The notes beneath the pieces are model-generated. The model was not told the origin of the DNA, searched no databases, and worked only from the letters and a program-made list of their open reading frames with translations. This document shows positions 1 through 64,000 of a DNA stretch of 64,000 bases, in pieces (within the stretch, counting starts at the first letter, position 1; every line of letters starts with the position of its first letter). The DNA comes from Pseudomonadota bacterium (GTDB taxonomy: Bacteria; Desulfobacterota; Desulfovibrionia; Desulfovibrionales; Desulfomicrobiaceae): positions 372,001 to 436,000 of the forward strand of contig JAHIQM010000016.1 of assembly GCA_018902545.1 (NCBI GenBank). Direction: 5' to 3'. The translations under genes and the position numbers were made by a program.

Positions 1-661
1 GCAGGACCGGGCCGAGCCACAGGGGAATCCATGTGGCCAGAACCCGGATGGACCGCGCGGTGCTTGGTCTGGTGTGTTCGGGCGCTTCCTCCTCGTCACC
101 GCAGGCCACGGTGCATTCCTGCTCCGCAGGTCCGCGCGACTTGATCCAGCCGATCAGCGCGGCTCCAAAAACCACCACAGGAAAGGGCACGCCAAAGGCG
201 AACAAGGCCACGAATGCGCCTGCGGCCAGCGCCACGGCGAAGCCGGACTTTAACGTCTTGGAGCCCATGCGCAGCACAGCCCCGACGACGATGGCCAGCA
301 CTGCGGGCTTTAAGCCGTAAAACAGGGCGTCAACCGCCGGCACTTCGCGGTACGCGGCATACACCGCGCTCAGCACCAGGATGACGAAGAACCCCGGCAG
401 CACGAACAGGCCGCCGGCCATGAGCCCGCCCAGCGTCCGGTGCTTGAGCCAGCCGACATACGTCGCCAGTTGCTGGGCCTCGGGCCCCGGCAGGAAATGG
501 CAGTAGTTGAGGGCGTGCAGGAAGCGTTCATTGCTGATCCACTTTTTGTCCTCAACCAGCACCCTGTGCATCAAGGCGATCTGTCCGGCAGGACCGCCGA
601 AGCTGAGGAACCCGATGCGCAACCAGGTCCAAAATGCTTCAGAAAGAGTCGGCTGGTTCAT
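1..661 (-). CDS. chrA: Chromate transporter ChrA, partial (3' end beyond left edge)
   Basis: Membrane transporter of the CHR family that exports chromate. The 220 codons present start at an ATG at 661-659 and run open off the left edge. Visible family hallmarks are FGGP near residue 21, the W-x-FL-x-ALNYCHFLPGP stretch around residues 45-57, and QLATYVGW just after it. Hydrophobic segments follow at about residues 75-95, 105-125 and 135-160, then a charged linker (rich in E/D) begins, which in two-domain ChrA proteins joins the N- and C-terminal halves. The ATG overlaps the stop of chrB (ATGA), so the two are translationally coupled. Only the N-terminal half is visible. Confidence 0.9.
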   Translation of the reverse strand, partial: MNQPTLSEAFWTWLRIGFLSFGGPAGQIALMHRVLVEDKKWISNERFLHALNYCHFLPGPEAQQLATYVGWLKHRTLGGLMAGGLFVLPGFFVILVLSAVYAAYREVPAVDALFYGLKPAVLAIVVGAVLRMGSKTLKSGFAVALAAGAFVALFAFGVPFPVVVFGAALIGWIKSRGPAEQECTVACGDEEEAPEHTRPSTARSIRVLATWIPLWLGPVL

Positions 662-1659
662 GACTTCTCCTTCCCCACCCGGCCGCAGGTACGGTCGAAA
701 TGTTCGAAAAGCCTGTCCAGCAGGCGACTTCCCTGCTCGACCCGCTCATAGTCGTTGTCCGTGCACAGGCAGATGCCGTTCAAGAGCGCCGCCACTCCGG
801 CAGATTCCGCCCGGGCGGGGGCTGACTCGTCCAGGTCGATGTCATGAATGACCTGACTCAGCACAGACAGGGTCGGATCGGATTCAAACCCGAAGCGGCG
901 GACCATGACCTCGAAGGTGCAGAGGCTCCCCTCATGGGTGAACTCGGCCTCGGTCATGTCGAAACGCACGTCGTTTGGACTCTGGACCTTGGCGTCAAAA
1001 CGAAAGGTCGCTTCGGAATCGATGAAACGGCGTACGAACCAGGCCGAAGCGATGCGATCCACATGCACGCTGGGCCGGGTGACCCAGGCTCGCCCCTGGT
1101 ACAAGCCGGGATCGATTGCTGCGTCGTCCGGCTTGGCGGCAAGGGCGTTCATGCGCAGCCAGCGCCCCGCACCGGCCAGCATGCCCTCGACGACTTCCCG
1201 TGCGGGAGCGCCGAAATAGTCGATGCCCCTGATGGCATCGTAGCGGGCACGGAGTTGATTGACCCAGGCTTGCACGTCGGGAACTTGAGAGGCATCAGCG
1301 GCGTGCGGATCTCCCAGCACTTCAAAAAGGGGCATGAACTCGGCACCAAGACCGCGATAATCCCCTTCACGAGCCTCAACGAAGAGCTTCCTGATGTTCC
1401 CGTCGTCGATTCCGCCTCCGGCCACGTCAAACCGGGCACCGCAGACATAGGCCCTGCCCCCTCCGTCTTCGATCTCCCGGGCCAGCCAGGTCAGGCCATC
1501 ACGCTGACGCTCCCCTTCCGGGAGCACATAGACTGCGTTTTTGAGCGCCACGGCCCCAAGAGCCGCCAGCCTGCGCGCCGACTTGGCCCGCAGGTACGCT
1601 GGCTTGGGCGGGATATTGTGGATGCACAAAAGCCAATTCACGTCGTTGCCACTGACCAT
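658..1659 (-). CDS. chrB: Chromate resistance protein ChrB
   Basis: About 333 residues with the two-part ChrB layout. The N-terminal half begins VNWLLCIHNIPPKPAYLR and carries ALKNAVYVLP; the C-terminal half holds RPSVHVDRIASAWFVRRFID and a FDM/CTFEVM stretch typical of the chromate-resistance exported-protein domain. ChrB is a chromate-responsive regulator or accessory factor for ChrA in characterised operons. I chose ATG 1659 because an open frame further upstream lies inside the rhodanese gene, and the rhodanese stop (1663-1661) sits one base before this ATG. It overlaps chrA by ATGA. Whether it acts as repressor or reductase aid is not visible. Confidence 0.85.
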   Translation of the reverse strand: MVSGNDVNWLLCIHNIPPKPAYLRAKSARRLAALGAVALKNAVYVLPEGERQRDGLTWLAREIEDGGGRAYVCGARFDVAGGGIDDGNIRKLFVEAREGDYRGLGAEFMPLFEVLGDPHAADASQVPDVQAWVNQLRARYDAIRGIDYFGAPAREVVEGMLAGAGRWLRMNALAAKPDDAAIDPGLYQGRAWVTRPSVHVDRIASAWFVRRFIDSEATFRFDAKVQSPNDVRFDMTEAEFTHEGSLCTFEVMVRRFGFESDPTLSVLSQVIHDIDLDESAPARAESAGVAALLNGICLCTDNDYERVEQGSRLLDRLFEHFDRTCGRVGKEKS

Positions 1660-1660
1660 G

Positions 1661-1978
1661 TCACGCACCTTTCCCGGAACCCTGAGCATCCCAGGCGGCC
1701 AGACCGCCTTCCACGAACCTGACCTCAAAATCCCTGGATTTCAGCGCGGCCTGTACCGATGCGCTGACGGAACCGCCGCGTACGCAATAGATGACCACAG
1801 GCTTGTCTTTCGACAGCTCTGAAGACCATGCATCAACCTGCTCGGGATCCTTCCAGACGGCTCCGGGGATGCCCGAAGGACCGGACTCGCGATCGCTCTT
1901 ACGGCGAACATCGAGCAACGTAACGTGAGTCGCGCCCATAAGCGCCTTCAATTCCAGAGGGGTAAGCGTATCGGTCAT
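1661..1978 (-). CDS. Rhodanese-like domain protein of the chromate operon
   Basis: A single rhodanese domain of 105 residues. It has the family's LLDVRR (CH2A-like) motif near the start, the active-site loop CVRGGS with the catalytic Cys, and a C-terminal FVEGGLAAW. Rhodaneses transfer sulfane sulfur from persulfides; single-domain forms are frequent next to chrA/chrB. The ATG at 1978 is preceded by GGAGGAA at eight bases, which is better than the in-frame ATG five codons upstream that overlaps this ribosome site. It is third in the operon, one base from chrB. A role in thiol chemistry during chromate stress is inference from context. Confidence 0.85.
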   Translation of the reverse strand: MTDTLTPLELKALMGATHVTLLDVRRKSDRESGPSGIPGAVWKDPEQVDAWSSELSKDKPVVIYCVRGGSVSASVQAALKSRDFEVRFVEGGLAAWDAQGSGKGA

Positions 1979-2037
1979 GTGAGATTCCTCCAATGTAGTG
2001 ATTTCGCGACGGAAACGGTTTCCGACGCGCGTTCATT

Positions 2038-2316
2038 TCAACCACCAAAATACTTGAGACAATCGGCCATGGCCGCCTGATGCCCTGCCAGTTGTTTCCC
2101 GAAACGGCACTTCAGGTCGTCCACCAGATGATAGACGTATTCCTGAGCCGCCTCTTCGCCGTATTTTTCCCGAAACATGGCCGCGTTGACCAGCACCTTG
2201 GAAAAATCATGTCGCTCATATTTTGTTTCCGCATTGTCGATCCATTCGTGAACCTCGCGGTACTCCTTTCCCGTACGAGCCAGGCTCGCGGCAATGTGCA
2301 CATTCAATTCCGGCAT
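2038..2316 (-). CDS. Small conserved protein heading the chromate operon (DUF6915-like)
   Basis: A 92-residue soluble, helix-rich protein. The start (MPELNVHIA) has AGAAGGAGAA at a good distance, so I reject the in-frame ATG at 2457, whose extra residues look like untranslated leader. The sequence contains REVHEWIDN and a charged helical core, similar as far as I recall to the short DUF6915 family, whose function is unknown. It precedes the rhodanese gene by about 60 bases on the same strand, so co-transcription with chrBA is likely. No cofactor motif; one Cys in CRFGK and one in ADCLKYF. Confidence 0.6.
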   Translation of the reverse strand: MPELNVHIAASLARTGKEYREVHEWIDNAETKYERHDFSKVLVNAAMFREKYGEEAAQEYVYHLVDDLKCRFGKQLAGHQAAMADCLKYFGG

Positions 2317-2436
2317 GACGATTCTCCTTCTGTCCAGGGCGCCCTCTTCAGGTACCCCATCTTGTTGTCTGGTTTCAGCCAAGGCGGCAAAACACCGCCC
2401 GATGTGCCCGTCAGTCATCCCCACCTCGATTACAAC

Positions 2437-2456
2437 TGACCTATAATCACTGGTCA
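2437..2456. promoter_or_regulatory. Inverted repeat TGACC-N10-GGTCA before the chromate operon
   Basis: The arms TGACC (2437-2441) and GGTCA (2452-2456) are exact reverse complements. On the minus strand a -35-like TTGCAT lies 17 bases before TATAGG, and the latter falls inside the repeat, so a promoter overlapped by an operator is plausible. It is about 120 bases before the first gene of the operon. A regulator (possibly ChrB) is only inferred. Confidence 0.35.
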
Positions 2457-2865
2457 TTAAAGATGCAACTGTATTTTTTTGACAAATGAATATATTTCAA
2501 TTGCGACATATTCTGTTTTTTACCTGGGGACAACGGTGGCCAAGCCACGGCAGCAACCGCGGGGCGACAGCAGAAAATTTATCTTGTTGCTCGACAATAA
2601 TCAGACGTGAACCAGTTATTAGCCGCCTTGTGCTCCGTGGGGTTACCAGCCAGAGTCTCCTTTGCCCTGCTCCTGTTGCTGCCCATGACTCCTCACGTGA
2701 ACGCCTCCTGGTTTCTGGTGCCAAGCTCCATTTTCCTTCTTGACCCGGTCCGACGTGACGGGTCATGTTCAACTCACCGCGCAAAAGCCCGGCCCGGATC
2801 CCGGACGCGGGCGCGGGTTCGCGAGCGACACCGATTTCACCAGCCTCACGGAGTTCTCACAGACC
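2457..2865. other. Intergenic region between divergent chromate operon and transporter
   Basis: About 410 bases with no gene I can support. The left part is AT-rich with a plus-strand TTGACA at 2480. Open frames across 2486-2865 have no ribosome site or recognisable product. Promoters for both flanking units probably lie here. Confidence 0.4.
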
Positions 2866-5202
2866 ATGCTGTCCCTCTTCATTCTCATGTTCATCGTCCT
2901 TGCCGCCCTGGTCCTTTTTATCGGCGGCTGGGTGTCCGCGGATTTGGTCGGGATCATGGTCCTCGTCGCCTTGGCCCTGACCGGCCTGGTCTCCCCGGAA
3001 GAAGCCGTGGCCGGGTTCAGCAGCCCGGCGGTCATCACGGTGCTGGCCATGTTCATCCTTTCGGCAGGGTTGACCCGCACGGGCGTAGCCTACCGCATCG
3101 GTCAGCCTCTGCAGCTCTTTGCGCGTAAGGGCGAAGCCGCGTTGATCGTAGTCCTCATGGCAGCGGCAGGCATCCTCTCGGCGCTCATCAACACCACCAC
3201 CGTAGCCGTCATCCTGCTGCCCGCGACCATGGATCTGGCCCGCCGCAGCGGCCTGCCGCCGGCACGCCTACTCATGCCCATGGCTCTGGGCTGCCTGCTC
3301 GGCGGGCCTTTTACGGGCATCTCCACCCCACCCAACATTCTGGCTACCGACGCCCTGCGGTCCGCCGGGCTGACGACCTTCAAAATATTCGACTTCACCC
3401 CCATCACCGCAGCCCTGGTCGTAGCCGGCATCACCTTCATGGTCCTCCTGGGCAAACGCCTGCTGCCCAAGGGCGCCGCGTCTGGGGCCGACAAAAACGG
3501 CATCGAATCGGCCTACGAGATCGGGTCGCACATCTTCACCATTGAACTCCCGCCGACATCGCCTCTGGTAGGCCGCAGCCTGGGTGAAAGCCGCCTCGGC
3601 TCAGCCCTTTACCTGACGGTAGTCGGGCTGCACCGCGCCGGAGAGCTGATCCTCTCCCCCCGGGCCCAGGAAACCCTGCAGGCCGGTGACAGCGTCATCG
3701 TCCATGGCCAATCGGACCAGGTCAGTCATTTCCACGGCAGTCGGCACCTGCAGGTCGAGCAGCCCGGACCCGAGACCGCCGAGATCACCGGTCGCCTGGG
3801 CACGGCCACGGTCCGCATCGGCAAAGGGTCACCGCTCATCGGACGTACTCTGGCCGAAAGCGCGCTGCGACGCGATCATCACGTGCATGTGCTGGCTCTC
3901 AATTCCCCCACAGGTGAATGCCTGCGGGAAGTCCGCCGCCACCGTTTCGAAGAAGGAGACTGCCTCGTGCTCCAGGGCGAACACAATACGCTGGAGACAC
4001 TGACGGACAATAACCTTGTTGAACTGGAGAAGCCGCTGACAAAGGGTCCGGCCGATACGTCGGTCTGCGAACTGCTCAGCCTCTGTTCGGTGCGGGTGCC
4101 GGAAGGGTCGGTGCTGGCTGGGCGCAACCTGGTGGAAAGCCGCCTGGGCAACGCCTTCGGCCTGACGGTGGTGGGAATGGTGCGGGAAGGGAACGTGACC
4201 TGTCTGCCCGCCCCGGAGGAAACGGTCCAGGCCGGAGACTTGCTCGTGGTCCAGGGCCTGGCGCGGGACATTGACGTGTTCGAGGGACTGCAGGATCTGG
4301 AGATTTCGGAACAATCCTCGCGACTTTCGGCCGAACTGGAGTCCCAGCAGATCGGCATGGCCGAGGTGCTGCTCTCACCCCGCACGACCCTGGCCGGCAA
4401 GACCTTAAACGACCTGCTCTTCCGCGACCATTACGGGCTGAGCGTTTTGGCCGTGCTACGCAAAGGACGCGCCTGCCGCACGGGCCTGCAGGACATGCCC
4501 CTGCAGTTTGGCGACGCTCTGCTGGTGTACGGCCCGCGCCAGAGCCTTGAAGCCGTAGCCCGGGACGAAGACTTCCTTGTGCTGGACCAGGAAGCGGCCC
4601 AGGCGCCCCGCCTGCACAAGGCCCCCCTGGCCGCCTTGATCATGGCGACTGTGTTGCTCAGCGCCATCCTCGGCTTCGTGCCCATCGCCATCGCGGCCCT
4701 GGCCGGAGTGGCGGCCATGGTCGTCGGTGGCTGCCTGACCATGGAGGAAGCCTACCATTCCATTGAATGGAAGGTGATCTTTCTCATCGCCGGCATGCTC
4801 CCCCTGGGCATAGCCATCGAGAACACCGGGGCGGCGCAGATGGGGGCGGCGGCGCTCATCGGCACGGTCGGCGATCTGGGCCCACGCTGGGTCGTGGCCA
4901 CGCTCTTCGGGGTGACGGTGCTCGGCACGCAGGTCATCCCCACGGCGGCTCTGGTGGTGCTCATGGCGCCGGTGGCCCTCGGCGCAGCCTCGTCACTGGG
5001 CATTTCGCCGCAACTCTTGATGATGACTGTGGCCATGGCCGCTTCGGCAAGCTTCGCGAGCCCCCTGTCGCACCCGGCGCATCTGCTGGTGATGGGACCC
5101 GGGGGCTACAAATTCATGGATTACGTGAAAGTCGGCGCGCCGCTGACCCTCGTGGTCATGGCCGTGTCGGTCTGGCTGCTGCCCATCCTGTGGCCAGCCT
5201 GA
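2866..5202 (+). CDS. SLC13/DASS-type transporter with four RCK_C (TrkA-C) domains
   Basis: About 778 residues. N-terminal membrane segments span residues 1-205 and include NTTTVAVILLP and STPPNILATDAL, the hallmarks of sodium-coupled dicarboxylate/sulfate (SLC13) permeases. A soluble middle part holds four successive RCK_C repeats at roughly 221-285, 309-375, 405-470 and 496-560, each with an I/LxGR(x)L-ES-like start and an AGD-x-L/V-V-x-G end. C-terminal membrane segments fill 585-778. I start at ATG 2866, where the hydrophobic segment begins, since the longer frame adds 42 disordered residues. Related permeases with two RCK_C domains are known as sulfate/sulfur-compound transporters. The substrate here is unknown; sulfate is an attractive guess in a sulfate reducer. 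Confidence 0.8.
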   Translation: MLSLFILMFIVLAALVLFIGGWVSADLVGIMVLVALALTGLVSPEEAVAGFSSPAVITVLAMFILSAGLTRTGVAYRIGQPLQLFARKGEAALIVVLMAAAGILSALINTTTVAVILLPATMDLARRSGLPPARLLMPMALGCLLGGPFTGISTPPNILATDALRSAGLTTFKIFDFTPITAALVVAGITFMVLLGKRLLPKGAASGADKNGIESAYEIGSHIFTIELPPTSPLVGRSLGESRLGSALYLTVVGLHRAGELILSPRAQETLQAGDSVIVHGQSDQVSHFHGSRHLQVEQPGPETAEITGRLGTATVRIGKGSPLIGRTLAESALRRDHHVHVLALNSPTGECLREVRRHRFEEGDCLVLQGEHNTLETLTDNNLVELEKPLTKGPADTSVCELLSLCSVRVPEGSVLAGRNLVESRLGNAFGLTVVGMVREGNVTCLPAPEETVQAGDLLVVQGLARDIDVFEGLQDLEISEQSSRLSAELESQQIGMAEVLLSPRTTLAGKTLNDLLFRDHYGLSVLAVLRKGRACRTGLQDMPLQFGDALLVYGPRQSLEAVARDEDFLVLDQEAAQAPRLHKAPLAALIMATVLLSAILGFVPIAIAALAGVAAMVVGGCLTMEEAYHSIEWKVIFLIAGMLPLGIAIENTGAAQMGAAALIGTVGDLGPRWVVATLFGVTVLGTQVIPTAALVVLMAPVALGAASSLGISPQLLMMTVAMAASASFASPLSHPAHLLVMGPGGYKFMDYVKVGAPLTLVVMAVSVWLLPILWPA

Positions 5203-5230
5203 ACCAGGGGATGACCGGGGGCACCCGCCC

Positions 5231-5587
5231 CTACTTTACCACGATCCAGCCGTCCGGGCCCTTCACGAAACGCGCCGTCGCCATCTCCTTGGAACGCCCG
5301 GCAAAGGGAACGGTCATGTCGATCTCCACGTCACAGACAAAACCGGGAGCGTCCTTGGCCTCCTTGCAATCGATCTTCCTGACCGCGTGAAGCTCCGTTT
5401 TTCCCAGAGAATCCGTCAGAGCCTTGCCCACTCCGCCGAAAATCTTTCCGGCCTCGTCGATGCTTTGAGCGGTCTTGGCCATGTCCTTCTCGAAAGCGGC
5501 CTTGATGTCGGCATCGGACGGTGCGACGGAACATCCGGCCGCAAACAAAAACAGGGCGCACAGGGCGGCAGTTGGCATGAATTTCAT
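5231..5587 (-). CDS. Small secreted lipoprotein
   Basis: 118 residues with a clear lipoprotein signal: MKFMPTAALCALFLFAAGC, with the lipobox LFAAGC and Cys at residue 19. The mature part is charged and ends in a compact domain with two Cys (IDCKEAK and FVCDVE), possibly a disulfide, and GPDGWIVVK. The ATG at 5587 has GGAGGGG at three bases. It faces the transporter convergently. I do not recognise a named family. Confidence 0.75.
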   Translation of the reverse strand: MKFMPTAALCALFLFAAGCSVAPSDADIKAAFEKDMAKTAQSIDEAGKIFGGVGKALTDSLGKTELHAVRKIDCKEAKDAPGFVCDVEIDMTVPFAGRSKEMATARFVKGPDGWIVVK

Positions 5588-6309
5588 TTTCCCCTCCAGG
5601 GTTTGCACGTGTGCGAAAGAACCGGGTACCCGGCAAAAATATACAAGAGGCGGCTGCAAAAAACCAGGACGCGTCCAAAGCAGTGGTTTCAGTCGAACGT
5701 TGGGCGAACGTTGGGCGAACGTTGGGCGAACGCTGGGCGAACGTTGGGCGAACGCTGGTCGGCATGGGCGACTTCGTACCCGGCCATAGCCTTGCTTCGG
5801 CCGATGCGCAAAGTTCAGCATTCCTCTTCTTAAAGAGGAAAACCGCGCATTGCAGTGCCGTACATGACGCCAAAAATGGCGCTTGTCCAACGCGCATCAT
5901 CCTCAAGACAAGCCCAGGTTTCCGGATTGTGGCGTAAGCAGGGCCGGGCTTCGGCATCAAAGCCTTGGTTCCCATGGCATGAAGCGTTGACTTCCCCGCC
6001 GCCCTATGCTCAAGGTTCCCCTCCCGGCTTGCGACGAAGGACCTGTATGAGCCGGTAAAGGAGTTTCGGCGGGCCTTGCCGGAAACTGCCCGGCGCGCGG
6101 CCGCGCGGCCGATGACCCGTCCCCGATTTTCCAGGGCCTACGAGCCGCATGAAAGGACTCCCGCCTGCGCAAGGCCTGAGCCTTTTTTGTTGTGCCCCGC
6201 ATTGACATCACGGGGACTGGTTACTAGATTTGCAACTTTCCCTGTCCACCGGACCAGCCCAGCGGGCATGGTCGGCTGACGGCACAACGACCCGGTTTTA
6301 CGGAGTTCC
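5588..6309. other. Gene-poor stretch of about 720 bases
   Basis: No open frame here has a ribosome site plus plausible composition. It contains an 11-bp tandem array (5694-5757), a GC-rich palindromic patch around 6092-6112 (GGCGCGCGGCCGCGCGGCC) and otherwise unremarkable sequence. Promoters for the lipoprotein and for the Nif3-like gene are expected here, but I cannot place them. Confidence 0.5.
5694..5757 (+). repeat. 11-bp tandem repeat, about six copies
   Basis: The unit CGAACGTTGGG is repeated head to tail: copies begin at 5694, 5705, 5716, 5727, 5738 and 5749. Copies four and six have C for T (CGAACGCTGGG). It lies some 107 bases upstream of the lipoprotein start, in its leader region. 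Confidence 0.95.
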
Positions 6310-7269
6310 ATGCACCCTTCGACCCTGATCTCCCGCATCGAGGCCACGGCCCCGCCACAGCTGGCCGCGTCCTGGGACAAATGCGGTGTACAGATCGCCT
6401 CCGCCACGTCCACGGTGACAACCCTGTGCGTGGCCCTGGATCCGTCTGTCGAGTCGGTGCGCCGTGCGGTGGAGATGAAGGCCCAGTTCCTGCTCTGCCA
6501 CCACCCTTTGAGCCTCTCGCCCAAGCTGCCGAGCCGCCTGGATGATTTTCATGAGGTGCTGCGGCTCGCCCTGGGCGCGTCCATGTGCGTCTACAGCGCG
6601 CACACATCCCTGGACTCCAATCCTGACGGGCCGGTCAACTGGCTGGGGCGCCTCCTTGAACTTCAGGACATGGCCATCCTGGAAGTGACCCGCCGTGAAA
6701 CGCCCACGCTCCTGCGACTGACGGATCTGACCGAACAGGAAAAGGTCAGGGATCTGACCGGGGTGGTCACACGCAGCGGCGGGCAGATGGAAGAATATCT
6801 GCTCTGGCCGGAAGAGCTGCCCGGATTCAAGGCCAAATTGGGAGCAACCGCGTCCTGCCAGGAGATCGCCCTCGGCGCGCCGGTCAGGCAGTACGGATTC
6901 GGCTGCATCGGGACCCTGCCGGCCCCCCTGGGCTGGAATGAATTTTCGGCCCGTCTCGCCTCCCTCGGACTGCCCCTGTCGCGCATCTCGGGACAGATTC
7001 CGCAGACCGTTACCCGAGTGGCCTACTGCCCCGGATCCGGTGCGGACCTGGGCCCTGCCGCCTTCGCCAGGGGAGCGGACGTCTATCTGACCGGAGACCT
7101 GAAATACCACCAGGCCCAAGCCGTTCAGGACCTTGGGTTGACCATCGATGTCGGACATTTTTGCCTTGAAGAGACCATGATGCGCACCTGGAGCCAGAGC
7201 CTGGACCGTGAACTCTCCCCCGAGGGAGTCCGGGTGGTCTTTCTGCCGGGCCGCAATCCTTTTGCCTGA
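6310..7269 (+). CDS. Nif3-like dinuclear metal centre protein (YbgI/NIF3 family)
   Basis: 319 residues, the usual length for the bacterial long form. Metal-ligand motifs visible are WDKCGVQI near residue 23, LCHHPLSL around 63, and HTSLDSNPDG around residue 100, plus the C-terminal GDLKYHQAQ and DVGHFCLEE that complete the binuclear site. NIF3 proteins form hexameric rings with a di-metal centre; biochemical role is unsettled despite the frequent label GTP cyclohydrolase I type 2. The ATG follows CGGAG at six bases. It is followed by the zinc-ribbon gene after about 54 bases, a pairing common in this group. Confidence 0.9.
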   Translation: MHPSTLISRIEATAPPQLAASWDKCGVQIASATSTVTTLCVALDPSVESVRRAVEMKAQFLLCHHPLSLSPKLPSRLDDFHEVLRLALGASMCVYSAHTSLDSNPDGPVNWLGRLLELQDMAILEVTRRETPTLLRLTDLTEQEKVRDLTGVVTRSGGQMEEYLLWPEELPGFKAKLGATASCQEIALGAPVRQYGFGCIGTLPAPLGWNEFSARLASLGLPLSRISGQIPQTVTRVAYCPGSGADLGPAAFARGADVYLTGDLKYHQAQAVQDLGLTIDVGHFCLEETMMRTWSQSLDRELSPEGVRVVFLPGRNPFA

Positions 7270-7323
7270 ATCTTCCCGGGAAACTTCCCGGAAAATTGAT
7301 ACGTTTTTGAGGAGGACGCTACC

Positions 7324-8055
7324 TTGAGTATTTATATGGAACAGATCGAGCAGCTCGTGGTGCTGCAGAAAGTGGATTCGGAGATGATCACCCTTGAGCG
7401 CATCCTCGAAGACGCGCCCAAGCAGCTGCGGAACCTGCAGGAAAAGCAGGCCTACCTCAAACAGCAGCAGGCCGTGATCCAGGATAAGGTCGACGTGCTG
7501 ATGGAGCAGAAGACCCGCCTGGAAGGGGAGATCGAAAACGACTCCCAGAAGGTCAAGAAGAGCAAAAACAAGCTCATGATGGTGGAAAATACCAAGGAAT
7601 ATCACGCCATGATGCGTGAAATGGACACCATGGAGAAGATGAATCGCAATCGCGAGGAAGAAAGGGCCAACCTTCTTGCCGATCTCTCCGACCTCGAAGG
7701 CCGAAAAGACGCTCTGCAGAACGACATCAACGAACTCGAAGCGACCATCACCGCGCAGCAGTCCACCCTTGACCAGGAACTGGCCGATAAACGCGCCCGT
7801 ATCCAAATTTTGGACAAAGATAAGAAAAAGGCTTCCGAGGCCGTTCCAGCGCCGATCCTGACGCGCTACAACTTCATTCGCTCCCGCATCCCCACTCCTG
7901 TCATCGTGCCGGTCAGCGAAGGGGTGTGCAAGGGTTGTCACGTGGTCATCCCGCCCCAGGCCTTCATCGACCTGCAGAAAGGTGAACAGATTTTGAGCTG
8001 CCCCAACTGTCTGCGCATCATTTTCTGGGAGCGTCATTTCTCGGGCAATGATTGA
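7324..8055 (+). CDS. Coiled-coil protein with C-terminal C4 zinc ribbon (DUF164/HP0958 type)
   Basis: 243 residues. Residues about 10-175 are a long coiled coil rich in Glu, Lys and Gln; the tail has CKGCHV and, 24 residues on, CPNC, a four-Cys zinc ribbon. Homologues such as Helicobacter HP0958 act as RNA- or sigma-factor-associated chaperones in flagellar control, but in other bacteria the role is undefined. I take the TTG at 7324, because AGGAGG sits seven bases before it, while the ATG at 7336 would be nineteen bases away. It lies directly before the RNase P RNA gene. Confidence 0.85.
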   Translation: MSIYMEQIEQLVVLQKVDSEMITLERILEDAPKQLRNLQEKQAYLKQQQAVIQDKVDVLMEQKTRLEGEIENDSQKVKKSKNKLMMVENTKEYHAMMREMDTMEKMNRNREEERANLLADLSDLEGRKDALQNDINELEATITAQQSTLDQELADKRARIQILDKDKKKASEAVPAPILTRYNFIRSRIPTPVIVPVSEGVCKGCHVVIPPQAFIDLQKGEQILSCPNCLRIIFWERHFSGND

Positions 8056-8061
8056 TTTTTT

Positions 8062-8414
8062 GCGGAGCCGGACAGGCTGTCGCTGCCGGCCGCAAGGCCG
8101 GGGGAGGAAAGTCCGGACACCACAGGGCAGGATGCTGGATAACGTCCAGCGGGGGCGACCCCGGGAAAGTGCCACAGAAACAAACCGCCCGGACATGTCC
8201 GGGTAAGGGTGAAAAGGTGGGGTAAGAGCCCACCAGTTGTCGCGGTGACGCGGCAAGCTCGGTAAACCCCATCCGGTGCAAGACCAAATAGGAAGGTGAC
8301 CGGCCCGGTCACGACCCTTCGGGTAGGTTGCTGGAGACGGCGGGTAACCGCCGCCCTAGAGGAATGACAGCCGCCCGGCAACGGGCACAGAATCCGGCTT
8401 ATCGTCCGGCTCCG
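8062..8414 (+). ncRNA. rnpB: RNase P RNA, bacterial type A
   Basis: The catalytic RNA of RNase P, which trims the 5' leader of tRNA precursors. The 5' and 3' ends pair (GGAGCCGGAC with GTCCGGCTCC, helix P1). Conserved blocks are present: GAGGAAAGTCCGGAC near the start, the ACAGAAA stretch, GGTAAACCCCAT (part of helix P15/P16 area with the GGU that binds tRNA CCA), and GACAG-x-CCGCCC/ACAGAATCCGGCTTA at the end. A run of T follows at once (8415-8422), which serves as terminator. Ends are accurate to a few bases. Confidence 0.97.
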
Positions 8415-8422
8415 TTTTTTTT
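8397..8422 (+). terminator. 3' end of rnpB with T-run
   Basis: The closing strand of the rnpB P1 helix is followed by eight T (one break), just four bases before the ATG of ispDF. Termination of rnpB here is likely; ispDF must then have its own promoter inside rnpB or depend on readthrough. Confidence 0.55.
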
Positions 8423-8425
8423 ATA

Positions 8426-9616
8426 ATGACACACTCACTCTGGACCATAATTCTGGCCGCAGGTCGGGGTTCACGCCTGGCCTCCTCCACCGGCGGCAAG
8501 TGCAAACAGTTTCTGCATCATGAGGGACATCCCCTCTATTGGCGCAGCGTGCTGACCATGTCCGCAATTCCTGAACTTGCGGGCGTGGTCCTCGTTTTTC
8601 CGGCCCATGAACTGGACCGGTGCCGCGCTGAACTCGAAAACCTCAAAAATATCGGGGACCCCGGTGTCCGCATTCTGGCAGTTTCGGGCGGAGACATGCG
8701 TCAGGACTCCGTGCGCCTGGGCTTGGCCGCCCTGCCCCGGGATTGCGAGCGGGTCCTGGTACACGACAGCGCGCGGCCTTTTTTCTCGGCCGCCCTCGTC
8801 CACACCCTCCTTGCAGGACTGACGGATGAGGCCTGCGGCGTCATCCCCGCAATTGCCGTCACGGACACGGTCAAACAGGTCGAAAACGATCTGGTCCTGG
8901 CCACGCCCCCACGCGAAACACTGCGTGCGGCGCAGACGCCGCAACTCTTTCCCACCGCCCTGCTGCGCCGGGTCCACGAACAGGCCCTGGCTGAAGGCTG
9001 GGCGGTCACCGACGACGCCGGCATGATCGAGCGCGCCGGGTTTGCCGTCCGTGTCGTGCCCGGCGAAACCGCCAATCTGAAAATCACCACCCCGGAGGAC
9101 CTGCGCGTGCTTGCCACCCCCGCCCCCCTGCCCGTGCCCTGCACGGGATTCGGCTACGACGTACACGCCTATGGGGGCAACCGGCCCATGGTCCTGGGCG
9201 GCATGCCCATTGCCGGCGCGCCCTTCATCAAGGCCCATTCCGATGGCGACGTGCTCCTGCACGCCCTGTGCGATGCCATCCTCGGCTGCCTTGGACTTGG
9301 CGACATCGGCGAACATTTTCCGGACAGCGACGACAAATTCGAGAACATCTCCTCCGCCATCCTGCTGTCCGAGGTCATGGACAAGGCCCGTAGCCAGGGG
9401 CTGGTAATCACCCATGTGGACCTGACCGTCATTGCCCAGACCCCGCGCCTGGCCCCGCACAAGACGGCCATTCGCGGAAATGTGGCGCGCCTGCTCGAAC
9501 TTTCCGACCTGCAGGTCAACGTCAAGGCAACCACCGAAGAGCATCTGGGCTTCACCGGCCGCAAAGAAGGCATCAAGGCCGTGGCCGTGGTCACGGGGGC
9601 AAGGACACCAGCATGA
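8426..9616 (+). CDS. ispDF: Bifunctional IspD/IspF of the MEP isoprenoid pathway
   Basis: 396 residues. The first half is the CDP-ME synthase IspD: nucleotide-binding LAAGRGSRL at residue 11, HDSARPF at 112 and DTVKQV later. The second half (from about residue 237) is the cyclodiphosphate synthase IspF: GFGYDVHAYG with the metal Asp and His, AHSDGDVLLHALCDAILG, and the C-terminal KATTEEHLGFTGRKEGI. Fused IspDF occurs in alpha-, epsilon- and some deltaproteobacteria. The start has no ribosome site; the ATG lies in the T-run after rnpB, but homology begins immediately after it. It overlaps gltX by ATGA. Confidence 0.95.
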   Translation: MTHSLWTIILAAGRGSRLASSTGGKCKQFLHHEGHPLYWRSVLTMSAIPELAGVVLVFPAHELDRCRAELENLKNIGDPGVRILAVSGGDMRQDSVRLGLAALPRDCERVLVHDSARPFFSAALVHTLLAGLTDEACGVIPAIAVTDTVKQVENDLVLATPPRETLRAAQTPQLFPTALLRRVHEQALAEGWAVTDDAGMIERAGFAVRVVPGETANLKITTPEDLRVLATPAPLPVPCTGFGYDVHAYGGNRPMVLGGMPIAGAPFIKAHSDGDVLLHALCDAILGCLGLGDIGEHFPDSDDKFENISSAILLSEVMDKARSQGLVITHVDLTVIAQTPRLAPHKTAIRGNVARLLELSDLQVNVKATTEEHLGFTGRKEGIKAVAVVTGARTPA

Positions 9617-11055
9617 CCAACTTCAAGACCGGCGGTCCCTGGATCACCCGCTTCGCCCCCAGCCCCACCGGGGCGCTGCACCTGGGCAACGTTCGCACGG
9701 CCATCCTGAATGTTCTCCTGGCCCGCCAGAGCGGCGGCAAATTCCTGCTGCGCCTGGAAGACACGGACCAGGAACGTTCCACCTTCGCCGCCGAGGCAGC
9801 CATCCTGTGGTCCCTGTCCTGGCTGGGCCTGGCCCCCGACGAACCGGTACGCCACCAGAGTCTGCGCCTGGACCTCTACCGCGAGGCCGTGGGCAGATTG
9901 GTGGCCGAAGACCAGGCCTACCCCTGTTTTTGCACCGACGCCGAACTGGAACGCGACCGCCAGGACGCGGCGGCCAGAAACCTTCCGCCACGTTACAGCG
10001 GCCGCTGCGCACGCATGTCCACAGACGAGCGCCAGATGCGCCTGGAGCACGGAGAAGCCCACGCTGTCCGCTTCCGCCTGCCGGAAAAGGCGGATGTCGC
10101 TTTCACGGATCTGATCAAGGGAGAAGTCACCGTTCCGGCTGGAGCCTTCGGCGATTTCGTGCTGCTGCGCTCAAACGGCTGGCCGAGTTACAATCTGGCC
10201 GTGGTCGTCGATGACGCAGACATGGGCGTCAATCTCGTGCTGCGCGGCGAGGACCACCTGACCAACACGGCCCGCCAGATCCTGCTGTACGAAGCCTTCG
10301 GCCACCCCCGCCCGACTTTTGCCCACCACGGCCTGCTCATGGACTCCGAAGGCAAGAAGCTCTCCAAACGCAGCGGGGCCCTCAGCATTCCCGACTGCAT
10401 GGACATGGGCCTTGAGCCCCTGGCCGTGGTCCAGTACCTGGCCTCTTTGTCAGGAGCGCTCCCCACCAAGAATCTTTTCTCGTCAATTGACGAGATGGCC
10501 GGGGCCTTCAACCCCTTCGCCTTGGGCCGAGGCAACGCGGTCATGAGCCTTGACGAACTGGGGGCTTTGAGCGCGCGGGCGTTCAGGACGGCGGATCTGG
10601 CTGGCCAGGCCGCACGGCTGGACGAATCCCTCCCCGCAGGCAACGCATGGCACGGCGTTGACCCGGCGTTCCGGCTGGAACTGGTCTCAAGCCTGCGCGA
10701 AAACGCGTCGAACCTGCGCGAGCTTGTTGCCCTGCTCCCTCTTTTCACCGAACCCCAGACCCGTTTCGCCCCTGCGGCCCTGAACGAACTGGCCTCTTGC
10801 CTGCCTGTTCTGCGCGCGCTGGACGGTATCATGGCAGATCACCTCCCCGACTCGCGCCTGACCAAGGACGCTGCAAGCCTCGCCTTACGCCGCGTCAGTG
10901 AAGAGGCCGGCGTCAAGGGCAGACAGCTTTACCACCCCATTCGCCTCGCCCTGACCGGCAGCGACAGCGGCCCTGAACTGGTCGCCCTGCTCACGCTATT
11001 GCCGACAGGCCAAATCCGCGAGCGCGTGAGCGCGGTCCTGAACCTTTTCCCATAG
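9613..11055 (+). CDS. gltX: Glutamyl-tRNA synthetase
   Basis: Class I aminoacyl-tRNA synthetase that charges tRNA-Glu. 480 residues, of normal length. The HIGH signature appears as PSPTGALHLGNVRTA near residue 16, the KMSKS loop as KKLSKRSG near 252, and the Rossmann-fold core lies between. CFCTDAELE near residue 97 replaces the fuller four-Cys zinc site of some family members. The ATG overlaps the stop of ispDF, so translation is coupled; cysS follows after twelve bases. The three genes probably form one transcription unit. Confidence 0.96.
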   Translation: MTNFKTGGPWITRFAPSPTGALHLGNVRTAILNVLLARQSGGKFLLRLEDTDQERSTFAAEAAILWSLSWLGLAPDEPVRHQSLRLDLYREAVGRLVAEDQAYPCFCTDAELERDRQDAAARNLPPRYSGRCARMSTDERQMRLEHGEAHAVRFRLPEKADVAFTDLIKGEVTVPAGAFGDFVLLRSNGWPSYNLAVVVDDADMGVNLVLRGEDHLTNTARQILLYEAFGHPRPTFAHHGLLMDSEGKKLSKRSGALSIPDCMDMGLEPLAVVQYLASLSGALPTKNLFSSIDEMAGAFNPFALGRGNAVMSLDELGALSARAFRTADLAGQAARLDESLPAGNAWHGVDPAFRLELVSSLRENASNLRELVALLPLFTEPQTRFAPAALNELASCLPVLRALDGIMADHLPDSRLTKDAASLALRRVSEEAGVKGRQLYHPIRLALTGSDSGPELVALLTLLPTGQIRERVSAVLNLFP

Positions 11056-11067
11056 CAACCACAAGGA

Positions 11068-12531
11068 ATGAGCATGCAGATCTACAACAGCCTCACCAGG
11101 AAAAAAGAAGAATTCGTCCCGCTCAAGCCCGGCCATGTGAACATGTATGTCTGCGGCATCACAGCCTACGATTACTGTCACATCGGTCACGCGCGCTCGG
11201 CCGTGGTCTTCGACGTCCTGGTCCGCTACCTGCGCTACATCAGCTTGCAGGTCACCTTCGTGCGCAACTTCACCGACGTGGACGACAAGATCATAAGCCG
11301 CGCCAACCGCGAGGGCACGGATTTCGAGAGCATCGCCCGCACCTATATCGACGCCTTCTACACCGATATGGACCGCCTCGGCATCCTGCGCGCCGACATC
11401 GAACCCAAGGCCACCGAACACATCGCGGAGATGATCGAGCTGTGCGAGAACCTCATCGCCAAGGGCCACGCCTATGCCACGCCCAGCGGCGACGTCTACT
11501 TCAGGGTCCGCTCCTACGAAAGTTACGGCAAGCTTTCGGGCCGCAATGTGGAGGATCTCATGTCCGGAGCCCGCGTCGAACCGGGCGAAGAAAAAGAAGA
11601 CCCGCTGGATTTCGCCTTGTGGAAGGGTGCCAAGCCCGGCGAACCTTTCTGGCCGAGCCCCTGGGGACCAGGCCGTCCAGGCTGGCACATCGAATGTTCG
11701 GCCATGAGCGAGCGCTACCTGCCTCTGCCCTTCGATATCCACGGCGGCGGACAGGATCTGGCCTTCCCGCACCACGAAAACGAGCGCGCGCAGACCGAGG
11801 CGGCCACGGAAAAACAGTTCGTGCGCTACTGGGTGCACAACGGATTCGTGCAGATCAATTCGGAAAAGATGTCCAAATCATTGAACAACTTCGTGACCAT
11901 CCGCGACATCCTGGCCAACTACCTGCCTGAGGTGCTGCGCTTTTTCCTCATCACCAAGCACTACCGCAGCCCCCTGGACTACACGGCCGACGCCCTGGAA
12001 GAGTCGGAGCGCGCACTGAAGCGCATCTACCTGACCAAGGCCGCCGCCGAGGCGCACGTCGCCGGGACCAACTGGACCACCACGCCCCTGCCGACCGAAA
12101 TCGTGATCGAGGCTACGGCCCTGGAGGCCAAATGGGACGAATCCATGGCCGACGACATGAACACGGCTGCGGCCCTGGGGCACGTCTTTGTGCTGATGAA
12201 GATCATCAACCGCATCCTTGAGGACAAGGGGCTCAAAAAGTCCGAACAGGGCCGGGAGATGATCCGCAATGCCCTCAAGCTTTTCGAACGCTGGGGGGAA
12301 GTGCTGGGCCTTTTCCTCATGCCAAGCGCCGACTTTTTGCGTCAGCTCAAGGACAGCCGGGTGCTGCGCAAAAAAATCGACACAGAGCTGGTGCACACCA
12401 AGCTGCAGGAACGCAAGCAAGCGCGTTCGGAAAAGGACTTTGCCCGTTCAGACGCCATCCGCGACGAGCTCCTGACCCTGGGTGTGACCATCCAGGACAC
12501 GCCTCAAGGCGTGCAATGGGATGTTGAATAA
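11068..12531 (+). CDS. cysS: Cysteinyl-tRNA synthetase
   Basis: 487 residues, full length. The zinc-ligand Cys and HIGH motif are in [18 protein letters not shown] around residues 26-43; WHIECSAM (around 206) and [18 protein letters not shown] provide the remaining zinc ligands; KMSKSLNN lies at about residue 268. It charges tRNA-Cys. AAGGA precedes the ATG. The gene ends the ispDF-gltX-cysS unit and is followed by a strong terminator shared with the convergent asmA gene. Confidence 0.97.
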
Positions 12532-12556
12532 GGGGCATGCCCCATGTCGAGCAAAC

Positions 12557-12584
12557 AAAAGGCCGCATCACGCGGCCTTTTTAA
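12557..12584. terminator. Rho-independent terminator between cysS and asmA
   Basis: Stem GGCCGC/GCGGCC with a five-base loop (12561-12577), flanked by AAAA on the left and TTTTT on the right, so it can work on both strands for these convergent genes. Confidence 0.9.
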
Positions 12585-12608
12585 TTTCTGAAAATCAGTG
12601 CGCGCTTT

Positions 12609-14657
12609 TCATTTGAAGAGATTTTTGAGTCCTTCCACTCCTTTGTTCACGCCAGACCCAACGCCTCGCAATACGTCCTGCACGGCCTGTCCGCCGCGTA
12701 AGCCCAAGCCCTGGAGAACCGCTGTCATGTCGGGGCTGAAGGTGGGCTCGCGCACCGGGCCGCTGACCCGCACCGGCACACCGCGCAATCCCAGAGTGGC
12801 CTCCTCGAACTGTCCCTGGGTGCCCTCAAGCGCAATGAGGAGGCTGAAATCCAGGACTTCACGCACAAGGTCCGTCTGGCCGCTGCCGGTGATTCGAAAG
12901 CGCGGAGCGAGCAGCAGGAGATCGGGCGTTGTTTCCACTCCACTGATGATGTTTCCGCTGGCCGAAAGTAAGGAAAAAACCGTTCGTGGAGGCTCTTCCG
13001 GCCCGGGAGCCTGTCCCTTCACCTTGCGGATTCCGTCGCGCAGCAGTTGCGTGATATTCATGCCGTGAATGGCGCCGTCCTCAACCTTGAAATCGACCTT
13101 TCCATTGAGATTGCGCCTCAAATCCATGGAAGATTGCCCCAGTGAAGTTACGGAGGCGCTGCTTTCCATGGTACCGGAGAGACTGTCCTGGCCATGCAGG
13201 TCGCGCAGCAAAGGCCCCACCTGCACTCCAAGGATGGCGTGTGACCAGGAGTAGCGCGGTGTCTGCCCGCGCACATCCATGCTTGCCGAACCGCTGAGTC
13301 TGCCGTCATAGAGACTGGTCTTGATTTCTTCAAGGGCGATGACCCCTTCCTTGGCCGTGAGGCGAAGACTGGTGTCTGATACCTGCACTTTGCTCACGGT
13401 CATGGCGTCCACGGCCAACGTGGCGTTCAGGTTAAGGGCGCGCAATGCCGTAAGCGGCATCTCTTTAGTCTTGGTCGAGGCAGCTTCGGTCGACTGCTTT
13501 TCGCTGGATTGGGACATGGGGGTGTAGCGACCAAGGTCCAAGGTATCGAGATGCAGGTCGAGGGTGACGTGCGGATTGGTGCGCCCAAGGACAACAACCT
13601 TGCCCTTGAGCGCGGAGTCATCCACCGCGAGGAGCAGGTCCGATACATCGATGCGATCGCCAACGGCGGTCCAGGCGCAGGAAAACGCTACCTGTTCAAG
13701 GGCGGAGGGGTCAGTAAACGCGGGAAAGGCAAGCCCGAGCCGGGCAAAGACGTCCTTGGGGTTGAAACGGGCTACGTCGAGCCCGCCCCTGGTTTCGGAT
13801 CCGGTACCTGCATTGGCCGAGAAGCGGACATCAAGGCCCAGACCCTGCATGCGGCCGTTATCGATGCGGCCGTCGGTGGAAAAAAAGTCCAAGGACAGCG
13901 AGACAGTCTCGGGACTACTTGGCAGCGACGCACCAGATAAAACTGCCTCCATGGCCAGATTCTCGACAGTCAGACGATCCATTTCCAAAACAGCCTTGGC
14001 CGTGAAATCGAGTTCCCCGGTGATCCCGCCCCGCGTAGCCATGGCATGGGTATCCACGACAAACGGTTCCCCGAACGCAAAATCAGACACATCAAGACGT
14101 ATCCCGCTGATCTCGAAACTTTCCCCGCTTCGCCGGTCATCCCAGACAATCCGTGCCTCAGAAATTTCAAGACCGTCCACAATAAGACTCGCCAAAACCG
14201 GCACGCGCCTGTCCCGGACGAGCACGGGAACATCGTCGGAGCCGCTGTCCGGAGCCGCCGGAGCGGCGAGGTCCATCCAGTTACCGCGTCCCTCCGCATC
14301 ACGCGAAAGATAAAGGGACAATCCCTCGATATCGATGGCCACGACATCCAGCCGTGAAAAAAGGAGAGGCAGCAAACGCGCCTTCAGATGCGCACCGGTC
14401 AGGGTCAAGAAAGGACCGGTAAACCCTTCGCTGTTGCCAAGCTCAATCTCACCAATGGACACGGACAGGTAGGGAAAGAACTCAAGTCCGAGGTCGCCGG
14501 ATATGGTCAACTCGCGGCCGGTGTTGTCACGCACGGCCTGCACTATCTGCGGCTTGAAGTCGTTGGGGTCGACAATGAGCAGAAGCGTTCCCGCGAGCCC
14601 AACGCAGAGCAGGGCCAGAGCCAAAAGCACTCGCACGATCCAAATTCGGACATTCAT
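12609..14657 (-). CDS. AsmA family protein
   Basis: 682 residues, inner-membrane-anchored periplasmic protein. One N-terminal membrane helix (about residues 5-28) is followed by the AsmA opening (DPNDFKPQI and GRELTISGDL). The C-terminal AsmA_2-like part has a VEDGAIHGMNI-like turn and GVPVRVSGPVREPTFSPDM. AsmA proteins belong to the large repeated beta-groove group now linked to phospholipid transport between membranes; that role for this member is inference. ATG 14657 follows AGGGGAAGG; one TTG codon upstream is in frame but not needed. Monocistronic and convergent with cysS. Confidence 0.88.
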   Translation of the reverse strand: MNVRIWIVRVLLALALLCVGLAGTLLLIVDPNDFKPQIVQAVRDNTGRELTISGDLGLEFFPYLSVSIGEIELGNSEGFTGPFLTLTGAHLKARLLPLLFSRLDVVAIDIEGLSLYLSRDAEGRGNWMDLAAPAAPDSGSDDVPVLVRDRRVPVLASLIVDGLEISEARIVWDDRRSGESFEISGIRLDVSDFAFGEPFVVDTHAMATRGGITGELDFTAKAVLEMDRLTVENLAMEAVLSGASLPSSPETVSLSLDFFSTDGRIDNGRMQGLGLDVRFSANAGTGSETRGGLDVARFNPKDVFARLGLAFPAFTDPSALEQVAFSCAWTAVGDRIDVSDLLLAVDDSALKGKVVVLGRTNPHVTLDLHLDTLDLGRYTPMSQSSEKQSTEAASTKTKEMPLTALRALNLNATLAVDAMTVSKVQVSDTSLRLTAKEGVIALEEIKTSLYDGRLSGSASMDVRGQTPRYSWSHAILGVQVGPLLRDLHGQDSLSGTMESSASVTSLGQSSMDLRRNLNGKVDFKVEDGAIHGMNITQLLRDGIRKVKGQAPGPEEPPRTVFSLLSASGNIISGVETTPDLLLLAPRFRITGSGQTDLVREVLDFSLLIALEGTQGQFEEATLGLRGVPVRVSGPVREPTFSPDMTAVLQGLGLRGGQAVQDVLRGVGSGVNKGVEGLKNLFK

Positions 14658-14814
14658 CAAACCTTCCCCTTGGAAGCGGTTTCGGTAGAAAACTGAAGGA
14701 GATGGAATTCAGCCCCATCGAAGCTACCATAGGGATAAAACCTTGTGGAATAAAGGTCAGAAATCCTGATCTTGAAGCGGCCAGAAATACTGATCATCCA
14801 GCAGGCCCAAAACG

Positions 14815-14842
14815 AAAAAGCCGGCTTTCACACCGGCTTTTC
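14815..14842. terminator. Terminator after apbE (rnf operon)
   Basis: Stem AAAAGCCGG/CCGGCTTTT with a loop of about eight bases, with A-run on the left and T-run on the right. It lies about 27 bases past the apbE stop and ends the rnf transcription unit; it can also act for the opposite strand. Confidence 0.85.
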
Positions 14843-14868
14843 CGCTTCTAAAGATCAAGTAAGGGGCG

Positions 14869-15882
14869 CTAGCCCCAGTTAGGCGAAGTCAGACGCGCTC
14901 CGGTGGATGTCACCAGCAGACAAGAGTGACCGGACAGTGATGAAGTCAGGCGCATGGCATCCTGCGGAGACATGAGACTCAGCGCCGTGGCCAGGCCGTC
15001 AGCCTGCATGACAGTGGGCGCCTGGACACTCACGCTCCTGATGTACTGGGGCGAAGCTCCGTTTGTTGGGCTGACGAGGTGATGCGACTTCTTCTTGGAG
15101 TCGAAAAAGACCTCGTAACCGCCGGATGTGGCCACTGCGCCGGAACGCATGCTGATGATCGAAGGATAGTCGCCCCCCTTGTCCGGATCTTCAATGGCCA
15201 CCCGCCATGGACGATCCAGGCCGTCCGTGGAGCCTTGGGCGCGGATGTCGCCTCCAGCATCGATAAGGAAGTTTTCAACGCCCTGCTTTTTCAGAACTTC
15301 TGCCGCACGGTCGGCAATAAAGCCCTTTGCGACACCATCAAGAGTCGCAGCCATGCCCGAAGCCGCGAAACGCAGATCGTTCCCGTTCCGCTGCAGTCCC
15401 GATGCACCGACCAGGTCCAGGGTCTCGCGAAGTTCCTTGGGGTCGGGCTTGCCATGCGTACGCTCCAGCAAAGTCACAACCGGGGCGATGGTGATGTCGA
15501 AACGTCCAGCCGAATTGCGGGACAGGGCGCTGCTGAAATCAACGACGTCCAGCAGTTCCTGCGGCGCACCGCCCAAGCGGCCGTTCTGGTTCAGGGCGGA
15601 CAAAGCCGTGCCGGAATCAAAACGGTCAAAGATTCCGATCTGCCGCCGGACTTCCTCGAAAGCCCTGCCGATGGCCTCTTCCCCGAGACTACGGGAGGGC
15701 GCAAGGACAGTCATGTTCACAAAAGTGCCCATCAGTATGCGCTGCTCGGTGGTCTTTACCAGACTGGATGAGGCCAAGGCCGGAAGCACCCGGATGACAG
15801 GAGCCAGAGTCGCACTTCCTGCGAGAATGGCCAATGATTTCAGAAAAACCCGGCGGTCCTGAGTATGGGTCCCATGCTTCAT
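14869..15882 (-). CDS. apbE: FAD:protein FMN transferase ApbE (Rnf maturation)
   Basis: 337 residues. It attaches FMN through a phosphoester bond to Thr/Ser of Rnf and Nqr subunits. The N-terminus DRRVFLKSLAILAG is a twin-arginine signal, placing the enzyme outside the cytoplasmic membrane. Family motifs: ILMGTFVNMTV after the signal, TLDGVAKGFIAD (about residues 168-180), LIDAGGDIRAQG and ATSGGYE, which bind FAD and magnesium. It is the last gene of the rnf operon and its natural substrate is RnfG (and perhaps RnfD). It follows rnfB by 27 bases. Confidence 0.93.
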   Translation of the reverse strand: MKHGTHTQDRRVFLKSLAILAGSATLAPVIRVLPALASSSLVKTTEQRILMGTFVNMTVLAPSRSLGEEAIGRAFEEVRRQIGIFDRFDSGTALSALNQNGRLGGAPQELLDVVDFSSALSRNSAGRFDITIAPVVTLLERTHGKPDPKELRETLDLVGASGLQRNGNDLRFAASGMAATLDGVAKGFIADRAAEVLKKQGVENFLIDAGGDIRAQGSTDGLDRPWRVAIEDPDKGGDYPSIISMRSGAVATSGGYEVFFDSKKKSHHLVSPTNGASPQYIRSVSVQAPTVMQADGLATALSLMSPQDAMRLTSSLSGHSCLLVTSTGARLTSPNWG

Positions 15883-15909
15883 ATCTATGCTCCGCTCTTT
15901 TGACTTGGT

Positions 15910-16791
15910 TTAGGCTTTCAGATCCGGGACATGCGTTTCTTCAGGATAGCGGGCCGGATCCATCACAGGCGCATCGGCCATCAAATCGGGATTGAGACAG
16001 CGCAAGATGTTTCTGGGACATTTCTCGACGCACGCTTCCTCGCAGGAAGGTCCGTAAGCCAGACAAGTCTGGTGGTCGATGACGATGATGTCGTTCTCTT
16101 GCGTGATACACTTGGCCGGACATTTCTTGATGCACGCGCCGCAGCTGATGCAGCCGACCTCGCAGACATCCTTGACGGCCTTGGCCTTATCCTTGGAGGA
16201 GCAGAAGACCATGACGCGGGCGCGCCTGGGGATGAGCTCGAGAATCGTATTGGGACATGTGCGCACACACGATCCGCAGCTGGTGCATTTTTCCGGCGCG
16301 ATGTGGACGACATCGTCTTCGATCCACATGGCATCGAACGGACATGCTCGCACGCAATCCCCAAAGCCGAGGCAGGAGTATGCGCAGGCGTCAGGCCCGT
16401 CATAGACCAGCTTGGCAGCGGCACAGGTCATAATTCCGAAGTACTCGAAATTCTTGGCAACATTACCCTCGGTTTTCAGGCAGCGTCGGAATGCGACCTC
16501 TGGGTCGGCATCCCCGGCAGCCTTGCCGGTGAGTTCCGCCACGCGAGCGGACACATCGGGCCCGCCGGCACAGCATTTGTTCGGTGGCATGTTGGGGTCG
16601 TTGATGACGGCAATGGCGTAGGCTTCGCACCCGGCAAAACCGCAACCGCCACAATTGGCTCCGGGAAGCGCATCGGTAACGACCTCAATGCGCGGATCCT
16701 CTTCCACATACAACACCTTGGAGGCTACAGCCAGGATTCCGGCAGAAACGAAACCAAGGCTAAACAACGTCAGAACGGATACTGTAATCAT
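15910..16791 (-). CDS. rnfB: Rnf complex subunit B (iron-sulfur electron input)
   Basis: 293 residues. One N-terminal membrane helix (3-24), then the four-Cys cluster CGGCGFAGC around residue 47, which is the RnfB/Fe-S domain, followed by several ferredoxin-type motifs: CLGFGDCVRACP, CTSCGSCVRTCP, CISCGACIKKCP, and CLAYGPSCEEACVEKCP. That is more cluster motifs than in short RnfB forms such as E. coli RsxB (about 190 residues). RnfB takes electrons from ferredoxin on the cytoplasmic side. GGAG precedes the ATG. It is next to apbE and 23 bases after rnfA. Confidence 0.95.
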   Translation of the reverse strand: MITVSVLTLFSLGFVSAGILAVASKVLYVEEDPRIEVVTDALPGANCGGCGFAGCEAYAIAVINDPNMPPNKCCAGGPDVSARVAELTGKAAGDADPEVAFRRCLKTEGNVAKNFEYFGIMTCAAAKLVYDGPDACAYSCLGFGDCVRACPFDAMWIEDDVVHIAPEKCTSCGSCVRTCPNTILELIPRRARVMVFCSSKDKAKAVKDVCEVGCISCGACIKKCPAKCITQENDIIVIDHQTCLAYGPSCEEACVEKCPRNILRCLNPDLMADAPVMDPARYPEETHVPDLKA

Positions 16792-16814
16792 AAGGAAATC
16801 TCCACAACCTTAGG

Positions 16815-17387
16815 CTATATCATCCCCTTGAACGCCATAAACGCCAGCGACATGATCCCAGCCATTACCAGGCCGATGGGTACTCCCTTCATGGCCCGAG
16901 GAATCCTGGAAATTTCAAAACGTTCGCGTATGGAAGCCATCACAACAATGGCCAAAATGAAACCCAATCCGGATGCCACGGAAAACAGCAAGGACGTCGT
17001 GATGTCGAGTTCCTTGCGGTGCACCATTATGGCCACGCCCAAGACCGCGCAGTTGGTGGTGATGAGCGGAAGAAAGATGCCCAGCGATTTGTACAGGGGC
17101 GGAACCATCTTCTTTAAAAACATCTCCACGAACTGAACCAGGGATGCGATGACCAGAATGAACGCAATAGTCTGTAGATAGCCGAGGTTAAACGGAATAA
17201 GCACGTTCTTTTGCATGAGATAGGTCAACAAAGTCGCCATGAACATGACGAATGTGACGGCGCAACCCATGCCGATGGACACGCTTTTTTCCTTGGAACA
17301 GCCAAGATACGGGCAAAGCCCCAAGTACTGGGCCAAAATTATGTTGTTAACAAAAATGGCCGAGATGAAAAGAAGGAAAATATCCAT
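16815..17387 (-). CDS. rnfA: Rnf complex membrane subunit A
   Basis: 190 residues with six membrane helices, the length of RnfA/NqrE. LCPYLGCS near residue 24 and TTNCAVLG near residue 110 hold the Cys pair that, with the equivalent pair in RnfE, binds an intramembrane [2Fe-2S] cluster in solved Rnf/Nqr structures. It carries electrons across the membrane coupled to sodium or proton movement. Located between rnfE and rnfB. Confidence 0.95.
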   Translation of the reverse strand: MDIFLLFISAIFVNNIILAQYLGLCPYLGCSKEKSVSIGMGCAVTFVMFMATLLTYLMQKNVLIPFNLGYLQTIAFILVIASLVQFVEMFLKKMVPPLYKSLGIFLPLITTNCAVLGVAIMVHRKELDITTSLLFSVASGLGFILAIVVMASIRERFEISRIPRAMKGVPIGLVMAGIMSLAFMAFKGMI

Positions 17388-17405
17388 AGTACGTCGCTCC
17401 CGGGT

Positions 17406-18125
17406 TTAGCTTTTGGCTGATTCCAGCCGTTCCAGCTTCTTTTGGTTGACGATCTTTTCCAGGCCCTTGCAAGCCGCACAGCCCCTGCACCCGGCGTCGA
17501 AATTGGGGTCGAGTTCGACACCGTTTCGCTTGGCCTGCCAGGCGGTGAAAAAATTCATCCCGGCAAGAATGAGTCCAAGACTGATGAACGCTCCGGGCGC
17601 CTGAACCATGAAGGTGAACGGTTCAAAGGAAGGACCGAAAAGATCTACCCCAAACAAAGTGCCAGCTCCGAGGGACTCACGGATGCTTCCGATAAAAGTC
17701 AGCGAGATGGTGAAGCCTATGCCCATGCCCAAGCCATCGGCCAGAGCCATGTGCGGGGGGTTTTTAGAGGCGAAACCCTCGGCGCGGCCAAGAATGATGC
17801 AGTTGACGACAATGAGGGGGACGAAAATGCCCAGCTGCTGATAGAGCGGGTACGCAAAGGCCTGCATGAGCATCTCGACAGTTACCACCAGCGAGGCCGC
17901 GATGGCGATGAAGCCCACGATGCGGACCTTCTTGGGGATGATCTTGCGCACCAGGGAAATGATGACGTTGGACAGGGTGAGTACGAAGATGACCGCGGCC
18001 CCCATGCCAAGACCGTTTTCGGCGGAATTTGTCACCGCCAGGACAGGACAGAGCCCAAGGACCAGACGAAAGGGAGGAATCTCCTTCCAAAGTCCTTTGG
18101 TGAATTCTTGCATCATTGTGGCCAT
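17406..18125 (-). CDS. rnfE: Rnf complex membrane subunit E with extra C-terminal Cys motif
   Basis: 239 residues, six membrane helices. LCPVLAVTNSAENG near residue 25 and VVNCIILGRAE near 108 are the RnfE/NqrD signatures and pair with RnfA around the membrane iron-sulfur cluster. After the last helix there is a hydrophilic tail of about 35 residues with CRGCAAC (CxxCxxC), absent from the textbook RnfE as I know it. ATG 18125 has AAGGAG at a good distance; the longer open frame overlaps rnfG. Order is G-E-A. Confidence 0.94.
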   Translation of the reverse strand: MATMMQEFTKGLWKEIPPFRLVLGLCPVLAVTNSAENGLGMGAAVIFVLTLSNVIISLVRKIIPKKVRIVGFIAIAASLVVTVEMLMQAFAYPLYQQLGIFVPLIVVNCIILGRAEGFASKNPPHMALADGLGMGIGFTISLTFIGSIRESLGAGTLFGVDLFGPSFEPFTFMVQAPGAFISLGLILAGMNFFTAWQAKRNGVELDPNFDAGCRGCAACKGLEKIVNQKKLERLESAKS

Positions 18126-18156
18126 GTAAATTCTCCTTGAGATGATCGCGAACTGA

Positions 18157-18735
18157 CTACCACGTGGTTTTGATCGTATCCTTGAGCGCCGCATACCATC
18201 CGGCCGCCTGCTTCACCGCATCGGTGACGGCGACGCTGGACACGGTCACTCCGGAAATGGCGTCTATGTCGCCGCCATCCTTCTTCAAAGTGGCCTTGGC
18301 TGGGTCCTTGGACCTGAACTGTTTCGTGAACGCGTTTTCCTGGATACGGGTCCCAAGGCCAGGAGTCTCCTTGTGCGTAGTCACGCTGATGCCGAGCACC
18401 GTGTCGGCGCTCACGTCGAAGCCGACAATGACATTGACATCACCGCCGTATCCAGGTCCTGCCCCTTCAATGGCCACGGCCTGCAGCTTACCGTCCTTCA
18501 TGGAGGGGAAAACCAGAACTTCCTGTTCGGTTCCAGGAAGGGTCAGCTGCTTACGATCGGCAATGGGGTCGTTGGTAGCCTGCATGAGCACCTGCTTCAG
18601 GGCCGGGCCCTGGACATTGGCAAGCACCTGCACCTCGATGATGGGATCGGTAGCGACCTTGATCGTGGACAGAATGAAGCCCGAGAGCCCGGTGATCAAG
18701 GACAACACAACCACCATGCGTAATATTTCCATCAT
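18157..18735 (-). CDS. rnfG: Rnf complex subunit G (covalent FMN carrier)
   Basis: 192 residues. One N-terminal membrane helix (about 5-27), then a periplasmic FMN-binding domain with ETPGLGTRI and the flavinylation motif SGVTVSS near residue 166, whose Thr receives FMN from ApbE. It passes electrons between the membrane clusters and RnfD. It is six bases from rnfD and 31 bases from the rnfE start. Confidence 0.95.
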   Translation of the reverse strand: MMEILRMVVVLSLITGLSGFILSTIKVATDPIIEVQVLANVQGPALKQVLMQATNDPIADRKQLTLPGTEQEVLVFPSMKDGKLQAVAIEGAGPGYGGDVNVIVGFDVSADTVLGISVTTHKETPGLGTRIQENAFTKQFRSKDPAKATLKKDGGDIDAISGVTVSSVAVTDAVKQAAGWYAALKDTIKTTW

Positions 18736-18741
18736 GGCTTC

Positions 18742-19698
18742 TTACCTCCCGCCAAAGGGCTTGGGTGCAATCATTTCAAAGAGCGGAGTGCACAGGTTTA
18801 TCAAGAGTATCGCGAACGGCACCCCGTCGGGGTATATGCCGTACGAACGAACGATGATGACCAGCACTCCACCGAAAAACCCGAAGATCATCATGGGGAT
18901 CTGACGGGAAGGTGAAGCCGATGGGTACGGCATGAGAAAGAAGGCCGCCAGCATGGTGCTGCCGGTCAAGAGATGGAAAACCGGGGGTGCGTAGGCCTCG
19001 GGATCGAGGATGTTGAAGACCAGACCCGCTACAAACACACCGGCCAGAAAAGTGACCGGGATGAGCCAGCGCACGTGGCGCATGCCGATAAGTATGACTC
19101 CGCCCAGAATAACCGCCAGGACCTGTGAAGCGCCCAGAGCTCCGAGGTTGTCGCCGAACAGAAGGCTCACTGGCGAAATGGCGGCAACAGCGTCAAGGCC
19201 GAAGTACTTGAGCTCGCTCAAGGGCTCAACAAGATCCCAATTGAGCAGCATGGCGTTGAGGTCCATGAAATCCGGCCATGAGATGGTCAGGATGCACCAT
19301 CCCAGCGCGGGCGCGCAGACCGGGCTGCCGCCGTAGCCGCCGAAAACCATGCGCCCGAGGATGATGGTCAGGGCGCTGCCGATGACGACAAGCCAAATAG
19401 GCGCTGTCGAAGGCAGCAGAAACGCGAACAGGACGCCATCGACCAGGGCGCTGAAGTCATCGCCGGTCGGTTTCTGTTTCATCAGCCGCTGCACGGCGAA
19501 TTCCGTGGCAACAGCGGTCAGTCCGGCCCAGGCGATCACTTCGACTGCACCATAGCCGTACTTGAAGAAAGCCATGAACGCAGCGGGCAACAGCGCCAGT
19601 AGCGTCATAATCATGGTTAATCTTACGGTACGGCCGCTGTGCCAAAGCGGTGCCGAGGACACGGTGAATAATTTTTGAGACATTTCCTGGCTAGCCAT
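18742..19698 (-). CDS. rnfD: Rnf complex membrane subunit D
   Basis: 318 residues, polytopic, of normal length for RnfD/NqrB. SAPLWHSGRTV near the N-terminus corresponds to the family's SPH start; GGYGGSPVCAPALGW near residue 125 and TGSTMLAAFFLM near 250 match conserved loops. Where other RnfD proteins have a D-x-x-S/T-G-A-T flavinylation site, this one has DAVAAISP near residue 166, without the usual Thr. The operon context is unambiguous (C-D-G). Confidence 0.93.
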   Translation of the reverse strand: MASQEMSQKLFTVSSAPLWHSGRTVRLTMIMTLLALLPAAFMAFFKYGYGAVEVIAWAGLTAVATEFAVQRLMKQKPTGDDFSALVDGVLFAFLLPSTAPIWLVVIGSALTIILGRMVFGGYGGSPVCAPALGWCILTISWPDFMDLNAMLLNWDLVEPLSELKYFGLDAVAAISPVSLLFGDNLGALGASQVLAVILGGVILIGMRHVRWLIPVTFLAGVFVAGLVFNILDPEAYAPPVFHLLTGSTMLAAFFLMPYPSASPSRQIPMMIFGFFGGVLVIIVRSYGIYPDGVPFAILLINLCTPLFEMIAPKPFGGR

Positions 19699-19758
19699 GT
19701 GCTCTTACCCTTGTTGGTTCAAGTCTGTTATGATGAAAATATCAACCGCTTCGCCGCG

Positions 19759-20955
19759 TCAGTCTTGCAGCCTGCACGTGCTCACGACTTCATCCTTTTG
19801 TGCCAGGCTGTGCTTGGCCAGCAGGATATATTGCATCACGGGACGCGTAGCGGGGCAGACAAAGGTACACATTCCGCATTCCAGACAGGCATCGACATTC
19901 TTGTACCTGGCCTCGTCGTAGAATCCGAATTCAGCGTTGCAGGAGAGCAGGCCCGGATTGATACGGGCAGGACAGACAAAAACGCACTCTCCGCAATTGA
20001 TGCACGGGTTGGGCTGGACCTGAGGACAGGCGTCTTCCCGGACCAGACTGATGGCGGTGCAGTCCTCTGGAATCCCCATGGCAAGATTAAAGATGGGGGT
20101 TCCGCGCATGGGCCCGTTCAAGGCGATTTTCCACTCCGGCCCATAGGACACGCCCGCATGATCCAGCAGGTCCTGGACAGGCATGCCGGTGGGGACGAGA
20201 TAGACCTTCTCACCCAGGCTGACCACCGCTTCCATCAGAGGAAGTTTGGTCTGGGTGACCCTGCCGACCTGGAAAAGATCGGAAATGGAGATCACATCGA
20301 CATTGTCAGGCCTTTCGGCCCCCGTGGCGGCGTAGACCACCAGCGGATCGATGGTCGCGGGATAAACATCGCTGGCATGAACCGTAGTGCAGCCATGCAG
20401 AGTGATCTGTTTGCCCTTGGCCACGACCAGCTTTACGGTTCCGGGCTTGATGGCCCGTTCCAGAGTCTGGAGGCCGACTTTCAGGGTTTCCTGAGCGTCC
20501 TTGACGAGCTGCTCGCTGACCAAAACTCCGGGTTCGGGATTGAGGCCGTTAATGATCAGAGCCCGTGATGCATGAAAACGGCTCGTATCCAAGCCAAGCT
20601 CCAGAAGTTTGCGTGACAACTCCTCGTTCTCGAGGGTGGCGAGCTCCGCACAGGGCTCCGTCACCGGCGGCAAGGCGGTTTCCTCGCCCTCCTTGGGAGC
20701 GGGAATGGGACCGATGACGATGGCATTGGCCAGCACGTCTTCAACGATCCCGTCTATGCTCGAATGGACAAAACCAAGGCCGTAGGCGCTCTTTGTCGGA
20801 TTCTCGGCGATGACCTGACCGCGGCCCACGATCTGCTTTTTCTTGACCACGGGTTTGTGTTTCTTCTGAATCGGAATTCTCACCAAAGACGGAACCGGGG
20901 CGTCCTGTAGACTGCCCGTGACTTCGACCGATGTGTTCAGGCGTAATTTCATCAT
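19759..20955 (-). CDS. rnfC: Rnf complex subunit C (NADH/electron-acceptor side)
   Basis: 398 residues, shorter than many RnfC proteins because the long C-terminal repeat tail is missing. It contains the NQRA-like barrel, a SLBB-like segment, and two [4Fe-4S] motifs CINCGECVFVCP and CLECGMCTFVCP near the C-terminus (about residues 335 and 375). Classical RnfC binds NADH and FMN; the glycine-rich stretch that would bind NADH in others is not obvious to me here. ATG 20955 is preceded by AGGTAAG and lies eight bases past the cytochrome stop. Confidence 0.92.
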   Translation of the reverse strand: MMKLRLNTSVEVTGSLQDAPVPSLVRIPIQKKHKPVVKKKQIVGRGQVIAENPTKSAYGLGFVHSSIDGIVEDVLANAIVIGPIPAPKEGEETALPPVTEPCAELATLENEELSRKLLELGLDTSRFHASRALIINGLNPEPGVLVSEQLVKDAQETLKVGLQTLERAIKPGTVKLVVAKGKQITLHGCTTVHASDVYPATIDPLVVYAATGAERPDNVDVISISDLFQVGRVTQTKLPLMEAVVSLGEKVYLVPTGMPVQDLLDHAGVSYGPEWKIALNGPMRGTPIFNLAMGIPEDCTAISLVREDACPQVQPNPCINCGECVFVCPARINPGLLSCNAEFGFYDEARYKNVDACLECGMCTFVCPATRPVMQYILLAKHSLAQKDEVVSTCRLQD

Positions 20956-20962
20956 AATGGTC

Positions 20963-21712
20963 TTACCTGGTGTGACAGCGGGTACACGATTTTTCGCCAA
21001 AAGGCCCAGCTCCAACCTCTTCGTGACACTTCATGCACTGATCGTGGAACGAATCCATGCGATGCGGCAAAGGCGTGGCGTCCGTATCATAGTGACAGGA
21101 ATTGCACGTAGGCTGAGGACCGTCGGCCTTGCCCGGAAGCAACTCATGACACTCGTTGCAGCCTTCAAGTTTCTTTTCGTACATGTCGGTGTGGCAGCTC
21201 TCGCACTTGACGTGGACCGCGTCGCGCAACGACGGAGTGCTCCCATCGGCCGTTTCGCCATGACACTGGTTACACGCTCCCGGTTCGGGCTCGATGTCCA
21301 CATCGTGGTGACAATCGGTGCAACTTGAGGTGTACATCTCTGCGTGGTCATCATGGCTGTAGGCAAGCTTGCCCAGCTCGGCATGGTGGCATTGCGTACA
21401 GGTTTCAGCCGGCAGATCCTGCTGGTGATCGGCGGTGAACTTTGCGTCGAACTCCGTGGCATGACACGAGCCGCACGGCAACGGGGACAAGGTCGGGGTG
21501 TCACTCTCGTGGTGACATCTGACGCAATCTCCACCCATTTTGTCTACGTAATCCACGTGACGTGAATGGGTAAAAACTACATCTCCGCCCTTATTGTCCA
21601 GTCGAAGACGGACAGGCAGCTCTTCCGAAGGAGCCGGCGTGAATTGGCCACCCAAGACCAACAGCGCCAACATTCCGCAGACAATGATGATGGGAACGTA
21701 ACGTTTTTTCAA
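20963..21712 (-). CDS. Membrane-anchored decahaem cytochrome c of the Rnf operon
   Basis: About 249 residues. An uncleaved-looking N-terminal hydrophobic helix is followed by ten CxxCH motifs: CVRCH, CGSCH, CTQCH, CTDCH, CNQCH, CESCH, CNECH, CNSCH, CMKCH, CTRCH. A multihaem cytochrome c heads the rnf operon in several sulfate reducers and in Methanosarcina, where it moves electrons between the periplasmic pool and Rnf. The start is uncertain: TTG 21712 has AGGA seven bases before it; a second TTG at 21742 extends the frame by ten residues. It is the first gene of the unit. Confidence 0.9.
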   Translation of the reverse strand: MKKRYVPIIIVCGMLALLVLGGQFTPAPSEELPVRLRLDNKGGDVVFTHSRHVDYVDKMGGDCVRCHHESDTPTLSPLPCGSCHATEFDAKFTADHQQDLPAETCTQCHHAELGKLAYSHDDHAEMYTSSCTDCHHDVDIEPEPGACNQCHGETADGSTPSLRDAVHVKCESCHTDMYEKKLEGCNECHELLPGKADGPQPTCNSCHYDTDATPLPHRMDSFHDQCMKCHEEVGAGPFGEKSCTRCHTR

Positions 21713-21752
21713 GGCAGTGTCCTGTGCTACGGTTAGACGCAACTAAAGACCG

Positions 21753-21773
21753 GATACTTGCACTAAGTATCCA
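21753..21773. promoter_or_regulatory. Perfect palindrome before the rnf operon
   Basis: GGATACTT-GCACT-AAGTATCC: eight-base arms with a five-base spacer, 41 bases upstream of the proposed cytochrome start. It could be a repressor site or a leader hairpin. A minus-strand TTGACA lies about 40 bases further upstream (near 21815), so the palindrome would fall around or just after the transcription start. Confidence 0.5.
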
Positions 21774-22335
21774 TCTCAGACAAGATAAACAACGCGAGTC
21801 AACTTTTCCTGTCAAAAAAATAATCTTTCGGTGTTCTACTATTAAAATAATGTTTTTTTGTAAACATAAATCTGAAAAGCTTGTTAAACTCAACTAGTTT
21901 ACTCAAGTTTTATTGAGAATGATACTTGACAAGGCCTCGCTGAGTTCGGCTTGATATGTGCGCTGGACCAGCCATCGTTTTCAGGTCATTATTCATTGTG
22001 GTTGACTACATTGGCACGACCAGCCCTCTCATTAATCAGAGGCCGCTGCATAAATCGCGAAAGAACCTGAGCTTCATTATCGCGAAAGTTTGTCCAGCGT
22101 GTGCAGGCGAACCAAGTCAGGATACCCGTGAAATTGAGTCTTTTCATGTAGTCAAAAAAAGACATGGGTCCCCTTCTTCAATGAACTGGGGAATAACGAC
22201 TTTTTGCAGTGATACCTACTCCGCGAAGGCTGCTGAACACCCACAAGCATTTTGTGTCGCGGATCCTTGCTCACGCCGTTCAACCTGGAGTTGGCGAGGG
22301 CGAGAAAAAACCCTTCTTCCATATCATGGTGCATC
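21774..22335. other. AT-rich divergent intergenic region with a MITE-like copy
   Basis: About 560 bases. The left half (21780-21950) is strikingly AT-rich and should hold the rnf promoter on the minus strand. The right half carries a degenerate copy of a small inverted-repeat element (22044-22211). The caxA-like gene starts at 22336 without a convincing ribosome site. No gene seen. Confidence 0.5.
22044..22211 (+). mobile_element. MITE-like element, copy 1 (degenerate)
   Basis: The right end CGACTTTTTGCAGTG (22197-22211) is identical to that of the copy at 35219-35340. The left end (CGCTGCATAAATCGCGAAAG) matches it with changes, and both share GAACCTGAG and ATGGxTCCCCTTCTTCA in the same order. 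This copy is about 46 bases longer inside. It carries no gene. Confidence 0.75.
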
Positions 22336-23307
22336 ATGTTTTTTGCCTTTCTTGCCGTATGCGCCGGACTGGTCGTCCTGGTCTGGAGCGCCGACCGCTT
22401 TGTCGACGGAACTTCCAGCTTGGCGAACCACCTCGGAGTGCCTCCTCTTCTGATCGGCATGGTTGTCGTTGGATTCGGCACCTCAGCTCCGGAAATGGTG
22501 GTCTCGGCCCAGGCCGCGCTGAACGGCAACCCGGGCATTGCCCTGGGCAACGCTTTCGGATCGAACATCGCCAACATCGCCCTCATCCTGGGCCTGACCG
22601 CCTTGATCATGCCCATAGAATTCAACTCCCGGGTGCTGCGCAAGGAGTTGCCGATTCTGACCGCCGTCACGGCGCTGGTGGCCTTCCTCCTTTACGATGC
22701 TTTCGTTTCCCGTGCCGATGCCCTGCTCATGCTCGCTGTTTTCGGTGCCCTCATGTCCTGGACGATATGGCAAGGTTTTCGTTCCAACGAGGATCCGCTG
22801 AGTTCTGAAATCAGCCAGGAACTCCAGATACAGGACATGTCTCTTGGACGGGCCCTGGTCTGGCTCGCAGTGGGGCTCATTTTTCTGATCGCAAGTTCAC
22901 GCCTGCTGGTCTGGGGGGCAGTGAAAATTGCGCACGGGTTCGGGGTCAGCGACCTGATTGTGGGGTTGACCGTTATCGCGCTGGGCACCTCGCTGCCCGA
23001 ACTGGCCTCCTCCATCGCCGCCTGCCGCAAGGGAGAAGACGACATCGCGCTTGGCAACGTGATCGGCTCCAATCTTTTCAATACGCTGGCCGTGATCGGC
23101 ATCGCGGGTAGTATCCACCCCATGGATGTCGAGCCTGAGGTCATCTCAAGGGATATGCCGGTCATGATCGGACTCACGCTCTCCTTGTTTTTGATCGGCT
23201 TCGGGTTCCGCAAACCAGGCCGCATCAGCCGTCTGGCCGGAATCGCCTTGCTGTCTTGCTATGTCGGCTATAACGCCTTTCTGGCTAAAAGCGTCCTGTT
23301 TCCCTGA
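22336..23307 (+). CDS. Calcium/sodium antiporter family membrane protein (CaCA, YrbG/CaxA type)
   Basis: 323 residues with ten or so membrane helices in two inverted halves. Each half has the alpha-repeat signature: VVGFGTSAPEMVVSAQAAL plus GNAFGSNIANI in the first, and VIALGTSLPELASSIAACRKG plus GNVIGSNLFNTLAV in the second. These acidic and Asn residues line the cation site. It exchanges Ca2+ (or K+) for Na+ or H+ across the inner membrane. The ATG was placed where the first helix starts, as the upstream codons look non-coding. A strong terminator follows. Confidence 0.93.
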   Translation: MFFAFLAVCAGLVVLVWSADRFVDGTSSLANHLGVPPLLIGMVVVGFGTSAPEMVVSAQAALNGNPGIALGNAFGSNIANIALILGLTALIMPIEFNSRVLRKELPILTAVTALVAFLLYDAFVSRADALLMLAVFGALMSWTIWQGFRSNEDPLSSEISQELQIQDMSLGRALVWLAVGLIFLIASSRLLVWGAVKIAHGFGVSDLIVGLTVIALGTSLPELASSIAACRKGEDDIALGNVIGSNLFNTLAVIGIAGSIHPMDVEPEVISRDMPVMIGLTLSLFLIGFGFRKPGRISRLAGIALLSCYVGYNAFLAKSVLFP

Positions 23308-23312
23308 CCCCG

Positions 23313-23359
23313 GACGCAAAAAAGGCCCGGAAGCGTTTGCTCCCGGGCCTTTTTGCGTC
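23313..23359. terminator. Strong terminator after the antiporter gene
   Basis: Arms GACGCAAAAAAGGCCCGG (23313-23330) and CCGGGCCTTTTTGCGTC (23343-23359) pair almost perfectly. Because both A-run and T-run lie in the stem it can serve the antiporter gene and, from the other side, the convergent coiled-coil protein gene. Confidence 0.9.
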
Positions 23360-23372
23360 AACCTGCAACCGG

Positions 23373-23750
23373 CTATCTGGAATCGCCAATATCCTCGCCA
23401 ATCTCCTGCAGCATAGTGCGAATGGCGGCGAGTTTGTCGCGGTGCTTGCCGTCCAGACGCTGGTCCAGATCCTCGGCGGCATGCGCCATGGCCCGAACCT
23501 GATTTTCCATGGTCATGAGCGAGGTACGACGCGGCAAGGTGCCGAGTTCCGTCACCTTGCCGTCCAGGGCCGCATGACGGGCATCAAGCTCAAGGACCGC
23601 GCTGTTCAAGGATTTGAGTTCCTCGATTTCGCGGCCAAGCCCGGTTACGTTCTGATGCAGGGCGTAAAAAAAGACAAAAAGAAGCAGAATGGTGCAGGCC
23701 GCGAGGCCCGCCGCCAATCGATCCTTTCCGAACATGTCCTTTGAGTCCAT
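23373..23750 (-). CDS. Small membrane-anchored coiled-coil protein
   Basis: 125 residues: short cytoplasmic head, one membrane helix (about residues 13-34, LAAGLAACTILLLFVFFYAL), then an amphipathic coiled coil with heptads through residue 120 and a Pro-containing break near residue 70 (LGTLPRRTS). ATG 23750 has AGGAGG four bases upstream. It precedes, on the minus strand, nothing further; the PFL gene lies about 70 bases upstream. No family recognised. Confidence 0.7.
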   Translation of the reverse strand: MDSKDMFGKDRLAAGLAACTILLLFVFFYALHQNVTGLGREIEELKSLNSAVLELDARHAALDGKVTELGTLPRRTSLMTMENQVRAMAHAAEDLDQRLDGKHRDKLAAIRTMLQEIGEDIGDSR

Positions 23751-23819
23751 CTTACCTCCTGGCAACAAAAAGTCCGCGCAATAGAGATCAGCTATCCCAA
23801 ATGCGCTCCGCTCTCAACC

Positions 23820-25193
23820 TCAGTTGATGAGGGCCTGCAGGGGCGCGGGAATGCCACCGCCCCGATTGATGAAACTGCTGGACATGTCGTTGCTGCGCAC
23901 GGGCATGATTTCAGCCTCACCCAGCAAGCCACCGAAGTAGACCCGGTCTCCGGCCTTTTTCCCGGGAACGGGGATGAGCCTGCAGGCCGTGGTTTTCTTG
24001 TTGATCATGCCGATGGCCATTTCGTCGGCGATGATGGCGGACAGGGTTTCAGCCGTGGTGTCGCCGGGCAGGGCGACCATGTCGAGGCCCACGGAGCAGA
24101 CAGAGGTCATGGCTTCCAGCTTCTCAAGGCAGAGATGTCCGGCAGAGGCTGCAGCGGCGATATTCAAATCCTCGCTGACGGGAATGAAGGCTCCGCTCAG
24201 GCCGCCAACCCGGGTGCTGGCGAAAGCGCCACCCTTTTTTACCGCGTCGTTGAGCATGGCCAGGGCCGCCGTGGAACCGGGCACGCCGATGGCCCCGAGT
24301 CCCAGAGACTGGAAGATTTCGCCCACGCTGTCGCCGACATTGGGGGTCGGGGCCAGGGAAAGATCGACAATGCCGAACTCCACGGCCAGGATGCGGGCCA
24401 CCTCGCGACCAATGATTTCGCCCACGCGGGTGACCTTGTAGGCCGTGCGCTTGATCACGTCGGCCAGTTCGCCCAGATGCGCGCCGGGGTTGTCCTGCAG
24501 GGCGCGGTCGATGGCTTTCTTGACCACGCCGGGGCCGCTGACGCCAACGTTGATGACGGACCCCGCCTCGCCCACTCCCATATATGCGCCGGCCATGAAG
24601 GGCACGTCCTCGGGGATGTTGGCAAAGACCACCAGCTTGGCGCAGCCCAGACCGTCTCGGTCGGCCGTGCGCGCGGCGGCGGCCTTGATGGTGCGCCCCA
24701 TGAGGGCCACCGCGTCCATGTTGATGCCAGCCCGGGTACTGGCCACATTGATGGACGAACACATGCGGTGGGTGACGTCCAGGGCCTCGGGGATGGCGTC
24801 GATAAGCGCCAGGTCGCCCTTGGCCATGCCTTTCTCGACCAGGGCGCCAAAACCGCCGATGAAGTCGACGTTCACGTCCTTGGCGGCCTGGTCCAGTGTC
24901 TTGGCTACCTCGACCATGCCGCGACTGTCGAAGGGCGCGGCGGCCACGGCGATGGGACTGACCGAAATGCGTTTGTTGACCACGGGAATGCCGTAGCGGT
25001 CCCCAACCTCGTCGCACACGGCGACCAGATCCCTGGCCAGGGTGGTGATGCGCTTATATATGGTATCGTTGAATCTGGACAGGTCGTGAGAAGCGCAGTC
25101 CAGCAGGCTGATGCCGAGCGTCACGGTACGTACGTCCAGATTCTCGTTCTTGATCATGGACAGGGTGGATAGAACCTCGCGGTCGTTAAGCAT
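23820..25193 (-). CDS. PFL family protein (DUF711, UPF0210)
   Basis: 457 residues. Opens with [16 protein letters not shown] and carries [35 protein letters not shown] and the C-terminal [32 protein letters not shown], all family signatures as I know them; the fold is related to pyruvate formate-lyase but the glycyl-radical site is missing. Function is undetermined. ATG 25193 has AGGAGA. It forms a two-gene unit with the ACT-domain gene (ten-base gap), a pairing conserved across bacteria and archaea. Confidence 0.9.
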
Positions 25194-25203
25194 GCCTTGT
25201 CTC

Positions 25204-25755
25204 CTAAACTCGGTGAATCGTTTCAAAAATGTCGCGGTGCTGGACCGACACGTCGAGGCCCTTGGCGGAGCAGATGTCCTGCATGACGCGGCGCAGGTTT
25301 CGATGCTCAACGCCTTCCGGCAGATCGACCTCGAAAATCATGATCATCTCGTCCACGCCCTCATCCTGGGTGATGATGGCCCGGAAATTGGCCACGTTGC
25401 AGGAAAGGGAGGCGATGGCTCCGGTCACGGCGGCGATGGTTCCGGGCTTGTCCACGCCCCTGGTGGTGATGACAAACGGCTGCGTCGCGGCGACCGGAGC
25501 CGGAGCGGTTGCGGCCATGGGTCGCAGGTGGGCGCTGAGTTCCATGCCCTCAAGGGCCTCGTTCAGGCTGCGCCCGATCTCGCCCAGCGGGTGCTCATCG
25601 GGATTGAGGACGATGAAGATCGATGCAAACTCGGTTTGCAGGATGGTCTGGCTGACGTCTTCGATGTTACAGCCATGGGTGAACAGAATAGTCGATATTT
25701 TTGCCAGGATACCCGGCTTGTCTTTGCCGATGACCGACAGCACGAATTTACTCAT
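25204..25755 (-). CDS. Double ACT-domain protein (partner of PFL protein)
   Basis: 183 residues with two ACT domains: residues 1-80 ([21 protein letters not shown]) and 92-183 ([19 protein letters not shown]), joined by an Ala/Pro linker. Both have the KPG/DKPG turn before the first helix, typical of amino-acid-sensing ACT folds such as GcvR. In many genomes the partner of the PFL protein has a single ACT domain; here it is doubled. It probably binds a small ligand and modulates the PFL protein. Confidence 0.85.
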
Positions 25756-25900
25756 TGATCCTCCGATTCTTGGGAAAGTCCTGGTCTATGGCTTGGGCTA
25801 CGGGTTCGCGTCAAGCCCTATCCCCATGCCACTCTGGCCAAACATGAGGAGATAGGCTAGGTGGCTGGCACCCAAATACATCAACCCATCCGAGGTACAC

Positions 25901-27082
25901 ATGGCACACATAGGAACTCCGCTCTCCCCATCCGCGACCAGGGTGCTCCTGCTCGGATCCGGAGAACTGGGCAAGGAAGTGGTCATTGAACTGCAACGCC
26001 TGGGCGTGGAAGTCATCGCCGTGGACCGCTACGAAAACGCCCCGGCCATGCAGGTCGCCCATCGCAGCCACACCGTATCCATGCTCGACGGCCCGGCCCT
26101 GCGCAAGATCATCGAAAGCGAAAAGCCGCACTACATAGTCCCGGAAATCGAAGCCATCGCCACCGACACCCTGGTGGAGCTGGAAGCCGAAGGCTACACC
26201 GTCATCCCCACGGCACGCGCGGCGAAACTGACCATGAATCGCGAAGGCATCCGCCGCCTGGCCGCCGAGGAGCTTGGCCTTGCGACCTCGCCCTACCGCT
26301 TTGCCGAGACCTATGAAGAATATCTGGGGGCCATCAAGGCCGTGGGCACCCCGTGCGTGGTCAAACCCATCATGAGCTCTTCCGGCAAGGGCCAGTCGGT
26401 GGTCAAAACGCCGGCCGACGCCGAAAAATCCTGGAAATACGCACAGGAAGGGGGCCGCACCGGCAAGGGCAAGGTCATCGTCGAGGGATTCGTGGATTTT
26501 GACTATGAAATCACCCTGCTCACGGTGCGCCACTGCGGAGGCACCTCATTCTGCGCACCCATCGGCCACTTTCAGAAAGACGGCGACTACCAGCAATCCT
26601 GGCAGCCCCAGCCCATGAACGAGAAGGCCCTGGCCGAGGCCCAGAGGATGGCCGAGGTAGTGACCGGCGCCCTTGGCGGAAGCGGAATTTTCGGCGTGGA
26701 GTTCTTCATCAAGGGCGACACTGTCTATTTCAGCGAAGTTTCCCCTCGCCCTCACGACACCGGCCTCGTCACGCTCATCTCCCAGGATCTCTCGGAATTC
26801 GCCCTGCACGCGCGGGCCATTCTCGGCCTGCCCGTGCCCTTCATCCGGCAGCTCGGCCCTTCCGCGTCGAGCGTCATCATGGCCGAGGGGGCTTCAAAAC
26901 AGGTGACTTTTAGTAATCTTGAAGCCGCCTTGTCCGAGCCGGACACGGACCTGCGCCTCTTCGGCAAACCCGAGGTTGCGGGCAAGCGGCGCATGGGCGT
27001 CATCGTGGCTCGCGGCGAAACTCTGGAAAACGCTTTGGACAAGGCCAAAAAGGCCGCTAAAGCAGTGTCTATCACGCTGTGA
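25901..27082 (+). CDS. purT: Formate-dependent GAR transformylase PurT
   Basis: 393 residues, the normal length. ATP-grasp enzyme that makes formyl-GAR from GAR, formate and ATP in purine synthesis, without folate. It has [14 protein letters not shown] near residue 15, the ATP-grasp core [15 protein letters not shown] around 155, and GVEFFIKGD[15 protein letters not shown] near 270 with the magnesium-binding Glu. The ATG is preceded by GAGGT. Single gene; I see no PurR-type operator upstream. Confidence 0.95.
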
Positions 27083-27238
27083 AGCGTTGACAGCCAATGA
27101 TTTTCTTGTCAACGCCACGCGCTTGGCATAGACAGCTCCGGTCCCGGCGATATTCGCCGCACCCATCCGGCACGATCCAGCTCCGCATAGGCTCCGCCCT
27201 GCAACCGGACCGCGACCGAACCCTTTCAAGGAGACAAC

Positions 27239-27775
27239 ATGTTGAAAAAATTTGCTTTGCTACTGTGTCTGGTCCTTACCTGCAGCACCGCATACAGTGG
27301 TGAGAAAGAGCACCGGGCCCTGGCTGAAGAACTGATCATGATCACCGATGGTCACACGGTCATGGAAAAGATGAAAGCGCAGGTGACCATGATTTTCCAG
27401 CAGATCACCTCCCAGATGAACATCCAGGAAGCCGACAAGCCCAAGCTGGAGCAATATTCGGCCCGCTTTGACGCCATTTTGAAAGAGGACATGGCCTGGG
27501 AAAAGGTCAAGAACCAGTACCTGGATCTCTACACTTCGGTCTTCACCGAGGAGGAAACCAAGACGCTGCTCGATTTCTACAAATCCGACCTGGGAAAGAA
27601 GGTCACGGAAAAGATGCCCGACCTCATGCAGCAAAGCTTGAACGTGGCCCGCACCTATATGCAGGGAGTCGTGCCGAAGCTTGAGGAACTGACCGAGGAA
27701 ATGCGCCTTGATTTCGAGGGCGCAAATTCCCAGGAACCTGGCGCACAGGCACCGCAGGAAGAGAAAAAGCAGTAA
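27239..27775 (+). CDS. Periplasmic DUF2059 protein
   Basis: 178 residues with a signal peptide (KKFALLLCLVLTCSTAYS, cleavage near residue 20). The mature part is all-helical and contains YTSVFTEEETKTLLDFYKSDLGKKV, close to the DUF2059 hallmark (F-x-x-x-E-x-x-x-L-x-x-F-Y-x-S-x-x-G-x-K). The tail is a Glu/Gln/Pro-rich disordered segment. AAGGAGA lies before the ATG. Function unknown; it stands alone with its own terminator. Confidence 0.85.
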   Translation: MLKKFALLLCLVLTCSTAYSGEKEHRALAEELIMITDGHTVMEKMKAQVTMIFQQITSQMNIQEADKPKLEQYSARFDAILKEDMAWEKVKNQYLDLYTSVFTEEETKTLLDFYKSDLGKKVTEKMPDLMQQSLNVARTYMQGVVPKLEELTEEMRLDFEGANSQEPGAQAPQEEKKQ

Positions 27776-27795
27776 TTTTTGACATGCTTGGCAAT

Positions 27796-27828
27796 AGGCT
27801 CCCCGGCATGTCCGTGGAGCCTTTTTTT
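27796..27828 (+). terminator. Terminator after the DUF2059 gene
   Basis: Arms AGGCTCC (27796-27802) and GGAGCCT (27816-27822) followed by seven T. Confidence 0.88.
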
Positions 27829-27833
27829 ATGCC

Positions 27834-28301
27834 TCAGGCCAACAGGGCGCGGATCTCTCGCCGTGCAGCCTCCAGAAACTTGGGATACTTCTCCCTGATT
27901 GGGGCAGACAATTCCATGGACCAGTCGCTGATGGTCAGAGGCTCCATGCCGATGACCAGCAACTGCGGTTTGTTGCCGAGCAGTTCCGCCATTTTGAGGG
28001 AATCAAGAAGATCGATGTCATGCAGGGACAGGCGCTGCTGGTAATTATCGCGCAGGTTCTCTTCCGTAAAACGGTACACCGTTCCCGGTTCCCGGCCGCC
28101 CTTGACCGTGTCCAGCACAAGGACAAGCTCGTAGCGCTGAAAAATATAGAAAATATCCTGCGTGAAAGTGGCACCATCCATAAAATCGACTTTTTCCAGA
28201 TCCCACTCTTCCTCCCGTCCCAGATCCTGCACCGCGTGCACACCAACCCCGTCGTCGGTCAGCAGCAGATTGCCCACTCCCAGAACCAAAAGTCGTTTCA
28301 T
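27834..28301 (-). CDS. hysD: [NiFeSe] hydrogenase maturation protease
   Basis: 155 residues of the HyaD/HupD endopeptidase family. GVGNLLLTDDGVGVHAV at the start holds the nickel-sensing Asp; MDGATF near residue 40 and the DTVKGG segment match the conserved core; a late His (SLHDIDLLD) is the usual third ligand. It cuts the C-terminal tail of the large subunit after the His of the last Cys-x-x-His motif, once the NiFe(CO)(CN)2 site is loaded. It lies 112 bases downstream of the large-subunit stop on the same strand, beyond a terminator hairpin. Confidence 0.92.
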   Translation of the reverse strand: MKRLLVLGVGNLLLTDDGVGVHAVQDLGREEEWDLEKVDFMDGATFTQDIFYIFQRYELVLVLDTVKGGREPGTVYRFTEENLRDNYQQRLSLHDIDLLDSLKMAELLGNKPQLLVIGMEPLTISDWSMELSAPIREKYPKFLEAARREIRALLA

Positions 28302-28362
28302 TCCGTGTTCTCCAGACCCTGCGCTTTCGCGACAGCAATCACTTTGAAAAAAATCCCGCGCC

Positions 28363-28393
28363 CTAAAAAAAAGGGCCGGTTTCCCGGCCCTTT
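28363..28393 (-). terminator. Intercistronic terminator between hydrogenase genes and protease gene
   Basis: On the minus strand, the stem AAAGGGCCGG/CCGGCCCTT (28393-28371) is followed by eight U. It sits between the hydrogenase large subunit and the protease, so the protease may be made from readthrough or from its own promoter, at a lower level. Confidence 0.85.
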
Positions 28394-28413
28394 CATGGTT
28401 CAGTCAATCCGCG

Positions 28414-29958
28414 TTAGTCAATGTTGACAACGTGTTCTTCACCGGTCTCAGCGTGCAGCACGTGCACGGCACAGCCCAGTCACGGGTCGTATGAGCGAAC
28501 TAGGCGCCCAATATTGACAGGATTCTTGATGTCAGGAACCGGCACACCGATGAGGGATTCCTCGATCGGACCGCGCTGGCCCATGTCATCTCTGGGGTTT
28601 GCATTCCAAAGGGTGGCAGACACGACCTGATAGTTGTCGATCTTTTTATCTTTGATCTTCAGGTAGTGCAACAGGGCCCCACGGGGAGCTTCGGTAAAGC
28701 CGGTGCCTTCGGCAGCATCCGGAATTTCGGACGCGACGTATGTTTCGGCGCCAGGCTGAACCTGCTTGAGCCATTTCTCAACGGCCACGGCGGTGACCCA
28801 GGTTTCTTCGGCACGGGCCACGTGGCGGCCCATGATGGAGAAGGCCTTGTCGCCCAGATCGCGGAAGTTCTTGGCTTCGATGCCGTAGAGATCCTTGAGC
28901 AATTTCTTGCCCACGGGGCTCAGCTCGGGGTTATCCACCCACATGCGCGCCAACGGGCCAACTTCGCAGGCTTTGTCTTTGTAACGGGGGGACTTGACGA
29001 AGCTGTAGGCTCCTGCCTTGTCCGGATTGGGGTTGGTTTCGCCAGCGGTGTAGTGCAGGCCACCGGGGGCCGACTGGTCGAAGAACGAGTGACCAACGTA
29101 TTCCTTGATCAGCTGCGGATCGAATGCTTCGTCCTTGCCGTCAATGTAGACACCGGGCTTGAGCAGGAAGGTCTTGCTGTCGTCGTCTTCGGGGAAAACA
29201 CCGAAGGCGATGACGTTCTTCCAGCCGATGCCGGTCTCGAACAGATCTGTGTATACGGAGCCCAGGGTGTAGACCAGGGGCAGATATTCCTCGACCACGA
29301 ACTTCTGGACTTCCTTGAACCGGGCTGCGTACTCGGCAACCTTGTCGGCAGTGGGAATCTCGGTTGCTCCGCCAACGACCATGCCCTGAACGTGAGGCAT
29401 GCGGCCACCGAACATGGCAACCATTTCGTGACAGATGCGGCGGATTTCAAGCGCCTTTAAGTACTGGTTCAGTCCGTAGGTGTTCGTTGCTTCGGCCTTG
29501 GCCGGATCCTTGATGCGATCCGTCAAAAGGTCCGCATTGGCGTACCGGGGCACGAAGGGAGAAACATCCGGACCTTTGACGTAATCCAGGGCGGCCAGAT
29601 GGTAGAAATGCAGGATATGAGACTGCAGATAGTTGGCGCCGAAGATCAGGTTACGGGTGATGCGACCGTTGGTGGTCACTTTAACGCCGAAGGCGTCGTC
29701 CTGGGCCATGACGGAAGCCGTACAGTGTGCCGTGGGGCAAACGCCGCAGATGCGCTGCACGATCTGGGAGGAATCCCTGGGATCGCGGCCGCGCAGGATC
29801 TGCTCGAACCCGCGGAACATGCCGCCGGAACACTTGGCGTCTACGACCACGCCATCTTTAACTTCAACTTCAATCTTGAGATGGCCTTCGACCCGAGTCA
29901 ACGGATCTATGGCAATCTTAACTTTCCCGTCAGCTGCGGGAGTAGCTGCTTGTGACAC
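28414..29958 (-). CDS. hysA: [NiFeSe] hydrogenase large subunit, selenocysteine encoded by UGA
   Basis: 514 residues when the in-frame UGA at 28482-28480 is read as selenocysteine. Motif L1 is RICGVCPTAH near residue 70. The C-terminal L2 motif reads DP-UGA-LGCAVH: Sec takes the place of the first Cys of DPCxxCxxH and bridges nickel and iron. After the final His come 15 residues, the tail removed by the protease. A frame that stops at the UGA would lose half the active site, while downstream residues match known [NiFeSe] enzymes, so recoding is near certain. The enzyme oxidises or makes H2 in the periplasm; Sec gives oxygen tolerance. It starts 15 bases after the small subunit. Confidence 0.96.
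28452..28468 (-). promoter_or_regulatory. Bacterial SECIS-like hairpin after the hydrogenase UGA
   Basis: On the minus strand the UGA is followed by 11 bases and then the perfect hairpin CGTGCA-CGTGC-TGCACG. A hairpin at this distance with a GU in its apical loop is what SelB recognises in bacterial selenoprotein mRNAs. It lies inside the coding sequence. Confidence 0.8.
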
Positions 29959-29973
29959 GTGCGTCCTCCTTGA

Positions 29974-30921
29974 TTATTCCGCTACATAGAAAGGAGACTT
30001 TCCATCCGGAAAGTCCGGTTCCACACAGCCGATGCACACGGCGTTCTCGACACACCAGTTAATGCCGTTGTTCCAGCGACGCTTGGCACAATCGGCATAG
30101 GTGGACGGACCCTTGCAACCGAGTTCGGCCTTACAGCCGGGCTTGGTGAAGGTTTCCGAGAATTCGGAGTTGTCGTATTGATCAAGATACGGACAGGTCT
30201 CGTGCAGGTTTTCGCCGAAGAACAGCATCGGACGCCCATCGTCATCCAGGTCGGGAAGCGGATGTTCCGTGGGATTGAGCACATGGCTCCATGCTGCCAC
30301 CAGCGTGCCGACCATCCAGTCCGGATGGGGCGGGCATCCGGGCACGTTGACCAGCAGCTTGTCGATCTTTTCATCAGCGAAGAAATCGCGGAGGCTTTTC
30401 GCTCCGGTGACGTTGCCAGCAGCTGCCGGAATGCCGCCGTAAGCGGAACAGGTCCCGATGCCGACAGTGGCAAGAGACTTGGGTGCCAGATCGCGAATCA
30501 GCTCCATCATGGATACTTCATGGTGTTGGCCCTTGGCGTCCAAGGTTTCACCGACGATGCAGTAGCGACCTTCCTTGGCGGTGGGGATGGAGCCTTCCAC
30601 CAGCAAGAAAAAGTTGCCTTTAAACTTTTCAGCAATTGCGTACATGTGTTCCAGCGCCATCTCACCCTCACTGGCCATGACCGTGGGATGATACTCAAGG
30701 CTGATTACATCCAGCAGAATCTCCTTGATTCTGGGATGAACAGCATTAAGCAGAGAAACGGAACATCCAGTACAACCCTGTCCCTGTACCCAGATGACCG
30801 GAGCTTTTTTGGCCCCTTCGGTCATTGCGTGCAGTATGCCCGGATGATAAATCTGGGAGATTCCCAATCCGGCGACACCTGCGGAGCACAGTTTTACGAA
30901 CTCACGTCTGCTAAGACTCAT
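29974..30921 (-). CDS. hysB: [NiFeSe] hydrogenase small subunit, Tat-exported
   Basis: 315 residues. The N-terminus SLSRREFVKLCSAGVAGLG is a twin-arginine signal (SRREFVK) that carries the folded dimer out of the cytoplasm. Cluster ligands: GCTGCSVSLLN (proximal), GTCSAYGGIPAA, NVPGCPPHPDW, then the distal and medial clusters in CPYLDQYDN, CKAELGCKG, CAKRRWNNGINWCVENAVCIGC. In [NiFeSe] enzymes the medial cluster is [4Fe-4S] rather than [3Fe-4S], in keeping with the extra Cys. ATG 30921 has GGAGGAGGG; the upstream extension is not needed. First gene of the unit; a minus-strand TTGACA at 31012-31007 may be part of its promoter. Confidence 0.95.
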   Translation of the reverse strand: MSLSRREFVKLCSAGVAGLGISQIYHPGILHAMTEGAKKAPVIWVQGQGCTGCSVSLLNAVHPRIKEILLDVISLEYHPTVMASEGEMALEHMYAIAEKFKGNFFLLVEGSIPTAKEGRYCIVGETLDAKGQHHEVSMMELIRDLAPKSLATVGIGTCSAYGGIPAAAGNVTGAKSLRDFFADEKIDKLLVNVPGCPPHPDWMVGTLVAAWSHVLNPTEHPLPDLDDDGRPMLFFGENLHETCPYLDQYDNSEFSETFTKPGCKAELGCKGPSTYADCAKRRWNNGINWCVENAVCIGCVEPDFPDGKSPFYVAE

Positions 30922-31371
30922 ACCCTCCTCCTTCAAAAAGGTAATAGCGTGCAGAGACTTCGGCCTTTTTTTCACGAGCATTCTGATATCCCTAAATTTA
31001 TTGATATGTCAACGCAGTTTGAATCGAAAATCATGATTCTAGGCATATGCTAACGACTACACATACTGATCATCACTCCGTGATATCATTCTAATTAACA
31101 AGCCTTCTCTGTAATACTAAATATTAAATCATAACACCATTTGACAGACCATCTCCTGCTTGTGTCGGCCATATGCAGAGCACTTTATGCTGAAAACGTA
31201 GCGGATTTTTTTGTCCCGCGCGATCCAGGGATGGAAACAGGCCGGTCCAGGGTTTTCAGTTGCGCCTGGGGAAATATGCGCAGGTCGCTCGGCAGGGAGG
31301 CGTTCATATTGTTCTTTCCTGCGACCCGTGGTAATTAAGCGGAATATCAAAGCGTTCCACGGGAGGCGGAT
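30922..31371. other. Intergenic region between hydrogenase operon and binding-protein gene
   Basis: About 450 bases, AT-rich between 31000 and 31140. It contains a possible -35 (TTGACA, minus strand, 31012-31007) for the hydrogenase genes. No gene or repeat recognised; several short open frames lack ribosome sites. Confidence 0.4.
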
Positions 31372-32358
31372 ATGCGGGAGCTGTTCTTGGCGTTGCTGGC
31401 CATTCTTGTGGCCGCGTCCGATGCGACTTCAAACTCCATGAATATAAGCATCGTTCACAGCTACCACAAGGAGTACGCATGGGAGAAAAGCCTGACCAGC
31501 GGACTTCTTGACACATTGCCCCAAACCGCCACCCTTGACCATTTTTATCTCGATACCAAGCGAATCGAAAAATCCCGCCACGCGGCCCAGGCGGAAAAAG
31601 CCTTGAAGCATCTTAACTCCACGTCGCCTGATCTGATCATTCTCTGTGATGACAACGCGGCCAAATATCTTGGTCCCGCCTTGAAAAACGGGCCCATTCC
31701 GGTCGTCTATGTGGGTCTTAACCGCAACCCCCGGGATTACGGCCTCTTTCCGGCTGACAACATGACCGGCATCCTCGAACGGCCCCTGCTCAAACGCTCC
31801 CTGCACTCCATGTGCAGGCTGGTGAATACCGAAGACACCAAGGTACTCATCCTCTTCGACTCCGATTCCACATCCGACGCCGTTCTGCACGAAGCGTTCA
31901 AAGGAGAAACGCAATTCAACCTGGGCAAGGTACGCGTGGAGATCAAGCAATTCGAATTGCTGGAAGAGTGGCAAAACGCCCTGCTTGAGAGCAAATCCGA
32001 TGGATTCGACACTGTGTATATCGGCCTCTACCACACCTTGCGTAACCGTTCGAACGAGCATGTGCCTGATGAAGACGTCATTGCCTGGGCCAACGCGCAC
32101 GCGCCCGTGCCTATTTTCGCATTTTGGGATTTCGCGGTGGGTAAAGGCAAAACCATCGGCGGGCATGTCTTGAGTGGCCGCGACCAAGGCTTGGCAGGCG
32201 GATTGATCGCCTCGGAGGTTCTGGCCGGCGCGCCGCCGGATCAAATTCCGCCCCGCACCGCCAAGGAAGGATCCTACCAGTTCAGCATTCACGAACTCAA
32301 CCGCTTCGGCATCAAGCTGCCGCCCACAATCAGGGAGCAGTCCACTCTTGTGCCGTAA
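31372..32358 (+). CDS. Periplasmic ABC-type substrate-binding-like protein
   Basis: 328 residues with a short N-terminal hydrophobic segment (about 1-17) that looks like a signal peptide. It opens NISIVHSYHKEYAWEKSLTSGL, has DLIILCDDNAAKYL and PVVYVGLNRNPRDY, and VPIFAFWDFAVGKGKTIGG later: the two-lobed fold of the uncharacterised BMP/TrpX-like periplasmic components, often found alone or fused to sensor kinases. GGGAGGCGG precedes the ATG. No permease or kinase gene is adjacent, so it may be an orphan receptor. Substrate unknown. Confidence 0.72.
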   Translation: MRELFLALLAILVAASDATSNSMNISIVHSYHKEYAWEKSLTSGLLDTLPQTATLDHFYLDTKRIEKSRHAAQAEKALKHLNSTSPDLIILCDDNAAKYLGPALKNGPIPVVYVGLNRNPRDYGLFPADNMTGILERPLLKRSLHSMCRLVNTEDTKVLILFDSDSTSDAVLHEAFKGETQFNLGKVRVEIKQFELLEEWQNALLESKSDGFDTVYIGLYHTLRNRSNEHVPDEDVIAWANAHAPVPIFAFWDFAVGKGKTIGGHVLSGRDQGLAGGLIASEVLAGAPPDQIPPRTAKEGSYQFSIHELNRFGIKLPPTIREQSTLVP

Positions 32359-32430
32359 GCGGCCCCGGCGGGCCGGGCTTCTTCGGACAGGCTCACGCCT
32401 TGACCGGGAGCGGGTCACTCATTACCAGCC

Positions 32431-33027
32431 ATGGTCATGAACACACACATCACCGACCATAAAAAACAGCAGATTCTCGACCATGAGTCGCAACTGGCCC
32501 ATAAACTGGCGTTACAGATCCTCGACAAGCCCAAGCCCCCTATCTGGATGATCTTTGTGCCCATATTCTTCGTATTTTTCGTGCAGAAGATGAATCAGTA
32601 CAAAAGCGGACTCGCGGAATTCGTCGAGAACTACCTCAAATCCAGGCGGCATGCCCTGGAAATCGCCCTGAAGGCTGAAGAAACGGCCAAACCGGCAGAC
32701 CTGGACGCGCTCATGGAAAAAGTGGGTAACATTCCGGATCAGGCCCGTCCGCTGTTCATGGAGTGGATGGCCGTGCTGGTCGACCACTACCGTCTGCTCC
32801 TGACCTCGAAAGGCAATACCCATGCGGCGCTGGTGCGCAGCGGCTACCAAAGCAAGACCAATTACCTGCTTTTCTGCAACTGTCTCAACAAGGCCGAAAA
32901 TGCCTACAGCAAAGCGCTCTTGCCCCAAATGGACGGCGACAACCAGGATCTGCGCCACGTCATCGAGAAAATTGACATTTGCGTGGCAAATCTGCGCCGC
33001 GAGGACGCTGACAAGATTTTCTCCTGA
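32431..33027 (+). CDS. Uncharacterised protein, first of a tandem paralogous pair
   Basis: 198 residues. Pattern: charged N-terminus with ILDHESQLAHKLALQILDKPKPP, one hydrophobic stretch (about 39-52, MIFVPIFFVFFVQK), then a helical domain with FVENYLKSRRHALE and, further on, MEWMAVLVDHYRLLL and SGYQSKTNYLLF. It aligns over its whole length with the gene at 33390. The family appears, as far as I recall, mainly in sulfate-reducing deltaproteobacteria and has no known role. Start is either the ATG at 32431 or the one at 32437; no strong ribosome site. It has its own terminator. Confidence 0.75.
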   Translation: MVMNTHITDHKKQQILDHESQLAHKLALQILDKPKPPIWMIFVPIFFVFFVQKMNQYKSGLAEFVENYLKSRRHALEIALKAEETAKPADLDALMEKVGNIPDQARPLFMEWMAVLVDHYRLLLTSKGNTHAALVRSGYQSKTNYLLFCNCLNKAENAYSKALLPQMDGDNQDLRHVIEKIDICVANLRREDADKIFS

Positions 33028-33389
33028 TCCGCGCAAGGGTTGACGCCCTTCCTCCTTCCTCTTTCTAAACATCTCCCGGCGATGCCGTCTTGACAGAAGG
33101 CATCGCCTTTTTGTCGCCCAAAACGGACCAGGAACGTGGGCACCCGTCTGCGCAGATGGAGTCCCTGATATTAATTCAAGCACACCCCCCGCCCCCGTTC
33201 GATCGTCCGCACCATCTTCGCAGTCCCAGCCGCAGAACCCGACACCCGGTCGGACGTGCTTGAGCATGCGTACGCGGCAAATGCCGATTTTAGTTGAATC
33301 AGAGTGAAAGTTATTCTAGTATCAGTTTACTATAGCAAACTATTTCCAACGTTTTTTGCAAGCGGCGGGCAAGCCTGACCGGGGAACGA
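33028..33389. other. Spacer between the paralogues
   Basis: Holds the terminator of the first paralogue and, at about 33290-33350, an AT-rich stretch that should be the promoter of the second. So the paralogues are transcribed separately. No gene seen. Confidence 0.5.
33078..33112 (+). terminator. Terminator after the first paralogue
   Basis: Arms GGCGATGCC (33078-33086) and GGCATCGCC (33099-33107), then TTTTT. Confidence 0.9.
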
Positions 33390-34001
33390 ATGGCAAACAT
33401 GGCCGGACTGAGCATGGAAGAAAAGAAGGGGCATATCTTCGAGCATGAGAAGAAAATGGCGCGTCAGCTCGCCTTGATGGTGATGGACAAACCCGAACCA
33501 CCCTTCTGGGCCAGCTTCATCCCCATGATCTTCGTTTTCTATGCCCAAAAGCTGAAGCAGTATTCGCAGGGTCTGGACGACTTCGTGGACAACTATCTCG
33601 TGTCCCGGCGCCACGCCATGGAAGCGGCACTCGCGGCCATGGTCGAGGATTCACGCGTCGATGCGCGGCAACTGCTCAAAAAAGCAGGAGACATGCCCCC
33701 GGCGGCCAAGCTGCTTTACCTTGAATGGGTCACTCTGCTGATTGATCATTATCAGGTGCTGCTTGACGCCGATGGCGACTGCCATGAGGATCTGGCGCGG
33801 GATGGCTACAAAAACAAACGCGGCTATATTTCCGCGTGGACCAGCCTCAACGATGCCGAACGTGCGTTCAACATGGCTTTGCTGCCGGATGTCGATGGCG
33901 ACTCCGAGGACATCTTGAATGTCATCCAAAAAATGAACGCGGGCATCGTCCATCTTCGATACCAGGACGCCGAAGCGGTATTCCCACATGAAACGAATTG
34001 A
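33390..34001 (+). CDS. Uncharacterised protein, second of a tandem paralogous pair
   Basis: 203 residues. It shares with its upstream paralogue the H/E-E-K-x-A-R-Q-L-A-L start, MDKPEPPFW, the single hydrophobic segment IPMIFVFYAQKLKQY, FVDNYLVSRRHAMEA, LEWVTLLIDHYQVLL and YKNKRGYIS. It is more acidic in the middle. GGGGAA precedes the ATG. One membrane-anchored or membrane-associated helix plus a cytoplasmic helical domain is my reading; no catalytic motif seen. Confidence 0.75.
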   Translation: MANMAGLSMEEKKGHIFEHEKKMARQLALMVMDKPEPPFWASFIPMIFVFYAQKLKQYSQGLDDFVDNYLVSRRHAMEAALAAMVEDSRVDARQLLKKAGDMPPAAKLLYLEWVTLLIDHYQVLLDADGDCHEDLARDGYKNKRGYISAWTSLNDAERAFNMALLPDVDGDSEDILNVIQKMNAGIVHLRYQDAEAVFPHETN

Positions 34002-34084
34002 GTTCCAAAAGACCGCTTGGCGTGCCCCAGAGAAGCCCCTTTGAGCAGAATGGACCCACGTCCGCCGAGAGTCCGGCCAAACCC

Positions 34085-34384
34085 CTAGAGCATCTCTTCC
34101 ATCTGCGTGAAGAAATCCGAGCGCTCAAAAGCAGGAGCATATTTTTTTTCAAGCTCATTCAAGCTGCCAAGAAACGCTTCCCATCCTTCGATCTCTGCGA
34201 CCTTGGCCTTGTCGCAAAAAATCTTGAAACGCGTGCCCCGCGGACACTTGGTCATGTTGATCTCGAAGCTGCGGCCGGAGGTATACACCGTCCAATGCGC
34301 GGACCAACTGGTCCTGTCCCCTTCCGTCTTCTTGTACTTTTCAAAAAAAGCCTCAAATATGCGGACAATACTTTTTTCGTCCAT
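34085..34384 (-). CDS. Small uncharacterised protein
   Basis: 99 residues, soluble, mixed charge, two Cys (TKCPRGTRF and IFCDKAK). ATG 34384 has AAGGAGG nine bases upstream, which decides against the longer frame. Begins MDEKSIVRIFEAFFEKYKK and ends FTQMEEML. No motif recognised. It lies convergent to the paralogue and divergent from the GntR-type regulator. Confidence 0.7.
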   Translation of the reverse strand: MDEKSIVRIFEAFFEKYKKTEGDRTSWSAHWTVYTSGRSFEINMTKCPRGTRFKIFCDKAKVAEIEGWEAFLGSLNELEKKYAPAFERSDFFTQMEEML

Positions 34385-34497
34385 ATTTTCCTCCTTCTGA
34401 TTCGCGCCAACCGCCCATATCCCTCGCCGGCATGAGCGTCGGTCGACAATCCGGGGATCACAGAGCTGAGACTTGCCCTTTGGCCTGACTCCGTTGT

Positions 34498-34512
34498 ATT
34501 GGTAGGACCAAT
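34498..34512. promoter_or_regulatory. FadR/PdhR/LldR-type operator ATTGGTAGGACCAAT
   Basis: A perfect 6-3-6 palindrome identical to the ATTGGT-N3-ACCAAT box of the PdhR/LldR branch of GntR regulators. It ends 14 bases before the GTG start of such a regulator, so autorepression is very likely. Confidence 0.85.
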
Positions 34513-34526
34513 TTACGGAGATCAAT

Positions 34527-35246
34527 GTGCCCACATCAATCCAGCAGAAAAGAATCTACGAAGAAATCAGCATGCGCCTGCAGACCCTAGTGCAAAGCGA
34601 CAATCTCAAGCCAGGCGACCGGTTGCCGCCAGAACGGCAGCTCGCGACCATGTTTGGAGTGTCGCGCAATTCGGTGCGTGAGGCAATCAAAAGCCTGGAA
34701 CAACAGGGACTGCTGATCAGCAGGCCCGGCGCAGGCACGTACCTCGCCGAGGATACCCAGGAGAATCTGACCACGGCTCTGGGAAACGCCTTTGCACAAG
34801 CGCGACACCGCCTGGAAGACATTTTCGAACTGCGACTGCTGCTGGAACCCCAGATCGCTCATCTCGCCGCACAGCGCATCACCCAGCACGAGATTGAAGA
34901 ATTGAGCGGCCTCATGGATATTTACGAGAAAAATCTGCACGATGGGCAGCCCGTCTTCTTCCTCGATCAGGCGTTCCATGATGCCATTGCCGCCGCCACA
35001 GGCAACAGGTCCATAACCCGGCTCATGGAACAGATGCACGACCTGTTGCGCGAAAGCAGAGACGAAGCGCTGCAATCGCCGACCCGCAGCATCAGATCAC
35101 TGGAAGACCACCAGAAAATACTGTCGGCCCTGAGTTCGCAAGACCCGGAACGCGCCCGCGAAGCCATGAAAGGACATCTGGAGCATACCCGGGAAATTGT
35201 TTTTACCTCAACAGACGCCACTGCAAAAAGTCGCGAAAGAACCTGA
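34527..35246 (+). CDS. GntR family regulator, FadR subfamily (PdhR/LldR-like)
   Basis: 239 residues. N-terminal winged helix with LPPERQLATMFGVSRNSVREAIKSL (residues about 30-55) and GAGTYLAED; C-terminal FCD domain with the RLLLEPQIAHLAA helix, a FLDQAFHDAIAAATGN metal/ligand His motif and EDHQKILSAL. This subfamily senses pyruvate, lactate or similar acids. The GTG start follows CGGAG. The next gene is a flavin 2-hydroxyacid dehydrogenase, the usual partner. The last eight or so codons and the stop come from an inserted MITE-like element. Confidence 0.9.
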   Translation: MPTSIQQKRIYEEISMRLQTLVQSDNLKPGDRLPPERQLATMFGVSRNSVREAIKSLEQQGLLISRPGAGTYLAEDTQENLTTALGNAFAQARHRLEDIFELRLLLEPQIAHLAAQRITQHEIEELSGLMDIYEKNLHDGQPVFFLDQAFHDAIAAATGNRSITRLMEQMHDLLRESRDEALQSPTRSIRSLEDHQKILSALSSQDPERAREAMKGHLEHTREIVFTSTDATAKSRERT

Positions 35247-35340
35247 GTGTCATTCCCGCGAAGGCGGGAATCCATTCTTTTCAGATAGTTAAAAAAGGCA
35301 TGGATCCCCTTCTTCAGGGGGAGGACGACTTTTTGCAGTG
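35219..35340 (+). mobile_element. MITE-like element, copy 2 (intact ends)
   Basis: 122 bases with 15-bp inverted ends CACTGCAAAAAGTCG (35219-35233) and CGACTTTTTGCAGTG (35326-35340), exact reverse complements. Inside is a second hairpin, TTCCCGCGAAGGCGGGAA. No coding capacity. It fuses to the end of the GntR-type regulator gene and separates it from the dehydrogenase. Confidence 0.88.
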
Positions 35341-35366
35341 ACGTCTCAACAACGGGAGAATAGAAA

Positions 35367-36383
35367 ATGAAGGAAATTCATAAAACCGCCCGCGACCTGA
35401 TGGCCGGATTTTGCCGTGTCTGTCCGGTCTGCAATGGCAAGGCCTGCGCCGGGGAAGTGCCCGGAATGGGGGGCCTTGGTACCGGCTCGGCCTTCATGGC
35501 CAATGTCAGCGCCCTGGCCAAGGTCAAGTTCAACATGCGCCTGATGCATGGCATCACTGAACCCGACACACGCACCAGCTTCCTCGGGCTGAATTTGTCC
35601 ATGCCGGTCATTGCGGCACCCATCGGCGGCGTTTCTTTCAACATGGGCGGCAAGCGCACCGAAGAGGAATATATCACGGCGGTCATCGACGGCTGCAAGC
35701 AGGCGGGCATCATCGGATGCACCGGAGACGGGGTGCCGCCCTTCATCCACGAATCCGGCCTCGCGGCCATCGCGGCGGCGGGCGGCCACGGCATTCCGTT
35801 CATCAAACCCTGGGAAGACGCCGAGCTTTACGAGAAGCTGGCCAAGGCCAAGGACAGCGGAGCCACGATCATCGGCATGGACATTGACGCGGCCGGCCTC
35901 ATCACGCTGCGCAAAATGGGCCGACCGGTTTCACCCAAATCGGTGGACACCCTGCGCGAGATCATTACCAGAGCCGGAGTGAAGTTCATCGTCAAGGGCG
36001 TCATGACTGCGGAAGACGCGGCATTGGCCGCGCAAGCGGGAGCCGACGCCATCGTTGTTTCCAACCATGGCGGGCGCGTGCTCGACTACACCCCCGGCAC
36101 AGCCGAGGTATTGCCGGAAATCGCCGGGCAGATGAAGGGAAAAGTCGCGATACTCGCAGACGGAGGAGTGCGCACGGGCGGAGACGTGCTGAAGATGCTC
36201 GCCTTGGGGGCGGACGCAGTCATGATCGGCCGGCCGTTCAGCATGGCAGCCATGGGCGGGTTGAGCGAAGGAGTCGGCACCTACATCGCGGCGCTACGCA
36301 CCGAACTCATGCAGGCCATGGTCATGACCGGGGCCGAATCCATAGCGAAGGTATCCCCCGCCCTGCTCTACGACAAAGCTTGA
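35367..36383 (+). CDS. FMN-dependent alpha-hydroxy-acid dehydrogenase/oxidase
   Basis: 338 residues, TIM-barrel of the LldD/glycolate-oxidase family. FMN and substrate residues: MPVIAAPIGG near residue 78, KGVMTAEDAALAAQAGADAIVVSNHGGRVLD (catalytic His in SNHGG), and ILADGGVRTGGDVLKMLALGADAVMIGRPF for the phosphate. Unlike LldD it starts with a Cys cluster, FCRVCPVCNGKAC, seen in the anaerobe branch. Probably oxidises lactate or a related 2-hydroxyacid, in line with the PdhR/LldR-like regulator upstream. GGGAG precedes the ATG. Confidence 0.88.
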   Translation: MKEIHKTARDLMAGFCRVCPVCNGKACAGEVPGMGGLGTGSAFMANVSALAKVKFNMRLMHGITEPDTRTSFLGLNLSMPVIAAPIGGVSFNMGGKRTEEEYITAVIDGCKQAGIIGCTGDGVPPFIHESGLAAIAAAGGHGIPFIKPWEDAELYEKLAKAKDSGATIIGMDIDAAGLITLRKMGRPVSPKSVDTLREIITRAGVKFIVKGVMTAEDAALAAQAGADAIVVSNHGGRVLDYTPGTAEVLPEIAGQMKGKVAILADGGVRTGGDVLKMLALGADAVMIGRPFSMAAMGGLSEGVGTYIAALRTELMQAMVMTGAESIAKVSPALLYDKA

Positions 36384-36387
36384 AAAA

Positions 36388-36407
36388 AGGGCCGGGAAGC
36401 CGGCCCT
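36388..36407 (-). terminator. Terminator at the end of the PilZ gene
   Basis: Stem AGGGCCGG/CCGGCCCT with a four-base loop and an A-run on its left, which is a U-run on the minus strand. Overlaps the last codon of the PilZ gene and lies five bases past the dehydrogenase stop. Confidence 0.85.
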
Positions 36408-36705
36408 AACCTCTGTATTTCAAACCTGTCTCGTAAACAGGCAGCCCACGCTCCGGGATTTCCTTGCTCCAGCATACGGCAACCGGATAGCGATCGAAAT
36501 CGCCCATGTCGGATTCGGGCGAATACCCTTCCAGGGACAGCTCCAGCTTGGCCCCCTGCTTGATGGGTGTGCGGGTCTTCAGACACATGCCGCCGTCGCT
36601 GTAATTGACCAGACGGGCATACAGGGTCTTGTTCTGGCCTTCGTAGACGTAACGGACAGGCACCAGGCAGTCCTTTCGAATGTGGATGCGTTTGTTTTCA
36701 CTCAT
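36406..36705 (-). CDS. PilZ domain protein (c-di-GMP receptor)
   Basis: 99 residues, a stand-alone PilZ domain. The c-di-GMP-binding pattern is RIHIRKDC (RxxxR) near residue 6 and NYSDGGMCL (N-x-S-x-x-G) near residue 34. It should bind cyclic di-GMP and act on a partner; no partner is adjacent. GAGGAGG sits at eight bases from the ATG. Confidence 0.9.
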   Translation of the reverse strand: MSENKRIHIRKDCLVPVRYVYEGQNKTLYARLVNYSDGGMCLKTRTPIKQGAKLELSLEGYSPESDMGDFDRYPVAVCWSKEIPERGLPVYETGLKYRG

Positions 36706-36902
36706 TGGATAATCCTCCTCGCTGCGTGTTCCGGCCCTACGGGCTCAAGGTCAACTCATAATCAAACAATCCTATTATTAAACCATTCCGGACAAAGAGG
36801 CAAATCCGCAATTTACCGAAATGCCGAAAAAAATCCTTGCCATTTACCCCCCCCCTCTATATTAACCGACTTCGCTTTCGGGGTTACCCGGCAAGCAGGT
36901 TC

Positions 36903-36979
36903 GGCGAGGTAGCTCAGACGGTTAGAGCATGCGGCTCATATCCGCAGTGTCGGGGGTTCAATTCCCTCCCTCGCTACCA
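36903..36979 (+). tRNA. tRNA-Met (CAT), elongator type
   Basis: 77 bases including an encoded CCA. Acceptor arm GGCGAGG/CCTCGCT (the first pair is G-U), D-arm AGCTCAGACGGTTAGAGC, anticodon arm TGCGG-CTCATAT-CCGCA with anticodon CAT, T-arm GGGGGTTCAATTCCCTC. The absence of the initiator's three G-C pairs in the anticodon stem and the A-T-like layout argue for an elongator; a tRNA-Ile2 (lysidine) reading cannot be excluded. The accessory island begins just after it. Confidence 0.95.
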
Positions 36980-36988
36980 TAAAAAAAT

Positions 36989-37024
36989 AAGGACTCCGGC
37001 TAGTTAGCTTGAGTCCTTTTTTAT
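36989..37024 (+). terminator. Terminator after tRNA-Met
   Basis: Arms AAGGACTC (36989-36996) and GAGTCCTT (37011-37018), followed by a T-rich run. Confidence 0.9.
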
Positions 37025-37109
37025 TTCTTCACGATTCGGTCAACCATTGGTCATCCCCGGTCTGGCTACGATCCGGAGCAAGCTTCCCGCTGCCTTTATC
37101 GCATTGCGA

Positions 37110-37335
37110 GTCACGTTTTAAGTTTTACGTTTTAAGTTTTAAGCATAACACCCTAAAACCCTAAAACTTAAAACCACGCGCAAGCGCGTCACGCATCACG
37201 CATCACGTTTTATCCTCCCCCCTAACACCCTAAAACCCTAAAACTTAAAACTAAGCGCCAGCGCCTCACGTTTTACGCTCCCCCTAAAACTCTAACACCC
37301 TAAAACTTAACACCACGTAGCGCTAGCGCTAGATT
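37110..37335 (+). repeat. Heptamer mosaic block 1
   Basis: Built from TTTTAAG/TTTTACG heptads, the loop GCATAACACCC, then CTAAAAC/TTAAAAC heptads, a GC palindrome and GCATCAC heptads. GTTTTAAGTTTTA and TAAAACTTAAAAC are exact reverse complements, so the block can fold back on itself. Confidence 0.85.
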
Positions 37336-37370
37336 GCCGCGATGAGTTCTTCTCCTGCCCGCCACGCCAA

Positions 37371-38603
37371 TCAAAGAAACCCAAACATCCACAGCGGAAT
37401 CCTGCGGCCCATGCCTATCTCGATGTTGTCGAGGGCCAGCCAGGCGTTTTCGACCCCTTTTATCTGCCCGCCATCCTTGCCTTTCCCGCCGATCTCAAAG
37501 GTCAGGCGGCCGTCAACCAGAAAATCACCCTTGGGCGCGACCCTGACCGCATGATCCACCTGTAGCATGTTCAGAAAGAACGTTTCGCGGATCGCGCCCT
37601 TGCCCGCTGCCGAACCACCGGAAAGGGCGTGATAGAGATTGGGGTTGTGCAGATAGATCTTCTCGGGCTTCTCCATGGCGCGCAAGCCCTTGTCGCGCTT
37701 GGACACGGTGAGCAGGATGCCGGCATCCTCCAGGAATCCGAGATAGGTTTTCAGGGTCCGCTCATCGCCTATCCCCAGAAGGCCCTTCAGCGCTTTCATA
37801 TCCGGGGTAAACGGTACCAGCCCGGCAACGACGGCCAGGAGTTTGCGTACCTTGCGGATGCTCGCCCCGCCAAGCCCGGGATGGATGGCGGGCAGGTCAA
37901 CCTCCAGAGTGGCCTGGACCTGCTGGGTCAGCGTGAGGTGGAACTGCGCCGTATCGGGATACTCCAGAAAATATGGATAATATCCGCACGCAAGGTACTT
38001 GGTGAACAGGGCCAGCACCTTGTGTCCGCCCCGCTCCAGTTCGCCGACAATCCGCTCCGCCGTCCGCTCATGGTCGCCTGTAAGGTCCTCGAGCGCCAGC
38101 CTCCCGTGTTCGAGCCCGTGGACCATGCCGAGATACTCCCGAAACGAAAGGCCCCGCATTCGCATGACCAGCGCCCTGCGGCTCAGATCATGGCTGCCGC
38201 GCGCGATCTCCAGAGCCGAACTGCCCGAGGCGATGATTTTCAGACCGGGAAAGGTGTCGGCCATGCTTTTGAGTTCCATGGACCAGGACGGGTATTTGTG
38301 GATTTCATCAAAGCAGATGATCTCCCCCCCATATTTCTGGAATTCATCGGCAATCTCATACAACGACGAGCGTGCCACCAGAAAATGGTCAGCCTGAACA
38401 TACAGGCCCTTGCGCGTGAAAACGTCGCCGCCACATCTTCCCAGCAGGTGCTGGATCATGACCGTGGTCTTCCCGACCCCTCGCGGACCAATGATAATGT
38501 GAAAACGACCGCCTAAAAGAGCGTCCTCAAAGATAGGGCGCCGGTACGGGCGATTGCGGACACGGATCAACGTCTGACTGAGACTGAAAAGATCGTCGAG
38601 CAT
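37371..38603 (-). CDS. AAA ATPase with DUF4143-like C-terminus, 1
   Basis: 410 residues. P-loop GPRGVGKTT near residue 38, Walker B ICFDEIHKY near 108, sensor I IIASGSSALEI near residue 133 and MRGLSFREYL, all typical of the AAA_14/DUF4143 group. The C-terminus ends with a restriction-enzyme-like element, PKGDFLVDGRLTFEIGGKGK. Such ATPases are common accessory genes in bacteria and archaea with no defined role. GGAG precedes the ATG by six bases. First gene of the island; transcribed towards the tRNA. Confidence 0.88.
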   Translation of the reverse strand: MLDDLFSLSQTLIRVRNRPYRRPIFEDALLGGRFHIIIGPRGVGKTTVMIQHLLGRCGGDVFTRKGLYVQADHFLVARSSLYEIADEFQKYGGEIICFDEIHKYPSWSMELKSMADTFPGLKIIASGSSALEIARGSHDLSRRALVMRMRGLSFREYLGMVHGLEHGRLALEDLTGDHERTAERIVGELERGGHKVLALFTKYLACGYYPYFLEYPDTAQFHLTLTQQVQATLEVDLPAIHPGLGGASIRKVRKLLAVVAGLVPFTPDMKALKGLLGIGDERTLKTYLGFLEDAGILLTVSKRDKGLRAMEKPEKIYLHNPNLYHALSGGSAAGKGAIRETFFLNMLQVDHAVRVAPKGDFLVDGRLTFEIGGKGKDGGQIKGVENAWLALDNIEIGMGRRIPLWMFGFL

Positions 38604-38956
38604 GACGGGCTCCAGAATGATAGGATTTGAATCCAGCCATATCGACTTTTTATTAGTATCGCAATACTATTTTGTCAGTGGATGGCGTCTCATCTCAGAG
38701 AACAAGCGAGGCGTCGGTCTTAGCGCGCACGTTGTGTGGAATGGCTGAAGGTTTCTGGTTTTTAGTTTTTAGTTTTTAGTTTCTGGTTTTAAGTTTTAAG
38801 TTTTAAGTTTTACGCATAACACCCTAAAACCCTAAAACTTAAAACCAAGCGCAGCGCCATCGCATCACGCATCGCAATCCCGCTGCCTCTCCAACAACAC
38901 CGTTGACAGCACGCTTCATCGCACTTAAAAAAGCACTATTAAAAAGGAGATGAATC
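38604..38956. other. Spacer with second mosaic block
   Basis: Between the ATPase and the first toxin-antitoxin pair. Contains a mosaic heptamer block (38755-38880); AT-rich patches near 38640-38670 and 38925-38945 could be promoters. No gene seen. Confidence 0.55.
38755..38880 (+). repeat. Heptamer mosaic block 2
   Basis: Runs of TTTTTAG and TTTTAAG, the GCATAACACCC loop, TAAAACC/TAAAACT heptads, then AAGCGCAGCGCC and GCATCAC. Same orientation as block 1. Confidence 0.85.
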
Positions 38957-39208
38957 ATGTCCGTCATCACTGCTAACGAAATCAAGAAGCGGGGAGTGGC
39001 CTGTATTGCCGAGAGCCTGGCCCATTCTCCGGAGGCGGCCATTTCGGTGCGGGGCAAAAACGCCTATGTTGTCATGAGCATGGAGCAGTATCAGCACTTG
39101 CGCGAATGCGAACTCGAAGCTGCCCTGCTTGAAACCAGGCGGGACAGGGAAAGCGGCAGGCTCGTTCACCACTCCGTGGCGGAGCACATCAAAAGCCTTC
39201 AACCATGA
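38957..39208 (+). CDS. Antitoxin, Phd/YefM type (module 1)
   Basis: 83 residues. SVITANEIKKRG at the start and AAISVRGKNAYVVMSMEQYQHL match the DNA-binding Phd/YefM fold; the C-terminal tail should wrap the toxin. AAGGAG lies before the ATG. It overlaps the toxin gene by ATGA, the classic antitoxin-first arrangement. Confidence 0.88.
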   Translation: MSVITANEIKKRGVACIAESLAHSPEAAISVRGKNAYVVMSMEQYQHLRECELEAALLETRRDRESGRLVHHSVAEHIKSLQP

Positions 39209-39486
39209 GCGGTTACAAAATCATCTTCACGGAGAGCTATGTCCGGCGGGCACGGAAGTTCTTCAAACGACACCCGGAAATTCTGGGGCTCTATGAGAAA
39301 TGCCTGATCCTCATGGAATCAAACCCATTCCACCCCTCCCTGCGCATCCATGCGCTGCAGGGCAAGCTCAAGGGGCTCCACTCCATCTCCATCACGTTCA
39401 GTTACAGGCTGACCATCGAATTTCTGATTGACGACAAGGAGATCATCCCGATCAACATCGGGACGCATGACGACGTCTATGAATAA
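39205..39486 (+). CDS. RelE/YoeB-superfamily toxin (module 1)
   Basis: 93 residues. A small basic protein with YVRRARKFFKRHPEI and the C-terminal YRLTIEFLIDDKEIIPINIGTHDDVY, the RelE/ParE fold with the terminal beta strand and His/Asp-Tyr end. mRNA interferase in the ribosome is the likely activity. Overlaps the antitoxin gene. Confidence 0.85.
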   Translation: MSGYKIIFTESYVRRARKFFKRHPEILGLYEKCLILMESNPFHPSLRIHALQGKLKGLHSISITFSYRLTIEFLIDDKEIIPINIGTHDDVYE

Positions 39487-39847
39487 ACGGCCCATGCCTG
39501 TCTGGCCCAGCCTGCCTCCATCATCGCCTTCATCCCACCCAACCTGCTTTTACCCTTCGCTACTCACCAATCACTACCAGCCCCTGCTATCCATTGAAAT
39601 TTTGACCTTTCGCCCCTCGTCGCTGCCTCCATCGCTGCCTTTATCGTTGCGGACGGTGAATAGTGATCGGTGAATAGTGATTGGCAAGGCACGCTGACTC
39701 TGTCGCTCTCCCATCGCTGCCTCCGTCACTGCCTCCGTCACTGCCTCCGTCGCTGCCTCTATCGCTGCCTCTATCGCTGCTCTCGACATATAGCCAAATA
39801 AAGACTAAATTAAGACTCTCATATCCAGGAAAAAAGGAGGATTTAGC
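39487..39847. other. Spacer with dodecamer array
   Basis: Holds GTGATTGG/GTGAATA heptads, GGCAAGGCACGCTG and a dodecamer array (39691-39782). AAGGAGG of the next antitoxin is at its right end. Confidence 0.6.
39691..39782 (+). repeat. Dodecamer array a
   Basis: Imperfect tandem units of the type TCGCTGCCTCYR (12 bp), about seven in a row; a short relative lies at 39620-39650. Confidence 0.85.
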
Positions 39848-40120
39848 GTGAAATATTCAACCCAGATCAAATCGATCAGTTACCTCAAGAATCACACGGC
39901 CGAAGTGGCCGCGACGCTTGCGGAAAGCTGCCAGCCCATGCTCATCACCCAGAATGGCGAGGCCAGGCTCGTGGTCATGGATGTACGCAGCTACGAAATG
40001 CGTGAGGAAACCCTGGCGCTTTTGAAGCTCCTGGCCTTGGGGCAGCGGGAAATCGACGACTCCAGATTCCGACCCGCCGAGGACGTTTTCCGGGATTTGG
40101 ACAACCTTGACCTGGGTTGA
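39848..40120 (+). CDS. Antitoxin, Phd/YefM type (module 2)
   Basis: 90 residues with KSISYLKNHTAEVAATLAES and PMLITQNGEARLVVMDVRSYE, a standard Phd/YefM domain, then a Leu-rich toxin-binding tail. GTG start with AAGGAGG at seven bases. The toxin start is five bases after its stop. Confidence 0.87.
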   Translation: MKYSTQIKSISYLKNHTAEVAATLAESCQPMLITQNGEARLVVMDVRSYEMREETLALLKLLALGQREIDDSRFRPAEDVFRDLDNLDLG

Positions 40121-40124
40121 CGCG

Positions 40125-40460
40125 ATGCAGGTCTTCATTCTCGATTCCGCCGAGCAGGATCTCAAGGAGCTGCACGCGTATATCCTTGGCCGTTTTTCCC
40201 CGGGGCGATGGCGCGCGACGTACGGACACATCAAAGAGGCAATCGTCATGCTGGCCAGCCATCCGTTGGCCGGATCCATGCTGGAGGAACTGATGGATTT
40301 CGGTGCCTCGCAGTATCGGCAAATCATCTGCGACAAAAACCGCATCATCTACGAAATGCGCGATCAAACGATCTATATCCACATCATTGTCGACACCCGC
40401 AAGGATCTGCAAAGCCACCTCTCAACACGACTGCTCCGACCGGGGTCGCTGTCACGATGA
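40125..40460 (+). CDS. ParE/RelE-superfamily toxin (module 2)
   Basis: About 111 residues. MQVFILDSAEQDLKELHAYILGRF, then ASHPLAGSMLEELMDFGASQYRQIICDKNRIIYEMRD and IYIHIIVDTRKDLQS, the ParE fold with the typical R-x-I-Y and H-I-x-x-x-R-x-D ends. I prefer ATG 40125 to the TTG at 40107, which lies inside the antitoxin. The last 15 residues or so look like read-through into the flank. Confidence 0.82.
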   Translation: MQVFILDSAEQDLKELHAYILGRFSPGRWRATYGHIKEAIVMLASHPLAGSMLEELMDFGASQYRQIICDKNRIIYEMRDQTIYIHIIVDTRKDLQSHLSTRLLRPGSLSR

Positions 40461-40782
40461 AACGCATCCGGCAGGTACATTCCATGTCACTGTTTACTCA
40501 TGGAACAGCCGTCCACTCACGTCTAACACTGCCGGTTACAGTCGCTACCTTCTTATCGCATCGCGCCTAACGCTACCCTGCCTCCGCCCCTGCCTCCGTC
40601 CCTGCCTCCATCGCTGCCTCCATCGCTGCCTCCATCGCTGCCTCAGTCGCTGCCTCAGTCGCTGCCTTTCCCGCATCACGCCTCCCGCTCCCCTGCTTGA
40701 TTGAAAAAAATGTTCACTATTTACATGTGTTCAAAATTTTTATACATGACGAAATAATGAACACGGACGAGAGAGCCCCTCT
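40461..40782. other. Spacer with dodecamer array
   Basis: Contains dodecamer array b (40571-40670) and an AT-rich promoter-like stretch (40695-40760) before the AbiEi gene. Confidence 0.55.
40571..40670 (+). repeat. Dodecamer array b
   Basis: About eight units of TGCCTCCRTCGC type, preceded by GCCTAACGCT and followed by CCCGCATCACGCC heptads. Confidence 0.85.
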
Positions 40783-41799
40783 ATGAACGAACAAGAACGC
40801 ACATTGCTGAACCAGGCAGTCACGGCTGCAGCAAAGTTGACTGGCCTGGACATCTCCGTTGATCGAGCTCCTGGCCAAGACGGAAAACGCATTGACTGCA
40901 TTATAACCATACGCGGTCAGGGCAGCGAAGTGAGCTTGCCGACAGAGATCGTACGCAACCTGACCAAAACTGCCATCGGGCCGGTGGCAGCCAAAATCAG
41001 GAATTTCGGCGGACCCGCCCTGCTGGTCACGCCCTACGTAAATCGCAACATGGCCGAAAGGCTCAAGACTCTCGGCGTCCCCTTCCTGGACTTGTCAGGG
41101 AATTTGTTCATCAACGTGCCACCCTACTTCATCTACGTCGTGGGACAAGCCCGTGCCGAGGAAACGAGCTTCGCCCAGGGCACCGCGTTCAACCCCATGG
41201 GCCTGCAAGTGATCTTCACGCTTCTGTGCATGACCGAACGCGTTTCCAGCGCCTACAGGGACATCGCAGAGGACTCGGGCGTCTCCCTTGGCACCGTGGC
41301 AAATACCCTGGCCGCACTGGAGCGAGGAGGCTACATTGTCGACATGGGCAACCGAGGCAGAGCCCTTGCCAACGTGGAAGAACTCTCGCGACGCTGGGTC
41401 ATGGAGTACGCCGAACGACTCCGCCCCAAGCTGTTTATGGGACGCTATTCCCCGACGGAGCCAACCTGGAGCGCCCCAGGAGGCACAAGTCACTTTCTGG
41501 GCGGCGAGACGGCTGCGGCCCTCCTCACGGACCACCTCAAGCCGGCCATGCAGACGTTCTACCTCAAGGGCGAGCTGAAGGATTTCGCTATCGCCAATCG
41601 CTTAAAAAAGGATCCTCAGGGGCCTGTTGAATGCCTTAAGGCATTCTGGCGTTTCGATTACCCGTGGGACCATGGCCGCATGGCTCCCCCACTCATCATC
41701 TACGCAGATCTTCTGGCGAGTGGCGACCCGAGAAACCTTGAAACGGCAGAGATCATTCATGAGCGCTTTCTCACCCCACTCTTCGCAAGAACACGCTGA
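40783..41799 (+). CDS. AbiEi-family type IV antitoxin (transcriptional regulator)
   Basis: 338 residues. The middle carries a winged helix (SSAYRDIAEDSGVSLGTVANTLAALERGGYIVD), the C-terminal part the AbiEi domain (SHFLGGETAAALLTDHLKPA, FDYPWD). In AbiE systems it represses the operon and neutralises the AbiEii nucleotidyltransferase. The end overlaps the broken nucleotidyltransferase gene. Confidence 0.85.
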   Translation: MNEQERTLLNQAVTAAAKLTGLDISVDRAPGQDGKRIDCIITIRGQGSEVSLPTEIVRNLTKTAIGPVAAKIRNFGGPALLVTPYVNRNMAERLKTLGVPFLDLSGNLFINVPPYFIYVVGQARAEETSFAQGTAFNPMGLQVIFTLLCMTERVSSAYRDIAEDSGVSLGTVANTLAALERGGYIVDMGNRGRALANVEELSRRWVMEYAERLRPKLFMGRYSPTEPTWSAPGGTSHFLGGETAAALLTDHLKPAMQTFYLKGELKDFAIANRLKKDPQGPVECLKAFWRFDYPWDHGRMAPPLIIYADLLASGDPRNLETAEIIHERFLTPLFARTR

Positions 41800-42169
41800 C
41801 ACTTTCCAGGCGCTTCAAAAAATCGCCGCAACGGCTGCAAAGCTCCAAATCCCATTCCTTCTGGTCGGAGCCATGGCCCGTGGCATGCTTCTTGAACATG
41901 TGCGCGACATGAGCAAGGAACGGCGTACGATGGATGTGGATATCGGTATCTTAGTTGGGTGTGCGGGAAGAACGATGACGGAACACTCAACGACCAGCTC
42001 GTTCGCGATATTTCAAGATATCTCCCTGGTCGCGAATATCCAAATGCCGAAAGGATGTTGAAATGCGTTCTTTCAGGAATCGATTTCAGCCGAAAAAAAT
42101 CTGTCCGATGAATCCATAGCGTTTTCTGAGCGAGATATCGCCAACGCATCACTCCGCGCCGAAGATTGA
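41759..42169 (+). pseudogene. Broken nucleotidyltransferase (AbiEii-like toxin)
   Basis: The first frame has IPFLLVGAMARGMLLEHVRD followed by RRTMDVDIGI, the start of a nucleotidyltransferase with its G(S/A)-x-D-x-D core. After about 41955 the frame is lost: the natural continuation (NDDGTLNDQLVRDISRYLPG...) is in another frame, with a second shift before a possible end at 42169. So the toxin half of this type IV pair is dead, while its antitoxin is intact. Confidence 0.75.
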
Positions 42170-42372
42170 TGATCTCGCGGATTGATTAAACTTGGCACGA
42201 TGGCACTCGACCCCTGGCAGGGCAAGATAAGTCAAAACGATGCCTGATAACCAGCTTCTTAATTTTTACGTTTTAAGCATAACACCCTAAAACTCTAAAA
42301 CTTAAAACCAAGCGCAGCGCCATCGCATCCCGCATCACGTATAACGTATAACGCTCCACCTCCCCCCTAACA
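42168..42372 (+). repeat. Duplicated segment, copy 1 (with antitoxin tail relic)
   Basis: Begins GATGATCTCGCGGATTGA, which is the last codons of the antitoxin of module 4 (see 44390) and then follows its downstream flank closely for about 190 bases. Small differences show an old event. Confidence 0.85.
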
Positions 42373-42435
42373 CCCTAAAACTCTAAAACTTAACACCACG
42401 CGCAGCGCCATCGCATCACGCCTCACGCCTCACGC
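42265..42435 (+). repeat. Heptamer mosaic block 3
   Basis: Two composite blocks with GCATAACACCC loop, TAAAACT heptads, AAGCGCAGCGCC and GCATCAC heptads, then CTCCACCTCCCCCC. Confidence 0.85.
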
Positions 42436-42445
42436 CTAACGCTCC

Positions 42446-42563
42446 CCTGCCTCTGTCGCTGCCTCTATCGCTGTCTCTGTCGCTGCCTCCGTCCCTGCCT
42501 TTATCGCTGCCTCCGTCGCTGCCTCCGTCGCTGCCTTTATCGCTGCCTCCGTCCTGTCCCCCC
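42446..42563 (+). repeat. Dodecamer array c
   Basis: Roughly nine units TCGCTGCCTCYR/TCGCTGCCTTTA. Confidence 0.85.
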
Positions 42564-42639
42564 TGCCTCTTGACACCCTCCCAAGTCTCGTCCAAAATGC
42601 AATCAAAATGCACATCAGCCAATAGTAGGAGTTCACAAC

Positions 42640-43863
42640 GTGTATCTCACCAGAACACTTGAGAAATTTATTTCAGGAGCGGCCGCATCGTTTCCAGTAA
42701 TTCTGCTGACGGGCGCGCGGCAGGTGGGCAAAACGACGTTGCTCAGGGCATTGGGCGCGGAAACACGCACATACGTGACCCTGGATGATCCCCTCGTACT
42801 GCAGCTGGCCAGGCAGGATCCTGCCCTTTTCATGCAGCGCTTCACGGCGCCCGTGCTGATCGATGAAATTCAATACGCTCCAGGGCTCCTGCCGTTCATC
42901 AAGATGGCCGTGGATGAAAATCGTACGCCAGGGCGGTTCTGGCTGACCGGTTCGCAGCAGTTCCAGCTGATGAACAATGTTTCGGAATCGCTGGCTGGCC
43001 GGGTGGGCATCGTGCACATGCTGGGCCTCTCGCGCATGGAGGCCGGCGGGAGCGGAAGAGAGCAGGGGCCTTTTTTGCCCGGTCCGGACCTGTTCACGGC
43101 CATGGCGGGCGGCCCTGCCGCCCTGTCCTTGCACGAGCTGTATGCGGTCATCTGGCGCGGGTCGTTCCCGAGCCTTGTGGTGGCAAAGGAGATGGACCGC
43201 GACATGTTTCTTGGCTCCTACGTGCAGACGTATCTGCAGCGCGACGTCCGGGACCTGGCGCAGGTCGGCGACGAAATGGCTTTCCTGCGCTTTCTGCGGG
43301 TCTCGGCAGCACGCACGGGACAGCTCCTGAACATGGCCGAGCTCGCCCGCGATGCCGACGTCGCCCCGAACACGGCCAAGCGCTGGCTGTCCATTCTGCA
43401 GGCCTCGGGTCTGGTGTATCTGCTTGAGCCATGGTTCACCAACGTGACCAAGCGGATGGTCAAGACACCCAAACTCTATTTCCTGGACACGGGTCTGGCC
43501 AGCTACCTGACCCAATGGTCGTCCCCGGAAACGCTGGAGGCCGGGGCCATGGCGGGAGCGATGCTGGAGACTTGGGTCGTAGGCGAACTGCTCAAAAGCT
43601 GGTGGCACAACGGACTTGGCGCACCCTTCTATTTCTACCGGGACAAAGAGCAGCGCGAAGTCGATCTGCTCATCGTGCGCGATGGCACGGTTTATCCCGT
43701 CGAGATCAAAAAATCCGCATCGCCGGACAAAACTGCGATCCGCCATTTCGCATCCCTGGACAAACTCGGCATGCCCGTAGGCCCGGGCGCAGTCATCAGC
43801 CTCGTCAGCCAAGCCCTGCCCTTGACCGAGACCGTCTGGACCATTCCGGCGGGAGGCATTTGA
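42640..43863 (+). CDS. AAA ATPase with DUF4143 C-terminus, 2
   Basis: 407 residues. P-loop LTGARQVGKTTLLRAL (residues about 24-39), YVTLDDPLVLQLA, Walker B VLIDEIQYAP, sensor FWLTGSQQFQLM, then the winged-helix/DUF4143 part LLNMAELARDADVAPNTAKRWLSILQASGLV and a nuclease-like EVDLLIVRDGTVYPVEIKKS (D-x-n-E-x-K). The D-E-K pattern resembles PD-(D/E)XK enzymes. GTG start with TAGGAG at eight bases. It does not match the first ATPase closely. Confidence 0.9.
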   Translation: MYLTRTLEKFISGAAASFPVILLTGARQVGKTTLLRALGAETRTYVTLDDPLVLQLARQDPALFMQRFTAPVLIDEIQYAPGLLPFIKMAVDENRTPGRFWLTGSQQFQLMNNVSESLAGRVGIVHMLGLSRMEAGGSGREQGPFLPGPDLFTAMAGGPAALSLHELYAVIWRGSFPSLVVAKEMDRDMFLGSYVQTYLQRDVRDLAQVGDEMAFLRFLRVSAARTGQLLNMAELARDADVAPNTAKRWLSILQASGLVYLLEPWFTNVTKRMVKTPKLYFLDTGLASYLTQWSSPETLEAGAMAGAMLETWVVGELLKSWWHNGLGAPFYFYRDKEQREVDLLIVRDGTVYPVEIKKSASPDKTAIRHFASLDKLGMPVGPGAVISLVSQALPLTETVWTIPAGGI

Positions 43864-43902
43864 AATGAGGTAGTGATTGGTGAACAGTTGATTGGCAACG
43901 CA

Positions 43903-44090
43903 CGCTGCCTCCGTCCCTGCCTTTATCGCTGCCTCCGTCCTGCCCCCCCCTGCCTCCATCCCTGCCTCCATCCCTGCCTCTATCGCTCTCCCGTCGCTGC
44001 CTCCATCCCTGCCTCTGTCGCTGCCTCTGTCGCTGCCTCTATCCCTGCCTCTATCGCTGCCTCTGTCGCTGCCTTTCCCGTTGCCTTCCC
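43903..44090 (+). repeat. Dodecamer array d (longest)
   Basis: About fifteen units of CTGCCTCYRTCG type, preceded by GTGATTGGTGAACAG-like heptads and GGCAACGCACGCTGCC at 43871-43906. Confidence 0.87.
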
Positions 44091-44138
44091 CTCCCCCTGG
44101 CCCCTTGCCAAACAACTAACTCTGAGTTAATTATTTCC

Positions 44139-44393
44139 ATGCCCATCATGTACAGCAAGCAGGCGCTCAAATATTTGCGAAAAATGCCCAAGGCGAAGGC
44201 TGAGGACATCATGTCGGCGGTACGCCAAATCGATGAGGACAGATCGGCTTTTCAGGGGAACCTGATCAAGATGACCAACAGCCCATACTTTCGACTGAGG
44301 ATTGGCGACTACAGAGTGATTTTAGAAATCGATGACGGAAAGCTCATCGTGCTCGTGATGAAGGTAGGAACCAGAGGAGATGTCTACAAATGA
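44139..44393 (+). CDS. RelE-type toxin (module 4)
   Basis: 84 residues: YSKQALKYLRKMPKAKAEDIMSAV, then YFRLRIGDYRVILEIDDGKLIVLVMKVGTRGDVYK, the RelE signature with R-x-G-D-Y-R. It precedes the antitoxin (reverse order) and overlaps it by ATGA. Confidence 0.88.
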   Translation: MPIMYSKQALKYLRKMPKAKAEDIMSAVRQIDEDRSAFQGNLIKMTNSPYFRLRIGDYRVILEIDDGKLIVLVMKVGTRGDVYK

Positions 44394-44764
44394 ACGTCCA
44401 AGTTATTGAAAACAATTCCGGAAACCCCGCCTATGCGGTGGTCCCGTGGGATGAGTACAGATCGATGGTAGAACGTCTTGAAGAGCTTCAGGACATCGTG
44501 GATGCTGACAAAGCCATGGCGGCCATTACGTCCGGTGAGGAAACCTATCCCCACGATCTCGTAGAGCGACTGCTACGCAGGGAGAATCCGCTTCGGGTCT
44601 GGCGCGAATATCGGGGCATAACGGCTGCGGCCCTGGCCGCGATGGTCGGGGTCACGCCTTCTGCCATTTCCCAGGTTGAAACCGGCAAGCGGGGACTCTC
44701 CGTAGATCTGCTCAAGAAACTGTCCGAGGTTCTTCAAGTGGATATGGACGATCTCGTGGATTGA
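44390..44764 (+). CDS. XRE-type antitoxin (module 4)
   Basis: 124 residues. C-terminal helix-turn-helix WREYRGITAAALAAMVGVTPSAISQVETGKRGLSVDLLKKLSEVL; N-terminal part with AVVPWDEYRSMVERLEELQD binds the toxin. Toxin-first arrangement of the HigBA/RelBE-XRE type; it autoregulates. Confidence 0.88.
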   Translation: MNVQVIENNSGNPAYAVVPWDEYRSMVERLEELQDIVDADKAMAAITSGEETYPHDLVERLLRRENPLRVWREYRGITAAALAAMVGVTPSAISQVETGKRGLSVDLLKKLSEVLQVDMDDLVD

Positions 44765-44938
44765 TAAACTGGGCGCGATTGCACTCGACCATGGCAGGGC
44801 AAGATAAGTCAAAACGATGCCTGATAACCAGCTTCTTAATTTTTACGTTTTAAGCATAACACCCTAAAACTCTAAAACTTAAAACCAAGCGCAGCGCCAT
44901 CGCATCCCGCATCACGTATAACGCTCCACCTCCCCCCT
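44747..44938 (+). repeat. Duplicated segment, copy 2
   Basis: Antitoxin 3' end plus downstream flank, matching 42168-42372; includes a heptamer mosaic block (44843-44925). Confidence 0.85.
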
Positions 44939-44992
44939 TAACACCCTAAAACCCTAAAACTTAAAACCAAACGCAGCGCCATCGCATTACGC
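44765..44992. other. Spacer with heptamer mosaic blocks
   Basis: Two mosaic blocks in the same orientation as elsewhere: GCATAACACCC-TAAAACT and a second ACACCCTAAAACCC, each followed by AAGCGCAGCGCC or AACGCAGCGCC. Confidence 0.6.
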
Positions 44993-45283
44993 CTAACGTT
45001 CCCCTGCTTCGAATGGCCATTTTTGACGTGTATGCAGGAGCCTTAAAATTTGGATCGCCAGGCCCTGCTCTCGATAGACGAGGACATAGGGCAGACCAGG
45101 CACTACAAGTTCCCGAGTGCCCGCTCTGGCTCCATTGCGACCCATCTGGGGGAACTGGTCCAGGCGCTCGCTGGCTGTCCGGATCGCCTGGGCAACTCGG
45201 TGCGCGGCCTCGGCATCATCGGCGGCGATGTATTCAAGCACGATGCCCAGATCTTTTGCGGCGGGTATCGTCCATCTGAGCAT
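44993..45283 (-). CDS. ParE-type toxin (module 5)
   Basis: 96 residues: WTIPAAKDLGIVLEYIAADDAEAAHRVAQAI, FPQMGRNGARAGTRELVVPGLPYVLVYRE, and ILRLLHTRQKWP, standard ParE features. It follows its antitoxin directly (one-base gap) on the minus strand. DNA gyrase poisoning is the known activity of the family. Confidence 0.9.
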   Translation of the reverse strand: MLRWTIPAAKDLGIVLEYIAADDAEAAHRVAQAIRTASERLDQFPQMGRNGARAGTRELVVPGLPYVLVYREQGLAIQILRLLHTRQKWPFEAGER

Positions 45284-45284
45284 C

Positions 45285-45530
45285 TTACGCCCCGTATTTG
45301 TTGAAGATTGCCGTCACTTCCTCCGGGGAAGCGAACTCGCCTTTATCGGCGGCCGCAATGCCTTTTTGGACCTCCGCCACAAACCAGGCCTGATGCTCCA
45401 GGATGTCGTCCAGCGCTTTATTCAGCAGCCAGTTGCGGCTTCTGCCCATGGACGTGGCTATAGCGTCGATACGCTCAATTTTGTCTTTTGATACACGAAA
45501 ACTGGTGGATACGGTTTCTGCGCTGCTCAT
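45285..45530 (-). CDS. Ribbon-helix-helix antitoxin (module 5, ParD/CopG-like)
   Basis: 81 residues: TVSTSFRVSKDKIERIDAIATSMGRSRNWLLNKALDDIL is a ribbon-helix-helix DNA-binding domain; the tail binds the toxin. AGGAAT precedes the ATG. Confidence 0.9.
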   Translation of the reverse strand: MSSAETVSTSFRVSKDKIERIDAIATSMGRSRNWLLNKALDDILEHQAWFVAEVQKGIAAADKGEFASPEEVTAIFNKYGA

Positions 45531-45695
45531 GATGATTCCTCCGTGTAGTCACACTAACTACTAATGACTGCGCTGACAAGCAGGCCCCCGCTCCGGCCAC
45601 AGAGGTGAAGAGTGATTGGTGAATAGTGATTGGCAAGGCACGCTGCCTCCGTCGCTCTCCCGTCGCTGCCTTTCCCCCTGCCTCCGTCCCTGCCT
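45531..45695. other. Spacer with heptads and dodecamer array
   Basis: GTGATTGGTGAATA heptads (45608-45630), GGCAAGGCACGCTGCC, then TCGCTCTCCCGTCGCTGCC units running into the 3' end of the next gene. Confidence 0.6.
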
Positions 45696-47204
45696 TTACC
45701 CCAACGCCCTTATAGCCGCGATGTCGCTCAGCGCGTTGCTGTAGGTCGTGTTCACGACCCGATGGTTGAGCTTTCTGTACAGGGAGACGAGACGGTAGTT
45801 GACGATCACCTTGGTGAACATGTCTTTGTACAGGTCGCCCAGTTTTTTCTCCTCGTTCTGGAAGAGCGTGTCGAGTTCTTTGATCCTGGGGTCCAGGAAC
45901 GTGGTCAGGTTGCTTTCGAGCTTCTTGGAGATGCTGGCCAGTTCCATGTTCACGCGCGTATCGGGCTGGGTGATCATCTTGTACGCGAGGGCCACGCCGA
46001 TGACCCCGAGTATGCCCATGCCCACCGGGGCGGTCAGCACCTGCGTCACGGCCAGGGTGCTCAGGATGCCATACTTGGCGGCCACGACTGCGGAGATGCC
46101 CCCGAACGTGGCCAGCCCGATGATGTTGCTCGTCACGTTGTCGATGTCGTTCTTGATATGGAAAAACAGGCTGCATGACGGGGCCACGGACAGGAAATCG
46201 CGCTTGGTGATGTTTTCCGAAAGCTTTTCGGACGAGGTTTCAATGTAGCCCCTGATGGACATCAGCTCGTTGCGGATCTTGTCGAGCTGACGGTCGTATT
46301 TATGCTTGAAGCGCGAATAGCGCCTGTCCGCGATGAGCGATGCGTGCTCCTTGCCGAACTTTTCCCAGAGGTCTTTTCTGGTCATGTCGTTCATGCGCAG
46401 CATCTCCTCGGTCATGTCATGCTCGGCCTCGATGACGATGTTCTCGACGAGCTCCTTGAAATCCTCGTGCATCCGGCTTCGGCAGTCGATGATCTGGCGC
46501 AGCAACAGGTCGAACCTTTCGAAGGCATTGCGCGAATACTCTTCCACGAGGGAATCGAAGGTTTCCATGAGCAGGACAGAAGGGGCATCGACATCGGTGT
46601 AGGACTTGAACGTCTGCACCTCCCGCTCGAAGCTGCGAACAAGGTCCTCGACGACATGGGCCGGGAGATTGTCGTCCTTAAATTCGTTGCCCAGATGGTA
46701 TTTGCGCACGAAACCCGAAACACTGCCGCTTGCACCCGCGCCCCGGCCGTCCTTGACCTTGGCGATTGTTCTGGAAAATGCGGAAACAATGCTCTTGGCG
46801 TTGCCGGAAACAGTGTTCTGAGTGCTGAAGGCAAGCTCGATCTGCTCCTCCAGATGCTTGCAGTCGTCCTGCAGCCTGGCCACCGTCAGCAGCAACTCCT
46901 TGCAGAAAAGGGCGGTGTGGTTGTCGGCGGTCTGCAGATTCTTTCTGATATTGCGCAGGGATTCCTCGAAGCTGACGCTTCCGTCCGCGCTTTTGAGCGC
47001 AATGACATAGACGACGAGCGGGTTGTCCACCAGCTTCTTGATCTTCTCGCAAACTGCGAACAGGGTCAGGTACTCGACAATGGAAATGGTCTTGTCCCGA
47101 GCCACCAAAGCCGACGCGGCCTTGATCACCGAAGGGATGAAGTCATTTGAACTCATGACCAGCGATTCAACATCCGCCTCGCTGATCACCTTGATTTCGC
47201 CCAT
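45696..47204 (-). CDS. 502-residue membrane protein of unknown function
   Basis: Not recognised. An acidic helical N-terminal half (about 1-130) with DNPLVVYVIALKSADGSVSFEESLRNI, which looks like an EF-hand or TerB-like helical bundle; a long alpha-helical middle; then a hydrophobic hairpin at about 383-435 (NIIGLATFGGISAVVAAKYG and GMGILGVIGVALAYKMI); a helical tail to 502. No P-loop, so not an intact dynamin, though the helix-hairpin-helix layout is reminiscent. GGAGGCGGT precedes the ATG. It lies between toxin-antitoxin modules and shares no operon with them. The end reaches into a dodecamer array. Confidence 0.7.
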   Translation of the reverse strand: MGEIKVISEADVESLVMSSNDFIPSVIKAASALVARDKTISIVEYLTLFAVCEKIKKLVDNPLVVYVIALKSADGSVSFEESLRNIRKNLQTADNHTALFCKELLLTVARLQDDCKHLEEQIELAFSTQNTVSGNAKSIVSAFSRTIAKVKDGRGAGASGSVSGFVRKYHLGNEFKDDNLPAHVVEDLVRSFEREVQTFKSYTDVDAPSVLLMETFDSLVEEYSRNAFERFDLLLRQIIDCRSRMHEDFKELVENIVIEAEHDMTEEMLRMNDMTRKDLWEKFGKEHASLIADRRYSRFKHKYDRQLDKIRNELMSIRGYIETSSEKLSENITKRDFLSVAPSCSLFFHIKNDIDNVTSNIIGLATFGGISAVVAAKYGILSTLAVTQVLTAPVGMGILGVIGVALAYKMITQPDTRVNMELASISKKLESNLTTFLDPRIKELDTLFQNEEKKLGDLYKDMFTKVIVNYRLVSLYRKLNHRVVNTTYSNALSDIAAIRALG

Positions 47205-47260
47205 ACCGCCTCCGCATTCATGGAAAATTTTGACCTAAATCCAAATTCAGGCCCAAAAAA

Positions 47261-47279
47261 AGGCGGGTTAAACCCGCCT
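47261..47279 (-). terminator. Terminator after the PEP-CTERM protein gene
   Basis: AGGCGGGTT/AACCCGCCT stem with A-run to the left (U-run on the minus strand). Confidence 0.85.
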
Positions 47280-47305
47280 GAAGCTTTAAAATCAGTCCTA
47301 CCCGA

Positions 47306-47887
47306 TCAGACTATCTGCCGCCTGCGCAACCCGACCAGTCCGAGAAGGCCGGACCCGAGGAGGATGGCGGCACCCGGTACGGGTACCGGTGCCGGAGTAT
47401 AGGTACCGAAGATGGTCACCGTGGCCGCCCTAAGATTGAAGGATTCTAAGCTACTCGACTTACTCTCCAAAAAATACAGTGCAAGCGTACCAGTGCCCAA
47501 TGTATCGAAAATGCTCTTCGTTTGATCGTTCTTCTCAAAAATGAACTCTGGCAACGAGGTAGGGTTATTCACATTGTAAAGTTGCTTTTCGACGGTTCCA
47601 AGTCTGTCCGTAGTAAGGTACCAATCTTCTCGTCCATGTGTATCATTGTAATTAATCACAACTTTAAAACTGGAAGCCGAAAAGCCTGCAAGGCTGGAGA
47701 TTTGCTCATAAAAATTGAACGTATAGGCATGGATAAGTTCGCCGCTCTGAGTTTCTTCAATTTTCAGGCCAGGTATCCCGAAATCATGGAACAGGGTGAT
47801 GTCCGGGGTGGGTGCTGCCCATGCCGGAAGGGTGCCGGACATAACCAGCAGGCCGCAAATCATGGCTGTAATGAGCATCCGTTTCAT
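47306..47887 (-). CDS. Secreted protein with PEP-CTERM-like sorting tail
   Basis: 193 residues: signal peptide (KRMLITAMICGLLVMSGTLPAWA), a beta-rich middle, and a C-terminal VPGAAILLGSGLLGLVGLRRR, the pattern short Pro motif-hydrophobic helix-Arg cluster of PEP-CTERM/exosortase substrates. These are usually extracellular and go with exopolysaccharide production, which fits the glycan locus further right. ATG 47887 has GGGGAG nine bases away; a second ATG two codons upstream is too near the ribosome site. Confidence 0.8.
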   Translation of the reverse strand: MKRMLITAMICGLLVMSGTLPAWAAPTPDITLFHDFGIPGLKIEETQSGELIHAYTFNFYEQISSLAGFSASSFKVVINYNDTHGREDWYLTTDRLGTVEKQLYNVNNPTSLPEFIFEKNDQTKSIFDTLGTGTLALYFLESKSSSLESFNLRAATVTIFGTYTPAPVPVPGAAILLGSGLLGLVGLRRRQIV

Positions 47888-48244
47888 GAGCATTGTCTCC
47901 CCTGATAATTGATTGCCACCAAGTGGCTTGAATTGTCCGTCCATGTGTCCGAACAAATCGGACTAGAGATATTCTCCCTAATCAGGAGCAAAAGCTGTAC
48001 CCATTTTTCATGTTTACAAATCAGGCCATGTTTTCTTCAAATTTATCATACGAGACGCTTGAGAAATCCATCCTCAAGACGGCCTCCTCCTTATTCAATT
48101 CACCATTCACCATTCACCAAGACTCAAGATTCAAGATCTGACCCTTGTCCCCCTCGCTGTTCATCATTCACCATTCCCCGCCTCCCTTGACCAAGGATGC
48201 CCGCTTCACTAGAGATAATAGATACCGCTCATTCCGGAGGGAAC
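47888..48244. other. Spacer with heptads and TTCAAG repeats
   Basis: Contains CCATTCACC heptads (48095-48120), one AAGATTCAAGATCTGACCC copy (48121-48144) and a second heptad run (48155-48180). No gene. Confidence 0.55.
48121..48144 (+). repeat. TTCAAGATCTGACCC repeat, copy 1
   Basis: Dispersed repeat, form CTCAAGATTCAAGATCTGACCC; other copies near 49712, 49751, 49934, 51966 and 52099. Confidence 0.85.
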
Positions 48245-48451
48245 ATGGTGACAATTACGGACAATACGGTGCTGAAAGAAGCATTTAAAGATGCAATCCG
48301 GGAAATCGTTTTTGAGAACAAGGAGTTTCTGCATGAAATCCTGGTGGAGGCCATGGAGGATGTTGCCATGAGCCATGCCATAGAGGAAGGGGAAAAATCC
48401 GCATCGGTGGACCCAAAGGTTGTTTACGATCTGCTTGACTCTGCAAAATGA
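48245..48451 (+). CDS. Small antitoxin-like protein (module 6)
   Basis: 68 residues, acidic and helical (KEAFKDAIREIVFENKEFLHEILVEAMEDV). It precedes a RelE-type toxin with ATGA overlap and has GGAGGGAA before the ATG; antitoxin by position. No DNA-binding domain seen. Confidence 0.75.
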   Translation: MVTITDNTVLKEAFKDAIREIVFENKEFLHEILVEAMEDVAMSHAIEEGEKSASVDPKVVYDLLDSAK

Positions 48452-48717
48452 AAATCGAATTCAAGTCTTCCTTTCAAAAGGACCTGAATTCGCTTCATCG
48501 TGACGAAAAGCTTTTTGCTCGGATCAAAGAAATCATTCTCTTGGTCGAATCCAGCAATTCCATCGATGCCGTCGGAAACGTCAAAAAACTCAAATCCGAC
48601 GGACTGTATTACCGCATCCGAATCGGTGACTACAGAATGGGTATGATCGTTGAAGGAGAAACGGCAATTTTTGTTCGCATCCTCCATCGAAGCAGAATAT
48701 ATCGCTATTTTCCCTAA
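48448..48717 (+). CDS. RelE-type toxin (module 6)
   Basis: 89 residues: FKSSFQKDLNSLHRDEKLFARIKEII, LKSDGLYYRIRIGDYRMGMIVEGE, and FVRILHRSRIYRYFP, the RelE fold with R-x-R-I-G-D-Y-R. Confidence 0.85.
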   Translation: MKIEFKSSFQKDLNSLHRDEKLFARIKEIILLVESSNSIDAVGNVKKLKSDGLYYRIRIGDYRMGMIVEGETAIFVRILHRSRIYRYFP

Positions 48718-48827
48718 GCATCGCAAACAAATCCCATCGCCGCCTTTCTCGCATTACGCATCACGCATTACTCGTCACGATCTACGGGGTTGGTGAATAG
48801 TGATTGGCAAGGCAAGCTGCCTCTGCC

Positions 48828-48885
48828 TTTATCGCTGCCTCTGTCGTCGCCTAACGCATCCCGCCTAACGCTCCCCTGCCTCTCC
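48828..48885 (+). repeat. Short dodecamer array
   Basis: GCTGCCTCTGCCTTTATCGCTGCCTCTG preceded by TTGGTGAATAGTGATTGG and GGCAAGGCAAGCTGCC. Confidence 0.8.
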
Positions 48886-48899
48886 CGCGTCTCAAAGAT

Positions 48900-49244
48900 T
48901 CAGCCACAGCCTTCCAGACAGCCCACGGCCCGGCACATTTCTTGTTGAACCTTCGCAAACGCTTCGGAGTTGAAAGCTCCAAATTTGGCAACGACACAAT
49001 CTCTGTTTAATGTGTAAAGCTTCGTAACCCTGACCCAGCTTGTCTTAGGCAGGGCTCCTTCAGCCAGATCATTGCCGGAAAAGATGAAACCATCCTCGTG
49101 CCCGGCCTGAGAAGTGATTGCGGCGGCGAGAAAGTCACCGAACCGGTCGCAGGATCTCAAGACGAGAACTGGTCGACGTTTGGCCGCCTGCATATCTGAA
49201 AACGGAAAAGGAATAAGAACCACCTCACCTGGATGCAACGTCAT
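48900..49244 (-). CDS. PemK/MazF-type toxin (module 7)
   Basis: 114 residues: MTLHPGEVVLIPFPFSDMQAAKRRPVLVL is the MazF start (G-E-V-x-x-x-x-F-P-F-S-D and the RRPVLVL strand), then AAITSQ and WVRVTKLYTLNRDCVVAKFG. RNA-cleaving toxin. It overlaps the end of the DUF2281-like antitoxin on the minus strand. Confidence 0.87.
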   Translation of the reverse strand: MTLHPGEVVLIPFPFSDMQAAKRRPVLVLRSCDRFGDFLAAAITSQAGHEDGFIFSGNDLAEGALPKTSWVRVTKLYTLNRDCVVAKFGAFNSEAFAKVQQEMCRAVGCLEGCG

Positions 49245-49428
49245 TCCACACCTCGTCGTCTTCATTGGCCCATACCCTGTCCATACTGGTCTGCTGTGCC
49301 GCCATGACATGCCCTTCGCCCTGGTCCAGGGCCTTGTAACGCAGGTACTCTATGAAGCGCAGGGCCTCCAGGGCATACTCATCGGGCAACGGTTTGACGC
49401 TTTTATATATTTCTTTCGCAAGATTCAT
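49225..49428 (-). CDS. DUF2281-like antitoxin (module 7)
   Basis: 67 residues: AKEIYKSVKPLPDEYALEALRFIEYLRYKAL is the DUF2281 pattern, an antitoxin of PemK-type or PIN toxins. The tail overlaps the start of the toxin gene by 20 bases. Confidence 0.8.
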   Translation of the reverse strand: MNLAKEIYKSVKPLPDEYALEALRFIEYLRYKALDQGEGHVMAAQQTSMDRVWANEDDEVWNDVASR

Positions 49429-49789
49429 GCTCTCCCCCTGGCGGGCAATTTGCCAGCCAATCTGATTTTCTAACCACCAAAAACCTTACGGCAATAACCG
49501 CTACCCTGCAGACACGGACAAATGCTCGCCCCATAAGTCCCGTCATTCCAGAGTTCAGACGGTCCCCCTGCGTACCGCAAGGTGCATGATGACGGAATCT
49601 CAACATCTAAAAAATAATTGATATCGTATTATGCATAACGTTATCTGCGGTGTCCATGGTCTGGGCAGATGAAAGAATCGACAGCATGGCTCTTGGACCC
49701 ATCGTGTAGTGAAAATTCAAAATTCAAGATCTGACCCCGCCTTCTGCTCCAAAAATTCAAGATTCAAGATCTGAACCCAGCCTTCCGCT

Positions 49790-49885
49790 GCTGAGCGGCG
49801 TGTTCATGTACACTTCAACGAACCCGCCGTAGGCGCTGATCAGTTCGCGGTTGTGGCCTCTGGGATCGGGGTAGGGGGCGATGGG
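49790..49885. pseudogene. Fragment of the APS kinase gene
   Basis: Matches 53133-53228 (inside the APS kinase domain) at 90 of 96 positions without gaps. In the APS kinase this part encodes the region around ELISAYGGFVEVYMNTPLS. The fragment is in the same orientation as the gene. Confidence 0.9.
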
Positions 49886-49893
49886 CTGTTCTT

Positions 49894-49906
49894 GGTCTCA
49901 GAGACC
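49894..49906. repeat. GGTCTCAGAGACC palindrome, copy 1
   Basis: Perfect palindrome within a longer repeat (TTCTTGGTCTCAGAGACC, then YAGCC); copies at 52516-52528 (first base differs) and 52698-52710. Confidence 0.75.
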
Positions 49907-50096
49907 TAGCCGTCGTTAGCATTCATCATTCAGAAAAATTCAAGATTCAAGATCTGATTCCCTGTCTTTCCCTATCGCTGCCTGCATCGCTGCCTCTATC
50001 GCTGCCTCCATCCCCCCCCCCTTCCCGATCTTGCCGATTGTCCATCCGTGTCGTAAGTAATTTTTAAAGACATCCCGTGGCCCAAAGGAGGAAACC

Positions 50097-50405
50097 GTGA
50101 GTCTTGAAGGAAAATTTGGGGTATCTGAAAGGGAAATCCGGTCGCTGTGCGAGAAATTCCGTATCCGCAAGCTTTCGCTTTTTGGTTCGGCGCTTCACGA
50201 CTCCATGAAGGAGGGTAGCGACATTGATCTCCTTGTCGAATTCGAACCGGACCATGTGCCCGGACTGATTGCTTTTGCGAAGATCCAGAATACGTTCAGC
50301 GAACTCCTTGGCCACCCGGTGGACCTGCGCACCCCGAACGATTTGAGCCCCCTTTTCCGTGAAGACGTACTGCATGAGGCACAAGCACAATATGCATCCT
50401 CATGA
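50097..50405 (+). CDS. MNT-domain nucleotidyltransferase antitoxin (module 8)
   Basis: 102 residues: SLFGSALHDSMKEGSDIDLLVEFEP is the GS-x10-D-x-D nucleotidyltransferase core of MntA-type proteins, which AMPylate and silence HEPN toxins. GTG start with AAAGGAGG at six bases. The start of a HEPN gene overlaps its end but breaks off. Confidence 0.88.
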   Translation: MSLEGKFGVSEREIRSLCEKFRIRKLSLFGSALHDSMKEGSDIDLLVEFEPDHVPGLIAFAKIQNTFSELLGHPVDLRTPNDLSPLFREDVLHEAQAQYASS

Positions 50406-50433
50406 CCTGATCCGCATCCGGCATATGTTTTAG
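50392..50433 (+). pseudogene. Truncated HEPN toxin gene (13 codons)
   Basis: ATG overlapping the end of the MNT gene is followed by MHPHDLIRIRHM, the standard start of the DUF86/HEPN partner, then Phe and a stop, and directly by dodecamer and heptamer sequence. Full HEPN partners have about 110-140 residues. The rest is absent. Confidence 0.75.
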
Positions 50434-50446
50434 GCTGGCTGTCCCT

Positions 50447-50665
50447 GCCTCTCCCATTGCCCCTCGTCGCTGCCCCGTCGCTGCCGTCTTATCGCATCAC
50501 GCATCACGCCTAACGCTCCCCTGCCTGCATCGCTGCCTCTATTCTATCGCTACCTCTATTCTATCGCTTCCTCTATCGCTTCCTCTATCGCTTCCTCTAT
50601 CGCTGCCTCTGTCGCTGCCGCTGTCGCTCTCCCGTCGCTGCCCCGTCGCTGCCTCTGTCGTCGCC
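50447..50665 (+). repeat. Dodecamer array h
   Basis: Varied units: TCGCTGCC, CCTCTATTCTATCGCTAC, repeated CTTCCTCTATCG and CTGCCTCTGTCG. Confidence 0.85.
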
Positions 50666-50683
50666 TAACGCCTAACGCATCAC

Positions 50684-50887
50684 GCATCCCGTATCACGCA
50701 TAACGCTCCACCTCCCCCCCTAACACCCTAAAACTCTAAAACCCTAAAACCTAGCGAAGCGATAAAAACCAAGCGCAGCGCCATCGCATCCCGTATCACG
50801 CATAACGCTCCACCTCCCCCCCTAACACCCTAAAACTCTAAAACCCTAAAACCTAGCGAAGCGATAAAAACCAAGCGCAGCGCCATC
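50684..50887 (+). repeat. 102-bp tandem duplication
   Basis: Two copies, starting at 50684 and 50786, both containing GCATAACGCTCCACC, CCCTAAAACTCTAAAACCC, AGCGAAGCGATAAAAACC, AAGCGCAGCGCCATCGCAT. A partial third copy of the last part is at 52005-52050. Confidence 0.88.
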
Positions 50888-50936
50888 GCATTACGCCTCA
50901 AGATCCCCTGCCTCCGTCGTCCCCAAGGACGCAATA

Positions 50937-51335
50937 CTAGACGGCTGGCATCTTCGGCACAAACAGCACCGGGGCGGGGTACTCATGCATGATGCTGTCA
51001 GATGTCAGCAAGGATATTCCCTCGCTTTTGGCCTGCGCCAAAAGCATCCTGTCGAAGGGGTCCTTGTGGAGCATGGGCAAGTCATTGACCGCAAGAGCGT
51101 GCAGGCTTGTGATGCACAGTTCGTTGTACTGGTTGTCAAGCAACCCGCGCCTCAATACTTCCGGATCAACCCGGAAATCATTTCTGCCGAGGCCTTTCTT
51201 GATGCCGATCTCCCAGATGCTGGCTGAGCTGAAATACAGCGTGTTGTTCGCATCGCCCACCAGACTTTCGGCTTTTTTGGGCAAGGTGCCTGCCGCCGCC
51301 CACAGCAGCATGTGCGTGTCGAGGAGCAGCTTCAC
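50937..51335 (-). CDS. PIN-domain toxin VapC (module 9)
   Basis: 132 residues: MKLLLDTHMLLWA (first Asp), SIWEIGIKKGLGR (Glu), KDPFDRMLLAQAKSEGISLLTSD (last Asp cluster), the PIN ribonuclease site. Overlaps the antitoxin by ATGA. Confidence 0.92.
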   Translation of the reverse strand: MKLLLDTHMLLWAAAGTLPKKAESLVGDANNTLYFSSASIWEIGIKKGLGRNDFRVDPEVLRRGLLDNQYNELCITSLHALAVNDLPMLHKDPFDRMLLAQAKSEGISLLTSDSIMHEYPAPVLFVPKMPAV

Positions 51336-51574
51336 TTTGCACCTTCAAACAGGCTCTGGATCTCTTCCTTGCCCATGGAATCAAAATCGTCAGGGACCGC
51401 GATCATGCCCTGCAAAAAACCAATCCTCTTTGCCGAATCAGGCGGCGGAGAAAACGCGGTCACGGTGACCATGGGCTTGCCGGCCTTGGCGATGATAAAA
51501 GGCTCGCCGTTCACAGCCTGCTCGATCAGCCGGGACAGATTCGTCTTGGCATCGTGAATGTTCACTTGGTGCAT
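51332..51574 (-). CDS. Phd/YefM-type antitoxin VapB (module 9)
   Basis: 80 residues: VNIHDAKTNLSRLIEQAVNGEPFIIAKAGKPMVTV is the Phd/YefM domain. ATG 51574 has GGAGG five bases upstream; the longer open frame upstream only reads through dodecamers. A palindromic operator lies before it. Confidence 0.9.
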   Translation of the reverse strand: MHQVNIHDAKTNLSRLIEQAVNGEPFIIAKAGKPMVTVTAFSPPPDSAKRIGFLQGMIAVPDDFDSMGKEEIQSLFEGAK

Positions 51575-52227
51575 AGAACCTCCAAACTTAGCTAAGTTTA
51601 GAACTAAGCTAAGCAGCTCCAGAGATAAAGTCAACCAGCAGGAGATCGTGACAGGGCTGTTTACCGCCTTCGTCGCTCTCCCGTCGCTGCCTTTATCGCT
51701 GCCTTTATCGCTGCCTCCGTCGCTGCCTCCGTCGCTGCCTCTGTCGCTGCCTCCGTCGCTGCCTTCGGCCTTCGTCGCGGCCTCCACCCACCATTCCTAA
51801 CCAATCAAATTAACAGAATATTTATCTAGTTAAGTCAAAAGCAGACTTGACCCCATGCCTCTCATGACCCCATGCCTCTCACACACAACCCTCCCCCGTC
51901 CAGCCAAATTCATAAAAATCAGTGCTTCAGAAAGTCATTTGTCTGATCAGGCAAGACCATTCCCTAAAATTCAAGATTCAAGATCTGACCCTCGCCTCCC
52001 GCTAAAACCTAGCGAAGCGATAAAAACCAAGCGCAGCGCCATCGCATCCCGCCTAACGCTCCCCTGCCATTATCCCATTCACCATTCACCATTCACCAAG
52101 ACTCAAGATTCAAGATCTGACCCTTGCATCCTCTGCCTCCGTCGCTGCCTTTCGCGTTGCTTCTGTCGCTGCCTTTATCGCTGCCTTTGTCGCTGCCTCT
52201 GTCGCTGCCTTTCCCCCCCCCTCCCCC
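51575..52227. other. Spacer between VapBC and the Excalibur protein
   Basis: About 650 bases: operator (above), dodecamer array (51673-51785), TTCAAGATCTGACCC copies (51966-51991 and 52099-52125), a mosaic piece (52005-52060), CCATTCACC heptads (52078-52098) and dodecamers (52130-52213). No gene. Confidence 0.6.
51584..51614. promoter_or_regulatory. Palindromic operator of the VapBC module
   Basis: AAACTTAGCTAAGTTT (51584-51599) is a perfect 16-bp palindrome touching the ribosome site of the antitoxin gene; a related ACTAAGCTAAGC half follows at 51603-51614. Typical position and shape for antitoxin autoregulation. Confidence 0.75.
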
Positions 52228-52638
52228 TTACCAGCACCACTGTTTCTCACAAGGAATACCGTCATTGTCGCCGTCCATGGCTGTGCCGGGGCAATTGTCG
52301 AGGAAGAATTGCGCCTCTTCGCATGAGGTCATCTGTGAGCAGTGGGTTCTGCCGTCGCATTGGAATTGCTGCGCGGCAGCGGGGGCGGCGGCTGACATTG
52401 CGGCGGATGGCGCTGGCGAGACATCATGGTCTTTGAAGAAAAAATGGTATCCGAATATGGCCGCGCAGATGATGAGAAGAATTACGTTTTTCAAGATGCT
52501 TCCGATAATGTTCTTAGTCTCAGAGACCCAGCCGTTTGGTCGCCTTCCCCACCCCACACAAGCCGCAACGCGAGTTTTTATCAATAATTTTTGAGTATTA
52601 GATATAAAAAAGGGCTGATTTCTGGTTGATGACCACAT
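52228..52638 (-). CDS. Excalibur-domain membrane protein, N-terminus possibly replaced
   Basis: Up to 136 residues. A membrane helix (ILKNVILLIICAAIFGYHFFF) is followed by an Ala-rich linker and the Excalibur calcium-binding domain: CDGRTHCSQMTSCEEAQFFLDNCPG and DGDNDGIPCE. Members often carry a cold-shock or DUF1294 part in front; here the first 45 residues run across a GGTCTC repeat and look non-native. Start uncertain. Confidence 0.7.
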   Translation of the reverse strand: MWSSTRNQPFFISNTQKLLIKTRVAACVGWGRRPNGWVSETKNIIGSILKNVILLIICAAIFGYHFFFKDHDVSPAPSAAMSAAAPAAAQQFQCDGRTHCSQMTSCEEAQFFLDNCPGTAMDGDNDGIPCEKQWCW

Positions 52639-52937
52639 TCTAAGGTCGAAAAAAGGCCCTTTTTTGAAGATAAAAGCTATTATTTCAATATGTTTTTGGT
52701 CTCAGAGACCCAGCCCATTGAAAATTATCACACACTAAGGTGACGCCTGAACGAACCCTTCGTTGCGAGGAACCCAGTCAATGACCGCTGGATTGGTGAA
52801 TAGTGATTGGTGAATAGTGATTGGCAAGGCACGATGCCTCCATCCTGCCTCCATCGCTGCCTCCATCCCTGCCTCCATCGTGCCTTTATCCCATTCACCA
52901 TTCACCATTCACCATTCACCATTCACCAACACCCCTT
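52639..52937. other. Spacer with palindrome copy, heptads and dodecamers
   Basis: GGTCTCAGAGACC (52698-52710), GTGATTGGTGAATA heptads (52793-52820), GGCAAGGCACGATGCC, dodecamers (52838-52892) and CCATTCACC heptads (52897-52927). The island's repeat content ends here. Confidence 0.6.
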
Positions 52938-54623
52938 TCACCCCAAATACCCCTGCTCCTCCAAATACAGCAAAATCATCTGCGCCGCTTCCTGCGGGGT
53001 CATCTGGGTGGTGTCGATGGTCACTTCGGGGTTCACAGGCGGGATGTAGGGGTCGTCGATGCCGGTTACGCCCTTGATGATCCCTGCCCTGGCCTTGGCG
53101 TAGAGGCCTTTGCGGTCGCGCTGTTCGCAGACGCTGAGCGGCGTGTTCATGTACACTTCCACGAACCCGCCGTAGGCGCTGATCAGCTCGCGGTTGTGGC
53201 CACGGGCTTCGGGGTAGGGGGCGATGGGGGCGCAGATCGCTATGCCGCCGTTCTTGGTGATCTCGCTGGCCACGAAGCCGATGCGGCGCACGTTGAGTTC
53301 GCGGTGCTCCCTGGAAAAATTGAGTTCGCTCGACAGGTTGCGGCGCACGATGTCGCCGTCGAGCAAGGTCACGGGACGGTCCCGCATCTCAAGGAACCGG
53401 GCCAGCAGCACCTTGGCCACGGTAGACTTGCCCGCCCCCGAGAGGCCGGTCAGGAAAACCGTGATGCCCTGCCTGCTGCGCGGCGGGTGCGCCCGGCGCA
53501 GCTCCTCCACCACGTCCGGAAAGGAAAACCAGCTCGGAATGTCCAGCCCGTGCTCAAGGCGTCTTTTCAGCTCCTGCGATGAAATGGAGCGCACGTTCAT
53601 GTCCGGCTCCACCTCATCCTGGGGCAGATACTCGCCCCGCTCCTCCACGTAGACCATGCCGCGCATGGGCACCATGGTGATGCCCGTCTCGGCCTCGTGG
53701 GCGCGGATCAGCTCCTGGGCCGCGCCGTGGGGGTAGAAAAGCCGGTCCCCTTCGCAAAACGGGTCGGCGTGATCCCCGGCCACCAGGAAATGGGTGCAGC
53801 CGTAGTTGCGCCAGACCAGAGCCTGCAACAGGGCCTCGCGCGGCCCGGCCTTGCGCTGGTACAGGGGCAAGAGCCCAAGGCAGATGGTGTTGCGTGGAAA
53901 CTGGCGCACAAAAGCCTGATAGGCGCGGATGAGGGCGTACTGGTCAAGGTCGCCGTTCAGCTGCACGCCCACGGCCGGTTGCAGCAGGATGGATGCGCCC
54001 GCCTCACGCGCCGCGCGGGAGATCATCTCCTTGTGGGCGCAGTGCAGGTGCTCCCCGCTCTGGAAACCGATGACCCTGCGCCAGCCGTTCTGGGTGAAGC
54101 GGCGATGCAGCTCCGAAGGCGCGAGGCGCAGCTCCTGAAAATCGAAATGCAGAGGCTGGGACAAGCCTTCCACCGTCCCGCCCACGTACCATTTGCCGAC
54201 CTTGCTCAAGAGAAAGCGCACCGAAGGATGCGCGTCCGGGTCGTCCGTGCCATAGACCGCCAGAGCCTCCCGGCGCAGATCGGGCTGCCACACGTCCGAT
54301 ACCGTGAGCACGGCCAGCAGAAATCCTTCCTTGTCGCGCAGGGCCAGACGATCGCCTTCTTGAAGACGTTCGCCAAGCTCCGGCCCCACATCGAGGCAGA
54401 CCGGCATGGGCCAGAGTTCACCCGTGGCAAGGCGCATCTTCTCAAGCACCGATTCGTAATCGGCCTGTCCCATGAAACCGGACAAGGGATAGAAGGCGCG
54501 GGTCAGCAGCAGCTCCAGGTCGCAGAGCTGGCGCGTCTTGAGATTGAGGGAAGGCAGGGTCACCGCCTCCTGACGAAGCGGCTCGGCACGCTGAAAATGA
54601 ACAAGAAGGGATTCGCTGTACAT
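52938..54623 (-). CDS. Fused ATP-sulfurylase-like domain and APS kinase
   Basis: 561 residues. Residues 1 to about 375 are ATP-sulfurylase-like; 376-561 are APS kinase with P-loop TGLSGAGKST, LDGDIVRRNLSSELNFS and the loop FVASEITKNGGIAICAPIAPY. APS kinase makes PAPS. In the sulfurylase half the usual QTRNPxHRAH is QSGEHLHCAH and GRDHAG is AGDHAD, so catalytic Arg, Asn and Arg are changed; activity is doubtful. It is in a glycan gene cluster with CysQ and a sulfotransferase, so PAPS probably serves sulfation. ATG 54623 is eleven bases after the cysQ stop. Confidence 0.88.
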   Translation of the reverse strand: MYSESLLVHFQRAEPLRQEAVTLPSLNLKTRQLCDLELLLTRAFYPLSGFMGQADYESVLEKMRLATGELWPMPVCLDVGPELGERLQEGDRLALRDKEGFLLAVLTVSDVWQPDLRREALAVYGTDDPDAHPSVRFLLSKVGKWYVGGTVEGLSQPLHFDFQELRLAPSELHRRFTQNGWRRVIGFQSGEHLHCAHKEMISRAAREAGASILLQPAVGVQLNGDLDQYALIRAYQAFVRQFPRNTICLGLLPLYQRKAGPREALLQALVWRNYGCTHFLVAGDHADPFCEGDRLFYPHGAAQELIRAHEAETGITMVPMRGMVYVEERGEYLPQDEVEPDMNVRSISSQELKRRLEHGLDIPSWFSFPDVVEELRRAHPPRSRQGITVFLTGLSGAGKSTVAKVLLARFLEMRDRPVTLLDGDIVRRNLSSELNFSREHRELNVRRIGFVASEITKNGGIAICAPIAPYPEARGHNRELISAYGGFVEVYMNTPLSVCEQRDRKGLYAKARAGIIKGVTGIDDPYIPPVNPEVTIDTTQMTPQEAAQMILLYLEEQGYLG

Positions 54624-54633
54624 GTGTCTGCTC

Positions 54634-55467
<834 letters not shown>

Positions 55468-55489
55468 GGGGGATGCACCATATAATTCT

Positions 55490-56614
55490 TTAAGATTTTT
55501 TAAGAGATACGACGGTCTCATAGACCTGCGCAGTCTGCTCCGCGATCCGATCCCAGTTGAATTCCTGGTCCAGCCGCTCGCGTTTGCGAGTCAGGGTTTC
55601 CTCGGAAGAGAGAAGTTCTGGAGTGTCCAGAAACGATTTGATTTTAGCGGCCAACGCTTCAACGTCGCCCACCGGGAAAAGCTCCTGCGGTTCGGCAATC
55701 TCACGGTTGGCCGGGATGTCGCTCAGGATCATGGGCAGTTCGTAACTCATTGCCTCCAGGCCCACGATGGGCAGGCCTTCGTGATAGGACGGGAGAACGA
55801 ACAGGCCTGCGTTGGAGTACAGTTCACCCAATGCCGTGCCCTTCTGGAACCCGGTCATGACCACGTTCGCAGTGCTCTTGGCCTTCGCTTTGAGCCCAAG
55901 GCTATACGCGTCCTCATGGTCCGCATCGCCCACAAGGGCTAGTTTCCAGTCGCAACCAAGCCGGGAAAAGGCTTCCATCAGATCATGAAAACCTTTTTCC
56001 GGTACCAGACGGCCCACGGCCACCGAGTAACGCCCCTTGGTCAGGCCGAATTTTTCCAGCACCGGGCCGGGAGAAATCTTATCTGGCAGGACAACGCCAT
56101 TGGGGATGTAATCAGCCGTGATCCCGTGCTTGTCGCGCATCAGGTCGCGTATGGTCTGGGAAACCGTGATCATGCGGTGGGCGAAGCGTGCGCCGAGCAT
56201 TTCGCCGGTGCGCAGCGCCCATTTGCCAAACCAGCCCCACTTCTGGCGGTCATAGTCCGGGCCGTGATTGGTCACCACGACCTTGAGGCCGGTCAAGCGG
56301 CCAACGGGGGCCAGGAGGGCAGGGCCGATGGCGTGGATGTGGATGAGGTCGAAATCTTTCTTGTGCAGCCAGACCCAGATCAGGGCCAGAAAAGTATGGA
56401 CAATGGCCTCCAGAGACTTCTTCCGGGGCGACCAGACAGGAACCACCTTAACGCCCTCAAAAGCGTATGGTGTCTTGGAGATGTAAGGGCTTCTGCCGAT
56501 GATGGTGACTTTGTGTCCTGCGCGGACCAGACGCGGATAAAGAAGCTGGCAGTGCCGCTCCACGCCGCCCTGGACTTCGGGGATGCCGCGCAGGCCGACG
56601 ACTATCACCCTCAT
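55490..56614 (-). CDS. GT4-type glycosyltransferase, 1
   Basis: 374 residues, GT-B fold. N-terminal GLRGIPEVQGGVERHCQLLYPRL, C-terminal donor-site GRLVPEKGFHDLMEAF and the acidic EGLPIVGLEAMSYELP (E-x7-E). Probable exopolysaccharide chain builder. Two earlier ATG codons lie in the preceding gene's end; ATG 56614 is where homology starts. Confidence 0.88.
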   Translation of the reverse strand: MRVIVVGLRGIPEVQGGVERHCQLLYPRLVRAGHKVTIIGRSPYISKTPYAFEGVKVVPVWSPRKKSLEAIVHTFLALIWVWLHKKDFDLIHIHAIGPALLAPVGRLTGLKVVVTNHGPDYDRQKWGWFGKWALRTGEMLGARFAHRMITVSQTIRDLMRDKHGITADYIPNGVVLPDKISPGPVLEKFGLTKGRYSVAVGRLVPEKGFHDLMEAFSRLGCDWKLALVGDADHEDAYSLGLKAKAKSTANVVMTGFQKGTALGELYSNAGLFVLPSYHEGLPIVGLEAMSYELPMILSDIPANREIAEPQELFPVGDVEALAAKIKSFLDTPELLSSEETLTRKRERLDQEFNWDRIAEQTAQVYETVVSLKKS

Positions 56615-56631
56615 GATCACACTCTCAGCCA

Positions 56632-57864
56632 TCAGCAAACAACTCCCATGTCGCGATACAGGCCAAGCAATCGCTCTCGATAGCGCACCGCCGTAAAGTC
56701 CTCTTCCACCCAGCGCCGACCTGCCTTGCCCATGGCAAGAATTTCATCATCGGACATCCCCATGAAATCAGTCAGCCTTGCCGCCAATGCCTCGGCATTC
56801 CCACTCTGAAAGATTGCACCAGTCTCGCCTTCGCGAATCAACTCTGGAATGCCGCCGATCGCCGCGCCGATCACCGGACGCTCTAGCGCATAGGCTTCCA
56901 GCACGCTCATAGGCGCATTTTCATACCACTCGGAAGGCAAAACCATTGCTCTCGCGCTGCGAATCACATCAAAAAGCGCATCTCCAGAGCGGTAACCGAA
57001 AAAATCAACATCAGCGCCGGTCTGCATTGCCAACTTCCTGAGCTTATCCTCTTCTGGTCCGGTGCCAACGATACGGCCCTTCACACCCGCCAGCGCCAGT
57101 GCGCGAATAAAAGTCGCCAATCCCTTTTCCGGTCCCAAACGGCCAAAAAACACAAAGGCCCGCCCCGGCGCACCATGGGGCTGCAAATGCTCTGTATCGA
57201 CAAAATTTGGCACATGTAAAAATCGATCGCGGGGCCAACCCCATTCTACGAACTTCTCAAGGTAAAAGCGACTCGGCACCACAAAGCGATCCACATGCCG
57301 GGAATAGCAGCCCAGTAGCCGGTGTACAGCCGTCTCCACCATAATCACCATAGAGAGAGGTCGCGAATTTTTAACGCAGCGGTGTGCAACAACATTCCAA
57401 ATCGCCCCGCCCTTGCAACGTTCGCAAACTCCATCACCAGTCAGCATCTTGTAAGCGGGGCAGGCAATTTTCAAATCATGCAACGTCAAAACAGTTGGAA
57501 CACCTAACGACTTCAATCTTCCGAAAATCGCTGGAGAGATATGGTGATAGACATTGTGGGCGTGGGCGACGGCTGGATTTACTCGCGTCACAAGATCAGT
57601 GACCTTGCGCTGTGCCTCAATTGAAAAAACGATTTTTCCGGCATTAAGTGCCTTTTGCAACAGCGAATAGCTCTCGCCAAATTCAATTTCATCAACGAAC
57701 CAATCCTGCCAAGACGAATGCTGGTTTTTTGGGTGCCGCATGGAAAACGGAATTACTTCCCAGCCAATCTCCTCGAACAGTCGATTTTGTTCGAGAAACA
57801 CCACCTCAGCGCCACCGCGCCGATAAAAGTAGTTGTTGATGGACAAGAGAGTAGGGGCTGACAT
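56632..57864 (-). CDS. GT4-type glycosyltransferase, 2
   Basis: 410 residues. NYFYRRGGAEVVFLEQNRLFEEIGWEV, a Cys-rich insert (CPAYKMLTGDGVCERCKGG), donor part FFGRLGPEKGLATFIRAL and ENAPMSVLEAYALERPVIGA (E-x7-E). The C4-like insert near residue 135 is common in one GT4 branch. It overlaps the next gene slightly. Confidence 0.88.
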   Translation of the reverse strand: MSAPTLLSINNYFYRRGGAEVVFLEQNRLFEEIGWEVIPFSMRHPKNQHSSWQDWFVDEIEFGESYSLLQKALNAGKIVFSIEAQRKVTDLVTRVNPAVAHAHNVYHHISPAIFGRLKSLGVPTVLTLHDLKIACPAYKMLTGDGVCERCKGGAIWNVVAHRCVKNSRPLSMVIMVETAVHRLLGCYSRHVDRFVVPSRFYLEKFVEWGWPRDRFLHVPNFVDTEHLQPHGAPGRAFVFFGRLGPEKGLATFIRALALAGVKGRIVGTGPEEDKLRKLAMQTGADVDFFGYRSGDALFDVIRSARAMVLPSEWYENAPMSVLEAYALERPVIGAAIGGIPELIREGETGAIFQSGNAEALAARLTDFMGMSDDEILAMGKAGRRWVEEDFTAVRYRERLLGLYRDMGVVC

Positions 57865-57866
57865 GA

Positions 57867-58493
57867 CTACTTACAGACAACGGTGAATGTCATGGGCCAA
57901 CCGAGCAACCGATTCGAAAATATTTTATAATCCGCAACGTTGCTAGCCTTGATAACATTATCTAAGTCTTGATACCCTAGTAGTTGGAGGTTGGATCGGT
58001 TCCAGTAAGGGCGATTCTTAGAACACCAGTCGTAGAAAATATTTCCTGGCAACCAATGGAGAAAAAGAGCGTTGGTGTGGCTTTCCACGGGAAAGTATTT
58101 ATTCGGCGTTGTGAAGAACACATTCTTCGCTACACGCAACATTTCATTTAAAAAAAAGACCTGTTCGGCTAGGCCACCAACATGCTCAATCACTGCATTG
58201 CTAAAAACCCAATCGAATTCATTGTCGCCAAAGGGAAATATTCTGCCGTCATAGGTAACGAAATGCTTATCCGGATGTACACAGGATAGTTCAGTCAAGT
58301 CCTCCACGCCCAAGCCAACATAAGAGTTACCAGGGAATCGAAAACTGCTAAGAAAGATATTCTCCCCCGGCACCCTTGCCTTACCAGACACGCCAGCATC
58401 AAGAATTCGCCCACCTTTGCAAAGTGAATAAAAATGATCGAGCTTACTTGCCCTCGATAATGCCATGACCTTGAATTTTGCTTGTCTGAACAT
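57867..58493 (-). CDS. Class I methyltransferase
   Basis: 208 residues. Core GGRILDAGVSGKARVP (motif I lacks the full G-x-G-x-G), FDWVFSNAVIEHVGGLAEQVFFLNEMLRVAK (motif IV and post-I), FFTTPNKYFPVESHTNALFLHWLP. Likely modifies a sugar of the glycan. Lower GC than the genes to its left. Two bases from the glycosyltransferase. Confidence 0.82.
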   Translation of the reverse strand: MFRQAKFKVMALSRASKLDHFYSLCKGGRILDAGVSGKARVPGENIFLSSFRFPGNSYVGLGVEDLTELSCVHPDKHFVTYDGRIFPFGDNEFDWVFSNAVIEHVGGLAEQVFFLNEMLRVAKNVFFTTPNKYFPVESHTNALFLHWLPGNIFYDWCSKNRPYWNRSNLQLLGYQDLDNVIKASNVADYKIFSNRLLGWPMTFTVVCK

Positions 58494-58529
58494 CCTACCA
58501 CCTTAATACCCGAAATATATTCAATACAG

Positions 58530-60668
58530 TCATTCCGCGACCAATTCAAAAAACGTGGTTGGACCAAATTTTAAAATTTGAGTATCTATTTCAAACGAAA
58601 TCGCATCCTCAACGGAAATATTCATAGGCAACTTTTGTGCACGCTCACCGTTCAAGTGCAATGCGTAGAGCGACATTTTTGCATGATTATCATTCTTGAT
58701 TTGTATAGCAACATTGATGCTGCGTATTAGGACAGGCAACCCTCCCAAGCGACGCAACTCTTTTTCGTCCTTATCGGCGAACTGCATGCCACTGTTACGG
58801 GCATCGGTGGCGAGGATTAGCAGAATCCTGCGACTTTGATTGAGCTGACGGCCGTCCATTGAGGATGCAGCTAGCAGGGCCGGTCCACTTGATTGGCTGA
58901 TCGTCAATGAATCCAGCTTGCCTGGTGCGTGTTCGTATGCGGCAGCCTCTGTGCGCGGCGTGATCACTTTGAGCAATTTGGAGTGAGGCTCAAAAACTAT
59001 CTCTCCGGTATCACTAACGAATATATTCTTTCCATCTGATATATTACCAGCCAACAGGCCGCGTTCTTGCAACTCGGTTAAAAGATCGGAAAAGGTTGGC
59101 TCGCCGCCAAGTCCTGTCTTCACCGCCATCTTGTTCGACAAGGTGGACATCGCGCCACCCGGATCAATCAAGACATCAAGGCGGTCATCTGGCTTCTGGT
59201 CATTCCAGATCAAGCCAACGCCGGTAACCAGACCAATAGAGGTCACGTCCTTGGGCAAACGGCCGATGCCGCCTCGTTGGTCAAAGACATATTCTTCCGA
59301 AAGACGAATGCCGACGCGATGTTGAGATGGGCGCACATCGCCTCGCAGATACAGCAACGCCGTTAATGTTTCATTGGCTCGTTCGATCGGATCCATGCCA
59401 ATGCCGTATGGATAAATCGCCTTTCTACGACTGCTTTTACCCATGCCATAGCCCAATTCGATCGGCCCACTGCCATGTCGGCAGATCAGGTCCCACTCTT
59501 GAAATGCCGCATAAGCGCCAACAGCCAAACCACTCTCGTAGCGCCAACGGTTCCAGAAGGGGTGACCATGCTCTGATACGGTATAGGGCTTACCCCAGTA
59601 ACGCGCATTAGCCAGATGCCGCACGTATTCCAGCCCTCCCACCAGCGAACTGGTCTGACTGACATGGGAACCAAGTTGGACAAACCTGCTTGGTTCTTCG
59701 TGGTAGGCGTGCATGTCAACCCATGACAACTGGGCACGAGTGGCCTGATCCTGCAAATTAGGCCAGTTGTTGAAGGCCGTGATCAACCCTTGGTAACCTA
59801 GTCCGCGGATGTAATCGCTCATCCAGCGGAAGGCCTCTCGCTGGCTATCATAGTAAAAACGCTGCGCATCATTCACCCAAGGATTGGCCGACCAAATGCG
59901 TCTGGGCAACACGACGTGACCGCCATTCGGACCATGAATTCCCCATGCGAGCCGTGCTGACTCTGCCGTGCCATAACGATTGGTCAGCCACTGGTCGAAA
60001 AGATGGTCCAATCTTGGATCTGGGTCCAAATTAACGATGTGGTTCAACCCCCCCTCATTGACCAAGATGACGCCATACAAGGCTGGATCTTCGAGAATAC
60101 GCATTCCCGTGTACGGGTTCTGCGTAAACAAAATACGGTGAACCAGTTGTTTCCAGTGCGCCTGCTGTTCAGGGTCGTAATAGAGTCCCGCCTTGACATT
60201 TCGTTTCTTCGCCCAACGATCGCGCCCAACGTCACCGTAAGCTCCATTCTGGGAAGTCAGCCCATCCAGCAACCATCCGACACCCTCTCTTTTCAACGCA
60301 GCGAGGAAATAGTGAAAGCGATCAAGCTGCTTCGGATCAAAGTCGAAATCACATGTGCGGCCTGCCATCAAAACATTCTCGACAAAGACGAAACGGGCAA
60401 GATTGTAGCCGTGGAGCTTTAACTGTCTCGCATATGCATCAGCGGTAACGTGATCAGGAAACCCCTCCTCAACCCCAAACGGTTGGGAGGCACAGAAGAA
60501 ACGCAATTTCCCATCGCTAAACTGACCCGCAAGAAACGTGAAATCTAGGATGCTCCCGGAAGATATCTTAAGACTCTTATCCTTTATTTGCAGCCATACT
60601 GAATCGGCAAATGAATTCTTTACAAGAAAGCAAATCAGGAACAACATTAATAGTAAAAAATATTTCAT
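58530..60668 (-). CDS. Secreted glycosidase-like protein (GH-A clan)
   Basis: 712 residues with a signal peptide (FLLLMLFLICFLVKNSFA). Barrel-type features: LARFVFVENVL, LYGVILVNEGGLNH with a candidate acid/base Glu (N-E), and YTVSEHGHPFWNRWR with a candidate nucleophile Glu near the strand end. C-terminal beta-rich part. A glycosidase for the cluster's polymer, trimming or release, is inference. Confidence 0.72.
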   Translation of the reverse strand: MKYFLLLMLFLICFLVKNSFADSVWLQIKDKSLKISSGSILDFTFLAGQFSDGKLRFFCASQPFGVEEGFPDHVTADAYARQLKLHGYNLARFVFVENVLMAGRTCDFDFDPKQLDRFHYFLAALKREGVGWLLDGLTSQNGAYGDVGRDRWAKKRNVKAGLYYDPEQQAHWKQLVHRILFTQNPYTGMRILEDPALYGVILVNEGGLNHIVNLDPDPRLDHLFDQWLTNRYGTAESARLAWGIHGPNGGHVVLPRRIWSANPWVNDAQRFYYDSQREAFRWMSDYIRGLGYQGLITAFNNWPNLQDQATRAQLSWVDMHAYHEEPSRFVQLGSHVSQTSSLVGGLEYVRHLANARYWGKPYTVSEHGHPFWNRWRYESGLAVGAYAAFQEWDLICRHGSGPIELGYGMGKSSRRKAIYPYGIGMDPIERANETLTALLYLRGDVRPSQHRVGIRLSEEYVFDQRGGIGRLPKDVTSIGLVTGVGLIWNDQKPDDRLDVLIDPGGAMSTLSNKMAVKTGLGGEPTFSDLLTELQERGLLAGNISDGKNIFVSDTGEIVFEPHSKLLKVITPRTEAAAYEHAPGKLDSLTISQSSGPALLAASSMDGRQLNQSRRILLILATDARNSGMQFADKDEKELRRLGGLPVLIRSINVAIQIKNDNHAKMSLYALHLNGERAQKLPMNISVEDAISFEIDTQILKFGPTTFFELVAE

Positions 60669-60705
60669 TTTTTATTCAAATTTTTTTTAAAAACTGATAG
60701 ATTTT

Positions 60706-61626
60706 TCAAACATATCCGAAATATCTGTTAATTTTTCCTGCATGCCGTTCAAAATATTCTAAATCACTTATCGAAAGTTTTTTTTTCCACTTTACGTCCA
60801 TGTGTAGTTCAGAAGAAGTAAGAAATTTCATATCATTTCCATTTATATTATGATGAACTAAAGAACGAAATCCGATCATGATGTCTATATATTCCAATCC
60901 AATGAACTTACAAAGCGAATCTAGTGTGCGTTGCGTGTCTTCAACAAGATCTTCGTAATGCAAAACTATTCGATGTTGTGGATCAACGTACTTGTTTAGC
61001 AGTATATACAAGCGCCTATAATGTTCACGCCATGCGTTCATCGAAAATCTTCTTCCGTACTGCCTCTTAAGGAATGAATAAAAAACGCCTCGCCCATCGC
61101 GCACCAAAACTATTATACGGGTCGATTCTGGCCGTCTTCTATACAACTCAACTGCGCGAAGATAGTGCTTGGACGAATCAACGACAACATCCTTTCCAGT
61201 CACATCTCTAACATGGTCATAAATGGAAAGTGTGTTGTCGATCCCGATGGCGAATCCTGGCGTTAGTTTTTTAATCCAATCGATACCTAAACGAAGCTCA
61301 GCGTATTTTATTGCATTTTTTGAACGTGTAGTGAGCCTGTATAGCAACGAAGTACGCTTTTTATCACCCACCATTGGTAAGGCATATCCTAAATTTAAAA
61401 TATATGGATCTTTGCGCGGATCAACTCCCATCCTATTCATCACAACAGGCCACAGTCCGCATTTTTGCATAGGGTGGCCACATCCACATTGTTTGTTCAT
61501 TGCCATATCCATCGGCAAATGAACAAGCTCGCCGATCGACTCACAACACGGATGACTCCCTAACATCATATCTAACAGTGTCGAACCAGAGTGTCCCGCG
61601 GAAGTAATGAAAGCATTAATCATCAT
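60706..61626 (-). CDS. PAPS-dependent sulfotransferase
   Basis: 306 residues. The 5'-phosphosulfate loop is SAGHSGSTLLDMML at the start, the 3'-phosphate site is VLVRDGRGVFYSFLKR near residue 178; also C-G-C-G-H-P-M-Q-K-C near residue 48, possibly a metal or disulfide site. AT-rich, unlike its neighbours, so likely acquired. It would sulfate the surface glycan. Confidence 0.88.
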   Translation of the reverse strand: MMINAFITSAGHSGSTLLDMMLGSHPCCESIGELVHLPMDMAMNKQCGCGHPMQKCGLWPVVMNRMGVDPRKDPYILNLGYALPMVGDKKRTSLLYRLTTRSKNAIKYAELRLGIDWIKKLTPGFAIGIDNTLSIYDHVRDVTGKDVVVDSSKHYLRAVELYRRRPESTRIIVLVRDGRGVFYSFLKRQYGRRFSMNAWREHYRRLYILLNKYVDPQHRIVLHYEDLVEDTQRTLDSLCKFIGLEYIDIMIGFRSLVHHNINGNDMKFLTSSELHMDVKWKKKLSISDLEYFERHAGKINRYFGYV

Positions 61627-61630
61627 TTAT

Positions 61631-62833
61631 TTATAACTCCTTAAAATAAACAGATGAGACTGCTGCCGCTATCACTGAGTAATCTCTTTGGACACGCACA
61701 GTTTCAGCCCCCCGCTCTGCCATCAAAATTTTACTTTCCTTGTCAAGAAAAAGTATCTGCAGCACAGCGGATGCAAACAATTCAGCGCGGTAGGGGACGC
61801 ATTTCCCACTCTCGCTTACGCTCACTAAGTATTGTTGATCAGGGTTGTCGCTACAGACTACCGGCACACCTAACGCGAGATACTCCGATACCTTGGTGGG
61901 GGTGCCAACATCAAGTAAGGGCCCACGCGGAACAGGTGATAACCCCACCTCGGCAGCCCTCACATATCGCCAACCCTCACTCATAGGCAACCAGCCTGTC
62001 CAGATCACATGTTCCGCAACACCCGCACTTTCAGCCTGTTGCAATAACCACCGTTTATGTCGTACGTCCTCAGCATCCCCTACCAGCACTAGCAACGCCG
62101 ATGGAACCTCCTCTCGCACCCGCGCCAGCATGTCGAAAAGTATCTCAATGCGGCGAGTAGAGATCATTGTTCCAAGGTAGACCAGCGCGCGTCGACCTTT
62201 AAGGCGCGGATCAAAAACAGGATCAACCTTCACTGGTTGCATAGCCTCCAAGTCTACTCCCATAGGTACGGGCGTCATCCTGTCCGCTGGTATGCCACGC
62301 TCAACCATTCTTTGCTTCATATGTGCAGACTGGACAAATATATGCTCGGCCGATGGCAAAACCACACGATAAAGCAGAACACGCCCCACATGTCCCCTCA
62401 CCCATGGAAAAAAGAATTTCATCATTCCCTGCGATAGGCCTCGTTCCCATGCATAGGCGATCTGTCCTTCAGAAATTGGATAAGACATCCAATAAATGAA
62501 AGGGAGGCCTTTGAGTCTCGCCGCAATCAGGCCTAATAATCCCAGAAAAGGCATGTCGCGCACCTGAATGGCATCGTAGCGCTTACAGTCGGCAACGAAC
62601 AATTGCCGTATGCCATGCAGCAGCGTCTTAATATGTTTTTTCGTTTGACCGCCGGAAATGTTGCATAAAATAGCCTCGCCGCCCCCCCACTCAATCGGGC
62701 CTTCGTGACCCGAAGTGCGGCCTGTCACCAGATCGGACTGGATTCCATGACGCGGCAAATACTTACCAAAGAGGGCCGCCACGTCAGCGCGGTGGGTAGG
62801 CCAAGTCTCAGCTATAAGATAGAGCAACCGCAT
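61631..62833 (-). CDS. GT4-type glycosyltransferase, 3
   Basis: 400 residues: RADVAALFGKYLPRHGIQSDL at the start, ALVYLGTMISTRRIEILFDML in the donor domain and LLDVGTPTKVSEYLALGVPVV (E-x7 region reads S-E-Y). Three bases from the flippase gene, four from the sulfotransferase. Confidence 0.87.
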   Translation of the reverse strand: MRLLYLIAETWPTHRADVAALFGKYLPRHGIQSDLVTGRTSGHEGPIEWGGGEAILCNISGGQTKKHIKTLLHGIRQLFVADCKRYDAIQVRDMPFLGLLGLIAARLKGLPFIYWMSYPISEGQIAYAWERGLSQGMMKFFFPWVRGHVGRVLLYRVVLPSAEHIFVQSAHMKQRMVERGIPADRMTPVPMGVDLEAMQPVKVDPVFDPRLKGRRALVYLGTMISTRRIEILFDMLARVREEVPSALLVLVGDAEDVRHKRWLLQQAESAGVAEHVIWTGWLPMSEGWRYVRAAEVGLSPVPRGPLLDVGTPTKVSEYLALGVPVVCSDNPDQQYLVSVSESGKCVPYRAELFASAVLQILFLDKESKILMAERGAETVRVQRDYSVIAAAVSSVYFKEL

Positions 62834-62836
62834 TTG

Positions 62837-64000
62837 TTATCTCGTGAACAGCTGTCGGCCGATCAAGCCGTCAAAGCGCTGCCGTTCTTCCAGCGTAAAG
62901 GCTTGCAACCACCAAACCAGCGCCAGAAACAACAACGTTGCCAGTAGGCATCCCAGGCCAAGCCAGATTACATTGCGTTCGATGGAAGGCACCCCGACGG
63001 AAACCAACCCTGCAAAGATGGCGCTAGCGGCAAGCTTTGTTGCTCCGCGCCAGTCCGCTTGGTAACCAATCTGCTTCAGTCCTAGGAGCATGGTTGCGTT
63101 AAGGGTAATTTGACCAAAAAGAATTGCAAGCACCGGCGCCCACAACCCAAATCCTTGGTCAAGCAAATAAATCATGAACGGCAGGGCCAGCAGGCCGAAG
63201 ACGGAGGCAAATGTACACAGCCCCGCCCTACCTGTGACCACAGCTACAGTCTCAAGCAACTGTCGTTGGCTACAAGGCACCAACGCGATTAGAAGCCCAA
63301 GTAGCAAAAGCCCCTCGCCCATAAACTTACCTCCGGATAGTAACGAAACCATACCATCACCACCCAGCGCAACGATCATGACAATCGGCATTAGCACGAA
63401 TAAGCTAACCTTGCCGACAAGATTCACTTGCCGCGTAAGGCCCGACACACCACCTTGAAGATGGATGGCCATCAACTTAGGACGAATCACTGTGAAGAGT
63501 AGCGTGGCTGGCAGGTACCGTGCGACCTGCTCGTAAAGGGTACGCAAAAATCCGAACACGGCAGCAGACTCGGCACCCAAAGCACGCTGAACAATATTAA
63601 TTAGCACCTGTGGACTATAGGTAAGTGAGATCAACTGGGCAACATACATGCGCAACGCGATGCGCCACTGATTAGTGACCCTAGGTTCCTGCCACCCCGA
63701 CTCGCCCACCTGCCCCCGTAACGATCTTAGATGCCAAACAAAGCTTATGACTGAAACAAGGTAACCAGCTAACGATGCGCCCACTTCAGCCGCTAGCACC
63801 CAGATTAACTCCGTGCTGCCAGCAAATGAAAATGCAACAATTGTAGTTAGAAATAAAGACTGGCGCAAAACGAGGCTCACACGTGCTTGTCCTTGCAGGA
63901 TGAGCGGGGCCATCAGCCCTTCACGTACAAAACGCCCAAGCCCTTCAGTGAGCAGCAGCGCCAGTGCAAACCAAGATGCACGCCTGTGTGCTAATAGATC
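62837..64000 (-). CDS. Polysaccharide flippase (Wzx/MATE-like), partial
   Basis: At least 388 codons; the frame is open through the right edge, so the N-terminus is missing. About ten membrane helices, with GFLRTLYEQVARYLPATLLFTVIRPKLM (a typical loop of MOP flippases), and QRQLLETVAVVTGRAG. It moves lipid-linked units of the glycan across the inner membrane. Confidence 0.82.
   Translation of the reverse strand, partial: DLLAHRRASWFALALLLTEGLGRFVREGLMAPLILQGQARVSLVLRQSLFLTTIVAFSFAGSTELIWVLAAEVGASLAGYLVSVISFVWHLRSLRGQVGESGWQEPRVTNQWRIALRMYVAQLISLTYSPQVLINIVQRALGAESAAVFGFLRTLYEQVARYLPATLLFTVIRPKLMAIHLQGGVSGLTRQVNLVGKVSLFVLMPIVMIVALGGDGMVSLLSGGKFMGEGLLLLGLLIALVPCSQRQLLETVAVVTGRAGLCTFASVFGLLALPFMIYLLDQGFGLWAPVLAILFGQITLNATMLLGLKQIGYQADWRGATKLAASAIFAGLVSVGVPSIERNVIWLGLGCLLATLLFLALVWWLQAFTLEERQRFDGLIGRQLFTR

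Follow-up and report, generated by a model that had tools for sequence, protein, structure and literature searches.

The hys locus

The window (the whole 64,000-nucleotide stretch of DNA that was analyzed) carries on its minus strand the genes hysB (29974..30921), hysA (28414..29958) and hysD (27834..28301), assigned to the small subunit, the large subunit and the maturation protease of a [NiFeSe] hydrogenase, respectively. The hysA frame runs from a GTG start at 29958 to a TAA end at 28414 and encodes 514 residues when its sole internal TGA, codon 493 (28480..28482), is read as selenocysteine (Sec). The mechanically called open reading frame (ORF) terminates at this TGA. The initial annotation had proposed that the protein continues past the stop in the same frame with LGCAVH and a 15-residue tail, and the translation agrees: the residues around codon 493 read SYDP-U-LGCAVH, followed after His499 by the C-terminal maturation tail VLHAETGEEHVVNID (28417..28461, minus strand). 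The TGA is the first codon of the C-terminal nickel motif, giving DP-U-x-x-C-x-x-H as had been claimed. The translation also contains RICGVC, which has the form RxCGxC and which we take to be the N-terminal half of the hydrogenase nickel site.

NCBIfam profile searches assigned all three products to hydrogenase families. The large subunit scored 886.7 bits with the HysA model NF045518 (cut-off 780), and the protease ORF at 27834-28301 scored 242.3 bits with the HysD model NF045519 (cut-off 190). The ORF at 29974-30981 scored 533.3 bits with the small-subunit model NF045520 (cut-off 470) and 23.3 bits with the Tat-signal model TIGR01409 (cut-off 16.7), both scores coming from this longer mechanical ORF; we chose the hysB start at 30921, giving a product with the twin-arginine signal MSLSRREFVK.

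The top-ranked solved structures for HysA were 4kl8_L (1104 bits) and 1cc1_L (1098 bits), both aligning without gaps over query residues 2-499. In both chains an X is printed where the window has the TGA, and the chain ends at the His that precedes the tail. We take PDB entries 1CC1 and 4KL8 to be the [NiFeSe] hydrogenase of Desulfomicrobium baculatum. With this enzyme the window HysA shares a gap-free alignment over the whole solved chain, the position of the non-standard residue and the terminal His; the alignment contains scattered substitutions only and points to no functional difference. The periplasmic, selenocysteine-containing large subunit of 5JSU/2WPN, presumably the Desulfovibrio vulgaris Hildenborough enzyme, belongs to the same family. 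It is farther from the window HysA (782 bits vs 1104), and its alignment has gaps, one of them of eight residues near residue 148. In 5jsu_B, LGCAVHVLHAE follows the active-site position, which is printed as C. Translation, PDB alignment and NCBIfam models together support the assignment to a selenocysteine [NiFeSe] large subunit made in the initial annotation, and hysA very probably reads through the in-frame stop, placing selenocysteine in the hydrogen-splitting site.

The D. baculatum operon, as described in passages of PMC10362691, comprises the large subunit, the small subunit and a specific protease, with Sec as U493 and a truncated chain of 499 residues. The small-subunit and protease genes are common to that operon and the window locus, and the window numbering (Sec 493, His499) agrees with the numbering in those passages. 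The nearest named contig came from an uncultured Desulfomicrobium (94%), and the closest same-genus genomes reached 95%; the genus given to the window is based on these matches.

Elsewhere in the genome, hypD was found, as was a second [NiFe] large subunit of the Cys type, which reads DPCIACGVH (L001, G000:C3:293935-295422). A protease-like gene near the latter (C3:295577-296026) scored 126.6 bits, under the HysD cut-off. A search of the whole window against Rfam at gathering thresholds matched only a class A bacterial RNase P RNA (8064-8417, plus strand, 320 bits) and one tRNA.

Conservation of the TGA among relatives

We surveyed 348 genomes of the order with the window HysA as query at E <= 1e-100, a threshold that excludes Cys-type enzymes, so that the survey is no measure of how frequently Sec was replaced by Cys. 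A HysA relative was found in 91 of the 348 genomes, with 93 matches in total. At least one TGA was present in 88 of the 93, and the other five were fragments ending before residue 493 (G083, G262, G078, G347 and one of two from G233, with an internal TAA); these counts register the presence of a TGA, and its position comes from the fetched loci. Thirty of the 93 matches came with loci, and 40 of the remaining 63 were fetched, hand-picked for spread. Two matches (G210 and G067) have two TGAs each. In the hysA of one genome (G210; L130), the second in-frame TGA lies at a conserved Trp, after SATL, and was set aside as a likely error or decay.

The C-terminal motif was readable in 88 of the 89 hydrogenase loci, yielding 72 distinct 90-base contexts. 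The remaining locus (L042) has a frame break near its end, where another frame ends RVIRAFDP-stop. Because the loci were drawn by similarity to the window HysA, the sample favors Sec-type relatives; within it, the codon at position 493 was TGA in all 72 contexts, with a script that also permitted Cys, and LGCAVH followed the TGA in every printed context (by eye). The contexts are distinct over 90 bases, many of their hairpins are identical, and some loci apparently come from the same genomes. The conservation of the TGA exceeds chance.

The initial annotation had named a sequencing error, with TGC or TGT misread as TGA, as a way in which its reading could fail. The true product would then be a Cys-type [NiFe] hydrogenase, in line with the TGC or TGT found at this codon in farther relatives from other groups and with the DPCIACGVH of the genome's second large subunit. 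However, independent genomes carry the same TGA in every distinct context, 88 of the 93 order matches contain a TGA and the other five stop short of the site, and the genome has the Sec machinery described below, which together make a sequencing or assembly error extremely unlikely.

A true stop, in a gene that has decayed or that yields a 492-residue protein, would fit the end of the mechanical ORF at the TGA. It would also accord with substitution counts over the 20 codons after the TGA in 37 relatives, in which non-synonymous changes were more numerous in 19, synonymous changes in 13 and the two equal in 5; these mixed counts, which alone show no selection on the protein, were left out of the supporting evidence. 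Against a true stop, LGCAVH is retained in 72/72 contexts, the 15-residue tail is found in 16/16 same-genus genomes matched (L104-L119), and the residues past the TGA are present in the crystallized relatives. We consider termination at codon 493 highly improbable.

Selenocysteine machinery in the genome

The genome examined comprises 3.7 Mb in 22 contigs and is 99.8% complete. It contains one each of selA (617.9 bits), selB (360.9 bits), selD (331.7 bits) and tRNA-Sec (87.4 bits), all exceeding the curated cut-offs, and thus the bacterial Sec-decoding system of selA, selB, selC and selD, whose absence had been the other concern raised in the initial annotation. Among 14 control genomes, selA exceeded its cut-off in 1, selB in 2, selD in 2 and tRNA-Sec in 5, and matches below the cut-off were common. 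The SelD gene has its own in-frame TGA (AAG-U-AAKLAP; L014, G000:C17:16043-16963), so that this component of the Sec pathway is itself a selenoprotein. One in-frame TGA is also present in the gene for a formate dehydrogenase alpha subunit that exceeds its cut-off (L177, G000:C15:246724-249747). Because of these two genes, this cell probably requires Sec decoding regardless of hysA.

A SECIS-like hairpin after the TGA

A SECIS-like hairpin with six pairs and the five-base loop CGUGC (28458-28462) lies at 28452..28468 on the minus strand, just after the UGA; its annotation is based on pair counts, codon entropy and compensatory changes. With the T of the TGA numbered 0, bases 14-19 pair with bases 30-25. 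The six pairs, which were selected after inspecting the sequences, are standard in 72, 71, 72, 72, 72 and 72 of the 72 contexts, one pair being broken in L146, and the next outward position (13-31) is paired in none. The GU of the loop is retained across the variants listed. Pair 17-27 is G-C in 63 contexts, T-A in 5 and C-G in 4, and is never unpaired. On a protein tree that left out the Sec region, and that was reported without branch support values, Fitch parsimony gave three changes for this pair and three per side. When the 3' letters of the pair were shuffled, 0 of 2000 shuffles retained 72 paired contexts. These compensatory changes are as expected of a SECIS element and suggest that the hairpin is one, with binding of SelB as a prediction.

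Codon choice was also restricted around the site. Codons +4 to +7 have a codon entropy below every same-residue background column (11 Ala, 6 Val and 7 His columns), and Leu +1 and Cys +3 likewise fall below their backgrounds, which for Cys comprise 2 columns only. Pro -1, outside the hairpin, is similarly low in codon entropy, which counts against a hairpin-specific signal. In the window alone, the fold stability of the 63 bases from the TGA gave a z of 0.55, with 137 of 200 shuffles folding at least as well, and with synonymous resampling 2878 of 20000 trials yielded the complete set of six pairs. Since neither result is supportive, the case for the hairpin rests on conservation and covariation.

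The bacterial SECIS model given in passages of PMC13188914 is a stem-loop 3' of the UGA with an apical loop of 3-9 nt, a G in either the first or the second loop position and 16-37 nt from the UGA to the loop; above-chance fold stability is not a required part of the model as stated there. The window hairpin fits this description, with the loop CGUGC, a G in second position and 17 bases from the UGA to the loop.

The motif was found in 46 of the 61 Cys-homologue loci L043-L103 (47 rows, with L049 twice), and all six pairs were present in 3 of the 46; for L055 the first motif match was taken in this count, which differs from its row in the Cys-type tail table. The three Cys-type homologues that still form the six pairs (L083, L084 and L092) may do so by chance or as a remnant.

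UGA 493 might instead be decoded as another amino acid by ordinary read-through. According to passages of PMC10362691, D. baculatum variants carrying Cys or Met as residue 493 gave soluble, active enzyme in E. coli, so that some activity does not strictly require Sec; the same passages state that no version of the SECIS could be made for E. coli that left the protein unchanged. Here, however, complete Sec machinery and a covarying hairpin accompany the TGA, and the six pairs are seen in so few of the Cys homologues that ordinary read-through seems to us scarcely credible as the explanation for codon 493.

The maturation tail and its protease

The 15-residue tail and the adjacent protease, which the initial annotation had linked through cleavage, are supported by the translation, by the ends of 4kl8_L and 1cc1_L at the equivalent His, and by the NF045519 match. 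HysA thus has both an extension beyond the C-terminal His and a cognate protease gene, and cleavage is predicted. According to passages of PMC10362691, co-expression of the protease in E. coli left the large subunit uncleaved.

The codons of tail residues 1-4 supply the 3' arm of the SECIS-like hairpin, and a Sec-type enzyme with this arrangement could therefore not dispense with those residues. Among the 71 contexts with a complete end (in L035 the contig stops before the tail does), tail lengths range from 4 to 25 residues. The shortest tails, VLHA (4 residues; L168 in G067 and L169 in G069), end right after the codon with the last paired base, and in G067 and G069 even the best protease matches (152.7 and 150.9 bits) fall short of the 190 bits required for HysD. 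Among Cys-type rows, the tail is absent in 15 of 47. At the third tail residue, 9 contexts have Asn or Asp in place of His, always together with a matching silent change in Val498, and these trace to three inferred changes. In L146 this residue is Gln, which breaks one pair of the hairpin.

In six of the genomes tested, grouped as having short or divergent tails, no protease match exceeded the HysD cut-off; in seven others one did. The tails had been seen before this grouping was made, a tail of the normal 15 residues occurs in one genome of the six, and G070, among the seven, also carries a second hysA with a 10-residue tail. All six genomes below the cut-off still have protease matches at E 1e-35 or better. 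Tentatively, and with the balance somewhat against it, the removable tail of this enzyme class may owe its form to the RNA signal in addition to the protease. The weaker link, between protease match and tail type, lowers the odds of this idea. The idea does not appear in the literature passages considered here, and we make no claim that it is unpublished.

A terminator-like hairpin between hysA and hysD

The gap between hysA and hysD contains an intrinsic-terminator-like hairpin followed by a T run (28365..28394, minus strand), with a fold z of -3.99. A similar element was found in 18/18 same-family sequences (shuffle mean 3.9) and in 56 of the 71 relatives whose flanks were long enough (shuffle mean 14.55), using a looser terminator scan that was written after the hairpin had been seen. 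The standard promoter and terminator scan reported one promoter-like and five terminator-like sites, near the shuffle expectation, and the hysA-hysD hairpin was not among them. A hysD-like frame follows downstream on the same strand in 54/71 relatives, many of whose flanks cover only about 480 bases. The hairpin may lower expression of the protease relative to the subunits and may set their ratio. Its position between the two genes counts against the proposed reading of the locus, as does the lack of cleavage in E. coli.

Proposed mechanism and implications

We conclude, with a probability of roughly 0.97, that the hysB-hysA-hysD locus of this Desulfomicrobium-like bacterium encodes a [NiFeSe] hydrogenase with Sec at residue 493, a SECIS element, predicted tail removal by HysD and predicted Tat export through HysB. 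Observed directly were the frame itself, the assignment to the family, a genome equipped for Sec decoding, and a hairpin that is conserved and covaries. By analogy with relatives and with [NiFe] hydrogenases in general, this organism would insert Sec, cleave and export the enzyme and use it for H2 chemistry, in the following way. The hairpin just after UGA 493 would recruit SelB, delivering Sec-tRNA, and Sec493 would become a nickel ligand. Once the metal site had been built, HysD would cut after His499 and remove the 15-residue tail, and the mature large subunit would join HysB and be exported by means of the HysB Tat signal.

The initial annotation described the gene as hidden behind its in-frame stop, which does not hold. 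According to passages of PMC4730141, annotated [NiFeSe] sequences of sulfate reducers were truncated at the in-frame opal codon and were read through in that study, with SECIS elements reported; an NCBIfam HysA model exists, and cloning of the D. baculatum enzyme, with Sec as residue 493, is described in passages of PMC10362691. The finding is already known in its main points, from PMC10362691 (U493, the 499-residue chain and the protease) and PMC4730141 (the truncated annotations), as far as these passages go. The window enzyme is an ordinary one: for its close, crystallized relative, the selenocysteine, the tail and the maturation protease have all been published.

The main value lies in showing that the in-frame stop was interpreted correctly from the bare sequence. 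Truncating the gene in an annotation would drop two nickel ligands, the SECIS and the tail, but curated models already cover the family. The covarying hairpin provides comparative evidence for the Sec signal, and the pair counts show which bases are held in nature.
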